From contig NZ_CP146101.1 in NCBI RefSeq assembly GCF_037023745.1, positions 5,138,001 through 5,202,000 on the forward strand: a stretch of DNA of 64,000 nt, written 5' to 3'. The notes beneath the pieces were generated by a model that was not told the DNA's origin, did not search any database, and was given only the letters and a program-made list of their open reading frames with translations. The translations under genes and the position numbers were made by a program. Shown here piece by piece: positions 1 through 64,000 of this stretch. The stretch's first letter is position 1; the number at the start of each line of letters is the position of its first letter. The stretch comes from Streptomyces sp. SCSIO 30461. GTDB lineage: Bacteria; Actinomycetota; Actinomycetes; Streptomycetales; Streptomycetaceae.

Positions 1-507
1 TACGGCGGCGGAGCGCCGGGGGTCCGTTCCGGTCAGCACGGCGACGGTCACGCCCTCGCTGCGGCCGGTGGCCGGGGTCCAGGCGGTTGCCGCCTCGGCG
101 TCGTCGGATCGAACACACCAGGTCCTGGTGCGCTCGGCCTCGGCCGACACGGCCTCGTTGGCAACGGCGTCGCTGGTGGCGACGAGCGCGTACCAGGCGT
201 CGGCGAGGTCCCCGGCCTCGTAACGCCGCTTGGTCCAGCTGATCTCGCCCGCATCGGCCATGGCTTCGACGGACGGGGTGGCGGACGGGGAGATCAGGGT
301 GATGTCGGCACCGGCCGCGACGAGTGCCGGAAGGCGCCGCTGGGCCACCTGACCGCCGCCGATGACGACGACTCGGCGCCCGGACAGCCGGAGCCCCACG
401 GGGTAGGCGGGCTGCCCGGTGCTCACGGCCCGCCCCATACGCGCGCCGTGTTCGCCTCGGTCGGCCTGGTGCTCGGCTTGAGGGGTGCCTTCTGCGTGCT
501 CGGCCAT
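1..507 (-). CDS. cobA: siroheme synthase / uroporphyrinogen-III C-methyltransferase, N-terminal part (cut by window edge)
   Basis: The 169 visible residues are the NAD-dependent precorrin-2 dehydrogenase (Met8-like) half of a CysG-type enzyme, which makes sirohydrochlorin/siroheme from precorrin-2. The nucleotide-binding segment VVVIGGGQVAQRRLPAL lies about 35 residues in, and SPSATPSVEAMADAGEISW follows. The SAM-dependent methyltransferase half should lie beyond base 1. The ATG at 507 is preceded by a GAGGAG ribosome site 7 bases away. The first 30 residues are not conserved in character, so an internal ATG at 438 is an alternative start. It is downstream of and co-directional with the BluB-CobT gene, but a strong hairpin separates them, so it probably has its own promoter; TAAAGT at 578-583 is a possible -10 box. 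Confidence in the family is high. Confidence 0.88.
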   Translation of the reverse strand, partial: MAEHAEGTPQAEHQADRGEHGARMGRAVSTGQPAYPVGLRLSGRRVVVIGGGQVAQRRLPALVAAGADITLISPSATPSVEAMADAGEISWTKRRYEAGDLADAWYALVATSDAVANEAVSAEAERTRTWCVRSDDAEAATAWTPATGRSEGVTVAVLTGTDPRRSAAV

Positions 508-617
508 GGCGGTGCGGCTCCTCGGTGCAGCGGTGCGGGCCGCTGCGACGGTGGAGCGGCTGGTGGGGACGGTGATTACTTTACGGGGGCGGCGATCCGC
601 GTGCCCTGGGCGGCCGT

Positions 618-654
618 GTGCGGCACGGGGCCGGAAACCGGTCCCGTGCCGCAC
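618..654 (-). terminator. hairpin terminator after cobT
   Basis: A perfect 12-bp inverted repeat (618-629 with 643-654) lies 12 bases past the cobT stop, with an inner CCGG-AAA-CCGG stem in its loop. No T-tract follows, as is usual for Streptomyces terminators. Confidence 0.7.
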
Positions 655-665
655 CGCCGGCCGGA

Positions 666-3600
666 CTACTTCTCCGTGACGCCCGCGGAATCGAAGGTCG
701 CCACCTCGTGCATGGCCCGCGCCGCGCTCTGCACCAACGGCAGCGCCAGCAACGCACCCGTGCCCTCACCGAGCCGGAGGTCCAAGTCCACCAGAGGCCT
801 CAGCCCCAGCTTGTTGAGGGCCGCCACATGGCCGGGCTCGGCGCTGCGGTGACCCGCGATGCACGCGGCGAGCGCCTCGGGCGCGACCGCCCGGGCGACC
901 AGCGCCGCGGCGCCCGCCGAGACACCGTCCAGAATGACCGGGGTACGCAGCGAGGCACCACCGAGGATGAAGCCGACCAGCGCCGCGTGCTCCAGACCGC
1001 CGATCGCCGCGAGGACTCCGACCGGGTCCGCCGGGTCCGGCTGGTGGAGCTCAACGGCCCGCCGGACGACATCGACCTTGCGGGCGTGCATCTCGTCGTT
1101 GATACCGGTGCCGCGCCCGGTGACCTCAGCGGGTTCGGTCCCGGTGTAGACGGCGATCAGAGCCGCCGACGCCGTGGTGTTGGCGATACCCATCTCACCC
1201 GTGAGCAGCGCCTTGTTGCCCGCGGCGACCAGATCGCGGGCCGTCTCGATACCGACCTCGATCGCGGCGACGACATCCTCGCGGCTGAGCGCCGGTCCGG
1301 TCGTGAAGTCGGCCGTACCAGGACGGACCTTCCTCGGCAGCAGTCCGGGGGTGGCGGGCAGGTCGGAGGCCACGCCGACGTCGATGACGCAGACTTCCGC
1401 GCCGACCTGGTTGGCGAAGGCATTGCACACCGCTCCTCCGCCGAGGAAGTTGGCGACCATCTGGCCGGTCACCTCCTGGGGCCAGGCGGTGACGCCCTGG
1501 GCGTGCACTCCGTGGTCGCCCGCGAAGATGGCGACCGCCGCGGGCTCGGGGATCGGCGGCGGGCACATCCGGGACAACCCGGCGAGCTGCGCGGAGATGA
1601 TCTCCAGCATGCCCAGCGCGCCCGAGGGCTTGGTCATCCGCTTCTGCCGCTCCCACGCCTCACCGAGCGCCTTGGCGTCCAGCGGACGGATGTTCGAGAC
1701 GGTCTCCTGGAGCAGATCGTGCGGCTCTTCGCCGGGCAGGGCGCGGCGGCCATAGGTCTCCTCGTGGACGACCCAGGACAGCGGACGGCGCTTGGACCAG
1801 CCCGCCTGCATCAGCTCTGGTTCCTCGGGGAACTCGTCCACGTATCCCACACAGAGGTACGCGACGACCTCGAGGTGCTCGGGGAGCCCGAGGGCGCGAA
1901 CCATCTCGCGCTCGTCGAAGAAGCTGACCCAGCCGACGCCGAGGCCCTCGGCGCGCGCGGCGAGCCAGAGGTTCTCCACGGCGAGCGCGGAGGAGTACGG
2001 GGCCATCTGCGGCTGAGTGTGCCGACCGAGGGTGTGGCGGCCACCGCGGGTCGGATCGGCGGTGACGACGATGTTCACCGGAGTGTCGAGGATGGCCTCG
2101 ATCTTGAGTTCCTTGAACTGCTTCGCCCGGCCCTTGGGCAGCGACTTCGCGTAGGCCTCGCGCTGGCGCTGGGCGAGCTCGTGCATGGCGCGCCGGGTCT
2201 CGGCGGAGCGGATGACGACGAAGTCCCAGGGCTGGGAGTGGCCGACACTGGGCGCGGTGTGCGCGGCTTCGAGCACCCGCAGCAGTACCTCGTGCGGGAT
2301 GGGATCCCCACGGAAGCCATTGCGGATGTCGCGGCGTTCGCGGATCACCCGCAGGACCGCTTCGCGCTCGGCGTCGCCGTAACCGGGTGCGGCGGCGGAG
2401 ACGGGCTCAGTGTCACCCGCTGACGCAGGAGTCGCATCGGCGGTGTCGGCGGTGGCCGGGACGGTGGCCTCGGTGAGGGTCGTATCGGCTACGGCCGTGT
2501 CGACAACAGGGGCGGGGGCGGCCTCGGCGCTGTCCGCGTTCGTGCTTGCCCCGGTGTGCGCGCTGGTGTCGATGTTCGCGCTCGTCTCTGTGTTCGTGCC
2601 GGTCGTGCTGGTCGTGCTGGTCTGGATGTGCACCGCGCTCTCGGCGGCGGACTCCGGGAGGGCCTCGGGGACCTGCTGGGGTGTCGCCATGGCGGGCTCG
2701 GCTGCCACGGACTCGGCGGCCACGGACTCGGTTGCCTGCCGCGCTTCCGGTACCACGGCGACAGGAGGCGCACCGCCGTTGCGCGGTGCGGGGACGACGG
2801 GGACCATGTGCTCCGGCGCGGTGGGCGGCGCCGCAGGCTCGGTCGCCGTGACCTCGGATGCGGCAGCCTCAGGACCGACGGCGCCGCCGCCGGCCGTCTC
2901 GGCGGTCTCCACAGCGGCAGTCTCGACAGCGGCCGTCTCGGCGACCGGGGCATGCGCTGCGGTCCCGATGGGAGCTGCGGCGACGGGCACATTCGCGACT
3001 TCCGCTGCGCCCGGAACGGCCGTTTCTGCCGTTTCTCCCGCTTCGGATGTTTCCAACGCTTGCGGCGGTTCCGCCGTCTCCAGCACCTCTGCCGGTCCCG
3101 ACGCCTGCGGTGCTTCCGGCATGTCCACGGGAACGTCGAACGACGGCACGGCGACGGGTGGCCACGGCGTCGCTTCCTGCGGTGCCGTGTCGGCGGACTG
3201 CGGCACGCCGGTGAAGTCCATGGGCTCGTCGCGGGGGACATCGAGGTACTCGGGGCCGGTGGTCGGCGGCCCCGCGTGACGCACCGCGATGGGGTGCGGC
3301 GGCGTGTGCCCTGACGGGGCATTGGCCGGTCCACGGTCCGCGAGCGAGCGCACCACACCACCGGTGGCGTCCGGCACCGGTGGGCCCATGTGCAACGGAC
3401 GGCGTCCGGGCGGTGGCGTGGGGGTGGACGACGTGGGCGGAACGCGAACACCGCCGAGGTCGAGCGAGCCCGAGTCACGTCCGCCGGCCTCGTGCGCCCC
3501 TGTCTCGGGAACCGGCTGCTGGGAAACGGCTTGCTGAGGAGCGGCCTGCTCGGTTGCGACCGGATCGGGGGCCACGGGCGCCTGCTGCCCCGCGGCCGCC

Positions 3601-4193
3601 GCGGCGACGCTCGGCTCCACGGCCGCCTGCTGAGGCGCTGCGGGCCGAGGTGTGGGGGGGGCGGTCGCCGCAGCGGGCTGGTGCCCCGTCTGCTGCGGCA
3701 CGACCTGCTCGGCCGAGGCGGGCTGCGGGGCGATGACGGGCTCGGCTGCCACGGGCACCTGAGGCTCGGACGTCACGGGCCGGGGCGACACCGGCTCGGT
3801 CGTGACCGGAGCGGCGACCGGATCCTGTGTCTGGTGCGCCGGCCCGGAAGGCGCGCCGGCCTGTGGCGCCGCGTGCTGTACCGCCGCCCGTACCGCCGCG
3901 GCCGCGGCATCGGGAGCCACGGTCCGTGCGACCGGGGTCGGGGCCTGCTGCGGCCCCGCAGGCGCGCCCGGCGCCCCGGTGGCGAAGTGCCCGCCGACGG
4001 GAGCCGCCGTCTGTGCCTCGCTCCAGGCGCCCTGTGCGCCCGGCATCAACAGCAGGTCGTCTTCCTCGGTGGCGGCTGCGCCTTCGGAGGGGTCCAGGAA
4101 GGTGTACGCGCCCGGAGCGGGGATGCCCGGCTGCTCCACCATGCCTGCGTTCTCCGGCAGCCCCTCGCCCGGGATCCGGCCGGTGTCGGTCAT
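666..4193 (-). CDS. cobT: BluB-CobT fusion: 5,6-dimethylbenzimidazole synthase / nicotinate-nucleotide:DMB phosphoribosyltransferase
   Basis: This 1175-residue protein joins the two steps of cobalamin lower-ligand assembly. Residues about 1-600 are low-complexity Pro/Ala/Glu/Thr-rich sequence with no recognisable domain. Residues about 602-815 form a nitroreductase-fold BluB domain (RERRDIRNGFRGDPIP, HTAPSVGHSQPWDFV), which oxidatively fragments FMNH2 to DMB. Residues about 828-1172 form CobT (FAGDHGVHAQGVTAWP, TGEMGIANTTASAA), ending in LRLGEGTGALLALP with the catalytic Glu. Fusion of the two domains is known in actinomycetes; the long disordered head is the odd part. The chosen ATG has GAGGGG 5 bases upstream. 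A six-codon ORF (4190-4210, behind AAGGAG) overlaps this start as ATGA, suggesting translational coupling. Function is sure; the role of the N-terminal region is unknown. Confidence 0.93.
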   Translation of the reverse strand: MTDTGRIPGEGLPENAGMVEQPGIPAPGAYTFLDPSEGAAATEEDDLLLMPGAQGAWSEAQTAAPVGGHFATGAPGAPAGPQQAPTPVARTVAPDAAAAAVRAAVQHAAPQAGAPSGPAHQTQDPVAAPVTTEPVSPRPVTSEPQVPVAAEPVIAPQPASAEQVVPQQTGHQPAAATAPPTPRPAAPQQAAVEPSVAAAAAGQQAPVAPDPVATEQAAPQQAVSQQPVPETGAHEAGGRDSGSLDLGGVRVPPTSSTPTPPPGRRPLHMGPPVPDATGGVVRSLADRGPANAPSGHTPPHPIAVRHAGPPTTGPEYLDVPRDEPMDFTGVPQSADTAPQEATPWPPVAVPSFDVPVDMPEAPQASGPAEVLETAEPPQALETSEAGETAETAVPGAAEVANVPVAAAPIGTAAHAPVAETAAVETAAVETAETAGGGAVGPEAAASEVTATEPAAPPTAPEHMVPVVPAPRNGGAPPVAVVPEARQATESVAAESVAAEPAMATPQQVPEALPESAAESAVHIQTSTTSTTGTNTETSANIDTSAHTGASTNADSAEAAPAPVVDTAVADTTLTEATVPATADTADATPASAGDTEPVSAAAPGYGDAEREAVLRVIRERRDIRNGFRGDPIPHEVLLRVLEAAHTAPSVGHSQPWDFVVIRSAETRRAMHELAQRQREAYAKSLPKGRAKQFKELKIEAILDTPVNIVVTADPTRGGRHTLGRHTQPQMAPYSSALAVENLWLAARAEGLGVGWVSFFDEREMVRALGLPEHLEVVAYLCVGYVDEFPEEPELMQAGWSKRRPLSWVVHEETYGRRALPGEEPHDLLQETVSNIRPLDAKALGEAWERQKRMTKPSGALGMLEIISAQLAGLSRMCPPPIPEPAAVAIFAGDHGVHAQGVTAWPQEVTGQMVANFLGGGAVCNAFANQVGAEVCVIDVGVASDLPATPGLLPRKVRPGTADFTTGPALSREDVVAAIEVGIETARDLVAAGNKALLTGEMGIANTTASAALIAVYTGTEPAEVTGRGTGINDEMHARKVDVVRRAVELHQPDPADPVGVLAAIGGLEHAALVGFILGGASLRTPVILDGVSAGAAALVARAVAPEALAACIAGHRSAEPGHVAALNKLGLRPLVDLDLRLGEGTGALLALPLVQSAARAMHEVATFDSAGVTEK

Positions 4194-4772
4194 GCGTTCC
4201 CCTCGCCCATCGGTTGTGCTCCTTCAGACTTTCGCCCGGGGCGCCCGATCGCGGCACACAAGCACCCGTCATATCAAGAACGAGCATGTGTGCCGCGCGG
4301 CACGAAAGCCCGCAGACACCAGCATTGTCCTGGCCGTTCGCGTCCACGGCAGCAGGATCCGCCACGGTCGCCTGTGGACTGCGCCACGTTGCGCCTCCCC
4401 CAGTCGCGCCGTACCACACCGGGACCCAAATCGGCCCCCTCCTGCGAACTTTGGCCGGGGGGGGTTCCCCTGGGCCCTCCGCGGTGGCGGAGGGAGGAGC
4501 CAGGAGGCGGGGATCCATGCCCCACCTGCCGCGGTACAACGATCTGCCAGCCTACCGCGCCGGGGCGTGCCGCCAAGGGTCGGGGGCTCGATCAGGCCGG
4601 TGCACGCGCAGCATGCCGGACGGCCCGGTGCGCGGGGCGGAACCCGTCCGCCATCGCTCCGACGCACGGTGGCCGTGGCCGAGTCGGCGGTACGCCGGGA
4701 TCGCGTCGCGTGCGCTCCCGGGCGAGTTCGGACATCGGGGGCCCACGTCGTCCTTCCCTGCGACGCCCGGTC
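4194..4772. other. intergenic region between cobT and cbiET
   Basis: 579 bases without a supported gene. It must carry the cobT promoter. Open frames here lack family resemblance and codon bias. I looked for the cobalamin riboswitch core and B12 box on both strands and did not recognise them. A hairpin at 4475-4494 lies in the cbiET-proximal half. Confidence 0.5.
4475..4494 (-). terminator. possible hairpin terminator downstream of cbiET
   Basis: CCCTCCGC and GCGGAGGG form a perfect 8-bp stem with a GGTG loop, embedded in G-rich sequence. It lies about 280 bases past the cbiET stop, so its link to that gene is uncertain. Confidence 0.35.
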
Positions 4773-5984
4773 TCAGTCCCGGCGGGCCTGTTCGCCCGAG
4801 AGCAGGAAGACGACGGAGCGTTCCCGCTCGGACCAGTCGTCGGGATCCAGCTGAACGGACTGGAGCAGGACGCACTCGACACGGTAGCCGCCGTCCGCGA
4901 GGGCGGCTGCGACGGCCTCGGCCTGGTCCCGGGTGGAGGCGTGGGTGACGATGCGTTCGGGACGGCGATCGACGCAGGCGCCGACCACCGGAACTCCCCC
5001 GCCGCCGATGCGGACCACGTCCGGTTCGGGAAGCCGCTCCAGTACGTGCGGCGCCTGACCCCGCACGGTCTGGAGCTGGACGCCATGGTGTCGGGCGGCG
5101 GCGGCGGTCCGGTCGCACGCGGCCGGATCGGCGTCGACGGCGATCACCGCGGCGCCGAAGCGCGCCGCGTCGACGGCCAAGTCGCCGCTACCGCAGCCGA
5201 TGTCCCAGACCAGGTCACCGGGGCGTGGGCCGAGTCGGGCGAGCTGGGCCGCTCGCAACTGGACCGACTCGCCTTCCCCTGCCGGAGGCTTGCCGGGGGC
5301 CGGTGCCAGTGCCCAGCCGCGTGCGGCCGAGGGATAGCCGGGATCGCGACCGGCCACCCAGCCGCTCTTCGGAGCCGCCGCTGCGCCGCCGATGACGATG
5401 ACGACATTCGGGTCGCGCCAGGAGTGGTCGGCGACCTTGTCGGAGGTGAGCACAGTGACCCGTTCACGCTCGGAGCCCAGTTCCTCGCAGATCACGAAGG
5501 TGCGATGGATGCCTTCCAGCAGCAGGGCCAGCTCGACCGGCCCGGCGCCGGGAGAGGTGAGCACGGCGACCTTGGGATGCGCCCGGCAGACGTTGACGGC
5601 CCGCCGCAGCGTGCGGCTCTGGGCTACGACGACTTGGGCGTCGTCCCAGGGCATCCCGGCTCGGGCGAAGGCGGCGGCGACCGACGAGACCGCGGGCACG
5701 ACCTCGACCTCGAGTCCGTGGTGGGGCGCGCGTAGCTCGCGTACCACGCCGAAGAACCCGGGATCGCCGTCGGCCATGACGACGGGGCTGCCGCGGTGTC
5801 CCGCGATCCGGCGCGCGGCGAGGTCGACGCTGCCGAGCCGGATCCGCTCGGCGTTCGCAGGCACCTCGGGCAGTGCGAGGTGGTGGGCGGCTCCGGCGAC
5901 GAGTGTGGCGGCGGACAGTGCGGACCTGGCAGCCGAGGTGAGGGGGGAACCGTCCCAGCCGATCACCGTGACCCGGTCGGCCAT
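4773..5984 (-). CDS. cobL: precorrin-6Y C5,15-methyltransferase (decarboxylating), CbiE-CbiT fusion
   Basis: A 403-residue two-domain enzyme of the corrin ring pathway: methylation at C-5 and C-15 with decarboxylation of the ring-C acetate. Residues about 1-205 are the CbiE tetrapyrrole methylase (TVIGWDGSPLTSAARSAL; VVMADGDPGFFGVVREL). From about 235 comes a CbiT Rossmann methyltransferase with SAM motif VWDIGCGSGDLAVDAA. Length and domain order match CobL. I chose the ATG at 5984 because GGGAG lies 10 bases upstream and CbiE homology starts at once; 17 in-frame upstream residues look non-coding. It lies on the same strand as the other cobalamin genes, separated from cobT by 579 bases. Confidence 0.93.
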   Translation of the reverse strand: MADRVTVIGWDGSPLTSAARSALSAATLVAGAAHHLALPEVPANAERIRLGSVDLAARRIAGHRGSPVVMADGDPGFFGVVRELRAPHHGLEVEVVPAVSSVAAAFARAGMPWDDAQVVVAQSRTLRRAVNVCRAHPKVAVLTSPGAGPVELALLLEGIHRTFVICEELGSERERVTVLTSDKVADHSWRDPNVVIVIGGAAAAPKSGWVAGRDPGYPSAARGWALAPAPGKPPAGEGESVQLRAAQLARLGPRPGDLVWDIGCGSGDLAVDAARFGAAVIAVDADPAACDRTAAAARHHGVQLQTVRGQAPHVLERLPEPDVVRIGGGGVPVVGACVDRRPERIVTHASTRDQAEAVAAALADGGYRVECVLLQSVQLDPDDWSERERSVVFLLSGEQARRD

Positions 5985-6150
5985 CGTCGTCTGTCTCCCG
6001 GTATTCGCTGTGGTAACCGCGTTCACAGAGGTCACTGTGCTCGCTGTACTGGCCGTTCTCGCCGCGTCGCCGCACAGGCGATTCGCCGCACCGCGGTCTC
6101 ACCGCGTGTCGCGCCGGTGGCGCAGGTCGAGACCGTGAGCGTACCTGGTC

Positions 6151-6786
6151 TCAGCTCCAGTCCGCGAAGGCTGAATATCCGGTATCGCTCACCTGATCGG
6201 CGACGCCTTCGAGGTCCTCGGGGAGCAGGCTCCAGATGATGAAGTCGGTGCGCAGGTCGACCCAGGTCCCGTCGTCGGTGCGGGAGCGGGCTATACAGGC
6301 TCCGCGCAGGACGCCTTCGCTGATGCAGCCGATCCTCTGGGCGACCTGCTGGGACGCGGTGTTGTCGGCGGCGGTGCGCAGCTCCAGGCGCTCGAAGCCC
6401 TGATCGCGGAAGAGCCAGTGGGCGGTGGCGAGCGTGGCTTCGGAGGCGTAGCCCTCGCCACGGGCCCAGGGCGCGACGATGTACGAGACCTCGGTCGAGC
6501 GGACCCGCCAGTCGGTACGGGCCAGTTGGATCACGCCGACCAGGCGCTGGGTGAGGAATTCGGTGATGGCCAGATCGAGGCCGCGCCCCGCGGCGCGCTC
6601 GGTGGGCGCGTACGCGCTGATCCATTCCCTCGCGGCGGCCTCCGTGTAGGGCTGGGGCACGGCGGTCCAGGCGGCGACCTGCTCGTCGTTCATCATCTCG
6701 GCCAGAGCCGGGGCGTCAGCGGGTTCGAGGGCGCGCAGCATCAGCCGCTCCGTGCTGATGGAGATGTCCGGGAAGGGGGTAGTCAT
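6151..6786 (-). CDS. GNAT-family N-acetyltransferase (RimJ/RimL-like)
   Basis: 211 residues with the usual start of this family (ISTERLMLRALEPADAPALA), a central strand LDLAITEFLTQRLVGVIQL, and the acetyl-CoA loop region ARGEGYASEATLATAHWLF. The fold transfers acetyl from acetyl-CoA to an amine; the substrate cannot be deduced. The ATG at 6786 has GGAG 6 bases upstream. An in-frame ATG at 6798 is possible but lacks a ribosome site. It stands alone between the metQ terminator and the divergent-looking gap before cbiET. Family assignment is firm, function open. Confidence 0.85.
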   Translation of the reverse strand: MTTPFPDISISTERLMLRALEPADAPALAEMMNDEQVAAWTAVPQPYTEAAAREWISAYAPTERAAGRGLDLAITEFLTQRLVGVIQLARTDWRVRSTEVSYIVAPWARGEGYASEATLATAHWLFRDQGFERLELRTAADNTASQQVAQRIGCISEGVLRGACIARSRTDDGTWVDLRTDFIIWSLLPEDLEGVADQVSDTGYSAFADWS

Positions 6787-6893
6787 GCGCAGCTCCATGC
6801 CGAGACCGTCGTAAAGGCCGTACGCGTAAAGGCCCAGCATGCAACATCGACTGGCGGATGCGAATGGCCGGGGTCCGTACGCCCCGGCCACAC

Positions 6894-6934
6894 CGAAGGC
6901 CCCGCGAACCCGCAGTGGGTTCGCGGGGCCTTCG
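6894..6934 (-). terminator. strong hairpin terminator after metQ
   Basis: An 18-bp perfect inverted repeat (6894-6911 with 6917-6934) with the 5-base loop GCAGT ends the metNIQ operon. It is symmetrical and so may also insulate the opposite strand. Confidence 0.85.
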
Positions 6935-6987
6935 ACTTTCGACGGAGCAGCAAGTTCCGCTACGCCGAAGCCGGTTGGCGTACGGTG

Positions 6988-7860
6988 TTACGCGGCGGGC
7001 CCGAAGGCCGGGATGACCGAGCCCTTGTACGTGTCCTCGATGTACTTCTTCACCTCAGGGGAGTTGAGGAGTTTCGCCAGCTTCTCCACCCGCGGGTCCT
7101 TCTCGTTGCCCTTCTTGACGGCGAGGAAGTTGGCGTACGGGTTGCCTTCCGGCTTCTCCAGTGCGAGTGCGTCGTCGGCAGGCGCGAGATCGGCCTCGAT
7201 GGCGTAGTTGCCGTTGATGACGGCGGCGTCGACGTCGTTCAGGGCACGGGGCAGCGTGGCTGCTTCCAGCTCCTTGAACTCCAGGCCCTTCTTGTCGGCG
7301 ATATCGGAGAGCTTGGCATCGGTGCCGGCGCCCGGCTTGAGGGTGATCAGGCCGTTGTCCGCCAGCAGCTTGAGCGCGCGACCCTCGTTGGTGGTGTCGT
7401 TGGGCACGGCGATGGTCTGACCCGCCTTGATGTCCTTGAGGGACCGAGCCTTGCCGGAGTAGAGGCCGAGCGGCTCCAGGTGCACGTCGACGACCGGGAC
7501 GATGGTGGTGCCGTTCTTCTTGTTGAAGTCGTCCAGGTACGGCTTGTGCTGGAAGAAGTTGGCGTCGACCTGACCCTGCTGCGTGGCGTTGTTCGGCAGC
7601 ACGTAGTCGGTGAACTCCCTTACCTCAAGGGTGAGTCCCGCCTTCGCGGCCAGGTTCTTCCTGACGTACTCGAGGATGTCCGCGTGCGGGGTCGGCGACG
7701 CGGCCACGACGAGCCGCTCGTTCTCCGCCGCGGACTTGTCTCCGGAGCCGGACGTGGCGCCGGGATCGGAAGCGGTGCCGCAGGCGGTGAGGCCGATGGC
7801 CAGCGCGGTGGTGGCGGCTGCGATGGCAGCGAGCTTGGTGTACTTGCGGTGGTTACGCAC
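6988..7860 (-). CDS. metQ: methionine ABC transporter substrate-binding lipoprotein
   Basis: 290 residues of the NlpA/MetQ family. It starts at GTG 7860 (AGAGG ribosome site 8 bases upstream). A signal peptide with positive N-region (RNHRKYTK) and hydrophobic core leads to the lipobox LTAC with Cys27. Family motifs include LEVREFTDYVLPNNA, QVDANFFQHKPYLDDFN and TIAVPNDTTNEGRALKLL. It binds D- or L-methionine outside the membrane and delivers it to the MetI-MetN transporter encoded just upstream. A 15-residue upstream extension in the same frame is rejected because it would spoil the signal peptide. Confidence 0.93.
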   Translation of the reverse strand: MRNHRKYTKLAAIAAATTALAIGLTACGTASDPGATSGSGDKSAAENERLVVAASPTPHADILEYVRKNLAAKAGLTLEVREFTDYVLPNNATQQGQVDANFFQHKPYLDDFNKKNGTTIVPVVDVHLEPLGLYSGKARSLKDIKAGQTIAVPNDTTNEGRALKLLADNGLITLKPGAGTDAKLSDIADKKGLEFKELEAATLPRALNDVDAAVINGNYAIEADLAPADDALALEKPEGNPYANFLAVKKGNEKDPRVEKLAKLLNSPEVKKYIEDTYKGSVIPAFGPAA

Positions 7861-7947
7861 GAAAAGTGCCTCTTTCTGGGTGATGCGGTACTGACGCCCG
7901 GACAAGGAGTGCGGGCTTGTGGCGTGCCGGTTGGAGCGGTGGGATGC

Positions 7948-8616
7948 TCAGGCGGTGCGACCTCGGCGGGCCAGCAGCCGTACCGCTCCGTCTCCGATGA
8001 GCTGAACGGCCGTGACGATGGCGATCAGGATGGCGACGGTGATGAGCATGAACGAGGTCTCGAATCGCTGGAAGCCGTAGGTCACGGCCTTGGACCCGAG
8101 GCCTTCACCGCCGACTGCGCCCGCCATCGCCGAGTAGCCGACGAGGACGATCACGGTGGTGGTGACGGCAGCGACGATCGAGGGCAGGGCCTGCGGAAGC
8201 AGCACCTTGCGGATGATCGTCGGTATGGAGCCGCCCATGGACTGGACCGCTTCGACCAGTCCGTGGTCGACCTCGCGGATCGCCGTTTCGACGAGCCGCG
8301 CGAAGAAGGGGATGGCGCCGACGGCGAGTGGCACGATCATGGCCGTCGGGCCGATGAAGGTGCCGACCACTGCGGTGGTGACGGGGATCAGCGCGATGAG
8401 CAGGATGATGAACGGCAGTGAGCGGCCGATGTTCACGATCACGCCGACGACCTTGTTCACGGCGGTGTTCTGGAGGAGTCCGCCTTTGTCCGTGAGCACC
8501 AGCAGAACACCGAGCGGCAGTCCGCCGATGACGGTGACGACTGTGGACCAGAGCACCATGTAGAGGGTGTCGATGGTGCCCTGGGTCAGCAGTGGCTGCA
8601 TTTCCGGCCAGGTCAC
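7948..8616 (-). CDS. metI: methionine ABC transporter permease
   Basis: 222 residues of the BPD-type inner-membrane permease family, about five to six membrane spans. It begins MTWPEMQPLLTQGTIDTLYM and has the EAA loop region LVEAVQSMGGSIPTIIRKVL that contacts the ATPase. GTG 8616 overlaps the metN stop as GTGA, so the two are translationally coupled. An 87-base gap separates it from metQ. Confidence 0.93.
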   Translation of the reverse strand: MTWPEMQPLLTQGTIDTLYMVLWSTVVTVIGGLPLGVLLVLTDKGGLLQNTAVNKVVGVIVNIGRSLPFIILLIALIPVTTAVVGTFIGPTAMIVPLAVGAIPFFARLVETAIREVDHGLVEAVQSMGGSIPTIIRKVLLPQALPSIVAAVTTTVIVLVGYSAMAGAVGGEGLGSKAVTYGFQRFETSFMLITVAILIAIVTAVQLIGDGAVRLLARRGRTA

Positions 8617-9665
8617 AGCGCCGCCTCCCTCACCGGTTCGGGGCGCGGCGTCGGGACGCCGCCCGGCTCGACATGCTCGATCCGGAGCCCCTGTTCGCGC
8701 AGGAAGCCGACCGGCACGACGTTGTCCTCGTAGCGGCCGGGCAGTTCGATGCGCATTCGGCCGATCTGCCGCCCGCCGACGGTGTCCATCGCGGCGCCGA
8801 GTATCGAGATGTCGATGTTGTACGTGCGTGAGAGCTGGGAGATCACGGGCTGGGTGGCGGTGTCGCCGTGGAAGGTGACATCGACGACCGTGCGGTCGGG
8901 GCCGGTGACGTCACCGGTCACCGGGAACAGCTCCCTGGCGAGCTCCGACCCGGGTGTGGCGAGCAGCTCGCTGACCGTGCCGGACTCCACGACCCTGCCC
9001 CGCTCCATCAGCGCGGCGGAGTCGCAGACGGACTTCACCACGTCCATCTCGTGGGTGATGAGGAGCACCGTGAGTCCGAGCTGACGGTTGAGGTCGCGCA
9101 GCAACTCGAGGATGGAACGGGTGGTCTCCGGGTCGAGGGCGCTGGTGGCCTCGTCGGAGAGCAGCACCTTCGGGCTCCCCGCCAGCGCACGGGCGATGCC
9201 GACGCGCTGCTTCTGGCCGCCCGAGAGCTGCCCGGGATATGCCCTGTCCTTGTCGGAGAGTCCGACGAGGTCGAGCAGTTCGAGGGCGCGCCGGGAGCGC
9301 TCGGCGCCGGTGACGCCGAGGATCTCCAGGGGGAGCTCGATGTTGTCCTTGACGCTCCGCGAGGACAGCAGGTTGAAGTGCTGGAAGACCATACCGATGC
9401 GGCTGCGGGCCTGGCGCAGTTCCCTGCCCGCGCGGTTGCCGCGTCCGGCGAGGGCCGTGAGGTCCGTGCCGTCGACGGTCACGGTGCCCGATGTGGGCCG
9501 CTCCAGCAGGTTGACGCAGCGGATGAGGGAGGACTTTCCGGCGCCGCTGCGGCCGATGACTCCGAAGACCTCGCCCTCCCGGACGTGCAGATCGACTCCG
9601 TCGAGGGCGGTGACGTCGCGGCCTCGCGACTGGTAGACCTTCGTGAGGCCCTTGGTGGTGATCAC
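8613..9665 (-). CDS. metN: methionine ABC transporter ATP-binding protein
   Basis: 350 residues: an ABC ATPase with Walker A GRSGAGKSSL, signature LSGGQKQRVGIARALA and Walker B VLLSDEATSALD, followed by a C-terminal NIL domain (residues about 265-340) that senses methionine and trans-inhibits transport in characterised MetN proteins. I place the start at GTG 9665 (ITTKGLTKVYQSRG follows), where family homology begins; GGAAA upstream is only a weak ribosome site. The longer frame to 9770 has low-complexity Arg/His-rich sequence and is rejected. It is first in metN-metI-metQ and preceded by a candidate attenuator. Confidence 0.92.
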   Translation of the reverse strand: MITTKGLTKVYQSRGRDVTALDGVDLHVREGEVFGVIGRSGAGKSSLIRCVNLLERPTSGTVTVDGTDLTALAGRGNRAGRELRQARSRIGMVFQHFNLLSSRSVKDNIELPLEILGVTGAERSRRALELLDLVGLSDKDRAYPGQLSGGQKQRVGIARALAGSPKVLLSDEATSALDPETTRSILELLRDLNRQLGLTVLLITHEMDVVKSVCDSAALMERGRVVESGTVSELLATPGSELARELFPVTGDVTGPDRTVVDVTFHGDTATQPVISQLSRTYNIDISILGAAMDTVGGRQIGRMRIELPGRYEDNVVPVGFLREQGLRIEHVEPGGVPTPRPEPVREAAL

Positions 9666-9805
9666 AGGATTTCCGTCGCTGTCGAGCGTCCGGCGCGGGG
9701 CGCGCCGGGCATGGGTGGTGTGCCGTCTTCGTCCGCCGGTTCGGTAAGGACGGACGCGGAGACACCGCACAGTCAGCCGGTGGGCGATGTGTGCACAGGG
9801 CGGGG

Positions 9806-9827
9806 GTCTCGCTTCGGGGCGCGAGAC
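9806..9827 (-). promoter_or_regulatory. candidate attenuator hairpin in the metNIQ leader
   Basis: GTCTCGC (9806-9812) pairs with GCGAGAC (9821-9827) over an 8-base loop, followed in the transcript by a C-rich run. It starts 15 bases after the stop of the Met/Cys-rich leader ORF and lies 140 bases before metN. Its position fits ribosome-dependent attenuation. The competing fold is not worked out. Confidence 0.45.
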
Positions 9828-9841
9828 TCAGGCAGGGGCCC

Positions 9842-9886
9842 TCAGAAGGCGCACATTCGACACATACAGCGAGCACCGGGCGTCAT
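9842..9886 (-). CDS. Met/Cys-rich leader peptide upstream of metNIQ
   Basis: A 14-codon ORF, MTPGARCMCRMCAF, too short for ordinary gene finding. Six of the eight codons from position 7 to 14 bear on sulfur amino acids or lie between them: Cys-Met-Cys-Arg-Met-Cys. GAGG sits 5 bases before the ATG at 9886. An in-frame ATG at 9928 would add 14 residues but has no ribosome site. It precedes a hairpin and then the methionine importer, the classic arrangement for ribosome-mediated attenuation. Known parallels are polycysteine short ORFs controlling sulfur genes in mycobacteria. Regulation is inferred; the ORF, ribosome site and codon content are seen directly. Confidence 0.6.
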   Translation of the reverse strand: MTPGARCMCRMCAF

Positions 9887-10202
9887 GTTCGCCTCGGTCG
9901 CAAGGATGCGGCTGCTCGTCGTGGTCATGCGGGCCAGTTAACCAGACAAGCGTCCGACCTCCAGCCCGCTGTCCGTATTCCGGAATGGATTTGCTCGTAA
10001 TGCGGACGGTGCAGGACGGCACCGCACTCGACACCAGGCCTCTGACCTGGCTTTCTGAGAGGAAGTACCGGCGACATATCTATCCGGTCAGCACCGCTCT
10101 CCCCGTGATCTGTGGTCAAGACCACGGAATCCGGCCCGGTGGGCCCCATGGCCCCGGGGGCCGCGCACTGCCGGTTCCGCGGCCCGTAATACTCTCGGCT
10201 GC
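9887..10202. other. divergent promoter region between metNIQ leader and membrane-protein pair
   Basis: About 316 bases holding the metNIQ promoter (minus) and that of the 10203 gene (plus). No SAM riboswitch was recognised. A dre-like palindrome is at 10112-10125. TAATAC at about 10187-10192 could be a -10 box for the plus-strand gene. Confidence 0.4.
10112..10125. promoter_or_regulatory. dre-like palindrome (possible DasR/GntR-type site)
   Basis: GTGGTCAAGACCAC has perfect 6-bp arms and resembles the DasR-responsive element core TGGTCTAGACCA with one central change. It lies 78 bases before the 10203 gene. DasR is a GlcNAc-sensing GntR regulator in streptomycetes; the link here is inference from sequence only. 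Confidence 0.4.
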
Positions 10203-10562
10203 ATGCTCGACGCCCTGACGGTCGCCCTCTCGGCGACCGCCCTCGCCCTCGCCGCCTGGTGCGGCCACGCCGCGTACCGGAACCAGCCCACGAAGGACTG
10301 GCACTTCATCGGCATGGCCGTGGTGACGGTCCTGGCGCTGGCGCAACTGACGGCGGGCATCGTGCAGCTGGCTCGCGGCGAGCGGGCGGATCAGGGTTCG
10401 GTGATCTTCATCGCGTATCTGATCGGCGCCTTCGCAGCAGTTCCGGCGGCCGGTCTCCTCTCGCTGAGCGAGCGGACCCGCTGGGGCTCGGTCACGGTGG
10501 CGGCGGGCGCGGTGGTGCTCGCGGTGCTGGAAGTGCGGCTCTACGACATCTGGAAGGCCTGA
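10203..10562 (+). CDS. small integral membrane protein
   Basis: 119 residues with three to four hydrophobic segments (ALTVALSATALALAAW; FIGMAVVTVLALAQLTAG; IFIAYLIGAFAAVPAAGLL; VTVAAGAVVLAVLEV) and a short basic loop. I do not recognise a named family. Only 2 bases separate it from the next gene, so the two form an operon and may form one membrane complex. The ATG is about 10 bases after a TAATAC -10-like box and lacks a clear ribosome site, so a leaderless or near-leaderless mRNA is possible. Confidence 0.7.
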   Translation: MLDALTVALSATALALAAWCGHAAYRNQPTKDWHFIGMAVVTVLALAQLTAGIVQLARGERADQGSVIFIAYLIGAFAAVPAAGLLSLSERTRWGSVTVAAGAVVLAVLEVRLYDIWKA

Positions 10563-10564
10563 GC

Positions 10565-11068
10565 ATGGCGGACTCCACGCACCCCCCTGCAGACACCGGT
10601 TCCGGCGCGAGCACCAGTTCCGGTTCGGGCACGAGCAGCGGCACCGCGGACAGCAACACGGAGCGGCGGCCCGAGGGGCCGCGGACCCGGCTGGTGAGCG
10701 GACCCGGACTGCTGGTGGTGTGGCTCTACGGGGTCATGTCGGTGGGTGCCGTGTCTCGCTCCGCCTACCAGATCGCCACCGAGTACGAGCACGCGCCGCT
10801 CGCCTACTCGCTGTCGGCGATGGCCGCCGTGGTGTACGCGTTCATCACGTACACCCTGGTACGCGGTGGTGAGACGGCCCGCAGAGCAGCACTGGTCTCC
10901 TGCGCCGCCGAGTTGGTGGGCGTGCTGACGGTGGGGTCGTGGACGCTGGCCGACCCGGCCGCGTTCCCGGATGCCACGGTGTGGACCGACTACGGAATGG
11001 GTTATCTCTTCATCCCGGTACTACTGCCCGTCACCGGGATGCTCTGGCTGCGCAAGTCCCGGCGCTGA
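10565..11068 (+). CDS. integral membrane protein, hypothetical
   Basis: 167 residues. The first 45 are Ser/Gly/Thr-rich and likely disordered; then come four predicted membrane spans (LLVVWLYGVMSVGAVS; YSLSAMAAVVYAFITYTLV; AALVSCAAELVGVLTV; GYLFIPVLLPVTGMLWL). GGAAGG lies 7 bases before the ATG, within the end of the preceding gene. No catalytic motif is visible. Pairing with the 10203 gene suggests joint function, unknown. Confidence 0.75.
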   Translation: MADSTHPPADTGSGASTSSGSGTSSGTADSNTERRPEGPRTRLVSGPGLLVVWLYGVMSVGAVSRSAYQIATEYEHAPLAYSLSAMAAVVYAFITYTLVRGGETARRAALVSCAAELVGVLTVGSWTLADPAAFPDATVWTDYGMGYLFIPVLLPVTGMLWLRKSRR

Positions 11069-11104
11069 GCCGGGACCTGGACCGTCCCATGTGCCCGGCG
11101 GGCG

Positions 11105-11608
11105 TCACGCGCCGGTCGTGTACTCCCTGCGGCCGACGCTCTTCTCCAGCGTGATCACGGTCAGCCGGGGCCCTGCCGCCAGCTCCGACACCGGTGCGTA
11201 GCCATGACGGCGGTAGAGGCACAGATTGCGGTCACTGCGGTGACCGGTGAAGAGTTGGAAGCGCTTGGCGGCGGAGTCCGCGGCGAAGTGCGCCTCGATC
11301 GCGCCCAGCAGTCGCCCGCCGAGGCCATGGCGCTGCATACGCGGATGGACGATGAGCTTGGCGATCCGCGCGACGCCCGCCTCGTCGACCTCACCGCGCA
11401 CCGAAGCGATCACCTCGTCGCCCAGCCGGGCGACCAGCGCGTGGCTCCGGGCCAATTCGGCCCTGAGGTCGTCGAGGGTCTGGGTGAGGGGCTCGATGCC
11501 GTAGTCGCCGTAGAGTGCCGCCTCGCTCTGATAGCACAGGTACTGAAGCTTGAGGATGTGCTCGGCGTCCCGAACCGTCGCCGCTGTGATGCTCACGCTC
11601 ATGCCCAT
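11105..11608 (-). CDS. GNAT-family N-acetyltransferase
   Basis: 167 residues: VSITAATVRDAEHILKLQYL at the start, central strand LVARLGDEVIASVRGEV, and the acetyl-CoA loop MQRHGLGGRLLGAIEAHF (the Q/R-x-x-G-x-G/A signature). The C-terminal part FQLFTGHRSDRNLCLYRRHGY is typical of small-molecule or protein N-acetylases. GGAGG lies 10 bases before the ATG at 11608; an ATG at 11602 is an alternative. The substrate is unknown. Confidence 0.85.
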   Translation of the reverse strand: MGMSVSITAATVRDAEHILKLQYLCYQSEAALYGDYGIEPLTQTLDDLRAELARSHALVARLGDEVIASVRGEVDEAGVARIAKLIVHPRMQRHGLGGRLLGAIEAHFAADSAAKRFQLFTGHRSDRNLCLYRRHGYAPVSELAAGPRLTVITLEKSVGRREYTTGA

Positions 11609-11643
11609 GTGTGGCGCGCCTCCGCTCACCTTCACCCGGTTGT

Positions 11644-12198
11644 CTACCGCTCCTTTCCCCGGAGTCCAGGAGCTGCAACCTCTGCCGCGAGCATTCTGCG
11701 CAGACATCCCAGGCAACGGGAACGCATCGGTCCCAGACTTCCCTGTGAGATACCCAACTGTCCTGCGATTTCCCGGTAAGTGGGGTCCGACGGGGACAGC
11801 AGTGCCGTCAGCAGCCGCGGGCACGGTCCGGGTGTACGAGCCACCGCAGCATGGATCGCGCGGTGCCGCTCGGCCGCGAGTACCGCCCGCTCGGGGCAGT
11901 CCTCGCGGCCGAGCGGCTCCGGGACCTGTTCGTCGCCGAAGGACCGCTCCCGCAGGGCTCGCAGGCGGGCCGTGCGCGCCGCGTCGCGCACGGCTCCCCG
12001 CACCCAGGCCCCCGCGTCCCGGGGCGGTCCCCCGGCGTCGAGCCGCTCAAGCAGGCGTACCCACACGTCTTGTTCGAGGTCCGCCGACTCCAGGGCCCCG
12101 TCCTGTGCCTCGGCGTCGGCCTCCGCGGCGACTAGCGGCCGCAGCGACTCCACCAGCAGGCACGGCCGGGATGGTGACATGACGGGATCAGGGCTCAT
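11644..12198 (-). CDS. ECF-like RNA polymerase sigma factor
   Basis: About 184 residues. The middle segment ESADLEQDVWVRLLERLDAG resembles sigma region 2, and YREIAGQLGISQGSLGPMRS is a region-4 helix-turn-helix that would read a -35 element. No anti-sigma gene lies beside it. Starts at 12198 (chosen) and 12180 are both possible. The 12198 ATG overlaps, as ATGA, the stop of a 14-codon ORF starting at 12239 behind AAAGGGG, which suggests translational coupling. A GTG at 12252 would give a longer form. Family is likely; target genes unknown. Confidence 0.72.
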   Translation of the reverse strand: MSPDPVMSPSRPCLLVESLRPLVAAEADAEAQDGALESADLEQDVWVRLLERLDAGGPPRDAGAWVRGAVRDAARTARLRALRERSFGDEQVPEPLGREDCPERAVLAAERHRAIHAAVARTPGPCPRLLTALLSPSDPTYREIAGQLGISQGSLGPMRSRCLGCLRRMLAAEVAAPGLRGKER

Positions 12199-12239
12199 GC
12201 CCCGCGTGACGTCCTCAGACGTCGGGGGGGTTCCGTCAT
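12195..12239 (-). CDS. 14-codon leader ORF coupled to the sigma factor gene
   Basis: MTEPPRRLRTSRGA begins at an ATG with AAAGGGG just upstream, the best ribosome site in this stretch. Its TGA overlaps the likely sigma ATG. It has no biased residue run beyond four arginines. It may simply deliver ribosomes to the sigma start. Confidence 0.3.
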   Translation of the reverse strand: MTEPPRRLRTSRGA

Positions 12240-12273
12240 GCCCCTTTCTCACTCGACCGAATGAGCGAGGGCG

Positions 12274-13425
12274 TCAGCCGCTGACGAAGTCCTCCCGTGC
12301 CAGCAGTCCGGTGTCCGCCTGGTCGGTGAATATGCCGTCGATGCCCTGCTCGAAGTAGACCTTGAAGGCGCCGAACGCGTCGCCGTAGGCGTTGGGGTCG
12401 GTGCCGCGCCGGAAGTCGGCGGGCAGGAAGGCGTTCTCGTTCCGCATGGTGTACGGGTGCAGGATCAGGCCCTTGGCATGCGCGTCCCGGACGAGGGTGG
12501 TCGGCGTGCCGAGCCTGCCGTCGGCGTCCCTGGGGATGATCAGGTCGAGCGTGGGGCCGATCCCCTGGGCGTACGAGGCGATCCACTCCAGGCCGTCGGG
12601 CTTGACCAGGTCCGCGACTGTTCGCGGGTCGCCGGACTGGACGAAGTCCCACGGCCTGGTGGAGGCGCCGGAGAGCAGCACCACACGCGGCGACGAGACC
12701 GACCGTGCCAGCCGCTGGATGCTGCTGGGCTCGAAGGACTGGAGGAATACGGGCGAGTCCGCGCGGTGGCGCCCGTAGCGGCGCAGCAGCTTCGAGAGCC
12801 GCTCCTCCAGTCCGAGGCCGACACCCCGGAAGTACGAGGGGTGCTTGGTCTCCACATGCAGCCACACCGGGTGGCCACGCCTGCGCCCCTCCTTGTCGGC
12901 CCACCGCAGGACCTCTTCGAAGGTGGGGATCTGCCAGCGGCCGTCGTAGAGGGTGTTCTCCCGACGGGTGGCCGGGATGCGTTCCTCGGCTCGCAGGGTC
13001 TTGAGCTCGGCGAGTGTCAGGTCCTCGGTGAACCAGCCGGTGATGCTGACGCCGTCGATGGACTTGGTGGTCCTGCGGGAGGCGAACTCCGGGCGGGTGG
13101 CGATGTCCGTCGTGCCGGTGATGTCGTTCTCGTGGCGGCAGACCAGATGGCCGTCCTTGGTGGGCACGAGGTCCTGCTCGATGACATGCGCGCCCATGTC
13201 GAGGGCGAGCTGATAGGAGCCGAGGGTGTGCTCGGGCCGGTAGCCGCTGGCGCCGCGGTGGGCGATGACCGCGGGAACGGGAAGGCGGCGGCCGTGGCGC
13301 ACCTCGCCGGGGGTGGCGGCGGCCTTGGCCACGCCCGTGCCGACCGCCCCGAGAGCCGCCGTACCGGCCACCGCCGCGCCCAGCAAGGTCCGGCGTCCGG
13401 GTGTCGTGTCTGCGACCTGAGCCAT
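12274..13425 (-). CDS. secreted glycerophosphodiester phosphodiesterase
   Basis: 383 residues. A twin-arginine signal (TPGRRTLLGAAVAG, residues about 9-22) directs Tat export. The GDPD domain follows, with the active-site start VIAHRGASGYRPEHT (His, Arg and Glu of the TIM barrel) and EQDLVPTKDGHLVCRHE, supplying metal ligands and the second His. It hydrolyses glycerophosphodiesters to glycerol-3-phosphate and an alcohol, scavenging phosphate and glycerol outside the cell. GGAGG lies 7 bases before the ATG. It is divergent from plsC, though only loosely linked to it. Confidence 0.92.
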   Translation of the reverse strand: MAQVADTTPGRRTLLGAAVAGTAALGAVGTGVAKAAATPGEVRHGRRLPVPAVIAHRGASGYRPEHTLGSYQLALDMGAHVIEQDLVPTKDGHLVCRHENDITGTTDIATRPEFASRRTTKSIDGVSITGWFTEDLTLAELKTLRAEERIPATRRENTLYDGRWQIPTFEEVLRWADKEGRRRGHPVWLHVETKHPSYFRGVGLGLEERLSKLLRRYGRHRADSPVFLQSFEPSSIQRLARSVSSPRVVLLSGASTRPWDFVQSGDPRTVADLVKPDGLEWIASYAQGIGPTLDLIIPRDADGRLGTPTTLVRDAHAKGLILHPYTMRNENAFLPADFRRGTDPNAYGDAFGAFKVYFEQGIDGIFTDQADTGLLAREDFVSG

Positions 13426-13748
13426 GAGTGATCCTCCGTCGGGCCCCTTCGGCGGGGCATCGGGAAACCGCGTGCGTGGCCGTCCACGCTAGGTCCCGGG
13501 GCGCTACCCGAGGGAGATCCAGGGCAAACGCGTCCCAAACTCAGGTCAACACTGTGTATCTGGTCCGTGAACCCCATGTGCGCCGGACCCTGACCCGCGA
13601 GTATCGTCCTCACCTGCAAGGACTTTGTCGGCCGCACCCGCCGGATGCGCACGAGCCGAAAGCACCCCTGCGGCGGTTCCCGGCTCCGAAGGCCGGGGAG
13701 AGAGAAGCAAGTCCTGCCAGAGACCGCTCCACGACTTCGGAGGACCCG
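13426..13748. other. divergent intergenic region, GDPD gene / plsC
   Basis: 323 bases that should carry both promoters. I see no repeat, hairpin or convincing -35/-10 pair. Frames through it that extend the plsC ORF upstream lack coding character. Confidence 0.4.
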
Positions 13749-14420
13749 TTGTCCCGCTTGTCGCTCATCAAGGCAGTGCTAGGACCGTTCCTGCGCCTGA
13801 TGTTCCGCCCCCGGGTGGAAGGCGTCCAGCACATCCCAGCGGACGGTCCCGTGATCCTCGCCGGCAACCATCTGACGTTCATCGACTCGATGGTCCTGCC
13901 CCTGGTATGCGACCGGGCGGTGTACTTCATCGGCAAGGACGAGTACGTCACCGGCAAGGGCCTCAAGGGCAGGCTGATGGCCTGGTTCTTCACCGGGGTG
14001 GGCATGATCCCGGTCGACCGGGACGGCGCCAACGGCGGCGTCGCGGCTCTGATGACGGGGCGCCGGGTGCTGGAGGAGGGCAGGGTCTTCGGTATCTACC
14101 CGGAGGGCACCCGCTCCCCCGACGGGCGCCTCTACCGGGGCCGTACCGGCATCGCCCGGCTGACACTGATGACGGGTGCGCCGGTGGTGCCGTTCGCGAT
14201 GATCGGCACGGACAAGCTCCAGCCCGGCGGCAAGGGCATTCCGCGCCCCGGCCGGGTGACGATCCGGTTCGGCGAACCGATGGAATTCTCACGCTACGAG
14301 GGCATGGACCGTGACCGCTATGTGCTGCGGGCGGTGACCGACTCGGTGATGACCGAGGTGATGCAGTTGTCCGGCCAGGAGTACGTGGACATGTACGCCA
14401 CCAAGGCGAAGGCGGCCTGA
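13749..14420 (+). CDS. plsC: 1-acylglycerol-3-phosphate acyltransferase family protein
   Basis: 223 residues with the acyltransferase motifs in order: ILAGNHLTFIDSMVLP (NHx4D), the FTGVGMIPVDRDG block, FGIYPEGTRSPDG (EGT motif) and VVPFAMIGTD. It acylates lysophosphatidate or a related lysolipid at the membrane. The start is TTG 13749, with GGAGG 5 bases upstream; the longer frame to 13428 is rejected because its first 107 codons lack homology. Its 3' flank is the site of the MITE and IS insertions. Confidence 0.9.
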   Translation: MSRLSLIKAVLGPFLRLMFRPRVEGVQHIPADGPVILAGNHLTFIDSMVLPLVCDRAVYFIGKDEYVTGKGLKGRLMAWFFTGVGMIPVDRDGANGGVAALMTGRRVLEEGRVFGIYPEGTRSPDGRLYRGRTGIARLTLMTGAPVVPFAMIGTDKLQPGGKGIPRPGRVTIRFGEPMEFSRYEGMDRDRYVLRAVTDSVMTEVMQLSGQEYVDMYATKAKAA

Positions 14421-14462
14421 ACCGAGAGCCCTGGCGGGCACGTATACGACGCGGTTCCCTAG

Positions 14463-14635
14463 GGCGTGTTGCGAAAGTGGCTCCGTCCGCCCGCAGGGCG
14501 GGGCCTGCGGCGTCTGATGCGTGCGATCGCAAGGCGGAGGATCATCCTCGTACTGGACGTACGTGGATGACTCCGACAACGCAGCGAGCGTGCGTGCCAG
14601 GCGTCGCGGGTCAGGAGGGACTTTCGCAACACGCC
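14463..14635. mobile_element. MITE, about 173 bp, with 18-20 bp perfect terminal inverted repeats
   Basis: The ends are CTAGGGCGTGTTGCGAAAGT (14459-14478) and its exact complement ACTTTCGCAACACGCCCTAG (14620-14639). CTAG flanks both sides as a likely 4-bp target duplication. The interior has no transposase frame and contains the palindromic run CCGTCCGCCCGCAGGGCGGG. A YTAR/CTAG duplication is typical of IS5-group elements, so an IS5-type transposase may mobilise it in trans. It lies 42 bases past plsC. Confidence 0.85.
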
Positions 14636-14639
14636 CTAG

Positions 14640-16344
14640 AAGATCACTGAAAATCTCGGGTTTGGGCCCCGCGGGTGGCCCCGCGGGGCCAGACTGCTGT
14701 GTGTGCAGGGGGAATGGGCCGGGGAGACGGTCGGGCCGGATGTGTGGGAGACCTGCCGGGAGCTGATCCCGGCAGGGAGTGTGTTCGCGTTCCTGGCCGA
14801 GCACCGCGAGCGGCTGCTGCCGCCGGAGATGTTCGCGGACATGTACCCCTCGGCCAACGGGCGGCCGAGCCTGCCGCCGCAGGTGCTGGCGACGGCGGTG
14901 GTGCTGCAGAGCCTGTTCGGGACCTCGGATGTGGAGACCGTGCTGGAGCTGCGGTGCGACCTGCGGTGGAAGGCGGCGTGCGGACTGGGGCTGAACGACA
15001 CGGCGTTCGACCCGTCGCTGCTGACCTACTTCCGGCGCCGCCTGCAGCGGTCCTCGGATCCGGGGCGGATCTTCACCCGGGTCAAGGAGGTCGTGGCCGC
15101 CACCGGCATCCTGCGCGGGAAGCGGCGCCGCGCGCTGGACTCCACGGTGTTCGACGACGCGGTGGCCACCCAGGACACGGTCACCCAGCTGATCTCGGCG
15201 ATCCGCCGGGTGATCCGCGAGGTCCCCGGCGCCGGCCGCGTCGCCGCCGGGCATTGCACCGCTCACGACTACACCGACCCGGGCAAGCCGAAGATCGCCT
15301 GGGACGACGAGCAGGCCCGCGCCGGGTTGGTGGACGCGCTGGTCACGGACGCGCTCAACCTGTTGGGCCGCCTGCCCGAGCAGGAGCTGGGCGAGCGGGC
15401 CGCGAACGCGGTCGGCCTGCTGGCGCTGGTCGCGGGCCAGGATGTGGAGCCCGCCGAGGGCTCCGACGGGCGCGACGGGCGCTGGCGCATCACCCAGGGG
15501 ACCGTCCGCGACCGCGTGGTGTCCACCGTCGATCCCGAGGCCAGGCACATCCACAAGAACCGCACCCGCCACCAGGAAGGCTTCAAGGGCCACGTCGCCG
15601 TCGAGCCGGAGACCGGCTTATTCACCGAGGTCGCCCTCGCCGCGGGCTGCGGCCCCGAGAACCACGAGGCGAAGATCGCCGAGGACCTCCTCGCCGCCGA
15701 GGACGAGCCGTGCGAGGTGCTCGGCGACTCCGCCTACGGCACCGCCGACCTGCGCGACCACCTCGAACAGCAGGGCCACGACGCCGTCCTCAAACCACCC
15801 CCGCTTCGCGCGGCCGTGCCCGGCGGCTTCACCAGCGACGACTTCCACATCGACACCGAGAACGGCCAGGTCACCTGCCCTGCCGGGCACATCGTCCCCC
15901 TCGGCAAGCCCCGGAAGACCGGCTTGCGGCAGGCTCAGTTCAAGAAGCTGTGTGCCGGCTGCCCGCTGCGCGAACGCTGCACCACCTCCAAGACCGGCCG
16001 CGTCCTGCAAGTCCACCCCCAGCACCAGCGCCTGGCCGACGCCCGTGCCCAGGCCACCGACCCCGCCTGGAAAGACACCTACCGCCGCTGGCGGCCACCC
16101 GTCGAACGCGGCATCGCCTGGCTGACCACCAAAGGCAACCGCAGACTGCGCTACCTCGGCACCCTCAAGAACGACACCTGGCTCCGCAACCGAGCCGCCG
16201 CCCTCAACCTCCGACGGCTCGTCAACCTCGGCCTCGAAGTGGCCGCCGACGGCACCTGGACCCTGACCCCGGCCACACCGTGAAGCACGGAGGGCGGCCC
16301 CGCCACCGGCGGACCGCCCCCACAACAAGATTTTCAGCAGCCTT
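14640..16344 (+). mobile_element. IS1182-family insertion sequence, about 1.7 kb
   Basis: The element has imperfect inverted ends, AAGATCACTGAAAATCT on the left and (complement) AAGGCTGCTGAAAATCT on the right. It is flanked by CTAG at 14636-14639 and 16345-16348 and contains one full-length transposase gene. The left CTAG is also the right flank of the adjacent MITE, so the two elements abut at one target site. It looks intact. It sits between convergent genes, 13 bp from the MFS stop codon, and breaks neither gene. Confidence 0.88.
14703..16283 (+). CDS. IS1182-family transposase
   Basis: 526 residues, full length for the family. It has an N-terminal DNA-binding region (FADMYPSANGRPSLPPQVLA), then DDE residues in RRALDSTVFDDA (first Asp), EVLGDSAYGTADLR (second Asp) and PPVERGIAWLTTKGNRRLRY (Glu). 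A Cys-rich patch, LCAGCPLRERCT, is typical of IS1182 members. Start GTG 14703 lies 63 bases inside the left end. No frameshift or internal stop is seen, so the element may be active. Confidence 0.93.
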   Translation: MQGEWAGETVGPDVWETCRELIPAGSVFAFLAEHRERLLPPEMFADMYPSANGRPSLPPQVLATAVVLQSLFGTSDVETVLELRCDLRWKAACGLGLNDTAFDPSLLTYFRRRLQRSSDPGRIFTRVKEVVAATGILRGKRRRALDSTVFDDAVATQDTVTQLISAIRRVIREVPGAGRVAAGHCTAHDYTDPGKPKIAWDDEQARAGLVDALVTDALNLLGRLPEQELGERAANAVGLLALVAGQDVEPAEGSDGRDGRWRITQGTVRDRVVSTVDPEARHIHKNRTRHQEGFKGHVAVEPETGLFTEVALAAGCGPENHEAKIAEDLLAAEDEPCEVLGDSAYGTADLRDHLEQQGHDAVLKPPPLRAAVPGGFTSDDFHIDTENGQVTCPAGHIVPLGKPRKTGLRQAQFKKLCAGCPLRERCTTSKTGRVLQVHPQHQRLADARAQATDPAWKDTYRRWRPPVERGIAWLTTKGNRRLRYLGTLKNDTWLRNRAAALNLRRLVNLGLEVAADGTWTLTPATP

Positions 16345-16360
16345 CTAGGCGGCCCGGGCG

Positions 16361-17908
16361 TCAGTGCTCGACGCCGTCAGCCAGCTTCTGGCCACGCAGC
16401 AGGAACCAGGCGACGACCGCGGTGGCCACCAGAACCGCCGCGCCCACACCGGACGCGAGCCGCATGCCCTCGACGAACGCCTCCTGGGCCGCACCGACCA
16501 GCGCGGCACCCTGCTCCTGCGGCAGGTGCGCCGCGGCCTCGACGGCGCCGCCGAGCGATTCATGGGCCGCGGACACCGCGTCCGACGGCACACCGGCCGG
16601 GGCGGCGAAGCCCCGGTAGACGCCCGTCACGATCGAACCGAGCAGCGCGATACCGAGTGCGGCGCCCAGTTCATACGCCGTCTCGGAGACCGCGGACGCG
16701 GCACCGGCCTGCTCCTTCGGAACGGCCGAGAGGATGACATCAGCCGTGACCGTGAAGGAGAACCCGGCACCGGCGCCCACCACGAGCAGGGCGGCACCGA
16801 GCACCGGATAGCCGGTGGATTGGCCGATCACGGTCAGCACGCCGAGTGCGAGGCCGACCGCACCGAGCCCGCCGGCCACCACCGACCGCACGGAGAACCG
16901 CCTGGCGCACCGCCCTGCGATCAGACCGGTGACCACGGCGCCGATCGCGGCGGGAAGCTCGGCGAGGCCCGCTTCGAGTGGCTGCCGGCCCTGGACCAGC
17001 TGAAGGAACTGGGACAGGAAGAACACCAGTCCGGACAGCCCGAGGATGGTCAGCAGGTCGGCGAGCACCGCGGCGGAGAAGCCACGGTGACGGAACAACC
17101 GCATGTCCAACAGCGGCGATGGCAGCGTGAGCTGCCTGCGGACGAAGCCGTGGAGCGCGCCCGCGCCGATGAGCAGCGCGGCACCCGCGGTCCAGGTGAG
17201 GCCCTCACTGGCGGCCTCCTTGATCGCATACACGACACCCACGATGCCGATGAGGGACAGGGCCACGCTGACCAGGTCCCAGGGCCCGGCGACCGGGTTC
17301 CTGGACTCGGGCAGCAGCTTGATGCCGACGAGGACCAGCACGGCCATCACGGGGAGGTTGATGAGGAAGACCGATCCCCACCAGAAGTGCTCCAGCAGGA
17401 ATCCGCCGACGACGGGACCCACGGCGGCACCCGCCGATGCCATCGCGCCCCAGATGCCGATGGCGATACTGCGCTCGCGCGGGTCATGGAAGATGTTGCG
17501 GATCAGGGCGAGGGTCGCGGGCATCAGCGTCGCACCGGCGACACCGAGCAGCGCCCGGGCGAAGATCATCATCTCGGGGGTGTCGGCGTACGCGTTGAGG
17601 ACGGAGATCGCGCCGAATGCGGTGGCGCCGGTCAGCAGAAGCTTCTTGCGGCCTATTCGGTCGCCGAGGCTGCCCATGGAGACCAGGAGTCCGGCGATGA
17701 CGAACGAGTAGACGTCGCCGATCCACAGCAACTGGGTGCCGGACGGCTGGAGGTCCTCACTGAGGAAGGGCGTCGCGAGACCGAGCACGGTCGCGTCGAC
17801 GGCGACCAACAGCACGGCCAGCACCAGGACCGCCAGTGCGAGCCAACGCCCAGGGCGGTATACGGTGTTGTCCGTCCCGCTCGTGCGCTGGGCGGTACCG
17901 GTGGTCAT
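16361..17908 (-). CDS. MFS drug efflux transporter, DHA2 (14-span) family
   Basis: 515 residues, about 14 membrane spans. Motif A-like GSLGDRIGRKKLLLTGATAF and motif C-like AMASAGAAVGPVVGGFLLEH place it among proton-driven drug exporters. ATG 17908 overlaps the stop of the upstream TetR gene as ATGA, so regulator and pump are co-translated. The gene ends 13 bp from the IS1182 right flank but is intact. The substrate is unknown; antibiotic or lipophilic cation export is the usual role. Confidence 0.92.
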   Translation of the reverse strand: MTTGTAQRTSGTDNTVYRPGRWLALAVLVLAVLLVAVDATVLGLATPFLSEDLQPSGTQLLWIGDVYSFVIAGLLVSMGSLGDRIGRKKLLLTGATAFGAISVLNAYADTPEMMIFARALLGVAGATLMPATLALIRNIFHDPRERSIAIGIWGAMASAGAAVGPVVGGFLLEHFWWGSVFLINLPVMAVLVLVGIKLLPESRNPVAGPWDLVSVALSLIGIVGVVYAIKEAASEGLTWTAGAALLIGAGALHGFVRRQLTLPSPLLDMRLFRHRGFSAAVLADLLTILGLSGLVFFLSQFLQLVQGRQPLEAGLAELPAAIGAVVTGLIAGRCARRFSVRSVVAGGLGAVGLALGVLTVIGQSTGYPVLGAALLVVGAGAGFSFTVTADVILSAVPKEQAGAASAVSETAYELGAALGIALLGSIVTGVYRGFAAPAGVPSDAVSAAHESLGGAVEAAAHLPQEQGAALVGAAQEAFVEGMRLASGVGAAVLVATAVVAWFLLRGQKLADGVEH

Positions 17909-18456
17909 TTCTGCACACTCCGTCGTGCTCCGCCGAGCAGCAACTCGGCGATCATGAATTGAAAGTCGTTCTTGGCCACCCGACCGTCCATGGCGGCCCA
18001 GGCGCAGCTGCCGATGAGGCCATAGAGCGCCTCCGTGAGCCAGGCGGCCGGGAGGTCGATCCTGAAGGCACCCTCCTCCTGGCCTCGCCGGAAGAGCGCG
18101 GACACTCGCGCGTCGAGCCTCGCCCATCCTTCGTCGATCTCGTTCCCCTCGAACAGCTCGTTCTCGGTGACAAGGAAGGCGAGCAGTTCCGCGACCGGCT
18201 CCATCTCGGCGATCAGGCGGCGCAGCCCGTCGACCGTGTCGCCCCGGTCGATCCCGGCCCGGTCGACGGCCGCCTCGAATTCCTGGATGCCCAGCGCTTC
18301 GAGCGCCTTGACCAGGGCCGCCCGTCCCGCGAAATGCCGGTGCAGGGTGGCGCGCCCGATACCCGCGGCGCGTGCGACCTCGTCCATCGTCGCGGTCGAT
18401 TTGCGCGCGAGGACGGTGGCGGCAGCGCGCAGCACCTGTTCACGATCCATGGCCAT
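17905..18456 (-). CDS. TetR-family regulator of the adjacent efflux pump
   Basis: 183 residues from ATG 18456. The N-terminal helix-turn-helix is TMDEVARAAGIGRATLHRHF; the rest is the ligand-binding helical domain. There is no ribosome site before 18456, but TATGCT lies 6 bases upstream, so the mRNA may be leaderless and start at this ATG. An ATG at 18483 would lie inside the likely operator. It is first in an operon with the MFS gene and presumably represses both until a pump substrate binds. Confidence 0.88.
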   Translation of the reverse strand: MAMDREQVLRAAATVLARKSTATMDEVARAAGIGRATLHRHFAGRAALVKALEALGIQEFEAAVDRAGIDRGDTVDGLRRLIAEMEPVAELLAFLVTENELFEGNEIDEGWARLDARVSALFRRGQEEGAFRIDLPAAWLTEALYGLIGSCAWAAMDGRVAKNDFQFMIAELLLGGARRSVQK

Positions 18457-18475
18457 GAGACAAGCATACACCAAA

Positions 18476-18493
18476 TGAGACATGAACGTCTCA
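18476..18493. promoter_or_regulatory. likely TetR operator
   Basis: TGAGAC-N6-GTCTCA is a perfect 6-bp inverted repeat 20-37 bases before the TetR start, overlapping the expected -35 region. A further ATGAGAC copy lies at 18455-18461. Autoregulation is inferred from position. Confidence 0.55.
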
Positions 18494-18540
18494 CGCGATA
18501 GTTCGATGCCTCAAAGGAGGCTGGAAAGGATCATGCGGAT

Positions 18541-18720
18541 ATGAGACCGCTGCTGCTGATCGACGTGGACGGGCCGCTGAATCCCTACGGGGGCAAGCCC
18601 GAGCGACGCCCCGACGGCTATACGACCCACCGCGTACGACCCGGCTGCTGGACCGGTCCGAAGCCGCTGCGAATCTGGCTCAACCATGGACACGGCGAGG
18701 TACGGCTGAATACGGGCCGT
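18541..18720 (+). pseudogene. N-terminal fragment of a HAD-like hydrolase
   Basis: The first 60 codons read LLLIDVDGPLNPYGGKPERR with the HAD nucleophile motif (D-V-D-G), then KPLRIWLN; after that the frame runs into sequence unlike the family and overlaps the start of the next gene (nominal stop 18879). Intact relatives I know are far longer, about 150-200 residues, so this is a truncated remnant. Its ATG overlaps, as ATGA, a three-codon ORF behind AAGGAT. Confidence 0.6.
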
Positions 18721-18811
18721 CGTCTTCAGCTCGCCCAGCGCGCCCGCGGGAGCCGGACCTCGGAGGAGGCTTGTCTCGAAGTCGGATGTGAGCTCGTGAC
18801 AAGATCGCGAG

Positions 18812-19222
18812 ATGCTGCGACTCACCGATTTCATTATCGACTGCCCGGACACGATGAAGCTGGCGGCTTTCTACTCTGAGGTGACGGGCCGTCCGATCAA
18901 GGAAGGCAGCTCCGAGGACTGGGCTGGCATCCAGTTCGGCGAGATCGAGCTGGCATTCATCCGGGTGGCCGACTATCGCGCTCCGCAGTGGCCCGACAGC
19001 GAGCACCCCAAGCAGTTCCACCTCGACTTCGAAGTGGACGAGATCGAGTCCGAGCAGCGCCGCGTCCTCGACCTCGGCGCGACGCTGAGGCAGGACTTCA
19101 TCGGCCCCAACGGCTACGGCTGGCAGGTCTACACCGACCCGATCGGCCACCCCTTCTGCCTGTGCCGCAACAAGGGCGTCATCTGGACCGACCAGGGCCC
19201 GATCTGGCCCAAGCGCGACTGA
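18812..19222 (+). CDS. VOC-superfamily (glyoxalase-like) protein
   Basis: 136 residues with two beta-alpha-beta-beta-beta modules: MLRLTDFIIDCPDTMKLAAF to FGEIELAFIRV, then HLDFEVDEIESEQRRVLDLG to WQVYTDPIGHPFCLC. These dimeric metal-site folds serve glyoxalases, dioxygenases and antibiotic-binding proteins; the exact role cannot be read. No ribosome site precedes ATG 18812; CAAGAT six bases upstream could be a -10 box of a leaderless mRNA. Confidence 0.85.
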   Translation: MLRLTDFIIDCPDTMKLAAFYSEVTGRPIKEGSSEDWAGIQFGEIELAFIRVADYRAPQWPDSEHPKQFHLDFEVDEIESEQRRVLDLGATLRQDFIGPNGYGWQVYTDPIGHPFCLCRNKGVIWTDQGPIWPKRD

Positions 19223-19370
19223 TCAGATTCCGGTCCTGGAATCTTCGCCGCCGACTAGGCCGAACGTCCGGAGGCGGCCCGGCACCGTCTCCGGACGGCC
19301 GCGGGCAGCCTTCCCGAAGAGCGAGACGACTGAGCTGCCCTTGCCCACCACCAGCGCGCTTCCGTGAAAG

Positions 19371-19417
19371 CCATGTCGTTTGAGAACGCCGACCCGCGGC
19401 GTTCTCAGACGACATGG
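19371..19417. repeat. 21-bp inverted repeat
   Basis: Arms 19371-19391 and 19397-19417 match at 20 of 21 positions (CCATGTCGTTTGAGAACGCC on the left) around the 5-base loop ACCCG. It is longer and less GC-rich than local terminators. It could be a bidirectional terminator or a mobile-element scar. Confidence 0.75.
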
Positions 19418-19501
19418 CAACCCAGCAGGTCAGCGGCCCACGATCTGTCAGCTGCGCTACGGCAGGACAGCTGTAGCGGGGGCACCGCGGCGGAGAGACG
19501 C

Positions 19502-19538
19502 GACCGCCCCGGCCGGGCGGAGCCTGGCCGGGGCGGTC
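19502..19538 (-). terminator. hairpin terminator, distal, after icd
   Basis: GACCGCCCCGGCC (19502-19514) pairs perfectly with GGCCGGGGCGGTC (19526-19538), a 13-bp stem and 11-base loop. Confidence 0.7.
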
Positions 19539-19541
19539 CGG

Positions 19542-19571
19542 GTGCGGCCGCGGGTGTCCCCGCGGCCGCAC
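19542..19571 (-). terminator. hairpin terminator, proximal, after icd
   Basis: GTGCGGCCGCGGG (19542-19554) pairs perfectly with 19559-19571, a 13-bp stem with a TGTC loop, directly after the icd stop. With the next hairpin it forms a tandem terminator. Confidence 0.8.
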
Positions 19572-19575
19572 GAGG

Positions 19576-21850
<2,275 letters not shown>

Positions 21851-21870
21851 CGTCCGACCGCTCTCCGACA

Positions 21871-21889
21871 GGGCCCTCCGGCAGGGCCC
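21871..21889 (-). terminator. short hairpin after argH
   Basis: GGGCCC (21871-21876) and GGGCCC (21884-21889) pair over a 7-base loop, about 60 bases past the argH stop. Confidence 0.45.
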
Positions 21890-21947
21890 CGCAAGCGGCC
21901 GGAACACGTCACCCGATGCGGGCTCGTCGCATGCGAGGCGAGGCTCG

Positions 21948-23387
<1,440 letters not shown>

Positions 23388-23428
23388 TCAAAGACTTGCC
23401 GAACCCGTGCCGGGCTCCGGATATGCCA

Positions 23429-23461
23429 CCGCCTCCCAGCCACTGACCGGCGGGGAGGCGG
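23429..23461 (-). terminator. hairpin between argG and argH
   Basis: CCGCCTCCC (23429-23437) pairs with GGGAGGCGG (23453-23461), a 9-bp stem with a 15-base loop. It could attenuate read-through from argG into argH. Confidence 0.5.
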
Positions 23462-23480
23462 CGGCGGTACACGTAGGGAA

Positions 23481-24674
23481 TCAGGCGAGGTCGCGCTTCG
23501 CGGCGATCTTCGACGACAGCCCGAAGATGTCGATGAAGCCCTGCGCCTTGGACTGGTCGAAGGTGTCGCCCGAGTCGTAGGTGGCGAGGTTGAAGTCGTA
23601 CAGCGACTCGTCCGACCTCCGGCCGGTGACCACGGCGCGACCGCCGTGCAGGGTCATCCGGATGTCGCCGGTGACGTGCTGGTTGGCCTCGTTGATGAAG
23701 CCGTCCAGGGCCCGCTTGAGCGGCGAGAACCACAGGCCGTCGTAGACGAGCTCACCCCAGCGCTGCTCGACCTGCCGCTTGTAGCGGGCGAGCTCCCGCT
23801 CGACCGTGACGCTCTCCAGCTCCTGGTGGGCGGTGATCAGCGCGATCGCGCCCGGGGCCTCGTAGACCTCGCGGGACTTGATGCCGACGAGGCGGTCCTC
23901 GACCATGTCGATCCGGCCGATGCCCTGGGCTCCGGCGCGCTCGTTGAGCTGCTGGATGGCCTGCAGGACGGTGACGGGCTTGCCGTCGATGGCGACCGGG
24001 ACGCCCTCCTTGAAGGAGACGATCACCTCGTCGGGCTCACGCGGGGCCGCGGGGTTGGAAGTGTACTCGTAGATGTCCTCGATCGGCGCGTTCCAGATGT
24101 CCTCCAGGAAGCCGGTCTCGACGGCGCGCCCGAACACGTTCTGGTCGATGGAGTACGGCGACTTCTTGGTGGTGGCGATCGGGAGCTGCTTCTCCTCGCA
24201 GAAGGCGATCGCCTTGTCCCGGGTCATGGCGTAGTCGCGGACCGGGGCGATGCACTTCAGGTCGGGTGCGAGGGAGGCGATGCCGGCCTCGAAACGCACC
24301 TGGTCGTTGCCCTTTCCGGTGCAGCCGTGGGCCACGATCGAGGCCCCGTGCTTCCGGGCAGCGGCGACGAGGTGCTTGACGATGGTCGGCCGGGAGAGGG
24401 CGGAGACCAGCGGGTAGCGGTCCATGTAGAGGGCGTTGGCCTTGATCGCCGGGAGGCAGTACTCATCGGCGAACTCGTCCCTGGCGTCCGCGACCTCGGC
24501 CTCGACGGCACCGCAGGCGAGCGCGCGCTTGCGGATGACATCCAGGTCCTCGCCGCCCTGGCCGACATCCACGGCGACGGCGATGACCTCGGCGCCCGTC
24601 TCCTCGGCGATCCAGCCGATGGCGACGGAGGTGTCCAGACCGCCCGAATAGGCGAGTACGACGCGCTCGGTCAC
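23481..24674 (-). CDS. argG: argininosuccinate synthase
   Basis: 397 residues, normal length. The N-terminal ATP pyrophosphatase loop is [29 protein letters not shown] and [13 protein letters not shown] are family signatures. It condenses citrulline and aspartate using ATP. GTG 24674 has AAGGAG 6 bases upstream; a longer ORF to 24932 crosses the promoter and is rejected. Transcription is probably ArgR-repressed through the ARG box overlapping its -10 element. Confidence 0.96.
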
Positions 24675-24702
24675 GGGTTTCTCCTTACGGTGCATGACGT
24701 GA

Positions 24703-24719
24703 TGGGTATAACTATGCAG
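24703..24719 (-). promoter_or_regulatory. ARG box at the argG promoter
   Basis: CTGCATAGTTATACCCA (minus strand) resembles the arg operator half-site pattern TTGCAT-A/T-rich-ATGC and covers the -10 box. A looser second copy may lie at 24688-24700. ArgR encoded at 28972 is the expected ligand. Confidence 0.6.
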
Positions 24720-24739
24720 AGCTCCGTATGTTTTGTCAA
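24711..24739 (-). promoter_or_regulatory. argG: argG promoter
   Basis: TTGACA (24734-24739) and CATAGT (24711-24716) are spaced by exactly 17 bases, a near-consensus vegetative (HrdB-type) promoter 37 bases before the start codon. Confidence 0.75.
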
Positions 24740-25265
24740 TGTGGATGGGCAGGAAACGGAATGGGCGGGTACCGCGGAAATGCGCAGCCGCGGACCTCGC
24801 GCCTTGCCTATGCCCCGCGCTGTGGACAACGGAGGGCGTGGCGCGACGGACACGGGCAGGGGACGGGCGGCAGGCATCCGGCCCGGGCGGCTGTGGAGCG
24901 ACTGATGGCGGGAGTCCCGGTCCGGCCGGCACTGGACACGGCCGACGTCCGTGCCTGGAGCGGACTCGACCGCGTGGTGCGCGAGGTCGCGATCACCCGG
25001 CCCGGAGCGTTGCCGTCAGCGGCCCGCGTAGAGGGTCGCCGACCCCTGGGGAGGCCGCGCACGCCCGGCGAACCCGAGATCGTCCTCGGACCGTGCCACC
25101 CGAAGGAGCGAATCAGGAATGCCGCGCCGACTTGGACCGCAGGCCGGCCCGCGCCCCGGCGTGAACGCCGGGGCTTCCTGCAGGAGTCCCGGTAAAGGGG
25201 GCGCTCCGGACGGCCGGTGGGCCGATATCTCAGTGCAGGCGACCGGTGGGCCGATACTTCAGCAC
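24740..25265. other. intergenic region upstream of argG and the PNPOx-like gene
   Basis: About 525 bases. An open frame on the plus strand from ATG 24905 (GGAG 6 bases upstream, about 96 residues, to 25195) has no recognisable family and is left uncalled. Near its end lies an IS605-like hairpin (25136-25170). Two near-identical copies of CCGGTGGGCCGATA sit at about 25211 and 25245, just before the next gene. Confidence 0.4.
25136..25172 (+). repeat. hairpin resembling the right end of an IS200/IS605-type element
   Basis: GCCCCGGCGTGAACGCCGGGG followed by CTTCCTGC has the shape of subterminal hairpins at the right ends of IS200/IS605 transposons, in which GTGAA forms the loop. No TnpA or TnpB frame survives nearby. 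It may instead be a plain terminator. Confidence 0.35.
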
Positions 25266-25847
<582 letters not shown>

Positions 25848-25972
25848 CGTCCTGCTCGCAGCCTCCGCGCGGACCGGTCGGCGGGCTCCGCCGCATACCT
25901 CTGCCACCGTTGAACCGCCCGACGCCCCGCTCCGTATTCACGTGAGCGAAGCGGAGCAGCCGAGGAGCAGCC

Positions 25973-27349
25973 GTGGCGACAATGATTCAGAGCGGTCGGG
26001 CGGCCAGACGCCAGACCATGCGCGCGATCCAGCCGCGCCGGAATCCGGCAGCGGTGCTGCTGGGGCTGGCGTGGGCGGGAGCGCTGGCCGTGCTGTGGCT
26101 GTGGTGGGACAACACCGCGGTCGTCCGGATGGACACAGCCCAGTGGCTGATCGGAGGAGGCCGGATCACCGGGCTGCTCGGCGGCTACATGATCGCGCTC
26201 GTGGTGCTCCAAATGGCCCGTGTCCCCGCACTGGAGCGGCAGGTGGGCTCCGACCGGGCCACCCGCTGGCACGCGATGAGCGGACGGTACGCGATCAGTC
26301 TGATCGTCGCCCATGTCGTGCTGACCGTCTGGGGTTACGCGGTCCAGGCCCGTACCGGATTCGTCGAGCAGACCGTCACCGTCGTGGTCGACTTCCCCGA
26401 GATGATCAAGGCAGCCGTCGGCACCGGGCTGTTCCTGCTGATCGGCTTCGTCTCGGCCGGGATGGTGCGCCGCCGGATCAGCTACGAGGCCTGGTACTAC
26501 CTGCACCTGCTCACCTACGCCGCGGTGTACCTGACGTTCTGGCACCAGCTGGCCACGGGAGCCGAGTTCGTGGCCGGCTCGACCGCCCGCACCGTCTGGT
26601 ACGTGATGTACGGCGCTGTCGGGGCGCTGCTGCTCTGGTACCGGGTGCTCGCCCCGGTCCGCCTCAACCTCTGGCACCGCATGGAGGTGGAAGCGGTCGT
26701 GGAGGAGGCACCCGGGGTGGTGTCCGTGCTGATCACCGGGCGGCGGCTGCACCGGCTCGGTGCGGAGGCGGGTCACTTCTTCCGCTGGCGGTTCCTCACC
26801 AAGGGCCTGCGCTGGAGCGCCAACCCGTACTCGCTCTCCGCTCCGCCGCGCCCGGACCTGCTGCGTATCACCGTGAAGGCGGCCGGCAACCACAGCACGG
26901 CCCTCTCGGAGCTGGAGCCCGGGACGAGGGTGTGGGCAGAGGGGCCCTACGGCGCGATGACCGCGGGACGACGCAGCCGGAACAAGGTACTGCTGATCGC
27001 CGGCGGCGCCGGAATCACCCCGCTGCGGGCCCTGTTCGAGACCCTGCCCGGAAACCCCGGCGATCTCACCCTGCTCTACCGGGCCGGAAGCACCGAGGAC
27101 CTGGCGCTTTGGAGCGAGCTGCGGGAGATCGCACAGGTACGGGGCGCGAAGCTGATGTACGCCGTCAACGGCCCCGACGGGGAGCGGCCCGAGATCACCA
27201 CCGAGCGGCTCCAGCAGGTCCTCCCGGACATCGATGAGCACGACGTCTACCTCTGCGGACCGCCTGGGCTCGCCGAGGAGTCCTATTCCGCACTGCGTGC
27301 GGCGGGCGTACCGGCCCGCCGTATCCATCACGAGTCCTTCGAGATGTGA
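25973..27349 (+). CDS. membrane ferric reductase-like flavin oxidoreductase
   Basis: 458 residues. About six membrane spans (residues about 27-230) include paired histidines, as in heme-binding ferric reductase domains (SLIVAHVVLTVWGY; YYLHLLTYAAVYLTFWHQLA). A cytoplasmic FAD/NAD(P)H domain follows, with FAD motif NPYSLSAPP, the NAD-site block LLIAGGAGITPLRALFETLP and the C-terminal VYLCGPPGLA. It should pass electrons from NAD(P)H across the membrane. GTG 25973 has AGGAG 5 bases upstream. It is the first gene of an operon with an FMN-binding protein and ApbE. Confidence 0.9.
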   Translation: MATMIQSGRAARRQTMRAIQPRRNPAAVLLGLAWAGALAVLWLWWDNTAVVRMDTAQWLIGGGRITGLLGGYMIALVVLQMARVPALERQVGSDRATRWHAMSGRYAISLIVAHVVLTVWGYAVQARTGFVEQTVTVVVDFPEMIKAAVGTGLFLLIGFVSAGMVRRRISYEAWYYLHLLTYAAVYLTFWHQLATGAEFVAGSTARTVWYVMYGAVGALLLWYRVLAPVRLNLWHRMEVEAVVEEAPGVVSVLITGRRLHRLGAEAGHFFRWRFLTKGLRWSANPYSLSAPPRPDLLRITVKAAGNHSTALSELEPGTRVWAEGPYGAMTAGRRSRNKVLLIAGGAGITPLRALFETLPGNPGDLTLLYRAGSTEDLALWSELREIAQVRGAKLMYAVNGPDGERPEITTERLQQVLPDIDEHDVYLCGPPGLAEESYSALRAAGVPARRIHHESFEM

Positions 27350-27357
27350 GGTCCTCC

Positions 27358-27816
27358 GTGAAGAGGAAGCATCCCCTGCGCCGGATCATGATCGCCGTCG
27401 CCGGCACCACATCGGCGGTGGTGCTGCTGCTCGCCATGAAGCAGCCCGGCCAGCCGCTGGCGGGCGCGTCGTCGCAAGCCGGCGGCACCCCCGCACCAGG
27501 AGCTTCGACGCCCGCGGGAAACGGAGTCCAGCCCGCGGGCGGGCAGACGGTGCTCGGTGAGGAGGCACAGACCCAATACGGCCCCGTACAGGTCGAACTG
27601 ACCATGAGCGGCGGCGGGATCACCGCCGTCGAAGCAGTCAAGACGCCCGACAGCGACGCCAACAGCCGCAAAATCGCCGCCGACGCCATCCCGCAACTCA
27701 ACAAGGCCGCCGTCGCCGCCCAGAGCGCTCGGATCGACACCGTCTCAGGCGCCACCTACACCAGCCAGGGCTACATCACATCGCTGCAGAGCGCGCTCGA
27801 CAAGGCAGGCCTGTGA
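27358..27816 (+). CDS. membrane-anchored FMN-binding domain protein
   Basis: 152 residues: one N-terminal membrane segment (IMIAVAGTTSAVVLLLAM), a Pro/Gly/Ala linker of about 50 residues, then an FMN_bind domain. DTVSGATYTS contains the S-G-A-T-x-x-S/T motif in which the Thr is esterified to FMN by ApbE. GTG 27358 has GAGG 6 bases upstream; a GTG at 27346 overlapping the previous stop is an alternative. Placement between the reductase and ApbE suggests it accepts electrons outside the membrane. Confidence 0.9.
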   Translation: MKRKHPLRRIMIAVAGTTSAVVLLLAMKQPGQPLAGASSQAGGTPAPGASTPAGNGVQPAGGQTVLGEEAQTQYGPVQVELTMSGGGITAVEAVKTPDSDANSRKIAADAIPQLNKAAVAAQSARIDTVSGATYTSQGYITSLQSALDKAGL

Positions 27817-28619
27817 CCGCGGCGGGCGGCCAGGGGCGGCTGCGGCATGTCGAGCACGCGATGGGCACGGTGTTCTCATTCGATGTGCGCACCTTCGGCG
27901 CGGCTGACGAGGAGCGGGTACGGGCCGGACTGGCCGCGGCGGTGGAGGGCCTGCACCTGGTGGACGAGGTCTTCTCGACCTACCGCGCGGGGAGCCAGGT
28001 CAGCAGGCTCGCCCGGGGTGAGCTCGCGCTGGAGGACTGTGCCGAGGAGGTCGCCGAGGTACTGCGGCACTGCGTCGCCGAGGAGTTGCTCAGCGAAGGC
28101 TACTTCACCGCGCGCTACGGCGGCGAGGGGCTCGATCCGACCGGCCTCGTCAAGGGCTGGGCGGTGGAGCGCGCCGTGCGGATGCTCGTGTCGGCCGGGG
28201 CCGCGGCCGTCTGCCTGAACGGTGGCGGCGACGTCCAACTCCATGGCGGTCCCTGGCGGGTCGGGATCTCCGATCCGCTGGGCCCCGGTGGCCTGGTCGC
28301 GGTGGTCGAGGCCCACCGCACCCTCGCCGTGGCCACCTCGGGCCCGGCCGAACGCGGCTGCCATATCGTGGACCCGCACACCGGCAAACGCCCCGAGTCG
28401 GCTCTGGCCTCCCTGACCGTGGTGTGCCCCGGGCTCACCCAGGCCGACGCCCGGGCGACGGCCGCGTACGCCATGGGCGACCGCGCTCGCGACTGGCTGG
28501 AGGGACTCCCGGACACCGAGGGTTTCGCCGTCACCGCCGACGGCACCATCTGGCAGACCAGCGGATTCACCCGCCATCTGGCGACCGCTCCGCTCCGCCC
28601 GGACGGCAAGGCCGCCTGA
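27813..28619 (+). CDS. apbE: FAD:protein FMN transferase
   Basis: 268 residues of the ApbE family: HAMGTVFSFDVR, GLVKGWAVERAVRML, CLNGGGDVQLHGG, LAVATSGPAERG and HIVDPHTGKRPES in order. It moves FMN from FAD to a Thr in its target, here surely the preceding gene product. It lacks a signal peptide or lipobox, unlike many ApbE proteins. The GTG start overlaps the previous stop as GTGA. Confidence 0.93.
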   Translation: MTAAGGQGRLRHVEHAMGTVFSFDVRTFGAADEERVRAGLAAAVEGLHLVDEVFSTYRAGSQVSRLARGELALEDCAEEVAEVLRHCVAEELLSEGYFTARYGGEGLDPTGLVKGWAVERAVRMLVSAGAAAVCLNGGGDVQLHGGPWRVGISDPLGPGGLVAVVEAHRTLAVATSGPAERGCHIVDPHTGKRPESALASLTVVCPGLTQADARATAAYAMGDRARDWLEGLPDTEGFAVTADGTIWQTSGFTRHLATAPLRPDGKAA

Positions 28620-28971
28620 CCACTGCCGAACCGGCTCCGGCGCGGCTGCTGTGCGCTCGTGTCCTCCCCATCGGCGGCGGGACGTGGCTGCCGAGGCGCC
28701 GTCCAGTCACCCATGGCGGCCCGGGTCGGCCACGCCCAGGTGGTGGGTGAGGCCGACCGGCTGATGCCGATGGCCGAGTCGAACGCGACACCGCTGCGAG
28801 GCGGGGTCGGCCCAGAGGTCGGTGCTGTGGTCCCCGATGAGAGAGCCGATGCGGGCGAGTGCGTCACCGAGCGGCTGCGGGTCGAGTCGGTGTCCGTCGC
28901 TCAAGCGCAGCGCGACGGGGGCGGACTTCGCGAGGTGATCGACGCGATCGCCGATGACCGAACGAACCGGC
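28620..28971. other. gap between apbE and argR with a decayed coding fragment
   Basis: 352 bases. Apart from the minus-strand fragment below I see no gene. No terminator hairpin stands out for the two converging operons. Confidence 0.4.
28707..28904 (-). pseudogene. unrecognised coding remnant downstream of argR
   Basis: A minus-strand frame contains RLDPQPLGDALARIGSLIGD and VRLGHRHQPVGLTHHLGVAD, which read like real protein, and coding character continues upstream to the argR stop although no good start codon exists (only TTG at 28904). It is probably the tail of a gene whose beginning was lost. I do not recognise the family. Confidence 0.3.
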
Positions 28972-29535
28972 TCAGCGCTCCTTCTGCGCCAGCCTCAACA
29001 GATGCTCGGCGAGTGCCTGTCCGCCGGCCGGATCTCGGGAGATGAGCAGCAGGGTGTCGTCGCCTGCGATCGTGCCCAGAATGGCGTGCAGTTCGGCCTG
29101 GTCGATGGCCGATGCCAGGAACTGGGCCGCGCCCGGCGGGGTACGCAGCACCACCAGGTTCGCCGACGCCTCCGCCGAGATCAGCAGTTCCCCGGAGAGA
29201 CGGCGCATCCGCTCCTCCTTGGCGGACTCGCCGAGCGGTGCCTGCGGGGTGCGGAATCCGCCCTCGCTGGGCACCGCGTAGATCAGCTCGCCCCCGGTGT
29301 TGCGGATCTTCACCGCGCCGAGTTCGTCCAGGTCCCTGGAGAGGGTGGCCTGGGTGACGCTGAGTCCGTCGTCGGCGAGGACCTTCGCCAACTGGCTCTG
29401 CGAGCGCACCGGCTGCCGGTTGAGGATGTCCACGATCCGGCGGTGGCGGGCCGTGCGGGTCTGCGGCACGGACGGCCCGCTCCCGGGCTCCGCCTGGGGG
29501 GACTCCCAGTTCTCGGTGTGCTGCGCCTCGGTCAT
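28972..29535 (-). CDS. argR: arginine repressor
   Basis: 187 residues. The N-terminal winged helix has [20 protein letters not shown] and [20 protein letters not shown]; the C-terminal half is the arginine-binding oligomerisation domain with [14 protein letters not shown], including the GDD arginine contact. As a hexamer with arginine it represses the arg promoters. The ATG at 29535 is followed directly by the family-like sequence. It is last in argC-J-B-D-R, so it limits its own synthesis. Confidence 0.95.
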
Positions 29536-29542
29536 CGTCGTC

Positions 29543-30769
29543 TCATTCCCCGGATCGTCCGTCCCCGTGCCGTACTGTGTCGAGGATGCCGGGGAGCGCT
29601 TGGAGGAAGGCGTCCACCTCCGTGTCACCGATGATCAGCGGCGGCATGATCCTGACGACGTCGGGGGCGGGCGCGTTGACCAGCAGGCCGGCGTCCTGAG
29701 CCGCTCGCTGCACCTGGGTCGCGAGCGGCTCGTTGAGCACGATACCCAGCAGCAGTCCGGCACCGCGGACGCGGGAGACCGCAGGGTGGCCCAGCGACTC
29801 GATTCCGTTCCTGAGGCGCTCCCCGGTCCGCTTGACCTCGTCAAGCGTGCCGTCCAGGGTGCTGAGCACGGCGAGCCCGGCGGCGCAGGCGACCGGATTG
29901 CCGCCGAAGGTGGTGCCGTGCTGACCGGGCTTGAACAGGTCGGCGGCCTCACCGAAGGCGACGACGGCGCCGAGCGGCAGCCCGCCGCCCAGGCCCTTGG
30001 CGAGGGTGACGATGTCCGGCTCGATGCCGTGTGCCTGGTGGGCGAACCAGTGGCCGGTGCGCCCGATACCGGTCTGCACTTCGTCCAGGACCAGCAGTGT
30101 GCCGGTGGCCCGGGTGATCTCGCGGGCGTCCTTGAGGTAGTCGCCGGGCGGGACGACGACGCCGTTCTCGCCCTGGAGCGGCTCGATGATCACCAGAGCG
30201 GTGTCGGTGGTGACCGCCGCGCGCAGCGCTTCGGTGTCGCCGTAGGGCACGTGGGTCACATCGCCGGGCAGCGGGAGGAACGGCTGCTGCTTGCCCGGCT
30301 GCCCGGTGAGCGCGAGGGCGCCCATGGTGCGGCCGTGGAAGCCGCCCTCGGTGGCGACCATATGGATGCGTCCGGTGAGCCTGCCGATTTTGAACGCGCC
30401 CTCGTTGGCCTCGGCCCCCGAGTTGCAGAACAGGACGCGTCCGGGACGGCCGAAGAGCCGGAGCAGCCGTTCGGCGAGGGCGATGGGCGGTTCGGCCGCG
30501 TAGAGGTTGGAGACATGGCCGAGCGAGGCGATCTGGTGCGAGACGGCCGCGACGATGGCGGGGTGGGCGTGTCCCAGCACGTTCACCGCGATACCACCGA
30601 CGAAGTCGAGGTACTCGGTGCCGTCGGCGTCCCAGACCTTCGCGCCCTCGCCGCGCACCAGAGCGAGCTGCGGAGTGCCGTAGTTGTCCATCATGGCGCC
30701 CCGCCAGCGCTGCGTCAGACCGTGCGGGGCTTGCTCTGCCCGCTGGGGCTGGAGATCGGCGTCGGTCAT
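29543..30769 (-). CDS. argD: acetylornithine aminotransferase
   Basis: 408 residues of class-III PLP aminotransferases. [14 protein letters not shown] binds the phosphate; [15 protein letters not shown] holds the Asp contacting the PLP ring; [16 protein letters not shown] holds the Schiff-base Lys. It converts N-acetylglutamate semialdehyde to N-acetylornithine. ATG 30769 overlaps the argB stop as ATGA; argR follows after 7 bases. Confidence 0.96.
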
Positions 30770-31695
30770 GCGGCTGTCCCCCCGGACGGGTCGGGTGCGT
30801 CGCGTCCGGTTCCGTCGGGCACGACCATCGTGCCGATGCCCTCGTCCGTGAAGATCTCCAGCAGGATGGAGTGCGGTACCCGGCCGTCGATGACCCGGGC
30901 GGTGGTGACACCGTTCCGTACGGCATGCAGGCAGCCCTGCATCTTCGGCACCATGCCGCTGGACAGCTCGGGCAGCAGCTTCTCCAGCTCGCTCGCGGTG
31001 AGGCGGCTGATCACCTCGTCGCTGTCGGGCCAGTCCTCGTAGAGCCCCTCGACATCGGTGAGCACCATCAGGGTCTCCGCTCCGAGCGCGGCGGCAAGGG
31101 CCGCCGCGGCGGTGTCCGCGTTGACGTTGTAGACATGGGCGTCGTCGGCGGACCGGGCGATGGAGGAGATCACCGGGATACGGCCGTCCTCCAGCAGCGC
31201 CTCGATCGCCCCGGTGTCGATCGCGGTGATCTCGCCGACCCGGCCGATGTCAACGAGCTCACCGTCGATGGTCGGGAGGTGCTTGGTGGCGGTGATGGTG
31301 TGGGCGTCCTCGCCGGTGAGGCCGACGGCGAGCGGACCGTGCTGGTTGAGCAGCCCGACCAACTCGCGCTGGACCTGGCCGGCGAGCACCATACGTACGA
31401 CGTCCATCGCCTCGGACGTGGTGACCCGCAGCCCGGCCTTGAACTCGCTGACCAGGCCGTGCCGGTCGAGCTGGGCACTGATCTGCGGCCCGCCGCCGTG
31501 CACCACGACGGGCTTGATCCCGGCGTGCCGCAGGAAGACGACGTCCTGGGCGAAAGCCGCCTTGAGGTCGTCGTCGACCATGGCGTTCCCGCCGAACTTG
31601 ATGACGACGGTCCTGCCGTGGTGCCGGGTGAGCCAGGGCAGCGCCTCGATCAAGGTCTGCGCCTTGGGAAGTGCGGTGTGCTTGCGAGTGCTCAT
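30766..31695 (-). CDS. argB: acetylglutamate kinase
   Basis: 309 residues of the amino acid kinase family: [20 protein letters not shown] (phosphate loop), [18 protein letters not shown] (substrate loop) and [19 protein letters not shown]. It phosphorylates N-acetylglutamate and is commonly feedback-inhibited by arginine. The N-terminal extension [20 protein letters not shown] is of the type found in arginine-sensitive hexameric NAGKs. AAGGGA precedes the ATG at 31695, 20 bases after the argJ stop. Confidence 0.96.
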
Positions 31696-31715
31696 CGGTC
31701 CCTTGTCCCTGGTCC

Positions 31716-33948
<2,233 letters not shown>

Positions 33949-34166
33949 CGGCGAACGGTTGCGACGGCGGGGGTACGGATGCGACCGATCCTTTCGACCG
34001 ACGGACGAGCTCACCCCTCAACGGATCTTGATTTCGGTGACGCTGCATGTGCGGCTCTGCGGGACGGTGACACTTGGCCTTGATCGCTGACGCCGGGAAT
34101 CACCGAAGCCGCTCCGGTTTCCACCGCACCCGTTCCAGCAACCCGCACGCGCTAGCGTTGGATCAC

Positions 34167-34691
34167 ATGATCGTATGGCTCAACGGCACCCACGGCGCAG
34201 GCAAGACGACGACCAGTGGACTTGTACAGCAGCTGATCCCGGATTCACGAGTGTTCGATGCCGAGAAGGTCGGCGAGACGCTCATGGACATCACGCCGGG
34301 GTTGCCCTGGACGGGAAACTTCCAGCACTGGCCGCCGTGGCGGCCGCTCGTGGTCGAGACCGCTCGCCGCGTGCTCGACTACACCGGTGGCACTCTGGTC
34401 ATGCCAATGACCGTCTTGGTCGAGGAGTACTGGCGCGAGATCAGCACGGGTCTCGCCCGGCATGCGATTCCGGTTCGACACTTCGTCCTGCATGCCGACC
34501 AGGACACCCTCCGCGGGCGCATCGCGGGCGACACCGTCATCGGCCCCGACTCCCCGTTCCGCCTCGAACACCTTGAGCCCTACGCCGAGGCGGCCCGCAC
34601 ATGGTTGCACGACGAGGCCGAGGTCATCGACACCACGCACATCACGCCCGCTCAGGCCGCCCGGCAGATCGCGGCGGCCGTCAGGAGCTGA
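34167..34691 (+). CDS. TmrB-like P-loop ATPase
   Basis: 174 residues: P-loop WLNGTHGAGKTTT, then DSRVFDAEKVGETLMDI, GNFQHWPPWRPLVVETARRV, LVMPMTVLVEEYWREI and FVLHADQDTLRGRI. This order matches the Bacillus tunicamycin-resistance ATPase TmrB, a membrane-associated nucleotide-binding protein, rather than a kinase of known substrate. The ATG at 34167 lacks a ribosome site; TAGCGT nine bases upstream may be a -10 box. Function in this host is unknown; resistance to a nucleoside antibiotic is only a guess. Confidence 0.8.
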   Translation: MIVWLNGTHGAGKTTTSGLVQQLIPDSRVFDAEKVGETLMDITPGLPWTGNFQHWPPWRPLVVETARRVLDYTGGTLVMPMTVLVEEYWREISTGLARHAIPVRHFVLHADQDTLRGRIAGDTVIGPDSPFRLEHLEPYAEAARTWLHDEAEVIDTTHITPAQAARQIAAAVRS

Positions 34692-34868
34692 GGTCCGCCC
34701 CACCCACGGGATGGACACCGGCTCGGCGAGGACGGTGGCGAACACCTGCACGGCGTCGTCCTCAGTCGGGACACACCTGCGCCGGACGGTCTCGACGCCA
34801 TCGAGGTACCAGCCGGAATGTGGGCGGCTTCCGTACCAGCGGACCGCGCCCCCGGGCTCTGCAGACAA
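34692..34868 (-). pseudogene. unrecognised minus-strand coding remnant
   Basis: The frame SGWYLDGVETVRRRCVPTED and VFATVLAEPVSIPWVGRTS reads like the N-terminal part of a protein, then runs into the antisense of the TmrB-like gene. A real gene was probably truncated when the TmrB region arrived. Family unknown. Confidence 0.3.
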
Positions 34869-35011
34869 CCTGGGCGGCGACCGCGACCGAGTGGTTCCCC
34901 GCCAATCCCTGGCAGCTGCGACCGAGCCCCACTGTCGTCGCGGTCCTCGAGCGCGCGGACGACTTCAGCACCGCGACGTGTGAGCTGCGGCTCCCCGTCG
35001 AACCGGCGTGA
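34869..35011 (+). pseudogene. C-terminal coding remnant, plus strand
   Basis: The frame ATEWFPANPWQLRPSPTVVA then LERADDFSTATCELRLPVEP ends in a stop at 35009-35011 but has no start or upstream body. It reads like the tail of a lost gene of unknown family. With the neighbouring remnant it marks 34.7-35.0 kb as decayed sequence; from there to the ECF41 promoter I see nothing further. Confidence 0.3.
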
Positions 35012-35174
35012 CGCACCATCGACCGGGCCGTCACCAAGCAGTCCACGCCGCATCGCCTTCGGCTTCTCACACAAGGTCGCCATCGGTCCGGACAAGCTCC
35101 CGACGACGCCCGGCCCGGCCTTCCATCGGCGACGCGAGACACCCGGCCCGCGTGACGCGCATCACAGGAAGCCG

Positions 35175-35201
35175 TGTCACAACCCGCCGGGACGATCCGT
35201 C
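35175..35201 (+). promoter_or_regulatory. ECF41-type promoter
   Basis: TGTCACA (35175-35181), exactly 16 bases, then CGTC (35198-35201). This is the published target pattern of ECF41 sigma factors, which typically control AhpD-like carboxymuconolactone decarboxylase genes, and just such a gene follows 42 bases downstream. The cognate sigma factor is not in this window. Confidence 0.75.
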
Positions 35202-35242
35202 AGTGATGTGTAAGCGCCGGACACCGCATAAGGAGCACGATG

Positions 35243-35716
35243 ATGGAAGCACGCCTGGACCCCTTCACCAACCCGGTCCTGAGCAAGGCCATGAAGCACA
35301 TCGTCGCCGCGGGCCGGGCGCTCGGTGAGTCGTCCCTGCCCACCCCGACGCAGGAGTTGGTGAAGCTCCGCGCCAGCCAGATCAACGGCTGCGGCTTCTG
35401 CACCGACATGCACTTCAAGGACGCGGTGCACGCCGGAGAGTCCGCGGAGCGTCTCAACCTGGTCGCCGCCTGGCGGGAGGCCACGGTGTTCACCGAGGCG
35501 GAGCGGGCGGCACTGGAGCTCACCGAGGAGGCCACCCGCATCGCCGACGCGGCCGGAGGCGTCCCGGACGAGGTCTGGGCCAATGCCGCCAAGCACTACG
35601 ACGACGAGCAGCTCGGCGCACTGGTGGGCGTGATCGCCGTCATCAACGCCTTCAACCGTGCGAATGTCATGCTCACCATGCCGGCGGGCGACTACCAGCC
35701 CGGCCAGTTCGGGTGA
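35243..35716 (+). CDS. AhpD/carboxymuconolactone decarboxylase-family protein
   Basis: 157 residues, all-helical AhpD-like fold: LVKLRASQINGCGFCTDMH holds the redox C-x-x-C plus distal His. Such proteins act as peroxidase partners or thiol reductases. AAGGAG lies 7 bases before ATG 35243 (and 4 before ATG 35240, the alternative). The upstream ECF41 promoter fits the known link between this family and ECF41 sigma factors, which are usually encoded next door but are absent here. Confidence 0.9.
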   Translation: MEARLDPFTNPVLSKAMKHIVAAGRALGESSLPTPTQELVKLRASQINGCGFCTDMHFKDAVHAGESAERLNLVAAWREATVFTEAERAALELTEEATRIADAAGGVPDEVWANAAKHYDDEQLGALVGVIAVINAFNRANVMLTMPAGDYQPGQFG

Positions 35717-35844
35717 GCTGACGAAGGGACTCGGCGCTCTGCCCGGGGTCACCGCCGGGCAGAGCGCCGCGTCCGCGACAGGATCCGGAGCGGGGAGGGT
35801 CCGCGCGGGAGCGGTGGGTGCGGACACCTTGCCCGCAAGCCCTG

Positions 35845-36111
35845 TCAGCCGGTCCGGGCACCCTCGGGCTCCCCTGCGCCCGCCGCGTCCGCGGCACCTG
35901 CGGCGCCGTCCGCCTCCCAGCGCAGCAGATCCCCGGGCTGGCACTCCAGCGCCTCACAGAGCGCGGCAAGGGTCGCGAAGCGGACGGCCTTGGCCCGCCC
36001 GTTCTTGAGTACGGCCAGATTCGCGGGGGTGATGCCGACGCGTTGCGCGAGCTCACCCACGGACATCTTCCGCCTGGCCAGCATCACGTCGATGTCGACT
36101 GCGATCGGCAT
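35845..36111 (-). CDS. small XRE/Cro-type DNA-binding protein (YozG-like)
   Basis: 88 residues: helix-turn-helix MSVGELAQRVGITPANLAVL followed by KNGRAKAVRFATLAALCEAL and QPGDLLRW, the usual form of the short regulators paired with DUF2975 proteins. An Ala/Gly-rich tail of about 20 residues follows. Its ATG shares one base with the stop of the upstream DUF2975 gene (TGATG), so expression is coupled. Confidence 0.88.
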   Translation of the reverse strand: MPIAVDIDVMLARRKMSVGELAQRVGITPANLAVLKNGRAKAVRFATLAALCEALECQPGDLLRWEADGAAGAADAAGAGEPEGARTG

Positions 36112-36608
36112 CAGATCACCCCGTCCGGCTCGGTGCGCATCCGTGCCGCATCGACGTCGCGCGCGACGGCCTGGGCGAGCAGCGTCTGCAGGACGAGCAC
36201 GATGAGCGCGACCCCGAGGACCGCCAGCCCTGCCCCGCACATGAGCAGGACGACGCCGGACGGGACCGCCTCACCGGGGGCCAGCACGACCCCGAGCGCG
36301 AAGGCCAGGAGTGCGGCGGCGGTGATCGCGCCGATCATCACGTCCACGTAGCGGAAGGCGCCACCGGAGAACACCGTTCCGCGCCGCACCATCGTCACCA
36401 GGCGCCACACGCAGACCAGGACCACCTGAGCCGGCATCAGGCCCAGGACCGTGATCGTGAGCGCGGGTGTGCGCAGATACGCGACATCCGGGTCGAGCCC
36501 CTCCCTGCCTGAGGCCGGCATCGGCGCCATCACGGTCTGCACGAGCAGCGAGCCGGCGAGCAGCGCCGGCAACACGAGGCGCAGCGCGAGCACGGTCGGA
36601 TTCCCCAT
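36111..36608 (-). CDS. DUF2975 membrane protein
   Basis: 165 residues with four membrane spans (VLALRLVLPALLAGSLLVQT; ALTITVLGLMPAQVVLVCVW; GAITAAALLAFALGVVLA; LMCGAGLAVLGVALIVLVLQ) and the RRGTVFSGGAFRYVDVM loop typical of DUF2975. GGGAGAGG precedes the ATG. It is always found with a small XRE regulator, as here; the role is unknown. Confidence 0.88.
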   Translation of the reverse strand: MGNPTVLALRLVLPALLAGSLLVQTVMAPMPASGREGLDPDVAYLRTPALTITVLGLMPAQVVLVCVWRLVTMVRRGTVFSGGAFRYVDVMIGAITAAALLAFALGVVLAPGEAVPSGVVLLMCGAGLAVLGVALIVLVLQTLLAQAVARDVDAARMRTEPDGVI

Positions 36609-36646
36609 GGCCTCTCCCTCACCGTCAATCGAATAACAATGAGAAA

Positions 36647-36663
36647 CTATCGATAGTCGATAG
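36647..36663. promoter_or_regulatory. AT-rich palindrome upstream of the DUF2975-XRE pair
   Basis: CTATCGATAG (36647-36656) followed by TCGATAG (36657-36663), in an AT-rich island 39-55 bases before the DUF2975 start. It may be an operator for the coupled XRE protein or another regulator. Confidence 0.45.
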
Positions 36664-36762
36664 GTTGAACAAGGGGGCGGGGCGAAGGGGCGAAGACGAC
36701 AGTCGAGAGCCGTGTGGACCAGCCGACCGGCGGCTGCGGATGCAAGCGGGGATCATGAGCGC

Positions 36763-37776
36763 ATGGCGCGAGCGGAGAGCGGATGGGCGGCGGAGGCGGT
36801 ACGTGAGCTGTGCGCGGACGCGCGCCCCACGCCGCTGCTCCGGGCAAACGGAACGGCCGAGCCGCCCGGAGAGTTCGGTGAGCTCTACGTCAAGGACGAG
36901 TCCGCCCACCCGTCGGGCACCCTCAAGCACCGGTTGGTGCGCGCGCTGCTCTGCGAGGCGGTCCTGGAGGGCTCCGTACGGGAAGGCATGACCGTGGTGA
37001 TGGGGACGGGCGGGCCCGCCGCGGTCGCGGGCGCGTACTGCGCACGCCGGGTCGGCGTGCCGTTCGTCGCCCTGGTGCCCGCCAAGACGCCCCCGGCCGT
37101 ACGTGAGTCGGTGGAGCGCCATGGCGGTCGCTGGCGCATCGCCACGGTGCCCGCCGACCTCCAGGAGGAAGCACATGGGCTGGCGGCACGCCTCGGCGGG
37201 CACTTCCTCGACCACTTCTCGGACTCGGAGCGCGCGATCGCCCGCTGCCCCGTGCCGGACCTGGCCCGTGAGCTGTTCGGCCAGCTGGCCGACATGGGTG
37301 CGGCCGACCCGGCGTGGCTGGTCGCGGGCCTGGGCACGGGCACGACCACGGCGACGCTCGGACGCTACGCCAGCGCCCTCGAAGGGAACGGCAGCCGGCC
37401 GAGGGTGGCGGGGGTTGACGCGGAGCACTCGGCGTACTTCCCAGCCTGGGCAAGCGGATGCGCCGACTACACGACCGGGCTGCCTTCCGCCATCCCCGGG
37501 CTCGGCAGGCCCCGCACCGAGCCGGCATTCCGTCCCGAGCTGTTGGACCTGGTGATCCCGGTCGGCGAGGAGGCCGCGGAGGACGGTCTGCGGTGGCTGC
37601 GGACTGGAGCGGCGTACGGCAGCGAGGGCGGCCTCGGCCTCACCACGGGAGCGGTGGGCTGGGCCGTGCGACATCTGCTGACCCGCATGAGGGAGTCCGG
37701 CGCGCCCGGCAGCGTGGTGATGATCGCCGGAGAGCGGGCACCCCGGTCCTGCTCAGCCGCCAGTCTCCAGGCGTAG
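36763..37776 (+). CDS. PLP-dependent fold-type II enzyme (threonine synthase / cysteine synthase-like)
   Basis: 337 residues. LYVKDESAHPSGTLKHRLVR resembles the PLP-lysine segment of this fold, with GTLKHR in place of the usual GSxKDR; VVMGTGGPAAVAGAYCARR and WLVAGLGTGTTTATLGRYAS are phosphate-binding loops. The reaction is not predictable; cysteine synthase, threonine dehydratase and diaminopropionate enzymes share the fold. The ATG at 36763 lacks a good ribosome site. The 3' end overlaps the convergent 38328 gene by 24 bases. Confidence 0.82.
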   Translation: MARAESGWAAEAVRELCADARPTPLLRANGTAEPPGEFGELYVKDESAHPSGTLKHRLVRALLCEAVLEGSVREGMTVVMGTGGPAAVAGAYCARRVGVPFVALVPAKTPPAVRESVERHGGRWRIATVPADLQEEAHGLAARLGGHFLDHFSDSERAIARCPVPDLARELFGQLADMGAADPAWLVAGLGTGTTTATLGRYASALEGNGSRPRVAGVDAEHSAYFPAWASGCADYTTGLPSAIPGLGRPRTEPAFRPELLDLVIPVGEEAAEDGLRWLRTGAAYGSEGGLGLTTGAVGWAVRHLLTRMRESGAPGSVVMIAGERAPRSCSAASLQA

Positions 37777-38328
37777 GTTCCAACGGCCCGACCTGCCGGT
37801 CAGGACGACGGTGGACAGTGGGCGCACATCGACGTTCCAGTACATCGACGGCGGGGCCTTCAGCGCGTAGACCAGAGCGGCCCGTACGACGGCTGGTTCG
37901 GCGACGGCCAGCACCGAGCCGCCGTCGTCCACGGGCCGGCTGTCCAGCCAGCCCCCTACCCGGCCGATGAAGCCGAGCAGCGGTTCTCCCCCGTGCGGGG
38001 CGGCACGCGGATCGGCGAGCCAGACGTCGACGGCGTCGGGCTCCCGTGCCGCCACCTCGGTCAACGTGTAGCCGCGCCAGCGCCCCATGTCGCAGTCGCT
38101 CAACGCGGGCTGCGCGAGGGTGGCGTAGCCGAGCGCGTCGGCCGTCCCCCTGCTCCGGGCCGTCGGCGAGCAGTACCGCAGCTCGGCGGCACCGAGCGGC
38201 TCGAGGTGCCGCGCGGCGAGCCGGACCTCGTACCAGCCGGACTCGTCCAGCGGCCGGTCGTCGTCGAACCGCTCGGCCAGCCGCGAGCAGCTGCGCGCGG
38301 CTGTGACGAGGGTGACCCGAACACTCAT
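37753..38328 (-). CDS. histidine-phosphatase-fold protein lacking the RHG motif
   Basis: 191 residues that align with phosphoglycerate-mutase-like phosphatases: RPLDESGWYEVRLAARHLEP, ELRYCSPTARSRGTADALGY, DCDMGRWRGYTLTEV and PHGGEPLLGFIGRVGGWLD. However, where R-H-G is expected the start reads VTLVTAARSCSRLAERF, so the phosphoryl-accepting His is missing. It may be a binding or regulatory pseudo-enzyme. The start at ATG 38328 begins at the first strand, so the motif is not lost through a wrong start. Confidence 0.8.
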   Translation of the reverse strand: MSVRVTLVTAARSCSRLAERFDDDRPLDESGWYEVRLAARHLEPLGAAELRYCSPTARSRGTADALGYATLAQPALSDCDMGRWRGYTLTEVAAREPDAVDVWLADPRAAPHGGEPLLGFIGRVGGWLDSRPVDDGGSVLAVAEPAVVRAALVYALKAPPSMYWNVDVRPLSTVVLTGRSGRWNLRLETGG

Positions 38329-38560
38329 GGCGGGATCGTGAGGCCGCGAGCGTCCCAGGTCAAGAGAGGTAACTGACCGTTAGTGAAGTTCACCGGGGAC
38401 CTTGCCGCGCCCTCACCGGTCACGCACGCGCAACTCCCCCGCATCGGCTCCGGTGAGCGGCGGCGTCCGGCGGCACCGCCGCTCCGGCGTGATGCGCGTC
38501 ACGCTCCCGGACGTAAACTCGAGATACGGATCGCGACGCCCATCAAGGAGGTCACGCCCG

Positions 38561-38755
38561 ATGGAAGCGAGTGTGGGCGACAAGCTGCTCGTGCACGGCC
38601 GGGTCGTCGGCCAGCACGACCGGCTCGCCGAAGTCATGGAGGTCCTGGGCGATCGCGGCACTCCCCCGTACCGCGTCCGCTTCGAGGACGACGGCCATGA
38701 GTGCCTGATGTCCCCCGGCCCCGACACCGTCGTACGCCACCACGAGAAGGGCTGA
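38561..38755 (+). CDS. DUF1918 protein
   Basis: 64 residues: VGDKLLVHGRVVGQHDRLAE then YRVRFEDDGHECLMSPGPDT, the whole length of the DUF1918 domain, a small beta-barrel of unknown role common in actinomycetes. AAGGAG lies 10 bases before the ATG. It ends 9 bases before the convergent GHL10-type gene. Confidence 0.85.
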   Translation: MEASVGDKLLVHGRVVGQHDRLAEVMEVLGDRGTPPYRVRFEDDGHECLMSPGPDTVVRHHEKG

Positions 38756-38763
38756 TCAGCAGC

Positions 38764-40032
38764 TCATCGCGGTGACCGGACCCGGGTCGGATAGTGATCC
38801 GCCACCACGGTGGCCATCGCACCGATCCGGTCCGTCACCACTTCCTTCGCCGAGAAGAAGCAGTGGCCGCGCACATTCGCGTACCGGTCGGCGAGCGTGA
38901 GGTGGCGTGACAGCTCCCGCCGGTCACCCCAGGCCGCCGGCTGCGCCGGATCGCCCGCCTTGTAGAGCGCCTCGCCGATGTAGAGATCCACACCGGTGCC
39001 CTTGACCAGGGCGTCCCACCACGGCACGAGTCGCGCGTAGTCCGCGGCGGCCATGCCGATGTGCCAGTAGAGCTGCGGCACGATGTAGTCGATCCACCCC
39101 TGACGCACCCAGGTACGGGTGTCCGCGTACAGGTCGTCGAAGGTCTGCACACCCGCCGAGGTGTTCGAGCCGAGCGGGTCGGTAGCGGCGTTGCGCCAGA
39201 CCCCGAAGGGGCTGATACCGAAGCGCACTCCCGGCCGCACCGCCTTGATCCTTGCGGCCGTCTCCCGTACCAGGCGGTTGATGTTGTCGCGCCGCCAAGC
39301 GGCGCGACTGGCGAAGCCGGCCCCGTAGCGCCGGTAGGCCGCAGCGTCGGCGAACTGCTGCCCCGCCACGGGGTACGGATAGAAATAGTCGTCCCAGTGG
39401 ACGGCGTCGACGGGATAACGCGCCACGGCGTCGAGCATCGCGTCCTGGACGAACTTCCTGACCTGGGGGAGGCCGGGATTGTAGTACAGCTTGCCGCCGT
39501 AGGCGACCACCCAGCCGGGGTTGCGTCGCGCGGGATGGCTGGGGGTCAGCTTCGACGGATCGCCGTGGTTGGCCACCCGGTACGGGTTGAACCAGGCGTG
39601 CAACTCAAGGCCCCGAGCATGGGCCTCCTTGACCGCGGTGCCCAGCGGGTCCCAGCCCGGGTCCCGCCCCTGGACCCCGGTGAGCCACTGCGACCAGGGC
39701 TCGTACCGCGAGGGCCACAGCGCGTCGGCGGCGGGCCGGACCTGGAAGACCACGGCGTTCAGCTTCCGGGCGACCGCCGCGTCCAGATAGCGCAGCAGCT
39801 CGGCACGCTGCCTGGCGGCGCTGAGCCCTGGGGCGGACGGCCAGTCTCGGCACGCTACGGTGGCAAGCCACATCCCGCGGAACTCCCGAGTGGCGGCGGC
39901 CCCTTGGCGGGCCGGCGCCGCCACGTCGACGGGGACGGACGGAGCAGCCCCGACGGGGGCCTCTCCGGCCACGGACAGCGCGGTCACCGCACCGGCCGCC
40001 GCGACGAATCCTCTTCTGGTGATCTGTCCCAT
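38764..40032 (-). CDS. secreted glycosyl hydrolase-like protein (GHL10/YngK family)
   Basis: 422 residues. A Tat signal (QITRRGFVAAAGAVTALSVA) leads a TIM-barrel GHL10 domain: REFRGMWLATVACRDWP, LNAVVFQVRPAADALWPS, LHAWFNPYRVANHG, VDAVHWDDYFYPYPV (acidic catalytic pair likely) and WIDYIVPQLYWHIGMAAADY. It probably acts on cell-surface or environmental glycans; the substrate is unknown. Confidence 0.9.
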   Translation of the reverse strand: MGQITRRGFVAAAGAVTALSVAGEAPVGAAPSVPVDVAAPARQGAAATREFRGMWLATVACRDWPSAPGLSAARQRAELLRYLDAAVARKLNAVVFQVRPAADALWPSRYEPWSQWLTGVQGRDPGWDPLGTAVKEAHARGLELHAWFNPYRVANHGDPSKLTPSHPARRNPGWVVAYGGKLYYNPGLPQVRKFVQDAMLDAVARYPVDAVHWDDYFYPYPVAGQQFADAAAYRRYGAGFASRAAWRRDNINRLVRETAARIKAVRPGVRFGISPFGVWRNAATDPLGSNTSAGVQTFDDLYADTRTWVRQGWIDYIVPQLYWHIGMAAADYARLVPWWDALVKGTGVDLYIGEALYKAGDPAQPAAWGDRRELSRHLTLADRYANVRGHCFFSAKEVVTDRIGAMATVVADHYPTRVRSPR

Positions 40033-40217
40033 AAGCGCCTCTATGCACCTCTCTGTGCCGAGTAGTCACTCATCGCACTACTTGTTCCGCACAGCATGCC
40101 GCCCCGGCCCCCCTGGTACACGCACCCCCGGAGTAACGTCGTGGAACCGAGGTGGGCACCGGAACCAAACGGAGGACCTACCACGCGAAAGTTCACGAAA
40201 CCTGCGAAAGGCACGAA

Positions 40218-41090
40218 GTGACCGAGACTATGGCCGACGTAACCCGCGTCGGAGTGGTGGGCTGCGGCCAGATGGGCGCCGGTATCGCCGAGGTGTGCGC
40301 CCGCAGCGGACTCGAGGTCAAGGTCGCCGAGACCACCGGCGAGGCCCTTGAGATCGGCCGTACGCGTCTGTACAACTCCCTCTCCAAGGCCGCCGAGCGC
40401 GGAAAGATCACGGAGGAGGAGCGCGATGCGACGCTGGCCCGGCTGAGCTTCACCACAGATCTCGGCGAGTTCGCGGACCGCGATCTGGTCATCGAGGCCG
40501 TCGTGGAGAACGAGCAGGTCAAGACGGAGATCTTCCAGGTGCTCGACCAGGTGGTGACCCGTCAGGACGCGATTCTGGCCTCGAACACCTCCTCCATCCC
40601 GCTGGTGAAGCTGGCCGTCGCCACCTCACGGCCGGACCAGGTCATCGGCATCCACTTCTTCAACCCCGCCCCGGTGCAGAAGCTGGTGGAGCTGATCCCG
40701 GCGCTGACGACGTCCGAGGAGACGATCAAGCGCGCCGAGGCCGTGGTCCAGCAGGTGCTGGGCAAGCACGCCATCCGCGCCCAGGACCGCTCGGGCTTCG
40801 TCGTGAACGCGCTCCTGATCCCGTATCTGCTGTCCGCCATCCGGATGTTCGAGTCGGGCATCGCGAGCCGCGAGGACATCGACAACGGCATGGAGATGGG
40901 TTGCGCCCACCCGATGGGACCGCTGAAGCTCTCGGACCTGATCGGTCTGGACACGGTCGCATCGGTCGCCGACTCGATGTACGCGGAGTTCAAGGAGCCC
41001 CTGTACGCGGCGCCGCCCCTGCTCCAGCGGATGGTCGACGCGGGCCGGCTGGGACGCAAGACGGGCTCGGGCTTCTACCCGTACTCGTGA
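40218..41090 (+). CDS. 3-hydroxybutyryl-CoA dehydrogenase
   Basis: 290 residues. NAD site VGVVGCGQMGAGIAEVCARS; IHFFNPAPVQKLVELIPA is the HCDH signature with the catalytic His; IASREDIDNGMEMGCAHPMG and GRLGRKTGSGFYPYS end the C-terminal domain. It interconverts 3-hydroxybutyryl-CoA and acetoacetyl-CoA. GTG 40218 has AAAGG 6 bases upstream; ATG 40230 is an alternative. Confidence 0.94.
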   Translation: MTETMADVTRVGVVGCGQMGAGIAEVCARSGLEVKVAETTGEALEIGRTRLYNSLSKAAERGKITEEERDATLARLSFTTDLGEFADRDLVIEAVVENEQVKTEIFQVLDQVVTRQDAILASNTSSIPLVKLAVATSRPDQVIGIHFFNPAPVQKLVELIPALTTSEETIKRAEAVVQQVLGKHAIRAQDRSGFVVNALLIPYLLSAIRMFESGIASREDIDNGMEMGCAHPMGPLKLSDLIGLDTVASVADSMYAEFKEPLYAAPPLLQRMVDAGRLGRKTGSGFYPYS

Positions 41091-41234
41091 ACGGCACTGA
41101 GCCCAGGGGTGTTCGGAACGTCCACCCCCGGGTCTCCTCCCCTGCTCCCTGGGGGGACCTCCCGTGACAGGGCGGTCATAGCAGGGTCATACACAACCGG
41201 AGCCGGTGCACGGCGCGGAAGCACTGCTTCTTCG

Positions 41235-41273
41235 ATGGGGCGCACCCGGGTGACCCGGGTGCGCCCCATCGCG
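41235..41273. terminator. bidirectional terminator between hbd-type gene and pheT
   Basis: An 18-bp perfect inverted repeat with a 3-base loop (TGA), starting CGATGGGGCGCACCCGGG, lies between two converging genes. Confidence 0.9.
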
Positions 41274-41290
41274 CGACGGAGAGGCGACCG

Positions 41291-43870
41291 TCAGGCGCCG
41301 CGGAGCACCGCGCCGACGCGTTCCGACGCCAGGGCGACCGCCGCGTCGCGCGCCGCCGATGCCTCGTCGACGGTCAGCGTACGGTCGGGAGCGCGGAAGC
41401 GCAGGGCATACGCCAGCGACTTCCGGCCCGCACCGATCTGCTCACCGGAGAACACGTCGAACAGCCGGATGGACTCCAGCAGTCCGCCCGCGCCTTCCCG
41501 CAGCACCCGCTCGACCTCGTCCGACGGCACATCGGACGGGACGACCAGGGCGACGTCCTGCGTGGCCACCGGGAAGGTGGAGATGCGCGGCGCCTGAAGC
41601 GTGCCCTCCCCGGCCCGCTCGATCAGGTCGAGCTCCAGCTCCATCGCGCAGCTGCGCTCCGGCAGCCCGAACGCCTTGATGACGCGCGGGTGCAGCTCAC
41701 CGGCGTGGCCGACGAGGGTCTCAGCACCGTCGACCGTGGCGTAAAGACCCGCACAGCGCCCCGGGTGCCATGGGGCGTGCTGGTCGGCACGGACCACGAG
41801 CTCGACACCGGCCTCACGGGCCACCGTACGAGCCGACTCGACCGCGTCCGCCCAATCGGCCGGGCGGCCCTGGCCCCACCAGCCGGCCTGCTCTCGGGCA
41901 CCGGCGAGCACGGTGGCGACCCGCCGCGGCTGGCGCGGCAGCGCCGCGTTCAACAGGGCGATCTCCTCGTCCGTGGGACGGCGGTCCACGGACAGCGTCT
42001 CCGGGAGCGCGGTCGGCACATCGCCCGTCGGGCGGAAGACCAGACCGGTCTCGAACAGGGCCAGATCATGAGTGCCGCGGCCGGCGTTGCGGCGCAGCGC
42101 GGTGAGCAGTCCCGGCAGCAGCGTGGTGCGCATTGCCGGTTCCTCGTCCGAGATCGGGTTGACCAGGGTGACGGCGGTGCGCCGCGGGTCGTCCGCCTCG
42201 AATCCGAGCTGGTCCAGCACAGCCTCGCCGATGAACGGGTAGTTCAGTGCCTCGACATAGCCCGCCCCTGCGAGCGCCCGGCCGACCCGGCGGTGAAGCC
42301 GCTGGCGCGCGGTGAGCCCGCGGCCGGACGGCGGCGTGGGCAGGGTGGACGGGAGGTTCTCGTAGCCCTCCAGCCGGATGACCTCTTCGGCGAGGTCGTT
42401 CGGCGCGTGCAGGTCGGGCCGCCACGACGGAACGGTGACCACGAGCTCGTCCTGCCCGTAGACATCGCAGCCGACCTCCTGGAGGCGGCGGACGACGGTC
42501 TCCCGGCCGTACGCGACGCCGGCCACCCGGTCGGGGTGGTCCGCTGGCATCGTGATGGTGCGCGGCGCGGACGGGGCGATGATCTCGGTGACCCCGGCCT
42601 CCGCCGTGCCGCCCGCGAGGAGCACCAGCAGGTCCACCGTGCGCTGCGCGGCAGCGGCCGCGGCCTGCGGGTCGACGCCGCGCTCGAAGCGCCTGGACGC
42701 CTCGGACGACAGCTTGTGGCGGCGCGCCGTTCGGGCGATCGACACCGGGTCGAAGTGAGCGGCCTCGATGACGACTTCGGTGGTGCCGTGCACGTCACCG
42801 TTCGAGCCGGCGGAATCGGACTCGGTGGTGACGGAGTCGGCGATCTCGCTGTTGGCTCCGCCCATCACACCGGCGAGGCCGATCGGGCCGCGGTCGTCGG
42901 TGATGACCAGATCCCCGGCGTCCAGCACGCGCTTGACTCCGTCGAGGGTGGTGAACTTCTCGCCTGCCTCGGCGCGGCGCACCCCGATGGGCCCCTGGAG
43001 GCGGGCCCGGTCGTAGGCGTGCAGAGGCTGGCCGAGCTCCAGCATCACGTAGTTCGTGATGTCGACGGCCAGCGAGATGGGGCGCATGCCGGCCTTCTGG
43101 AGCCTGCGCTGCATCCAGATCGGGGAGCGGGCCTCGGGGTCGATGCCGACGACGGTGCGCGCGGTGAAGCGGTCGCAGCCCATCGGGTCGCTGATCCGCA
43201 CCGCGTGGCCGAACGAGTTGGGCGCGGGCACGTCGAGCAGCGCCGGGTCGCGCAGCGGCAGCCCGTAGGCGATGGCGGCCTCGCGGGCGACACCGCGCAT
43301 CGACAGGCAGTAGCCGCGGTCCGGGGTGACGGCGATGTCGAGGACCTCGTCGTACAGCTCGAGCAGCTCGGTGGCGTCGGTGCCCACCTCGACCTCGGGC
43401 GGCAGCACGATGATGCCGTGCGTGCTGTCCTCGCCCATGCCCAGCTCGTCGCTGGAGCAGATCATGCCGCGGGAGACCCGGCCGTAGGTCTTGCGCTCGG
43501 CGATACGGAAGTCACCCGGCAGGACGGCGCCGGGCAGGGCCACGACGACCTTGTCGCCGACGGCGAAGTTCCGGGCGCCGCAGATGATCTCCTGCGGCTC
43601 ACCCGTGCCTCCCCCAGAGCCTTCGGCCTGGGAGGTGCCACCGGCCGCGCCCACATCGACCGTGCAGAAGCGGATCGGCTTCTTGAACTCGGTCAGCTCC
43701 TCGATGGTGGCCACCTGCCCCACGACGAGGGGGCCCGTGAGCCCGGCGCCGAGCTGCTCGACGCTCTCGACCTCGAGCCCGGCGGCAATCAGTTTGGCCT
43801 GTACGTCACGACCGGCCTCCGTCGCCGGCAGGTCGACGTACTCCCGCAGCCATGAAAGCGGGATCCGCAT
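41291..43870 (-). CDS. pheT: phenylalanyl-tRNA synthetase beta subunit
   Basis: 859 residues, slightly long. Order: N-terminal [20 protein letters not shown]; tRNA-binding OB fold (residues about 40-160); B3/B4 editing region with [20 protein letters not shown] and [21 protein letters not shown]5; catalytic-like core; C-terminal anticodon-binding FDX-ACB ([20 protein letters not shown]). About 14 extra Gly/Ser-rich residues near position 75-88 correspond to a hairpin element at 43603-43645. The ATG shares a base with the pheS stop (TGATG). Confidence 0.96.
43603..43645 (-). repeat. hairpin element inserted in the pheT coding region
   Basis: On the plus strand TGCCTCCCCCAGAGCC and GGCCTGGGAGGTGCCA enclose a TTC-type loop, a pattern I recognise from dispersed Streptomyces intergenic hairpins. 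Here it lies in frame within pheT and encodes the linker [15 protein letters not shown], in a surface loop of the tRNA-binding domain. Confidence 0.55.
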
Positions 43871-45009
43871 CAGATCTCCATCCCGAAGGGCCGGGTGAAC
43901 CGGACGTCACCCTCGACCATGTCTCGCATGTCCTCGACGTTGTGGCGGAACATCAGCATCCGCTCGATACCGAACCCGAAGGCGAACCCGCTGTACTTCT
44001 CGGGGTCGACACCGCAGGCGACCAGCACCTTCGGGTTGACCATCCCGCAACCGCCGAGCTCGATCCAGCCCTCGCTCGAGCAGGTGCGGCAGGGGCGGTC
44101 CGGGTTGCCGACGGACTCGCCGCGGCACACGTAGCAGACCATGTCCATCTCGGCGGACGGCTCGGTGAACGGGAAGAAATTCGGCCGCAGCCGGGTCTTC
44201 ATCCCCTCGCCGAACAGCGCCTGGACCATGTGGTCGAGCGTCCCCTTGAGGTCGGCCATGGTGAGGCCCTCGTCCACGGCCAGCAGCTCGACCTGATGGA
44301 ACACCGGGGTGTGCGTGGCGTCGAGGTCGTCGGTGCGGTAGACGCGGCCGGGGCAGATCACATACAGCGGCGGCTCGCGGTCCAGCATCGAGCGGACCTG
44401 TACGGGGGAGGTGTGGGTGCGCAGGACGAGGCCGCCCTGGTTCGGTGCGTCGGCTCCCGCCGAGACTTCGCCGCCCTGGACGAAGAAGGTGTCGTGCTCA
44501 CCGCGGGCGGGATGGTCCGCCGCGATGTTCAGCGCGTCGAAGTTCAGCCATTCGGACTCGACCTCGGGGCCTTCGGCGACCTCGTAGCCCATGGCTGTGA
44601 AGACGTCCTCGATGCGCTCCATGAGCGTGGTGAGCGGGTGCCGGGCGCCTGCGGGGGTGCGGTCGTAGGGCAGCGTGACATCCACCGCCTCCTCGACCAG
44701 CACTCGGGTGTCCCGCTCCGCTTCCAGCTCGGCCTGCCGTGCGGCCAGGCCCTTGTTCACGGCGCCGCGGGCCTGGCCCACACGCTTTCCGGCGTCGGCC
44801 TTGGCGTGCGGCGGCAGGGCGCCGATCTCGCGGTTCGCGAGGGCGAGCGGCGAGGCGGGGCCGGTGTGCGCGATCTTCGCCTCGTGGAGCGCGTCGAGGT
44901 CGCCGGCGGCGGCGAAGGCGGCGAGCGCCTCGTCCCGCATGCGCTCGATCTCTTCCGGTTTCAGTGCCTCGACCTCTACTGGGTCGTACGACTTATTGGG
45001 TGCCGACAT
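43870..45009 (-). CDS. pheS: phenylalanyl-tRNA synthetase alpha subunit
   Basis: 379 residues: coiled-coil N-terminus, then catalytic core with motif 2 region [20 protein letters not shown] and motif 3 [35 protein letters not shown] lies between. It charges tRNA-Phe with PheT. I start it at ATG 45009 (GGGAAG just upstream), where homology begins; a 47-residue upstream extension overlaps a MITE-like leader and is rejected. Co-transcribed with pheT. Confidence 0.95.
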
Positions 45010-45219
45010 TTCTTCCCGTGCTTCCGATGGGGTGGCTGGGGCCCCCGCTGGGCCGCATCTGACAAATCCCGCCTGGCTCGTCCCGCCCTGCGGGCGGACG
45101 GCGCTATTCATGAGACACGACCTCGACGACCGAGGACGCAAAGGTGCCAAAGGTCGAGTTTAGCGGGGTGAGGTATACGAGAGAGCCCGTGGTCCGCTGG
45201 TCGGGACTCGGCCGAGGGG
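45010..45219 (-). promoter_or_regulatory. pheST leader with MITE-like remnant
   Basis: The stretch 45040-45115 holds the 20-base run CCCGCCCTGCGGGCGGACGG (45083-45102), identical to the complement of 14483-14502 inside the MITE, with further looser similarity on both sides (CGCATCTGAC here, CGCATCAGAC there). It forms a hairpin 80 bases before pheS. No T-box and no Phe-rich leader peptide was found. Confidence 0.5.
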
Positions 45220-46413
45220 TCAGCCGAGATACGCCGGGGCGCCCACGGGCAGCGTAAATCGGAACTCGGCGCCGCCGCGTGGGCCGCGGCCGACGGTGAT
45301 CGTCCCGCCGTGCGCCTCCACGATGCCCTTGACGATGTACAGACCAAGACCGGTGCCACCGCGTTTGCTCCCGCGCCAGAAACGGGTGAAGACACGGCCC
45401 ATCGATTCCTCGGGGATGCCGGGGCCTTCGTCGCTCACGGTGACAACCGTTCCCTTCTCGTCGTGGTCCGCTGGTTGTGCAGGCGCTGCCGCCACCTCGA
45501 TCGTGACGGTTCCCTCTCCGTGGCGCACCGCGTTTTCCAGCAGGTTGCCGAGCACCTGGTCGATCTTGTCGGGGTCTGCCCACAGCGCGGGCAGACCGCA
45601 CTCGACACGTACGAAGAAACGGTCGGGTGACTGGCCCCGTGCAGTGTGCGCCTGGATGTGACGGCCCACGGCGGCGGCGATGTCGACCGGCTGACGCCGG
45701 ACCTCCAGCCGTCCCGAGTCGATCCGGGAGATGTCGAGGAGCTCGGCGATCAGCCGGGTGACGCGGTCCGCGTCGGCGTCGACGGTCTCCAGCATCAGCC
45801 GCTTCTGGTCGTCGGTGAAGCGCTCCCACTTGGCCAGCAGGGTGGCGGTGAAGCCCTTCACCGAGGTCAGCGGCGAGCGCAGCTCATGGGCGACGGTGGC
45901 GATCAGCTCGGCATGGCTGCGTTCGGTACGGCGCCGGGCCTCGGTGCCTCGCAGCGTGACGACGACCCGGCGCACGGGCCCGGTCGGGGTCGCACGGACG
46001 TAGCGCGCGGAGACCAGCACCTCGCGGCCACCGGGCAGCAGCAGATTGCGTTCCGGCTGGCCGGCACGGGTGGCGAGACCACCGTAGGGATCGGTCAGCG
46101 GCCACCAGCGGTGCCCCGTGAGGTCCTCCAGGGGCAGGACACGCTCCAGCGACTGCCCGATCGCCTCACACCGCGGGGTGGCCGTGATGCGTACCGCCGC
46201 GGCGTTGAAGCAGATCACCAGGCCGCTCTCGTCGGCGACGACCAGTCCGTCGGGCAGGTCGTCGGGGTCGATGCCAAGGTCGCCGAGGCCCGGGAGCAGG
46301 CAGCCCGTGGCGCTGTACGCCGACGCGGCGGCCGACTGCGCGACCGGTCTCCCGGCGGAATCGCCGACCGACTTCGCAGCGGACTTCGACGGCCTGCTGG
46401 TGCCGACAGCCAT
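45220..46413 (-). CDS. cytosolic sensor histidine kinase (orphan)
   Basis: 397 residues, no membrane span. PAS domain about residues 50-150 (GLVVADESGLVICFNAAAVR), HisKA with H-box ATVAHELRSPLTSVKGFTAT, then HATPase: N box DKIDQVLGNLLENAVRHGEG, G1 VSDEGPGIPEESM, G2 GGTGLGLYIVKGIVEAHGG. No response regulator gene is adjacent. It precedes pheST on the same strand, 210 bases away. Confidence 0.93.
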   Translation of the reverse strand: MAVGTSRPSKSAAKSVGDSAGRPVAQSAAASAYSATGCLLPGLGDLGIDPDDLPDGLVVADESGLVICFNAAAVRITATPRCEAIGQSLERVLPLEDLTGHRWWPLTDPYGGLATRAGQPERNLLLPGGREVLVSARYVRATPTGPVRRVVVTLRGTEARRRTERSHAELIATVAHELRSPLTSVKGFTATLLAKWERFTDDQKRLMLETVDADADRVTRLIAELLDISRIDSGRLEVRRQPVDIAAAVGRHIQAHTARGQSPDRFFVRVECGLPALWADPDKIDQVLGNLLENAVRHGEGTVTIEVAAAPAQPADHDEKGTVVTVSDEGPGIPEESMGRVFTRFWRGSKRGGTGLGLYIVKGIVEAHGGTITVGRGPRGGAEFRFTLPVGAPAYLG

Positions 46414-46536
46414 CCCCGTACCCCACCTCTCGAACCGGTGCAGTGGGTCCCCGAGTTGGCCACCCTACTAGGCGTCGGTGACGGAGCGACAGCCCTGTCC
46501 GCTGCACAGCCGGCACCGGGACGCGCGGGAGCCGGC

Positions 46537-47397
<861 letters not shown>

Positions 47398-47481
47398 ACT
47401 CACTTCTCTTGTTGCGCTCGGGCGCACAGGGGGCGGGGTGGCGGGGTCCGGGCCGGCACGGTGGGCCCGGCCCCCGACGCA

Positions 47482-47516
47482 CACGGACCCGCAGGCCAGT
47501 GGCCTGCGGGTCCGTG
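47482..47516 (-). terminator. terminator of the infC-rpmI-rplT operon
   Basis: A 16-bp perfect stem (47482-47497 with 47501-47516) with an AGT loop, 27 bases past the rplT stop. Confidence 0.85.
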
Positions 47517-47542
47517 ACGGTCCTGGGACGCGAGGGTGGCCG

Positions 47543-47935
47543 TCAGGCCGCGGACGCGGCCCTCGGGGCGTTGACGTCGCTCGGGAGGGCCTTCTGGGCG
47601 ACCTCGACGAGCGCGGCGAACGCGGCGGCGTCGTTGACCGCGAGCTCGGCCAGGATCTTGCGGTCCACCTCGACGTTGGCGGCCTTCAGACCCTGGATGA
47701 AGCGGTTGTAGGTGATGCCGTTGGCGCGGGCAGCGGCGTTGATGCGCTGGATCCACAGCTGACGGAAGTCGCCCTTGCGCTTCTTGCGGTCGTTGTAGTT
47801 GTAGACGAGGGAGTGGGTGACCTGCTCCTTCGCCTTGCGGTACAGGCGCGAGCGCTGGCCGCGGTAGCCGCTGGCCTGCTCGAGGATCGCCCGGCGCTTC
47901 TTGTGGGCGTTGACTGCCCGCTTGACGCGTGCCAC
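47543..47935 (-). CDS. rplT: 50S ribosomal protein L20
   Basis: 130 residues starting [20 protein letters not shown], with the conserved [20 protein letters not shown] and [20 protein letters not shown]. It binds 23S rRNA early in assembly and, in other bacteria, represses its own operon by binding a leader RNA. Third in infC-rpmI-rplT; ends in a long strong hairpin. Confidence 0.98.
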
Positions 47936-48042
47936 TTGTTAACTCCTTGTAGCGGGGTCGCGGTTGTCCTCACGCGACCCGGAAACGATTGGGTCCCGGT
48001 CCTGGCCGGAGGCCCCCGTCGCCCGGGGGCACGAGATCAAGG

Positions 48043-48237
48043 TCAGATGCCCAGCATCTTCTTGATCTTGGCGGCGTCACCCGGGGCCATCTCGGCGTTG
48101 CCGGTGAGGCGACGCGTCAGCTTGGACGACTTGTGCTCGAGCAGGTGGCGCTTGCCGGCGCGCTCGCGGAGCACCTTGCCGGAGCCGGTGATCTTGAAAC
48201 GCTTCTTGGCACCGCTGTGCGTCTTGTTCTTCGGCAT
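48043..48237 (-). CDS. rpmI: 50S ribosomal protein L35
   Basis: 64 residues, [20 protein letters not shown] start and [14 protein letters not shown] core, the full L35 length. It lies between infC and rplT as in nearly all bacteria, with about 100-base gaps on both sides. Confidence 0.98.
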
Positions 48238-48341
48238 CGCGCCGTTGTCTCCTCGTCAGTGGCGCTCTCGTCGCCGGTCCGAAAACCGGCAGGCGAAAGC
48301 GTCAGATGTATCGGTTGATGTCCAGGACGGCTGTCCCGGCA

Positions 48342-48989
48342 TCAGGCCTCGGCGGGCTCCTCAGCGGAGTCCACTGCCTGAACGTGCTCCTCAGCGGAGT
48401 CCGGCTGGGCGGACTGGGCCTGGCGCTCCGCCTTGCGGGCGGCCTGCGCCTCGCGGGCTTCGGCCATCGCCTCGGTCTTCTTCTTGTGCGGACCGAGAAC
48501 CATGATCATGTTCCGGCCGTCCTGCTTCGGGTTCGACTCGACGAAACCGAGCTCCTGGACGTCCTCGGCGAGCCGCTGGAGCAGTCGGTAGCCGAGCTCC
48601 GGCCGGGACTGCTCGCGACCACGGAACATGATCGTGATCTTGACCTTGTCGCCCTGCTTGAGGAACCGGACGACGTGACCCTTCTTGGTGTCATAGTCGT
48701 GCGGGTCGATCTTCGGCCGGAGCTTCATCTCCTTGATGACCGTGTGCGCCTGGTTCTTGCGCGCCTCACGGGCCTTCATGGCCGACTCGTACTTGAACTT
48801 CCCGTAGTCCATGAGCTTGCACACAGGCGGACGGGCGTTCGCCGCGACCTCGACCAGGTCGAGGTCGTACTCCTGGGCAAGCTCCAGGGCCTTGGCAAGC
48901 GGGACAATCCCGACCTGCTCGCCGCTGGGACCGACAAGTCGCACCTCGGGAACGCGAATCCGGTCGTTGATGCGGGGCTCGGCGCTGAT
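48342..48989 (-). CDS. infC: translation initiation factor IF-3
   Basis: 215 residues if begun at ATC 48989. The N-domain starts [20 protein letters not shown], the linker is [15 protein letters not shown], and the C-domain has [19 protein letters not shown]. The C-terminus carries an Ala/Glu/Gln-rich tail of about 35 residues. No ATG, GTG or TTG lies in frame near the N-domain start, whereas GAGGAGG stands 4-5 bases before ATC. Rare AUU/AUC starts are a known IF3 autoregulation device. Annotated longer forms to 49259 use leader sequence and are rejected. Confidence 0.92.
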
Positions 48990-49342
48990 GGATCCTCCTC
49001 GGTAGCACCACGCGGCGGTCTGGCGGACAGCCACGCAACGTCTGTTCTCTTCAACCAACCGCGCCGGCTCATGAAAAATGCCCCGACGGGCACAGGCGGG
49101 GCTCCAGAAAAACCGGAACACCGCACGGCGAACCGCGGGGCGCTGCTTCGGGCGGCTTCCATCGTCCGTACGGAACGATGGGCGCCGCCTGACCGGTGAC
49201 CCGCCACCCTTCGAGGGCGGTAGGTGGGAGTTCGGAGCCTCCACTTGTGGGCCGGACACACGGGTGACCGACCGGTCGTTACAACAGGTTAGCAGCTCCC
49301 GGCGGCGGGAGCGAACCGAAAGGGACCGCGGGCACGCGCTGA
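48990..49342 (-). promoter_or_regulatory. long structured leader of infC-rpmI-rplT
   Basis: 353 bases with the operon promoter and several stem-loops: one at 49159-49181 (CCATCGT with ACGATGG) and an attenuator at 49080-49102. The layout recalls the infC leader of Bacillus, in which L20 binding drives premature termination. The promoter itself was not resolved. Confidence 0.55.
49080..49102 (-). terminator. attenuator in the infC leader
   Basis: GCCCCG (49097-49102) and CGGGGC (49080-49085) pair across an 11-base loop, followed in the transcript by A-T-T-T-T-T. A T-tract is rare in this GC-rich genome, so intrinsic termination about 90 bases before the infC start is credible. Confidence 0.7.
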
Positions 49343-49729
49343 TCAGCCGTAGACCGGGCCGGTGTACTTCTCACCGGGACCCTGCCCCGGCTCGTCCGGG
49401 ACGATCGACGCCTCACGGAAGGCCAATTGGAGGGACTTGAGCCCGTCACGCAGCGGGGCCGCGTGGAAGGAGCTGATCTCGGTGGCACCGGCGTCGAGCA
49501 GCCCGGCCAGCGCGTGCACCAGCTTGCGCGCCTCGTCCAGGTCCTTGTGCTTGTCGCCGTCCTCGGTCAGCCCGAGCTTCACAGCGGCGGCACTCATCAG
49601 GTTGACCGCGACCGTGACGATCACTTCGACCGCGGGCACCTCCGCGATGTCCCGGGCCATGGCGTCGAAGTCGGGAGCCTCTGCGGCGTCAGCGCTCGGC
49701 GTCTCGTTGCTGGGGGTCGCGTCACTCAT
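49343..49729 (-). CDS. DUF1844 protein
   Basis: 128 residues: acidic N-terminus, then [34 protein letters not shown] and [20 protein letters not shown], the DUF1844 core. The function is unknown; it is habitually next to infC in actinomycetes, as here. ATG 49729 is chosen; GTG 49738 would add three residues. Confidence 0.9.
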
Positions 49730-49750
49730 GCGCCCCACGATATGCGGTGC

Positions 49751-49770
49751 TCTCTACGGACGTACGTAGA
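49751..49770 (-). terminator. small hairpin at the sseB-like stop
   Basis: CTCTACG-GACGTA-CGTAGAG forms a 7-bp stem overlapping the stop codon of the upstream gene. It could be a weak terminator or a processing site. Confidence 0.4.
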
Positions 49771-50485
49771 GGGGCTCCCCCGGAGGCACGGCCTCCGGGG
49801 GCAGCACGGCCAGATCGAGACCGCGTACGAGGCGGGCCCGCAGGGTCTCGTCCGCCGCGAGCGCCTCGGCAACACGCTGGGCGACGTCGGCGGGCACGGC
49901 ATCGGGCGCCGGGACCAGCGCGAGGGTGCCGTCGGCGCTTCCTGGGCCCAGGTGGGCGCGGAGCAGCCCGGGCTCTGCCGCGACAACGGACCGTACCGCC
50001 TCACGCACGACCTGATCGGTCAGCGGATCGGTGCTGGTGCGCCCCTCCGCGAGGGCGAGGAGCGCCCGCCCGGTCAGCGGGTACGGGACGGGCCCCGCGA
50101 GGTCCAGCAGGAGGGTGTCCGCCTTCTCGTGCACGGCGGCGGCGAGGGCCTGGTGCAGTGGTACGGCGACCGGCCTGGCCTGAGGGTCCCACCGGGCGAG
50201 CGACTCGGCGGAGGTGAAGGCGGGCAGCGCCCGGCGGCCCCCCAGGGTCAGCGTGGGTACGGCCATGTCGCTGGTCTTCTCGTGGCGCAGCCCCTGCTCG
50301 TCCACCTCGACCTCGCCGAGCAGCGCGACGACCGGGACGAGCAACCGGGCGCCTTTGAGTGCCTGGAGGACCGGCTGCTCGGCGTTCCTGTCCTCGGCCC
50401 AGGCGGTGAGCGCCGTGGTGAGGGCGGGGTCGGCGGAGCCGTCGTCGTCGGGAAACGGGGAGTCGGGGATGTTCTTGAGCGCCAC
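49754..50485 (-). CDS. SseB-family protein
   Basis: 243 residues with two SseB-like repeats: GARLLVPVVALLGEVEVD then AVPTLTLGGRRALPAFTSAE in the first half, and DTLLLDLAGPVPYPLTG plus LVRGLDLAVLPPEAVPPGEP near the end. Streptomyces carry several of these; some sit beside type VII secretion genes. The role is unknown. GTG 50485 begins the conserved ALKNIPDSPFPDDDGSADPA. The C-terminal coding DNA holds an 11-bp perfect hairpin (49777-49801). Confidence 0.85.
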   Translation of the reverse strand: MALKNIPDSPFPDDDGSADPALTTALTAWAEDRNAEQPVLQALKGARLLVPVVALLGEVEVDEQGLRHEKTSDMAVPTLTLGGRRALPAFTSAESLARWDPQARPVAVPLHQALAAAVHEKADTLLLDLAGPVPYPLTGRALLALAEGRTSTDPLTDQVVREAVRSVVAAEPGLLRAHLGPGSADGTLALVPAPDAVPADVAQRVAEALAADETLRARLVRGLDLAVLPPEAVPPGEPLYVRP

Positions 50486-50581
50486 ACGATGAGCCTAGTG
50501 CAGGGCGGTTTCGCCACCGCCCGCCGCACGGGCGCCCGCCCGTGCGCGTCACGTGGCGACCGGTGGCCGGGATCAGCCGGG

Positions 50582-51340
50582 TCAGTGGTGCCCCTGGCTG
50601 CCCTGGCCCTGGTTCTGGCCCTGCGTCTGACCGGGACGCTGCCGCCCGCCATGACCCTGTTGTCTGTCCCTGGTCCCAGCCGCCCTGTCCCGGGCGCTGC
50701 CGGCCCCGATGGTCGTTTCCGTGCGATCGTGCTCCGGAGCCTCGACCGGTGTGCCGCGGAAGCAGCCGACGGTGTATGGGAACTCCAGGGCGGCGCCGTA
50801 GCGGTAGATCGACGTTTCCGTGCCGTTTCCAGACCACCTTGCCGGTGCGGCCGTGGCACTCGTGCCGTCCGATTCCGGTCGCCGGGGCAGACGTACCAGG
50901 AAGGTGGCCCCGCCGCCGGGGGTCTCCAGGGCGGCCACCGTCCCGTCGCGGTTGCTCACCAGCGCGGCGAGGATGGCGAGTCCGAGGCCCGATCCGTCCC
51001 GTGTGCGGGCGCGGGACCGCCGGGTCGGTGGAAGCGGTCGAAGACATGGGGGCGATCCGCGGCACCGATTCCGGGGCCGTTGTCGGCCACCCGGATCTCG
51101 ACGGCGGGGCCGACCCGCTCGGCGGTGATGCGGGTGAGGGTACCGGTCGGCGTGTGGTTGCGGACATTCGCGAGAAGGTTCCGGATCACCTGCCGCAACC
51201 GCAGCTCGTTCGCACGGACCGCCGGGTCGCGCACGAGCTCCAGGTCGACGGCGGGTCCGGGGCCGATCGCACGGTGCTCGTCGACCGCCGCCCGGAGGAC
51301 GACGGCGACCGCGCCACCACGGTGGCGGGGCGCCCGTCCC
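50582..51340 (-). pseudogene. broken histidine kinase, C-terminal ATPase domain only
   Basis: The N box ELRLRQVIRNLLANVRNHTP and G1 RVADNGPGIGAADRPHVFDR lie in one frame (open 50956-51603); the G2 motif GSGLGLAILAALVSNRDGTV continues in another frame (open 50582-50959). The shift falls near base 51000. No receptor, membrane or HisKA part is present. It is a dead kinase remnant between sseB-like and mycosin genes. A single sequencing error could restore the C-terminal domain but not the missing N-terminus. Confidence 0.75.
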
Positions 51341-51342
51341 GG

Positions 51343-51397
51343 TCCAGCGTCCCGTCCGCTGGACCGCGGTTCAGCGGTGATCCAGCGTCCCGTCCGC
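51343..51397. repeat. 17-bp direct repeat at the pseudogene boundary
   Basis: TCCAGCGTCCCGTCCGC occurs at 51343-51359 and 51381-51397. It lies where kinase-like coding sequence stops, so it may mark a deletion by slippage or recombination. From 51400 to 51575 I see nothing else. Confidence 0.6.
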
Positions 51398-51575
51398 GCT
51401 CTCGGCCGCTGCGATGCCACCGGTGCGGGCCGCTGACAGCACGGTCCGCCACGGCACAGTCGGCAGCGGGCCCTGGCCTGTGGGCATCCTGTTCGCCGAC
51501 TCCGGCCTCGGTGCACGCGGAACTGCGGCGGGGCTCCTCCCGGCCGGGGCTCTTCTCCGGCCGGGAGGCTCCTGC

Positions 51576-52796
51576 TCAGGTGCGGCGGCGGCCGCCCCGC
51601 CACAGCAGGGCCGCGCAGACGAGCAGCAGCACACCGGTCCCGCCGGCCAGGGGCACCAGCATCCCGCCCGGGGTGGCGCCGTCCTGCGCGGGGGCGGGGC
51701 CGCTGCCGAAGTAGCGCTTGCGGTGACCGGGCGCGGACGAGGATGTCGATTCGCCCGGTGAGAGCTCGCCGGGAGTGACCTTTCGCGCCGCCTTGAGCGC
51801 GGCGACCGGGTCGACCGTGCCGTATCCCCTGGCGTCGTCGCGACCGCCTTCGGGCGCGTCCCGGGCGGTGTCCGCGAGGAGCTGCTTGATCTGGGCCGGG
51901 GTCAGATCCGGGTGGGCGGACCGGACGAGCGCGACCACTCCGGAGACGAAGGCGGCTGCCGCGCTGGTGCCCCAGCCCTCGTAGTACTTACGGTCGGGAT
52001 CGGCGATGACCACGTCAACGCCGGGGGCGCTGACGGTCGCGTACCAGCGGCTCGTGGAGAACGAGGCATGGGTGCCGAAGCGGTCGACGGCGGTGACGGC
52101 GATGACCCCGGGGTAGGCCGCGGGGTACGAGATGTGGTCGCCCTTCTCACCGCTGTTCCCGGCCGAAGCGACGACCACGGCGCCCTTGGCGAGCGCGTAC
52201 TGGACGGCGGCGTCCTCGCCCTGCTCGGGGTGCGCGGACTCGCTGTCGTCGCCGAGCGAGAGGTTGATGACGTCGGCCCCGTTGTCGGCGGCCCAGCGGA
52301 TTCCGTCCGCGAGCGCGGATGTACGGGTCTTGCGCGCCTGGGCTCGGGACGGGTCGGTGCCTTCCAGGATCACCCGGACCGGCTGGATCTTCGCCTGGGG
52401 CGCGACACCGAGCACGCCGTCCTCACGCCCCGGCCCATGGCCCCGTCCGGCGATGATCCCGGCCATGGCGGTCCCATGCCGTGCCCACGCCCGGTCGCCG
52501 CGCCCGGCGCCGAAACCGACGAGGTCCTTGGTGGGGAGCACCTGGCCCGTGAGATCGGGGTGGCTGTCGTCGACCCCGGTGTCGAGGACGGCGACCGTGA
52601 CGCCATCGCCCTTGGTGGTCCCCCATGCCTGGTCCAAGTGCAGCGTGTCGATTGCCCACTGGCGGGCCCTGATGCTGTCCGCGTGAGCGGGCTCGACGGA
52701 CACCAGGACGAGCGCGATGGCAGCGGCGACGCCGCCGGTGAGCCGGTGCCCGAGCCGACCCCGCCGGGGCAGTCGGTCACGGGAGCGCGCGGTCAT
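51576..52796 (-). CDS. mycosin-like S8 serine protease (type VII secretion-associated)
   Basis: 406 residues: signal peptide (LTGGVAAAIALVLVSVEPAHA), then a subtilisin domain with catalytic Asp in VTVAVLDTGVDDSHPDL, His in ARHGTAMAGIIAGRG and Ser in GWGTSAAAAFVSGVVALVRS, and a C-terminal anchor (MLVPLAGGTGVLLLVCAALL). The spaced triad plus anchor is MycP-like. No EccA-E or WXG100 genes are in view. It overlaps the upstream Pro-rich gene as ATGA. Confidence 0.92.
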   Translation of the reverse strand: MTARSRDRLPRRGRLGHRLTGGVAAAIALVLVSVEPAHADSIRARQWAIDTLHLDQAWGTTKGDGVTVAVLDTGVDDSHPDLTGQVLPTKDLVGFGAGRGDRAWARHGTAMAGIIAGRGHGPGREDGVLGVAPQAKIQPVRVILEGTDPSRAQARKTRTSALADGIRWAADNGADVINLSLGDDSESAHPEQGEDAAVQYALAKGAVVVASAGNSGEKGDHISYPAAYPGVIAVTAVDRFGTHASFSTSRWYATVSAPGVDVVIADPDRKYYEGWGTSAAAAFVSGVVALVRSAHPDLTPAQIKQLLADTARDAPEGGRDDARGYGTVDPVAALKAARKVTPGELSPGESTSSSAPGHRKRYFGSGPAPAQDGATPGGMLVPLAGGTGVLLLVCAALLWRGGRRRT

Positions 52797-54136
52797 TCGG
52801 ACTTCTCCGAGTCCCTGGCCACACAGGCCCGCAGAGCGCGTTCGACGCCCTTGGCCAAACCCCTGGCCTCGTGACCGAGACCCGCCTGCGCGGCGGCGGA
52901 AGTGGCACCCGCGACGGTCGCCTCACCCGCCGGGCGCGGGTCGGTCACCGCACGGCCGTCGGCGAATCCGGAGACCGCGTAGACGAGGACCGGGGCGTCG
53001 TCGAGGACGTCGATCGTCCAGCTGGCCCGCTGCTTGCCGCCGAAGTCCGCGGCGACGGTTCCGGGGACGGCGTACGCCCGGGGCATCAGGTCGGCGCGCT
53101 GGTCGAGGTTCTCCTGCGCGAACCTGCTCCGCAGCGCTGCCATGACCTCCCGGTCCGCCTGGGTGACGAGCATGCCGACGGTGGTAACGCTGCTGGAGGA
53201 GGCATCGGCATAGGTGGCGCGCAGCGCGCGCAGGCAGCCGACCGGACGGACCGCCTCGGCCAGCAGCGGATCGAGCGCGGCAGCGCATTCCGCATCAGGT
53301 GCCACACCGACCCGCTTCCACACACGGTCGGCGCTGCCGGGCCCGGCCCCGGGGCCTTCGAGGGTGCGCGGGAAGAGCTCGTCGACGGGGGTGCTGTGCC
53401 AGAGCGCGCGTACTCGGTCGTAGTCGGCGGCCACCGTGGCGGACGCTCCGCCGGTGGTCGGGCGGTCCGCGAGCCAGCTTCCCGCGGCCGCGCCCCCGAT
53501 CAGCCCGAGCCCGAGGACGAGGCAGGCGACGGCCGCCGGGGTCCTGGCGGGGTGCCGGGTGCGCACGGGGCGCAGCCGGGTGGTGATCTCGGTGGGCTGC
53601 TCGGGGTGGAAGCCCGGATATCCGTGCTGTACGGCGGGTGAGGGCCAGGCTGTGCGGCCGGCGGCGGGCGTGCTCGCCGGTGCCGGCGGCGCTGTGTGGG
53701 AAGCCCACCCCAACGGTAGCGGCGGGCGTGGTGGGGACGGCGGTGCGTCGGGCGTCGTGCCGCCGCTGCCCGTCGGCGGCGCCTGCACGGGCACGGGCCC
53801 GCGGGTCGGCGGAACCGGCTCGGTTCGTCGGTCACCCGGCCGCCGGACGCGGCTCGTGGCCGCGCCCTCCGACGCGGCGGGTGCCTGCGGCTGTACAGGT
53901 GGCGGGGCCTGCGGCTGTACCGGCGGCTTCGCCGGTACCGGTACCTGTGCGGGTCTCAGCGGCTGTGCCGGTGTCTGCGGGTGTGCCGCTGCCTGCGCGA
54001 CAGCCGGTCCCATCGCTCCGGTCCCGTGCCCCGGCTGTGCGGGGATCGGAGGCCGCGGAGGTACGGAAGGGCGCGGGGGCACCAAGGGAAGGAGAGGTTC
54101 GGCTGCGCGGGAGGTGTGTGGTGCCTCGGTGCCCAT
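52793..54136 (-). CDS. proline-rich single-span membrane protein coupled to mycosin
   Basis: 447 residues. Residues about 1-190 are Pro/Ala-rich and presumably cytoplasmic; one membrane span (AAVACLVLGLGLIGGAAAGS) follows; the last 220 residues form an extracytoplasmic domain with two cysteines (PDAECAAALD, VGCLRALRATY) and an RADLMPRAYAVPGTVAADFG stretch. It is not named in any family I know, but similar genes precede mycosins in Streptomyces. ATG 54136 is chosen over 54163. Confidence 0.78.
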   Translation of the reverse strand: MGTEAPHTSRAAEPLLPLVPPRPSVPPRPPIPAQPGHGTGAMGPAVAQAAAHPQTPAQPLRPAQVPVPAKPPVQPQAPPPVQPQAPAASEGAATSRVRRPGDRRTEPVPPTRGPVPVQAPPTGSGGTTPDAPPSPPRPPLPLGWASHTAPPAPASTPAAGRTAWPSPAVQHGYPGFHPEQPTEITTRLRPVRTRHPARTPAAVACLVLGLGLIGGAAAGSWLADRPTTGGASATVAADYDRVRALWHSTPVDELFPRTLEGPGAGPGSADRVWKRVGVAPDAECAAALDPLLAEAVRPVGCLRALRATYADASSSSVTTVGMLVTQADREVMAALRSRFAQENLDQRADLMPRAYAVPGTVAADFGGKQRASWTIDVLDDAPVLVYAVSGFADGRAVTDPRPAGEATVAGATSAAAQAGLGHEARGLAKGVERALRACVARDSEKSE

Positions 54137-54316
54137 CCGCCCCCCGTTCCAGTGTCCGTGCACGCCGACGGATCGCCGAGGCAGGCCCGTTCGTCACCGT
54201 GTGACAGTCACTCTACGGGCTCGCCCGGGGCCTCAGGGAACAGGTCGGCGGGCCCGCGGCATCTGCGCAGAACGTCCCCCTACCCTCGGGTACGGCGGTT
54301 CTGGCAAGCTCGGGCC

Positions 54317-55519
54317 ATGACGCCCCGTGCCGCCGACAGGGCCCGGTACGACCGGGCCACGGCCCATCTCGACGCCCCGCTCGCCATCGTGGATCTCGAC
54401 GCCTTCGACGCGAACGCGGCGGACCTGATCCGCAGGGCGAGTGGAAAGCCGATCAGGGTCGCGAGCAAGTCCGTTCGCTGCCGCGCCCTGTTGGAGCGTG
54501 TCCTCGCGATGGACGGGTTCGCGGGGATCATGTCGTTCACTCTGGCCGAGTCCATCTGGCTGGCACGTGCGGGCTTCGGTGATGTGCTGCTCGCCTATCC
54601 GTCCGCCGACCGGGCGGGCTTCGCCGAGCTGGCGGGAGACGCCAAACTCGCCGCCGAGGTCACCGTGATGGTGGATGACCCGGCACAACTCGATCTGATC
54701 GACCGTTCGCGTGACGGCGGCGGCGAGGAGATCCGGGTCTGTCTGGAGCTGGACACCGCGCTGCGACTGCTGGGCGGGCGAGTGCGGATCGGCGCACGCC
54801 GCTCACCTCTGCGCGAACCGGCCCAACTGGGCGCGCTGGCCCGGGATATCTCGCGACGCCCCGGCTTCCGCCTGGTGGGCCTGATGGCCTACGAGGGCCA
54901 TGTGGCCGGGGTCGGGGACGCGGTGGCGGGCAGCCCGGTGCGTTCGCGGATGATCCGGGTGATGCAGTCCGCGGCCCGTCGCGAGCTGGCGCGGCGCAGG
55001 GCGGCCGTGGTGGCGGCGGTCCGCGCCGAGGTGGCGGACCTGGAGTTCGTGAACGGCGGCGGCACGGGCAGTGTGCAGCACACCGCGGCAGAGGACGCCG
55101 TCACCGAGATCGCGGCCGGCTCCGGGCTCTATGTGCCGCGGCTGTTCGACAACTACACGTCCTTCAACGGCCGTCCAGCGGCGCTGTTCGCCCAGCCGGT
55201 GGTACGCCGGCCAGGGGTGGGCGTGGTGACGGTGCTCGGCGGCGGCTATCCGGCGTCCGGTGCGGCGGGCCGGGACAGGCTCCCCGTTCCGTATCTGCCG
55301 GAAGGCCTCGGGTACGACCCCATGGAGGGCCCTGGCGAGGTGCAGACCCCCCTGCTGGGCGCCGCCGCCGACGACCTGCTGCTAGGCGACAAAGTGTGGT
55401 TCCGCCATGCCAAGGCCGGTGAGCTGTGCGAGCGGTTCGACGAGCTGCGGCTGGTGTCGGGCGAGCAGGTGGTGGCGTCCGTCCCGACCTACCGGGGCGA
55501 AGGCCGTACGTTCCTCTGA
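54317..55519 (+). CDS. alanine racemase-like PLP enzyme (amino acid deaminase/aldolase type)
   Basis: 400 residues. The N-terminal barrel begins LDAPLAIVDLDAFDANAADL, with the PLP Lys in IRVASKSVRCRALLERVLA; GFRLVGLMAYEGHVAGVGD is a barrel strand; the C-terminal beta domain (VGVVTVLGGGYPASG, DKVWFRHAKAGELCERFDEL) is D-threonine aldolase / D-serine dehydratase-like. The exact reaction is open. No ribosome site before ATG 54317. Convergent with the SDR gene. Confidence 0.85.
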   Translation: MTPRAADRARYDRATAHLDAPLAIVDLDAFDANAADLIRRASGKPIRVASKSVRCRALLERVLAMDGFAGIMSFTLAESIWLARAGFGDVLLAYPSADRAGFAELAGDAKLAAEVTVMVDDPAQLDLIDRSRDGGGEEIRVCLELDTALRLLGGRVRIGARRSPLREPAQLGALARDISRRPGFRLVGLMAYEGHVAGVGDAVAGSPVRSRMIRVMQSAARRELARRRAAVVAAVRAEVADLEFVNGGGTGSVQHTAAEDAVTEIAAGSGLYVPRLFDNYTSFNGRPAALFAQPVVRRPGVGVVTVLGGGYPASGAAGRDRLPVPYLPEGLGYDPMEGPGEVQTPLLGAAADDLLLGDKVWFRHAKAGELCERFDELRLVSGEQVVASVPTYRGEGRTFL

Positions 55520-55599
55520 GCCTGCTCCTGACGCGTCCGGTCCCGGCGGATGTCGGGTCCGCCGGGACCGGTGACCGGCCGACCGGGTGGGAGCGACCG

Positions 55600-56382
55600 C
55601 TACTGCGGGGTGACGTACGCGCCCGCGATACCGCCGTCGACCAGGAAGTCCGTGGCGTTGACGAAGGAGGAGTCGTCGCTGGCGAGGAACGCCACCGCCG
55701 CCGCGATCTCCTCGGCCTCCGCGAAGCGGCCCACCGGAATGTGCACGAGCCGCCGGGCGGCGCGCTCCGGGTCCTTGGCGAACAGCTCCTGGAGCAGAGG
55801 GGTGTTGACCGGCCCCGGGCACAGCGCGTTGACCCGGATGCCCTCGCGGGCGAACTGCACACCCAGCTCGCGGGACATCGCCAGCACACCGCCCTTGGAC
55901 GCGGTGTACGAGATCTGGGAGGTCGCCGCGCCCATCCGGGCCACGAACGAGGCGGTGTTGATGATCGAGCCCCTGCCCTGGCGCTGCATGTAGGGGATCG
56001 CGGCCTTGCAGCACAGGAAGACGGAGGTCAGGTTGACTTCCTGGACCCTCCTCCAGGCGTCCAGACCGGTGTCCAGGATGGAGTCGTCGTCGGGCGGCGA
56101 GATGCCCGCGTTGTTGAAGGCGATGTCCACGCTGCCGTAGGTGTCGAAAGCGGTCTTGAAGAGCGCTTCGACCTGCTCGGCGTCGGTGACGTCGACCTTG
56201 GCGTATGTGCCGCCGACCTCGTCGGCGGCGGCCTTGCCGGCGATCTCGTCGATGTCGCCGCAGACGACGTTCGCGCCCTCGGCGGCCAGACGCCGCGCCG
56301 TGGCGAGGCCGATGCCACTGCCGGCGCCGGTGATGACTGCGGTGCGGCCGACGAGTCGGCGGCACTGGGAAGTGTCGGTCAT
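55600..56382 (-). CDS. short-chain dehydrogenase/reductase (ethanolamine cluster)
   Basis: 260 residues: cofactor loop VITGAGSGIGLATARRLAAE, Asp after strand two (VVCGDIDE) favouring NAD, NNAG in DIAFNNAGISPP, catalytic Ser then Y-x-x-x-K in ISYTASKGG. It lies 6 bases after the aldehyde dehydrogenase in the glnA4-aldH-SDR operon. I infer oxidation of the alcohol group of gamma-glutamylethanolamide to the aldehyde. Confidence 0.9.
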   Translation of the reverse strand: MTDTSQCRRLVGRTAVITGAGSGIGLATARRLAAEGANVVCGDIDEIAGKAAADEVGGTYAKVDVTDAEQVEALFKTAFDTYGSVDIAFNNAGISPPDDDSILDTGLDAWRRVQEVNLTSVFLCCKAAIPYMQRQGRGSIINTASFVARMGAATSQISYTASKGGVLAMSRELGVQFAREGIRVNALCPGPVNTPLLQELFAKDPERAARRLVHIPVGRFAEAEEIAAAVAFLASDDSSFVNATDFLVDGGIAGAYVTPQ

Positions 56383-56388
56383 GGTGGT

Positions 56389-57771
56389 TCAGGCCTCCGT
56401 GCTGATGAAGACGTTCTTGGTCTCGGTGAAAGCGGTGAGCGCGTCGGGGCCGAGTTCACGGCCGAGGCCGGACTGCTTGTAGCCGCCGAAGGGGGTCCAG
56501 TAGCGGACGCTGGAGTGGGAGTTGACGGACAGGTTGCCCGCGGCGACAGCGCCGGACATACGCAGCGCACGGCCGATGTCGCGGGTCCAGATGGAGCCGG
56601 AGAGCCCGTAGTCGGTGGCGTTGGCGAGCCGTACGGCGTCGTCCTCGTCCTCGAACGGCAGCACGACGGCGACCGGGCCGAAGACCTCTTCGACGGCGGC
56701 GGGGGCATCGGGTGCGAGCCCGGTGAGTACGGTCGGGGGGAACCAGAAGCCGGGGCCCGCCGGGGCGGTGCCACGGATGCCCGGGAGGCCGTCCGGGACG
56801 TGGGAACGCACCCGTTCCAGCTGGACCTTGGAGATCAGCGGCCCCATCTGGGTGCGCTCGTCGGCCGGGTCACCGACGACAACCGACTCGATCGCCGGGG
56901 TGAGCGATTCGATGAAGCGGTCGTAGACCGCGGACTGGACCAGGATGCGGGTCCGGGCGCAGCAGTCCTGGCCGCTGTTGTCGAGGAAGGCCATCGGGGC
57001 CGCTACCGCCGCCGCTTCGACGTCCGCGTCCGCGAAGACGATGTTGGGGCTCTTGCCGCCGAGTTCGAGGGTGACCCGCTTCACCCGGTCCGCGCAGAGC
57101 GACATGATCTGCTTGCCGATCCGGGTCGATCCGGTGAACACGATCTTCGCGACGCCCGGGTGGCGTACGAGGGCGTCGCCCGCGATGTCGCCACGCCCCG
57201 GCAGCACCTGGAAGAGATGCTCGGGAAGCCCCGCCTGCAGGGCGAGTTCGGCGAGCCGCAGGGCGGTGAGCGGGGTGGTCTCGGCGGGCTTGAGGATGAC
57301 GGCGTTGCCCGCAGCGAGCGCGGGGGCCGTGCCCCAGGCCGCGATGGGCATCGGGAAGTTCCACGGGGCGATGACTCCGACGACTCCGAGCGGTTCCAGG
57401 ATCGTCAGGTCGATTCCACCCGGCACGGGGATCTGGCGGCCGGTGAGCCGCTCCACTCCCCCGGCGGCGTAGTCGAGCAGATCGCGGACGTTCCCCGCCT
57501 CCCAGCGGGCGTTGCCGATGGTGTGTCCGGCCTCGCGGACCTCGATCCGGGCGAGTTCCTCGATGTGGTCGTCCACGACACCGGCGAAACGGCGTAGCAG
57601 CCGGGCGCGGTCGGCCGGGGCGACTGCGGCCCAGGCGCGCTGGGCCGCGGCGGCCCGCTCGACGGCGGTGTCGACGTCCTGTTCGACGGCGCCGGGGACA
57701 CTGGCGATGACTTCCTCGGTGGCCGGGTTCAGCACATCGAGTTCGTACGGTTGCGACAAGTGGTGCCTCAC
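56389..57771 (-). CDS. aldehyde dehydrogenase (ethanolamine cluster)
   Basis: 460 residues. LGVVGVIAPWNFPMPIAAWG is the substrate/cofactor entry; VTLELGGKSPNIVFADADVE holds the general-base Glu (about residue 235); NSGQDCCARTRILV holds the catalytic Cys (about 270). It should oxidise gamma-glutamylaldehyde to an acid, giving gamma-glutamylglycine if ethanolamine is the substrate. GTG 57771 overlaps the ligase stop as GTGA. Confidence 0.93.
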   Translation of the reverse strand: MRHHLSQPYELDVLNPATEEVIASVPGAVEQDVDTAVERAAAAQRAWAAVAPADRARLLRRFAGVVDDHIEELARIEVREAGHTIGNARWEAGNVRDLLDYAAGGVERLTGRQIPVPGGIDLTILEPLGVVGVIAPWNFPMPIAAWGTAPALAAGNAVILKPAETTPLTALRLAELALQAGLPEHLFQVLPGRGDIAGDALVRHPGVAKIVFTGSTRIGKQIMSLCADRVKRVTLELGGKSPNIVFADADVEAAAVAAPMAFLDNSGQDCCARTRILVQSAVYDRFIESLTPAIESVVVGDPADERTQMGPLISKVQLERVRSHVPDGLPGIRGTAPAGPGFWFPPTVLTGLAPDAPAAVEEVFGPVAVVLPFEDEDDAVRLANATDYGLSGSIWTRDIGRALRMSGAVAAGNLSVNSHSSVRYWTPFGGYKQSGLGRELGPDALTAFTETKNVFISTEA

Positions 57772-59162
57772 ATGCGTTCGAAGGAGCGGCGGAGCTCCCA
57801 GTCGGTCACCGCGGCATCGAAGGCCGCGAGCTCGACCCGGGCCATGTTGCGGTAGTGGGCGACGACCTCGCCCCCGAAGGCGGCCTTGGCGATGGGGCTG
57901 TTCTCCCAGAGCTCGGCGGCCTGGCGGAGGGTGGTGGGGACGTGCTCGTAGTCGCCGGCGTAGGCATTGCCCGCGCAGACCTCGGGGAGCTCCAGCTCGT
58001 TCTCGATGCCGTGGATCCCGGCGGCGACCAGTCCGGCCACGGCGAGGTACGGGTTGACGTCACCGCCAGGGACCCGGTTCTCGAACCGGGTGGAGCGGCC
58101 GTGCCCGACGACCCGCAGGGCGCAGGTGCGGTTGTCATAGCCCCAGGCCACGGCGGTGGGAGCGAACGAACCCGGCTGGAAGCGCTTGTACGAGTTGATG
58201 TTCGGGGCGTACAGCAGCGAGAAGTCGCGCAGCGCCGCGAGTTGACCGGCCAGGAAGTGCCGCATCACCTTCGACATACCGTGTCCCGCGTGTGCGTCGG
58301 GTTCCACGCGCTCGTGGGGGTCCGCCGCCATCACATTGCGCCCGTCCGCGTCCTGGAGGGACAGATGGATGTGGCAGGAATTTCCCTCGCGCTCGTTGTA
58401 CTTCGCCATGAAGGTGAGCGAGACGCCTTCCTGCGCGGCGATCTCCTTGGCGCCGGTCTTGTAGATCGCGTGCTGGTCGCAGGTGAGCAGGGCCTCGTCG
58501 TAGCGGAAGGCGATCTCGTGCTGACCTGGGTTGCACTCGCCCTTGGCGGACTCGACGATCAGGCCGGCTGCGGCCATCTCGTTGCGGATGCGGCGCAGCA
58601 GGGGTTCGATGCGGCCGGTGCCGAGGACCGAGTAGTCGATGTTGTACTGGTTGGCCGGCGTCAGGTCGCGGTAGGCGGCGTCCCAGGCCTGCTCGTAGGT
58701 GTCCTTGAAGACGATGAATTCCAGCTCGGTGCCGACGTGCGCGGTGTAGCCGAGGTCGGCGAGGCGCTCCAGTTGGCGGCGCAGGATCTGGCGCGGAGCG
58801 GCCACCACCGGGGAGGCGTCGCTCCAGGCGAGGTCGGCGATCAGCATGGCCGTGCCCTCGTTCCAGGGGACACGGCGCAGGGTGCCGAGATCGGCGTGCA
58901 TGGCGAAGTCGCCGTAGCCCCGGTCCCAGGAGGACATCTCATAGCCGTCCACCGTGTTCATCTCGGTGTCGACGGCGAGCAGGTAGTTGCAGCCTTCGGT
59001 GCCGTGCTCGAGCACCTCGTCGAGGAAGAACGGCGCGGCGAACCGCTTGCCCTGGAGGCGCCCCTGCATATCGGGGAAGGCCAGGACTACGGTGTCGATC
59101 TCACCGCTCGCGACAAGGGCCCTGAGCTCCTCGACGGTCAGCGGGGGTGTGCGGTCTGCCAC
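57768..59162 (-). CDS. glnA4: glutamine synthetase-like gamma-glutamyl ligase (GlnA4 type)
   Basis: 464 residues of GS type I-beta-like fold but without standing in nitrogen metabolism context: VGTELEFIVFKDTYEQAWD (metal Glu), ESAKGECNPGQHEIAF, KYNEREGNSCHIHLSL (His/metal) and TRFENRVPGGDVNPYLAVAG. Its company (permease, SDR, ALDH, PuuD-like) matches the S. coelicolor GlnA4 locus, whose enzyme ligates glutamate to ethanolamine. AGGAGG lies 8 bases before GTG 59162. Confidence 0.88.
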   Translation of the reverse strand: MADRTPPLTVEELRALVASGEIDTVVLAFPDMQGRLQGKRFAAPFFLDEVLEHGTEGCNYLLAVDTEMNTVDGYEMSSWDRGYGDFAMHADLGTLRRVPWNEGTAMLIADLAWSDASPVVAAPRQILRRQLERLADLGYTAHVGTELEFIVFKDTYEQAWDAAYRDLTPANQYNIDYSVLGTGRIEPLLRRIRNEMAAAGLIVESAKGECNPGQHEIAFRYDEALLTCDQHAIYKTGAKEIAAQEGVSLTFMAKYNEREGNSCHIHLSLQDADGRNVMAADPHERVEPDAHAGHGMSKVMRHFLAGQLAALRDFSLLYAPNINSYKRFQPGSFAPTAVAWGYDNRTCALRVVGHGRSTRFENRVPGGDVNPYLAVAGLVAAGIHGIENELELPEVCAGNAYAGDYEHVPTTLRQAAELWENSPIAKAAFGGEVVAHYRNMARVELAAFDAAVTDWELRRSFERM

Positions 59163-59195
59163 GGGATCTGCCTCCTAAGGTCAGCCGGAAGCCAT

Positions 59196-59217
59196 AAGGT
59201 ATTGCCGAGGACCATTG
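59196..59217. promoter_or_regulatory. shared motif AAGGTAT-N9-CCATTG, copy 1
   Basis: It lies in the 77-base gap between glnA4 (minus) and the FadR-type gene (plus). The same 13 fixed bases at the same spacing recur before the permease gene. Probable operator of the cluster regulator. Confidence 0.55.
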
Positions 59218-59239
59218 ATTGGGAAGGGGGAACCGCAAG

Positions 59240-59977
59240 GTGGCGGAAACAAGTGAGACGCACGAGGCGGCCGACCGGCTGACATCCGTGCTGCGACCGG
59301 TGCGCGGCGGCAACGGCTTCGAGGAAGCCTTGGAGCAGGTCCTCCAGGTGGTACGGCTCGGATTGGTGCCCGGGGGGGAGCGGCTACCCGCCGAGCGTGA
59401 GCTGGCCGACCGCATGGGCATCAGCCGTGTGACGCTCCGCGAGGTGCTCAAGGTCCTGCAGGAGCAGGGCCTGATCGAGAGCCGCCGGGGGCGCTACGGG
59501 GGCACGTTCATCCGGCAGCGCCGGCACACCGCGGACGAGGACGAGCTGCGGCGCCGGGTCGCCGCGGTCGACCTGGAGGACACCCTGCGCTTCCGCGAGG
59601 TGCTCGAGGTGGGAGCGGCGGGACTCTGCGCGGCCCACGGGCTCGGCCCTGATGCCGCGGAGCGGCTGCGCAGGGCGCTGGCGGCCACGCACGACGCGAC
59701 TCTGGACGGGTACCGGCGCTGCGACACGCTGCTGCACCTCACGCTCGCCGAGCTGTCCGGCTCACCCACGCTGACCAAGCAGTACGCGGCGGTGCGGGCG
59801 ACCGTGAACGATCTGCTGGACTGCATCCCGCTGCTCGTGCGCAACCTGGAGCACTCCCAGCAGCAGCACGTGGCGCTGGTGGAGTCGGTGCTGGAGGGGG
59901 ACGCCGAGACGGCGCGCGAGGTGATGCGCGAGCACTGCGCGGGCACCGCGGCTCTGCTCCGCGGCTTCCTGGCGTGA
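59240..59977 (+). CDS. FadR/GntR-family regulator
   Basis: 245 residues: winged helix ERELADRMGISRVTLREVLK at residues about 47-66, then an FCD-type helical ligand domain (DTLRFREVLEVGAAGLCAAH; DTLLHLTLAELSGSPTLTKQ) with the His ligands usual for metal-containing FCD folds. GTG 59240 follows AAGGGGG. It is divergent from glnA4, so it likely controls both this operon and the permease through the shared motif; the inducer may be ethanolamine or its glutamyl derivative. Confidence 0.9.
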   Translation: MAETSETHEAADRLTSVLRPVRGGNGFEEALEQVLQVVRLGLVPGGERLPAERELADRMGISRVTLREVLKVLQEQGLIESRRGRYGGTFIRQRRHTADEDELRRRVAAVDLEDTLRFREVLEVGAAGLCAAHGLGPDAAERLRRALAATHDATLDGYRRCDTLLHLTLAELSGSPTLTKQYAAVRATVNDLLDCIPLLVRNLEHSQQQHVALVESVLEGDAETAREVMREHCAGTAALLRGFLA

Positions 59978-60049
59978 CCCCCAACGGCCGCCGACGCGCC
60001 GTAACCCGAACGTAACCCGCAGGTCTTGCGTTACCTTGATTCGAGCGCA

Positions 60050-60071
60050 AAGGTATGGCGTCATTCCATTG
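60050..60071. promoter_or_regulatory. shared motif AAGGTAT-N9-CCATTG, copy 2
   Basis: It starts 44 bases before the permease ATG. It is also flanked by TACCTT-N12-AAGGTA, an inverted repeat (60032-60055). The motif matches copy 1 at all 13 fixed bases. Confidence 0.55.
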
Positions 60072-60093
60072 GTCCCTACGCGGGAGCTCTGCC

Positions 60094-61542
<1,449 letters not shown>

Positions 61543-61572
61543 CATCATCGAGACGACAGGAGGAACCTCACC

Positions 61573-62256
61573 GTGACCCAGCCGCTCATCGGCGTCAGCA
61601 CCTACCTGGACACGGCCTCGTGGGGCGTATGGCAGTTGCCGGCCGCGCTGCTGCCCGTCGGCTATCCGCGCCTCGTCCAGGCGGCCGGGGGCATCGCCGC
61701 GATGCTCCCGCCGGACGTCCCGGAGCGCGCGGCACGCGTGGTGGCCCGGCTCGACGGCCTCGTGGTGGCGGGCGGCCCTGATGTGGAGCCCGTCCACTAC
61801 GGCGCCGCTCCCGACCCGCGGACCGGTCCACCGGCTCGCGAGCGGGACGGCTGGGAACTCGCTCTGATCCACGCGGCGCTTGAATCGGGCACACCGCTGC
61901 TCGGGATCTGCCGGGGCATGCAGCTGCTCAACGTCGCGCTGGGCGGGACGCTGGTCCAGCACATGGAGGGCCACGCCAAGGCTCCCGGTGTCTTCAGCCA
62001 CCACCCCGTCACCCCGGTCCCGGGTACCCGGTACGCGGACCTGGTCCCCGAGGTGAGCTCGGTACCCACCTACCACCACCAGTCCGTCGACCGCCTGGGA
62101 ACAGGTCTCATCGCCTCGGCCCACGCGGACGACGGCACGGTGGAGGCCGTGGAACTTCCGGGGCGCGGCTGGGCGGTGGGGGTGCAGTGGCACCCCGAGA
62201 TGGGTGAGGACGTGCGTGTGATGTCGGGGCTCGTCGCCGTGGCGAGCCGGTTGTGA
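61573..62256 (+). CDS. class-I glutamine amidotransferase-like gamma-glutamyl hydrolase (PuuD-like)
   Basis: 227 residues: VSTYLDTASWGVWQLPAALL start, VVAGGPDVEPVHYG, LLGICRGMQLLNVALGG with the nucleophile Cys, and VGVQWHPEMGEDVRVM with the His-Glu pair. PuuD cleaves gamma-glutamyl-GABA; here I expect cleavage of gamma-glutamylglycine to glutamate and glycine. AGGAGG lies about 10 bases before GTG 61573. Operon with the permease. Confidence 0.9.
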   Translation: MTQPLIGVSTYLDTASWGVWQLPAALLPVGYPRLVQAAGGIAAMLPPDVPERAARVVARLDGLVVAGGPDVEPVHYGAAPDPRTGPPARERDGWELALIHAALESGTPLLGICRGMQLLNVALGGTLVQHMEGHAKAPGVFSHHPVTPVPGTRYADLVPEVSSVPTYHHQSVDRLGTGLIASAHADDGTVEAVELPGRGWAVGVQWHPEMGEDVRVMSGLVAVASRL

Positions 62257-62316
62257 CCGGAGCGGTACGGCCGGTGGTCACCGGTTCGGGCCATCGCGTG
62301 CGCGGGGGCACGGTTC

Positions 62317-63030
62317 TCAGGCGAGAGCGGCGCGCAGTACGGCGGGCGCCGCTACCAGCGACGGCCCGTACCACGTCAGCATCCGCCCGTCCACCAGTGC
62401 GGAGCGCACTCCGGGGAACGCCTCGGGCCCGTCCTCGGCGGTGAAGCGGTACGGCTCGTCCGGCAGCACGACCAGCTCCACGCCGACCGAGTTGAGCTCG
62501 TCCAGCGGGATGCGCGGATACCGGTCCACGTGGCCCGCGTAGACGTTCTCGACGCCGACGCGGGCGAGCAGATCACCCGCGAAGGTGTCGCGGCCCAGCA
62601 CCATCCAGGGCCGCCGCCAGATCGGCACGACGGCCCGCCGGGGCCCACCGCCCGTGGGCGGCGGCACCGCCGCCCACGCGGCGCGGGCCTCGTCGAGCCA
62701 GCACGGCCGGGCGGCGCCGCAGGCCCGCAGGACACGTTCCAGTTCGGTGAACGCCTGCGGCAGCGTGCGCACTTCAGTGACCAGCACATCGAGTCCTGCG
62801 GCCCGCAGGGCCGCAATGTCGGGGGCCCGGTTCTCCTCCTCGTTGGCGATGACGAGGTCCGGGGCAAGCGCCTTGATCGACACGAGGTCGGGGTTCTTGG
62901 TGCCGCCGATGCGCACCACGTCGAGTTCGGCGGGGTGGCTGCACCAGTCGGTGGCACCCACCAGCAGTCCCGGCGCGCTCACGGCGACCGTCTCGGTGAG
63001 GGACGGGACGAGCGAGACGACGCGCCTCAT
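62317..63030 (-). CDS. helical-backbone metal receptor (BtuF-like)
   Basis: 237 residues: RRVVSLVPSLTETVAVSAPG, VGATDWCSHPAELDVVRIGG, PDLVIANEEENRAPDIAALR and VNVYAGHV-like ENVYAGHVDRYPRIPLDELN, the BtuF/FhuD-type two-lobe fold with one linking helix. It has no signal peptide or lipobox, unlike transport-associated BtuF, so it may bind a corrinoid or metal chelate in the cytoplasm. ATG 63030 overlaps the XRE-cupin stop as ATGA. Confidence 0.85.
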   Translation of the reverse strand: MRRVVSLVPSLTETVAVSAPGLLVGATDWCSHPAELDVVRIGGTKNPDLVSIKALAPDLVIANEEENRAPDIAALRAAGLDVLVTEVRTLPQAFTELERVLRACGAARPCWLDEARAAWAAVPPPTGGGPRRAVVPIWRRPWMVLGRDTFAGDLLARVGVENVYAGHVDRYPRIPLDELNSVGVELVVLPDEPYRFTAEDGPEAFPGVRSALVDGRMLTWYGPSLVAAPAVLRAALA

Positions 63031-63575
63031 GAGCCGGTCCCGAGCCGGTCGCCGACACCGACGACAAGCAGCCGGGTACACGGCAGGGTGGCACGCCAGC
63101 GGTGGCGCACACCCCCGGACAGATAGAGGGTGTCGCCCTTCTCAAGGCGGTACACCCGCCCTTCGGCCTCGACCTCGGCGGCCCCGTCGGCGACGTACAT
63201 CAACTCGTCGCCGCGGTGCTGGTACTCCCGGTCGCCTTCCTGCTCCCCGGTGAACTCGGCGGCGCGCAGCTGGTGGTGGCCGCGTACGAGAGACCGTATG
63301 CCCATGTCCGGGGAGCAGTCCGGGTCCCCGACCCTGACCACGTCCACCACACGCGCGGAGTCCGCGACGGCGAGCAGTTCGGCGGCTGTCGTCTCCAGCG
63401 CGACGGCCACCCTGTCGAGGGAACGCATGCTGGGCCGGGCCCGTTCGTTCTCGATCTGGCTGAGAAAGGGCACCGACAGTCCGCTGCGCTCGGCCACGGC
63501 AGCGAGTGTGAGCGCGAGGGCCCTGCGCCGTCTGCGGACGGCGGAGCCCACACGGATCGTCTCCTTGTCTGCCAT
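63027..63575 (-). CDS. XRE-cupin transcriptional regulator
   Basis: 182 residues: helix-turn-helix LAAVAERSGLSVPFLSQIEN (residues about 25-45), then a C-terminal cupin (EYQHRGDELMYVADGAAEVE; YRLEKGDTLYLSGGVRHRWR) that senses a small ligand. Such proteins commonly regulate neighbouring amine or amino acid catabolism. It is coupled to the BtuF-like gene. A role in ethanolamine control is possible but unsupported. Confidence 0.88.
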   Translation of the reverse strand: MADKETIRVGSAVRRRRRALALTLAAVAERSGLSVPFLSQIENERARPSMRSLDRVAVALETTAAELLAVADSARVVDVVRVGDPDCSPDMGIRSLVRGHHQLRAAEFTGEQEGDREYQHRGDELMYVADGAAEVEAEGRVYRLEKGDTLYLSGGVRHRWRATLPCTRLLVVGVGDRLGTGS

Positions 63576-63656
63576 CGCGTCGTCCCTCCCTCCTAATCGG
63601 CAACCTTACGCAGATCCAGGCACCCAACCGCACCGCCGCCTCCGGCGCAACGGTGA

Positions 63657-63685
63657 GGGCCCCGCCACTGTATGTGACGGGGCCC
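63657..63685 (-). terminator. hairpin upstream of the XRE-cupin gene
   Basis: GGGCCCCG (63657-63664) pairs with CGGGGCCC (63678-63685) over 13 bases. It could end the possible 47-codon minus-strand gene just upstream. Confidence 0.55.
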
Positions 63686-63710
63686 CGACCGGTGGGGGGA
63701 GGAGGGTGGT

Positions 63711-63854
63711 CTACTGAGGCTCCGCCTGATGGACGGGGCCCGGCTGGTGCCTGAGCCGGGTGCCGACGGCAACCTGGTCGGCGCGCTGCGCGCATACGGC
63801 GCGTGGGGCGACCCGGGACGCGTCGTCCAGCTGCTCGGCTCGCGACCTGGACAC
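63711..63854 (-). CDS. possible 47-codon ORF at window edge
   Basis: GTG 63854 has GAGAGG 6 bases upstream. The frame runs through RAEQLDDASRVAPRAVCAQR and HQPGPVHQAEPQ to TAG, 26 bases before a terminator-like hairpin. The family is unknown and the opposite strand is also open, so it may be spurious. Confidence 0.3.
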   Translation of the reverse strand: MSRSRAEQLDDASRVAPRAVCAQRADQVAVGTRLRHQPGPVHQAEPQ

Positions 63855-64000
63855 ATGCCACCTCTCGCGTCAGGCCCGGAACGGCCTGCGCCCCGGGCGG
63901 CGGACCGTGGAGCGGGCGACTTCGAGCCGCGTCCTCCCTGGTCGGGATGTGCCGCGGGGTCCCCTCCGGCACCTCGGCTGCCCCCGACCACCCACCGCAA
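63729..64000 (+). CDS. possible partial ORF running off the window
   Basis: From ATG 63729 (GAGG 9 bases upstream) the frame is open to the end: MDGARLVPEPGADGNLVGAL then AYGAWGDPGRVVQLLGSRP. This first part reads like protein; the remainder is Pro/Arg-rich. It competes with the minus-strand ORF in the same place. The family is not recognised. Confidence 0.25.
   Translation, partial: MDGARLVPEPGADGNLVGALRAYGAWGDPGRVVQLLGSRPGHMPPLASGPERPAPRAADRGAGDFEPRPPWSGCAAGSPPAPRLPPTTHR

Follow-up and report, generated by a model that had tools for sequence, protein, structure and literature searches.

The region upstream of the methionine importer operon metNIQ in the window, by which we mean the whole stretch of 64,000 nucleotides analysed from Streptomyces sp. 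SCSIO 30461, is fairly probably a leaderless leader-peptide attenuator, metL. At the RNA level this reading is based on an in-frame ORF, on conserved structures and on compensatory changes in the long-range helix P4 in one family, together with the leaderless start described for S. lividans in PMC8079986. The features of the region are collected in Table 1.

Ribosome-mediated attenuation is the likely principle, with Cys-tRNA and/or Met-tRNA as the likely species sensed to judge from the codons; what the following scheme infers is translation with stalling, which tRNA is sensed, which way the response goes and the output step. A ribosome would begin at the 5'-terminal AUG, open the three-way junction and read Cys-Met-Cys-Arg-Met-Cys immediately ahead of the stop codon. 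When charged Cys-tRNA and/or Met-tRNA is ample, the ribosome would finish and depart, the last Met-Cys codons and the downstream site would then form P4, and metNIQ expression would be low. When Cys- or Met-tRNA is scarce, it would stall over the 5' strand of P4 and the 3' strand of P1, leading to an open form of the mRNA. In Streptosporangiaceae-type leaders this open form would expose the start of a second short ORF, uORF2, while in Streptomyces it would free the RBS-proximal TCGACA and/or avoid Rho-dependent termination in the C-rich spacer, and metNIQ would be on.

Table 1. Features of the metL-metNIQ region, in positions of the window
Feature	Position	Strand	Description
-10-like box TTAACT	9936..9941	minus	Ends 7 nt before ATG 9928; assigned from sequence
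Leader ORF (metL, uORF1)	9842..9928	minus	28 codons and stop, encoding MTTTSSRILATEANMTPGARCMCRMCAF; stop codon 9844-9842
Three-way RNA junction (predicted)	9866..9922	minus	P1 9922-9914/9874-9866, P2 9910-9907/9902-9899, P3 9898-9890/9882-9875
Control codons TGT ATG TGT CGA ATG TGC (C M C R M C)	9851..9868	minus	Assigned from sequence
GAGGGCCCC	9835..9843	minus	Overlaps stop codon; GAGGGCCC kept in 110/119 leaders
Hairpin H1	9806..9827	minus	7-bp stem, loop GCCCCGAA, no U-tract
Downstream site, putative P4 3' strand	9787..9795	minus	Partner AUGUGCGCC (9856-9848); 7/9 positions pair in the window
C-rich, G-poor spacer, candidate Rho-loading stretch	9686..9804	minus	C 45%, G 29%
TCGACA ahead of metN, putative P5 partner of control-codon UGUCGA	9680..9685	minus	Complementarity
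metN	8613..9665	minus	Start GTG 9665; weak SD GACGGA 9677-9672
metI	7948..8616	minus	NCBIfam best match
metQ	6988..7857	minus	Start set at 7857; frame open from 7905
uORF2 of other loci			L016, L149, L151, L152, L154-L183; in L162, for example, 79 nt after the CGA codon

The leader ORF and its conservation

The original prediction placed before metN a 14-codon ORF with a GAGG site of its own. A leader is indeed present, with other borders: one open frame runs for 28 codons from ATG 9928. The 14-codon version, which starts at the internal ATG 9886, was rejected, as this Met has a counterpart in just 41 of 85 Streptomycetaceae leaders; its GAGG sits in the RNA stem P3. The Cys-Met-Cys-Arg-Met-Cys series noticed near the end of the ORF is where it had been placed, and the expected order metN-metI-metQ after the leader and its stem-loop agrees with the NCBIfam best matches of the three downstream genes, which are the MetN, MetI and MetQ models, all under curated cut-offs. 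Elsewhere in the window, Rfam family RF02830 (Streptomyces sRNA Scr1601) has a match at 49073-49280 on the minus strand with 160.8 bits.

The position of the -10-like box suggests that the transcript of the window probably starts at the ATG of the leader ORF, which makes it a candidate leaderless ORF. With this box loosely defined across leaders, 118 of the 119 have an in-frame ATG or GTG 5-9 nt after it; only L169 differs, with a -10-like box and a 10-codon uORF (MMCVPRMCAR). A position-locked, operator-like palindrome, TGTCCGnnATnCGGACA, was also observed upstream, in its strict form in 34 and in a near form in 18 more of the 85 Streptomycetaceae leaders and in 0 of 33 leaders of the other family; the window holds a degenerate form, TTCCGGAATACGGACA, at 9985-9970 (minus strand).

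Among the 21 of 80 MetN-derived loci that were looked at, a Cys/Met-rich leader ORF was present in all 17 from Streptomyces, Kitasatospora and Actinomadura (L001-L017) and in none of the four from Agrococcus, Brevibacterium, Cellulomonas and Arthrobacter (L018, L060, L067, L075). A degenerate CMCRMC pattern occurred in 184 of 392 same-genus genomes, against 8 of 392 for the reversed control pattern. Because of these two comparisons, the occurrence of the leader ORF before metN is, judging by its distribution, not due to chance.

The leaders compared hereafter number 119, namely the window, L001-L017 and L081-L183 without L118 and L153; 85 are from Streptomycetaceae and 34 from family f17, called Streptosporangiaceae-type because L016, a locus named as Actinomadura, shares its features. 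L081-L110 were picked by the CMCRMC pattern, for which reason composition was also counted without them, and L111-L183 were found by the covariance model R1, whose training set was drawn from L001-L017 and L081-L110. All 119 leaders were placed by the anchor CGAATG[CT]G, none being without it. Some genomes are represented more than once, and other repeats were collapsed only if identical in sequence. L158 and L174, repeats of L149 and L151, were taken out of the P4, duplex, masking, codon-variation and RNAalifold counts and of the 31-leader composition; they were kept in the counts of uORF2 (34), of the box, of C>G and of all 119 leaders, of TCGACA/P5 and of the palindrome.

Among 394 genomes of the class, R1 had matches in 43, namely in 39 of 40 listed same-genus genomes, in three f17 genomes and, partially, in one more; within f17 it matched 35 of 297 genomes. 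Each listed genome with a covariance-model match has exactly one. Of the 103 loci L081-L183, 102 have an identified metN; L153, the locus matched partially by R1, lacks it and was rejected as a family member for this reason. A second model, R2, built from f17-type loci only, gave matches at E <= 0.1 in 51 of the 394 genomes: the 39 of 40 same-genus genomes already matched by R1, three of f17 and nine weak others (L214-L222). The latter, three of which fall within a gene for an ABC-type ATPase (32-33% identity to MetN) and six of which have no MetN match, were put down to chance, partly by eye. R2, which has no Streptomyces in the model, aligns over its whole length with the window (9862-9783, 67.3 bits, E 1.7e-13), much of this score being sequence.

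Every one of the 119 leaders starts in frame with its control codons, and the ORFs vary from 10 to 38 codons, always in frame. CGA-ATG is retained in all 119, although the pattern used to select L081-L110 admitted MGN. On sequence grounds, the leader ORF is under coding constraint. For the 55 Streptomycetaceae leaders picked without the pattern, the last ten codons hold on average 2.7 Cys and 1.8 Met; the averages for 31 Streptosporangiaceae-type leaders are 3.0 Cys and 1.3 Met. At least two Cys are found there in 52 of these 55 and in 31 of 31, respectively, and at least one Met in all 86 leaders counted. The ORF is therefore, as read from its codons, short and rich near its end in codons of the amino acids concerned, as in attenuators.

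Both amino acids, Cys and Met, are likely to be sensed, Cys being the commoner control residue. Of 51 distinct Streptomycetaceae leaders of 28 codons, 8 have L, R, T or G in place of the first control Met, an underestimate because some leaders were chosen by a pattern demanding Met. The last Met is invariant and may be conserved for a cause other than sensing, because it is also part of an RNA helix (P4 strand). Arg codons are equally common (2.4 and 3.2 of the last ten in the two groups), so that arginine sensing is possible on sequence alone. TGT is favoured over TGC in the last ten codons by 237 to 106 for both groups together. CGA and TGT are rare codons in Streptomyces, and the conserved CGA together with the TGT preference suggests slow codons.

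Structures within and after the ORF

The first two thirds of the ORF are predicted to fold into a three-way junction, whose P1 ends in the first control codon; in the window it has one bulged base in P3 and one A-C mismatch in P1. The Streptomyces junction spans nt 7-63 (P1 7-15/55-63, P2 19-22/27-30, P3 31-39/47-54), with nearly invariant arms and variable loops, and covariation within Streptomyces is uninformative because of this invariance. The f17-type layout, predicted by RNAalifold from 19 leaders of equal length, is P1 9-16/56-63, P2 19-21/27-29 and P3 32-38/44-50. In these models the layout is common to both families, their sequences being unrelated. Compared with synonymous recodings, the real sequences fold more stably in Streptomycetaceae (mean z -2.33, 45 of 57 below -1.64) and in Streptosporangiaceae-type leaders (mean z -1.39, 12 of 31 below -1.64), and end-to-end pairs number 9.2 against 5.1 in the recoded sequences for the 57 leaders and 12.5 against 6.9 for the 31. 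L169, a naturally shortened leader, has no junction and retains GAGGGCCCC, H1, the downstream site and uORF2.

After the ORF, the 7-bp stem-loop of the original prediction was found as a perfect stem, GTCTCGC-GCCCCGAA-GCGAGAC, and its loop CCCCGAAG is kept in 112 of 119 leaders. Pairing GGGC:GCCC between GAGGGCCCC and the H1 loop is possible and suggested by conservation; it is invariant in 32 sequences. L105 (Streptomyces) has the full CMCRMC peptide and lacks the conserved H1 after the stop, and L013 and L015 (Kitasatospora) keep the CGA-ATG leader and lack the conserved H1 loop and GAGGGCCC. A coding role for CTCGACAGTGACGG was dropped because frames vary among relatives, as seen by eye.

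H1 had been proposed as the part that a stalled ribosome switches; this does not agree with the folds, in which it is still predicted once the control codons are masked (probability 0.91 unmasked and 0.89 masked in 40 Streptomycetaceae leaders, 0.78 and 0.68 in 27 others). Nor is it a candidate for an intrinsic terminator, being predicted in all modelled states and followed by CCCCCGCCC, without the U-tract of a trp-type Rho-independent terminator, with 0 terminator-like sites in 9600-10240.

The structure expected to respond to the ribosome is P4. In f17-type leaders, AUG-UGY-GAC pairs with GUCRCRCAU, which comprises the seven bases before the uORF2 start codon and its first two. Pairing in the 32 loci covers 7.9 of 9 positions against 7.45 for leader swaps, two of the nine being fixed because both strands hold ATG; no permutation in 5000 was as good (kinship ignored), and registers shifted by 1 to 4 paired 0.8-6.1 positions. 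Two P4 pairs changed on both sides (A-U, G-C, C-G and C-G, U-A, G-C), and the cells with such changes numbered 9 against 2.7 in shuffles, a value reached in 0 of 500 (kinship ignored); counted as pairs and including H1, they number 3, which was reached in 67 of 500 shuffles, kinship being again ignored. Against shuffled spacers, the duplex energy has a mean z of -2.43 in Streptosporangiaceae-type leaders and of -0.73 in Streptomycetaceae (79 leaders), where own pairs nevertheless beat permuted ones (0 of 1000).

Covariation of P4 in Streptomyces between AF- and DR-type leaders was convincing by eye and was rejected, as the DR type failed the swap test: AF-type leaders prefer their own spacers (-12.2 against -9.1 in DR spacers), whereas DR-type leaders pair better with AF spacers (-7.96) than with their own (-7.03). 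Alignment A3 was left out of the counts because its site was picked by regular expression, and 15 of 85 Streptomycetaceae leaders, including the window, have no match to that expression. In the window, the thermodynamic probability of P4 is 0.003. The compensatory changes in the alignments argue for P4 in Streptosporangiaceae-type leaders, and support for it appears weak in the window's own lineage.

All 34 Streptosporangiaceae-type loci (32 without repeats) carry uORF2 between the leader ORF and metN, with the consensus M.F.RHLLSHAPYPPG.. before the stop; in the 34 leaders the block HLL[SG][HN]xP[YF]PPG stands two codons ahead of the stop. Variable sites by codon position, 4, 2 and 9 of 11 each in 28 distinct blocks, indicate that the peptide is selected. 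By eye, no uORF2-like ORF was seen in the window or in the other Streptomycetaceae spacers looked at. With the control codons masked, the unpaired fraction at the uORF2 start was 0.52 instead of 0.33; of 27 leaders, 19 showed a rise and 4 a fall. These data are in agreement with a tentative relay, in which the uORF1 control codons would lock the uORF2 start, a starved ribosome would free it and a pause at the conserved Pro-Pro-Gly would set metNIQ; Streptomyces, with a related site and without uORF2, would use the freed strand differently.

Output step and alternative explanations

A Cys/Met leader ORF upstream of metNIQ, as originally predicted, is strengthened by both its in-frame conservation and its conserved RNA folding, which ribosome-mediated attenuation needs alike. 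Structures that may alternate with ribosome position are predicted in relatives, where masking opens P4 and P5; neither helix is predicted in the fold of the window. For the window's lineage the candidate output steps are the freeing of TCGACA and/or the avoidance of Rho-dependent termination.

A Rho-dependent attenuation, in which translation of the uORF decides Rho loading on the spacer between H1 and metN and the helices only time or mask the loading site, is a serious contender, although we give it somewhat less than an even chance. C exceeds G in the spacer of all 115 leaders where H1 was found, and the C-G value of the window spacer is at the 98.6th percentile among 140-nt stretches of both window strands, a comparison made solely within the window, so that Streptomyces spacers may be C-rich generally. 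The lack of a U-tract terminator is in agreement with this explanation, and the same idea was proposed, and judged weak, for mycobacterial cys leaders in PMC1262725. Given the C-rich spacer, Rho-dependent termination is a plausible output of metL.

Somewhat less probable is a translation attenuation by the helix P5 (UGUCGA:UCGACA), in which the control codons would bind the segment ahead of metN and impede initiation there until a stalled ribosome lifts the block. Translation attenuation is described for cysteine genes of M. smegmatis (PMC13236596). In the folds of the first 45 distinct Streptomycetaceae leaders, all chosen to hold both 6-mers, P5 has a mean probability of 0.58 and exceeds 0.3 in 34; its extension GUGY:GCAC has a mean of 0.11. 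In the first 50 distinct qualifying leaders, TCGACA had an unpaired fraction of 0.28 without a mask and of 0.62 with the control codons masked; it rose in 35 leaders and fell in 0, control masks giving 0.28-0.29. Moreover, TGTCGA is missing in 5 of the 8 leaders without TCGACA, three of these eight having one-base variants, against 10 of the 77 with it.

These observations are opposed by several others. The probability of P5 is 0.0 in the window's own fold, which masking barely altered (TCGACA 0.63 to 0.65), no compensatory changes were found in P5, and none of the 34 Streptosporangiaceae-type leaders has TCGACA within the 45 nt preceding metN. Masking freed neither the metN SD (0.32 to 0.30 in the 50-leader test) nor the start codon, and the outcome was the same in the test on both families, for which 40 Streptomycetaceae leaders were taken. 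Direct sequestration of the SD by the control codons was strong in duplex predictions, yet shuffled targets came close (mean z -1.04, 12 of 77 below -1.64) and swapped targets differed by -0.19 kcal/mol on average; with the SD unaltered in the folds, this candidate was rejected.

A small-molecule riboswitch, for SAM or methionine for example, made of the junction and H1 with an incidental ORF, is improbable: the strong conservation of GAGGGCCCC and of the H1 loop, which codon reading does not need, speaks in its favour, as do the named RNA motifs of Streptomyces metH and metK (PMC8079986), but the frame is kept despite length changes, L169 keeps a 10-codon uORF without the junction, and the junction sequences are unrelated between families. 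No Rfam covariance model matched the leader at its gathering score, which also rejects a known RNA family, and a lax threshold gave a single match on the other strand (E 2.2). Equally doubtful is an ordinary conserved 5' region under operator-type control, its peptide translated and no sensor: it is favoured by the palindrome that 52 of the 85 Streptomycetaceae leaders carry 40-43 nt ahead of the leader start, but it leaves the Cys/Met codons, the in-frame length changes, the structure in the ORF and the P4 compensation unexplained.

Comparison with known systems

Sulfur amino acid control in actinomycetes is known for the most part from riboswitches, named RNA motifs and repressors. A mixed Cys/Met leader on metNIQ had been thought not described; however, the same element is metL (SLIV_29928, MSTTSDRTPATEATTTPGARCMCRRMCAF) of S. 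lividans TK24, found upstream of metNIQ in a reannotation, with a leaderless start by RNA-seq (PMC8079986). The leader peptide itself is consequently already in print and not new as such. The two peptides have TPGARCMCR(R)MCAF in common, the published one differing by an extra Arg in the control codons and by changes in the first half. The passages of PMC8079986 on metL characterise it by 'several methionines and threonines' and call its termination unclear; the operon, the nearly identical peptide and the lack of a typical Rho-independent terminator agree with our data, as does its leaderless start with the probable one in the window, whereas cysteine codons, a junction in the ORF, long-range pairing, conservation in another family and a second uORF are not part of this account. 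Apart from it, no description of this leader was found in the open-licence literature searched, nor of the mixed Cys/Met reading, the junction, P4 or the uORF2 relay, the uORF2 sequence not having itself been a query.

Mixed Cys/Met sensing at an importer, with a fold kept across two families and without an intrinsic terminator, would be a directly testable case, and uORF2 of Streptosporangiaceae, with its defined lock, may be a site of nascent-chain pausing. In transcription attenuators of the trp/his/leu type, control codons lie shortly before the stop and a stalled ribosome can block a helix. metL has control codons close to the stop and a helix whose formation stalling would prevent, but it has no U-tract terminator and the hairpin after its ORF does not alternate in the models. 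Streptomyces also has trpL and ilvL attenuators (PMC8079986).

The mycobacterial cysteine operons have leaderless short ORFs encoding polycysteine (Canestrari et al. 2020, as described in PMC13236596), and their cys leaders were the subject of an earlier prediction (PMC1262725). As far as these sources describe them, metL resembles them in its short, probably leaderless ORF, in Cys codons near the stop and in the lack of an obvious terminator. A pairing of the mycobacterial type, in which the uORF hides the downstream SD, was not seen in predicted folds, SD accessibility being unaltered by masking. In contrast to the mycobacterial ORFs, Cys alternates with Met and Arg in the control codons of metL, with CC doublets in some relatives only, a methionine importer lies downstream, and conserved structures are found in and after the ORF.
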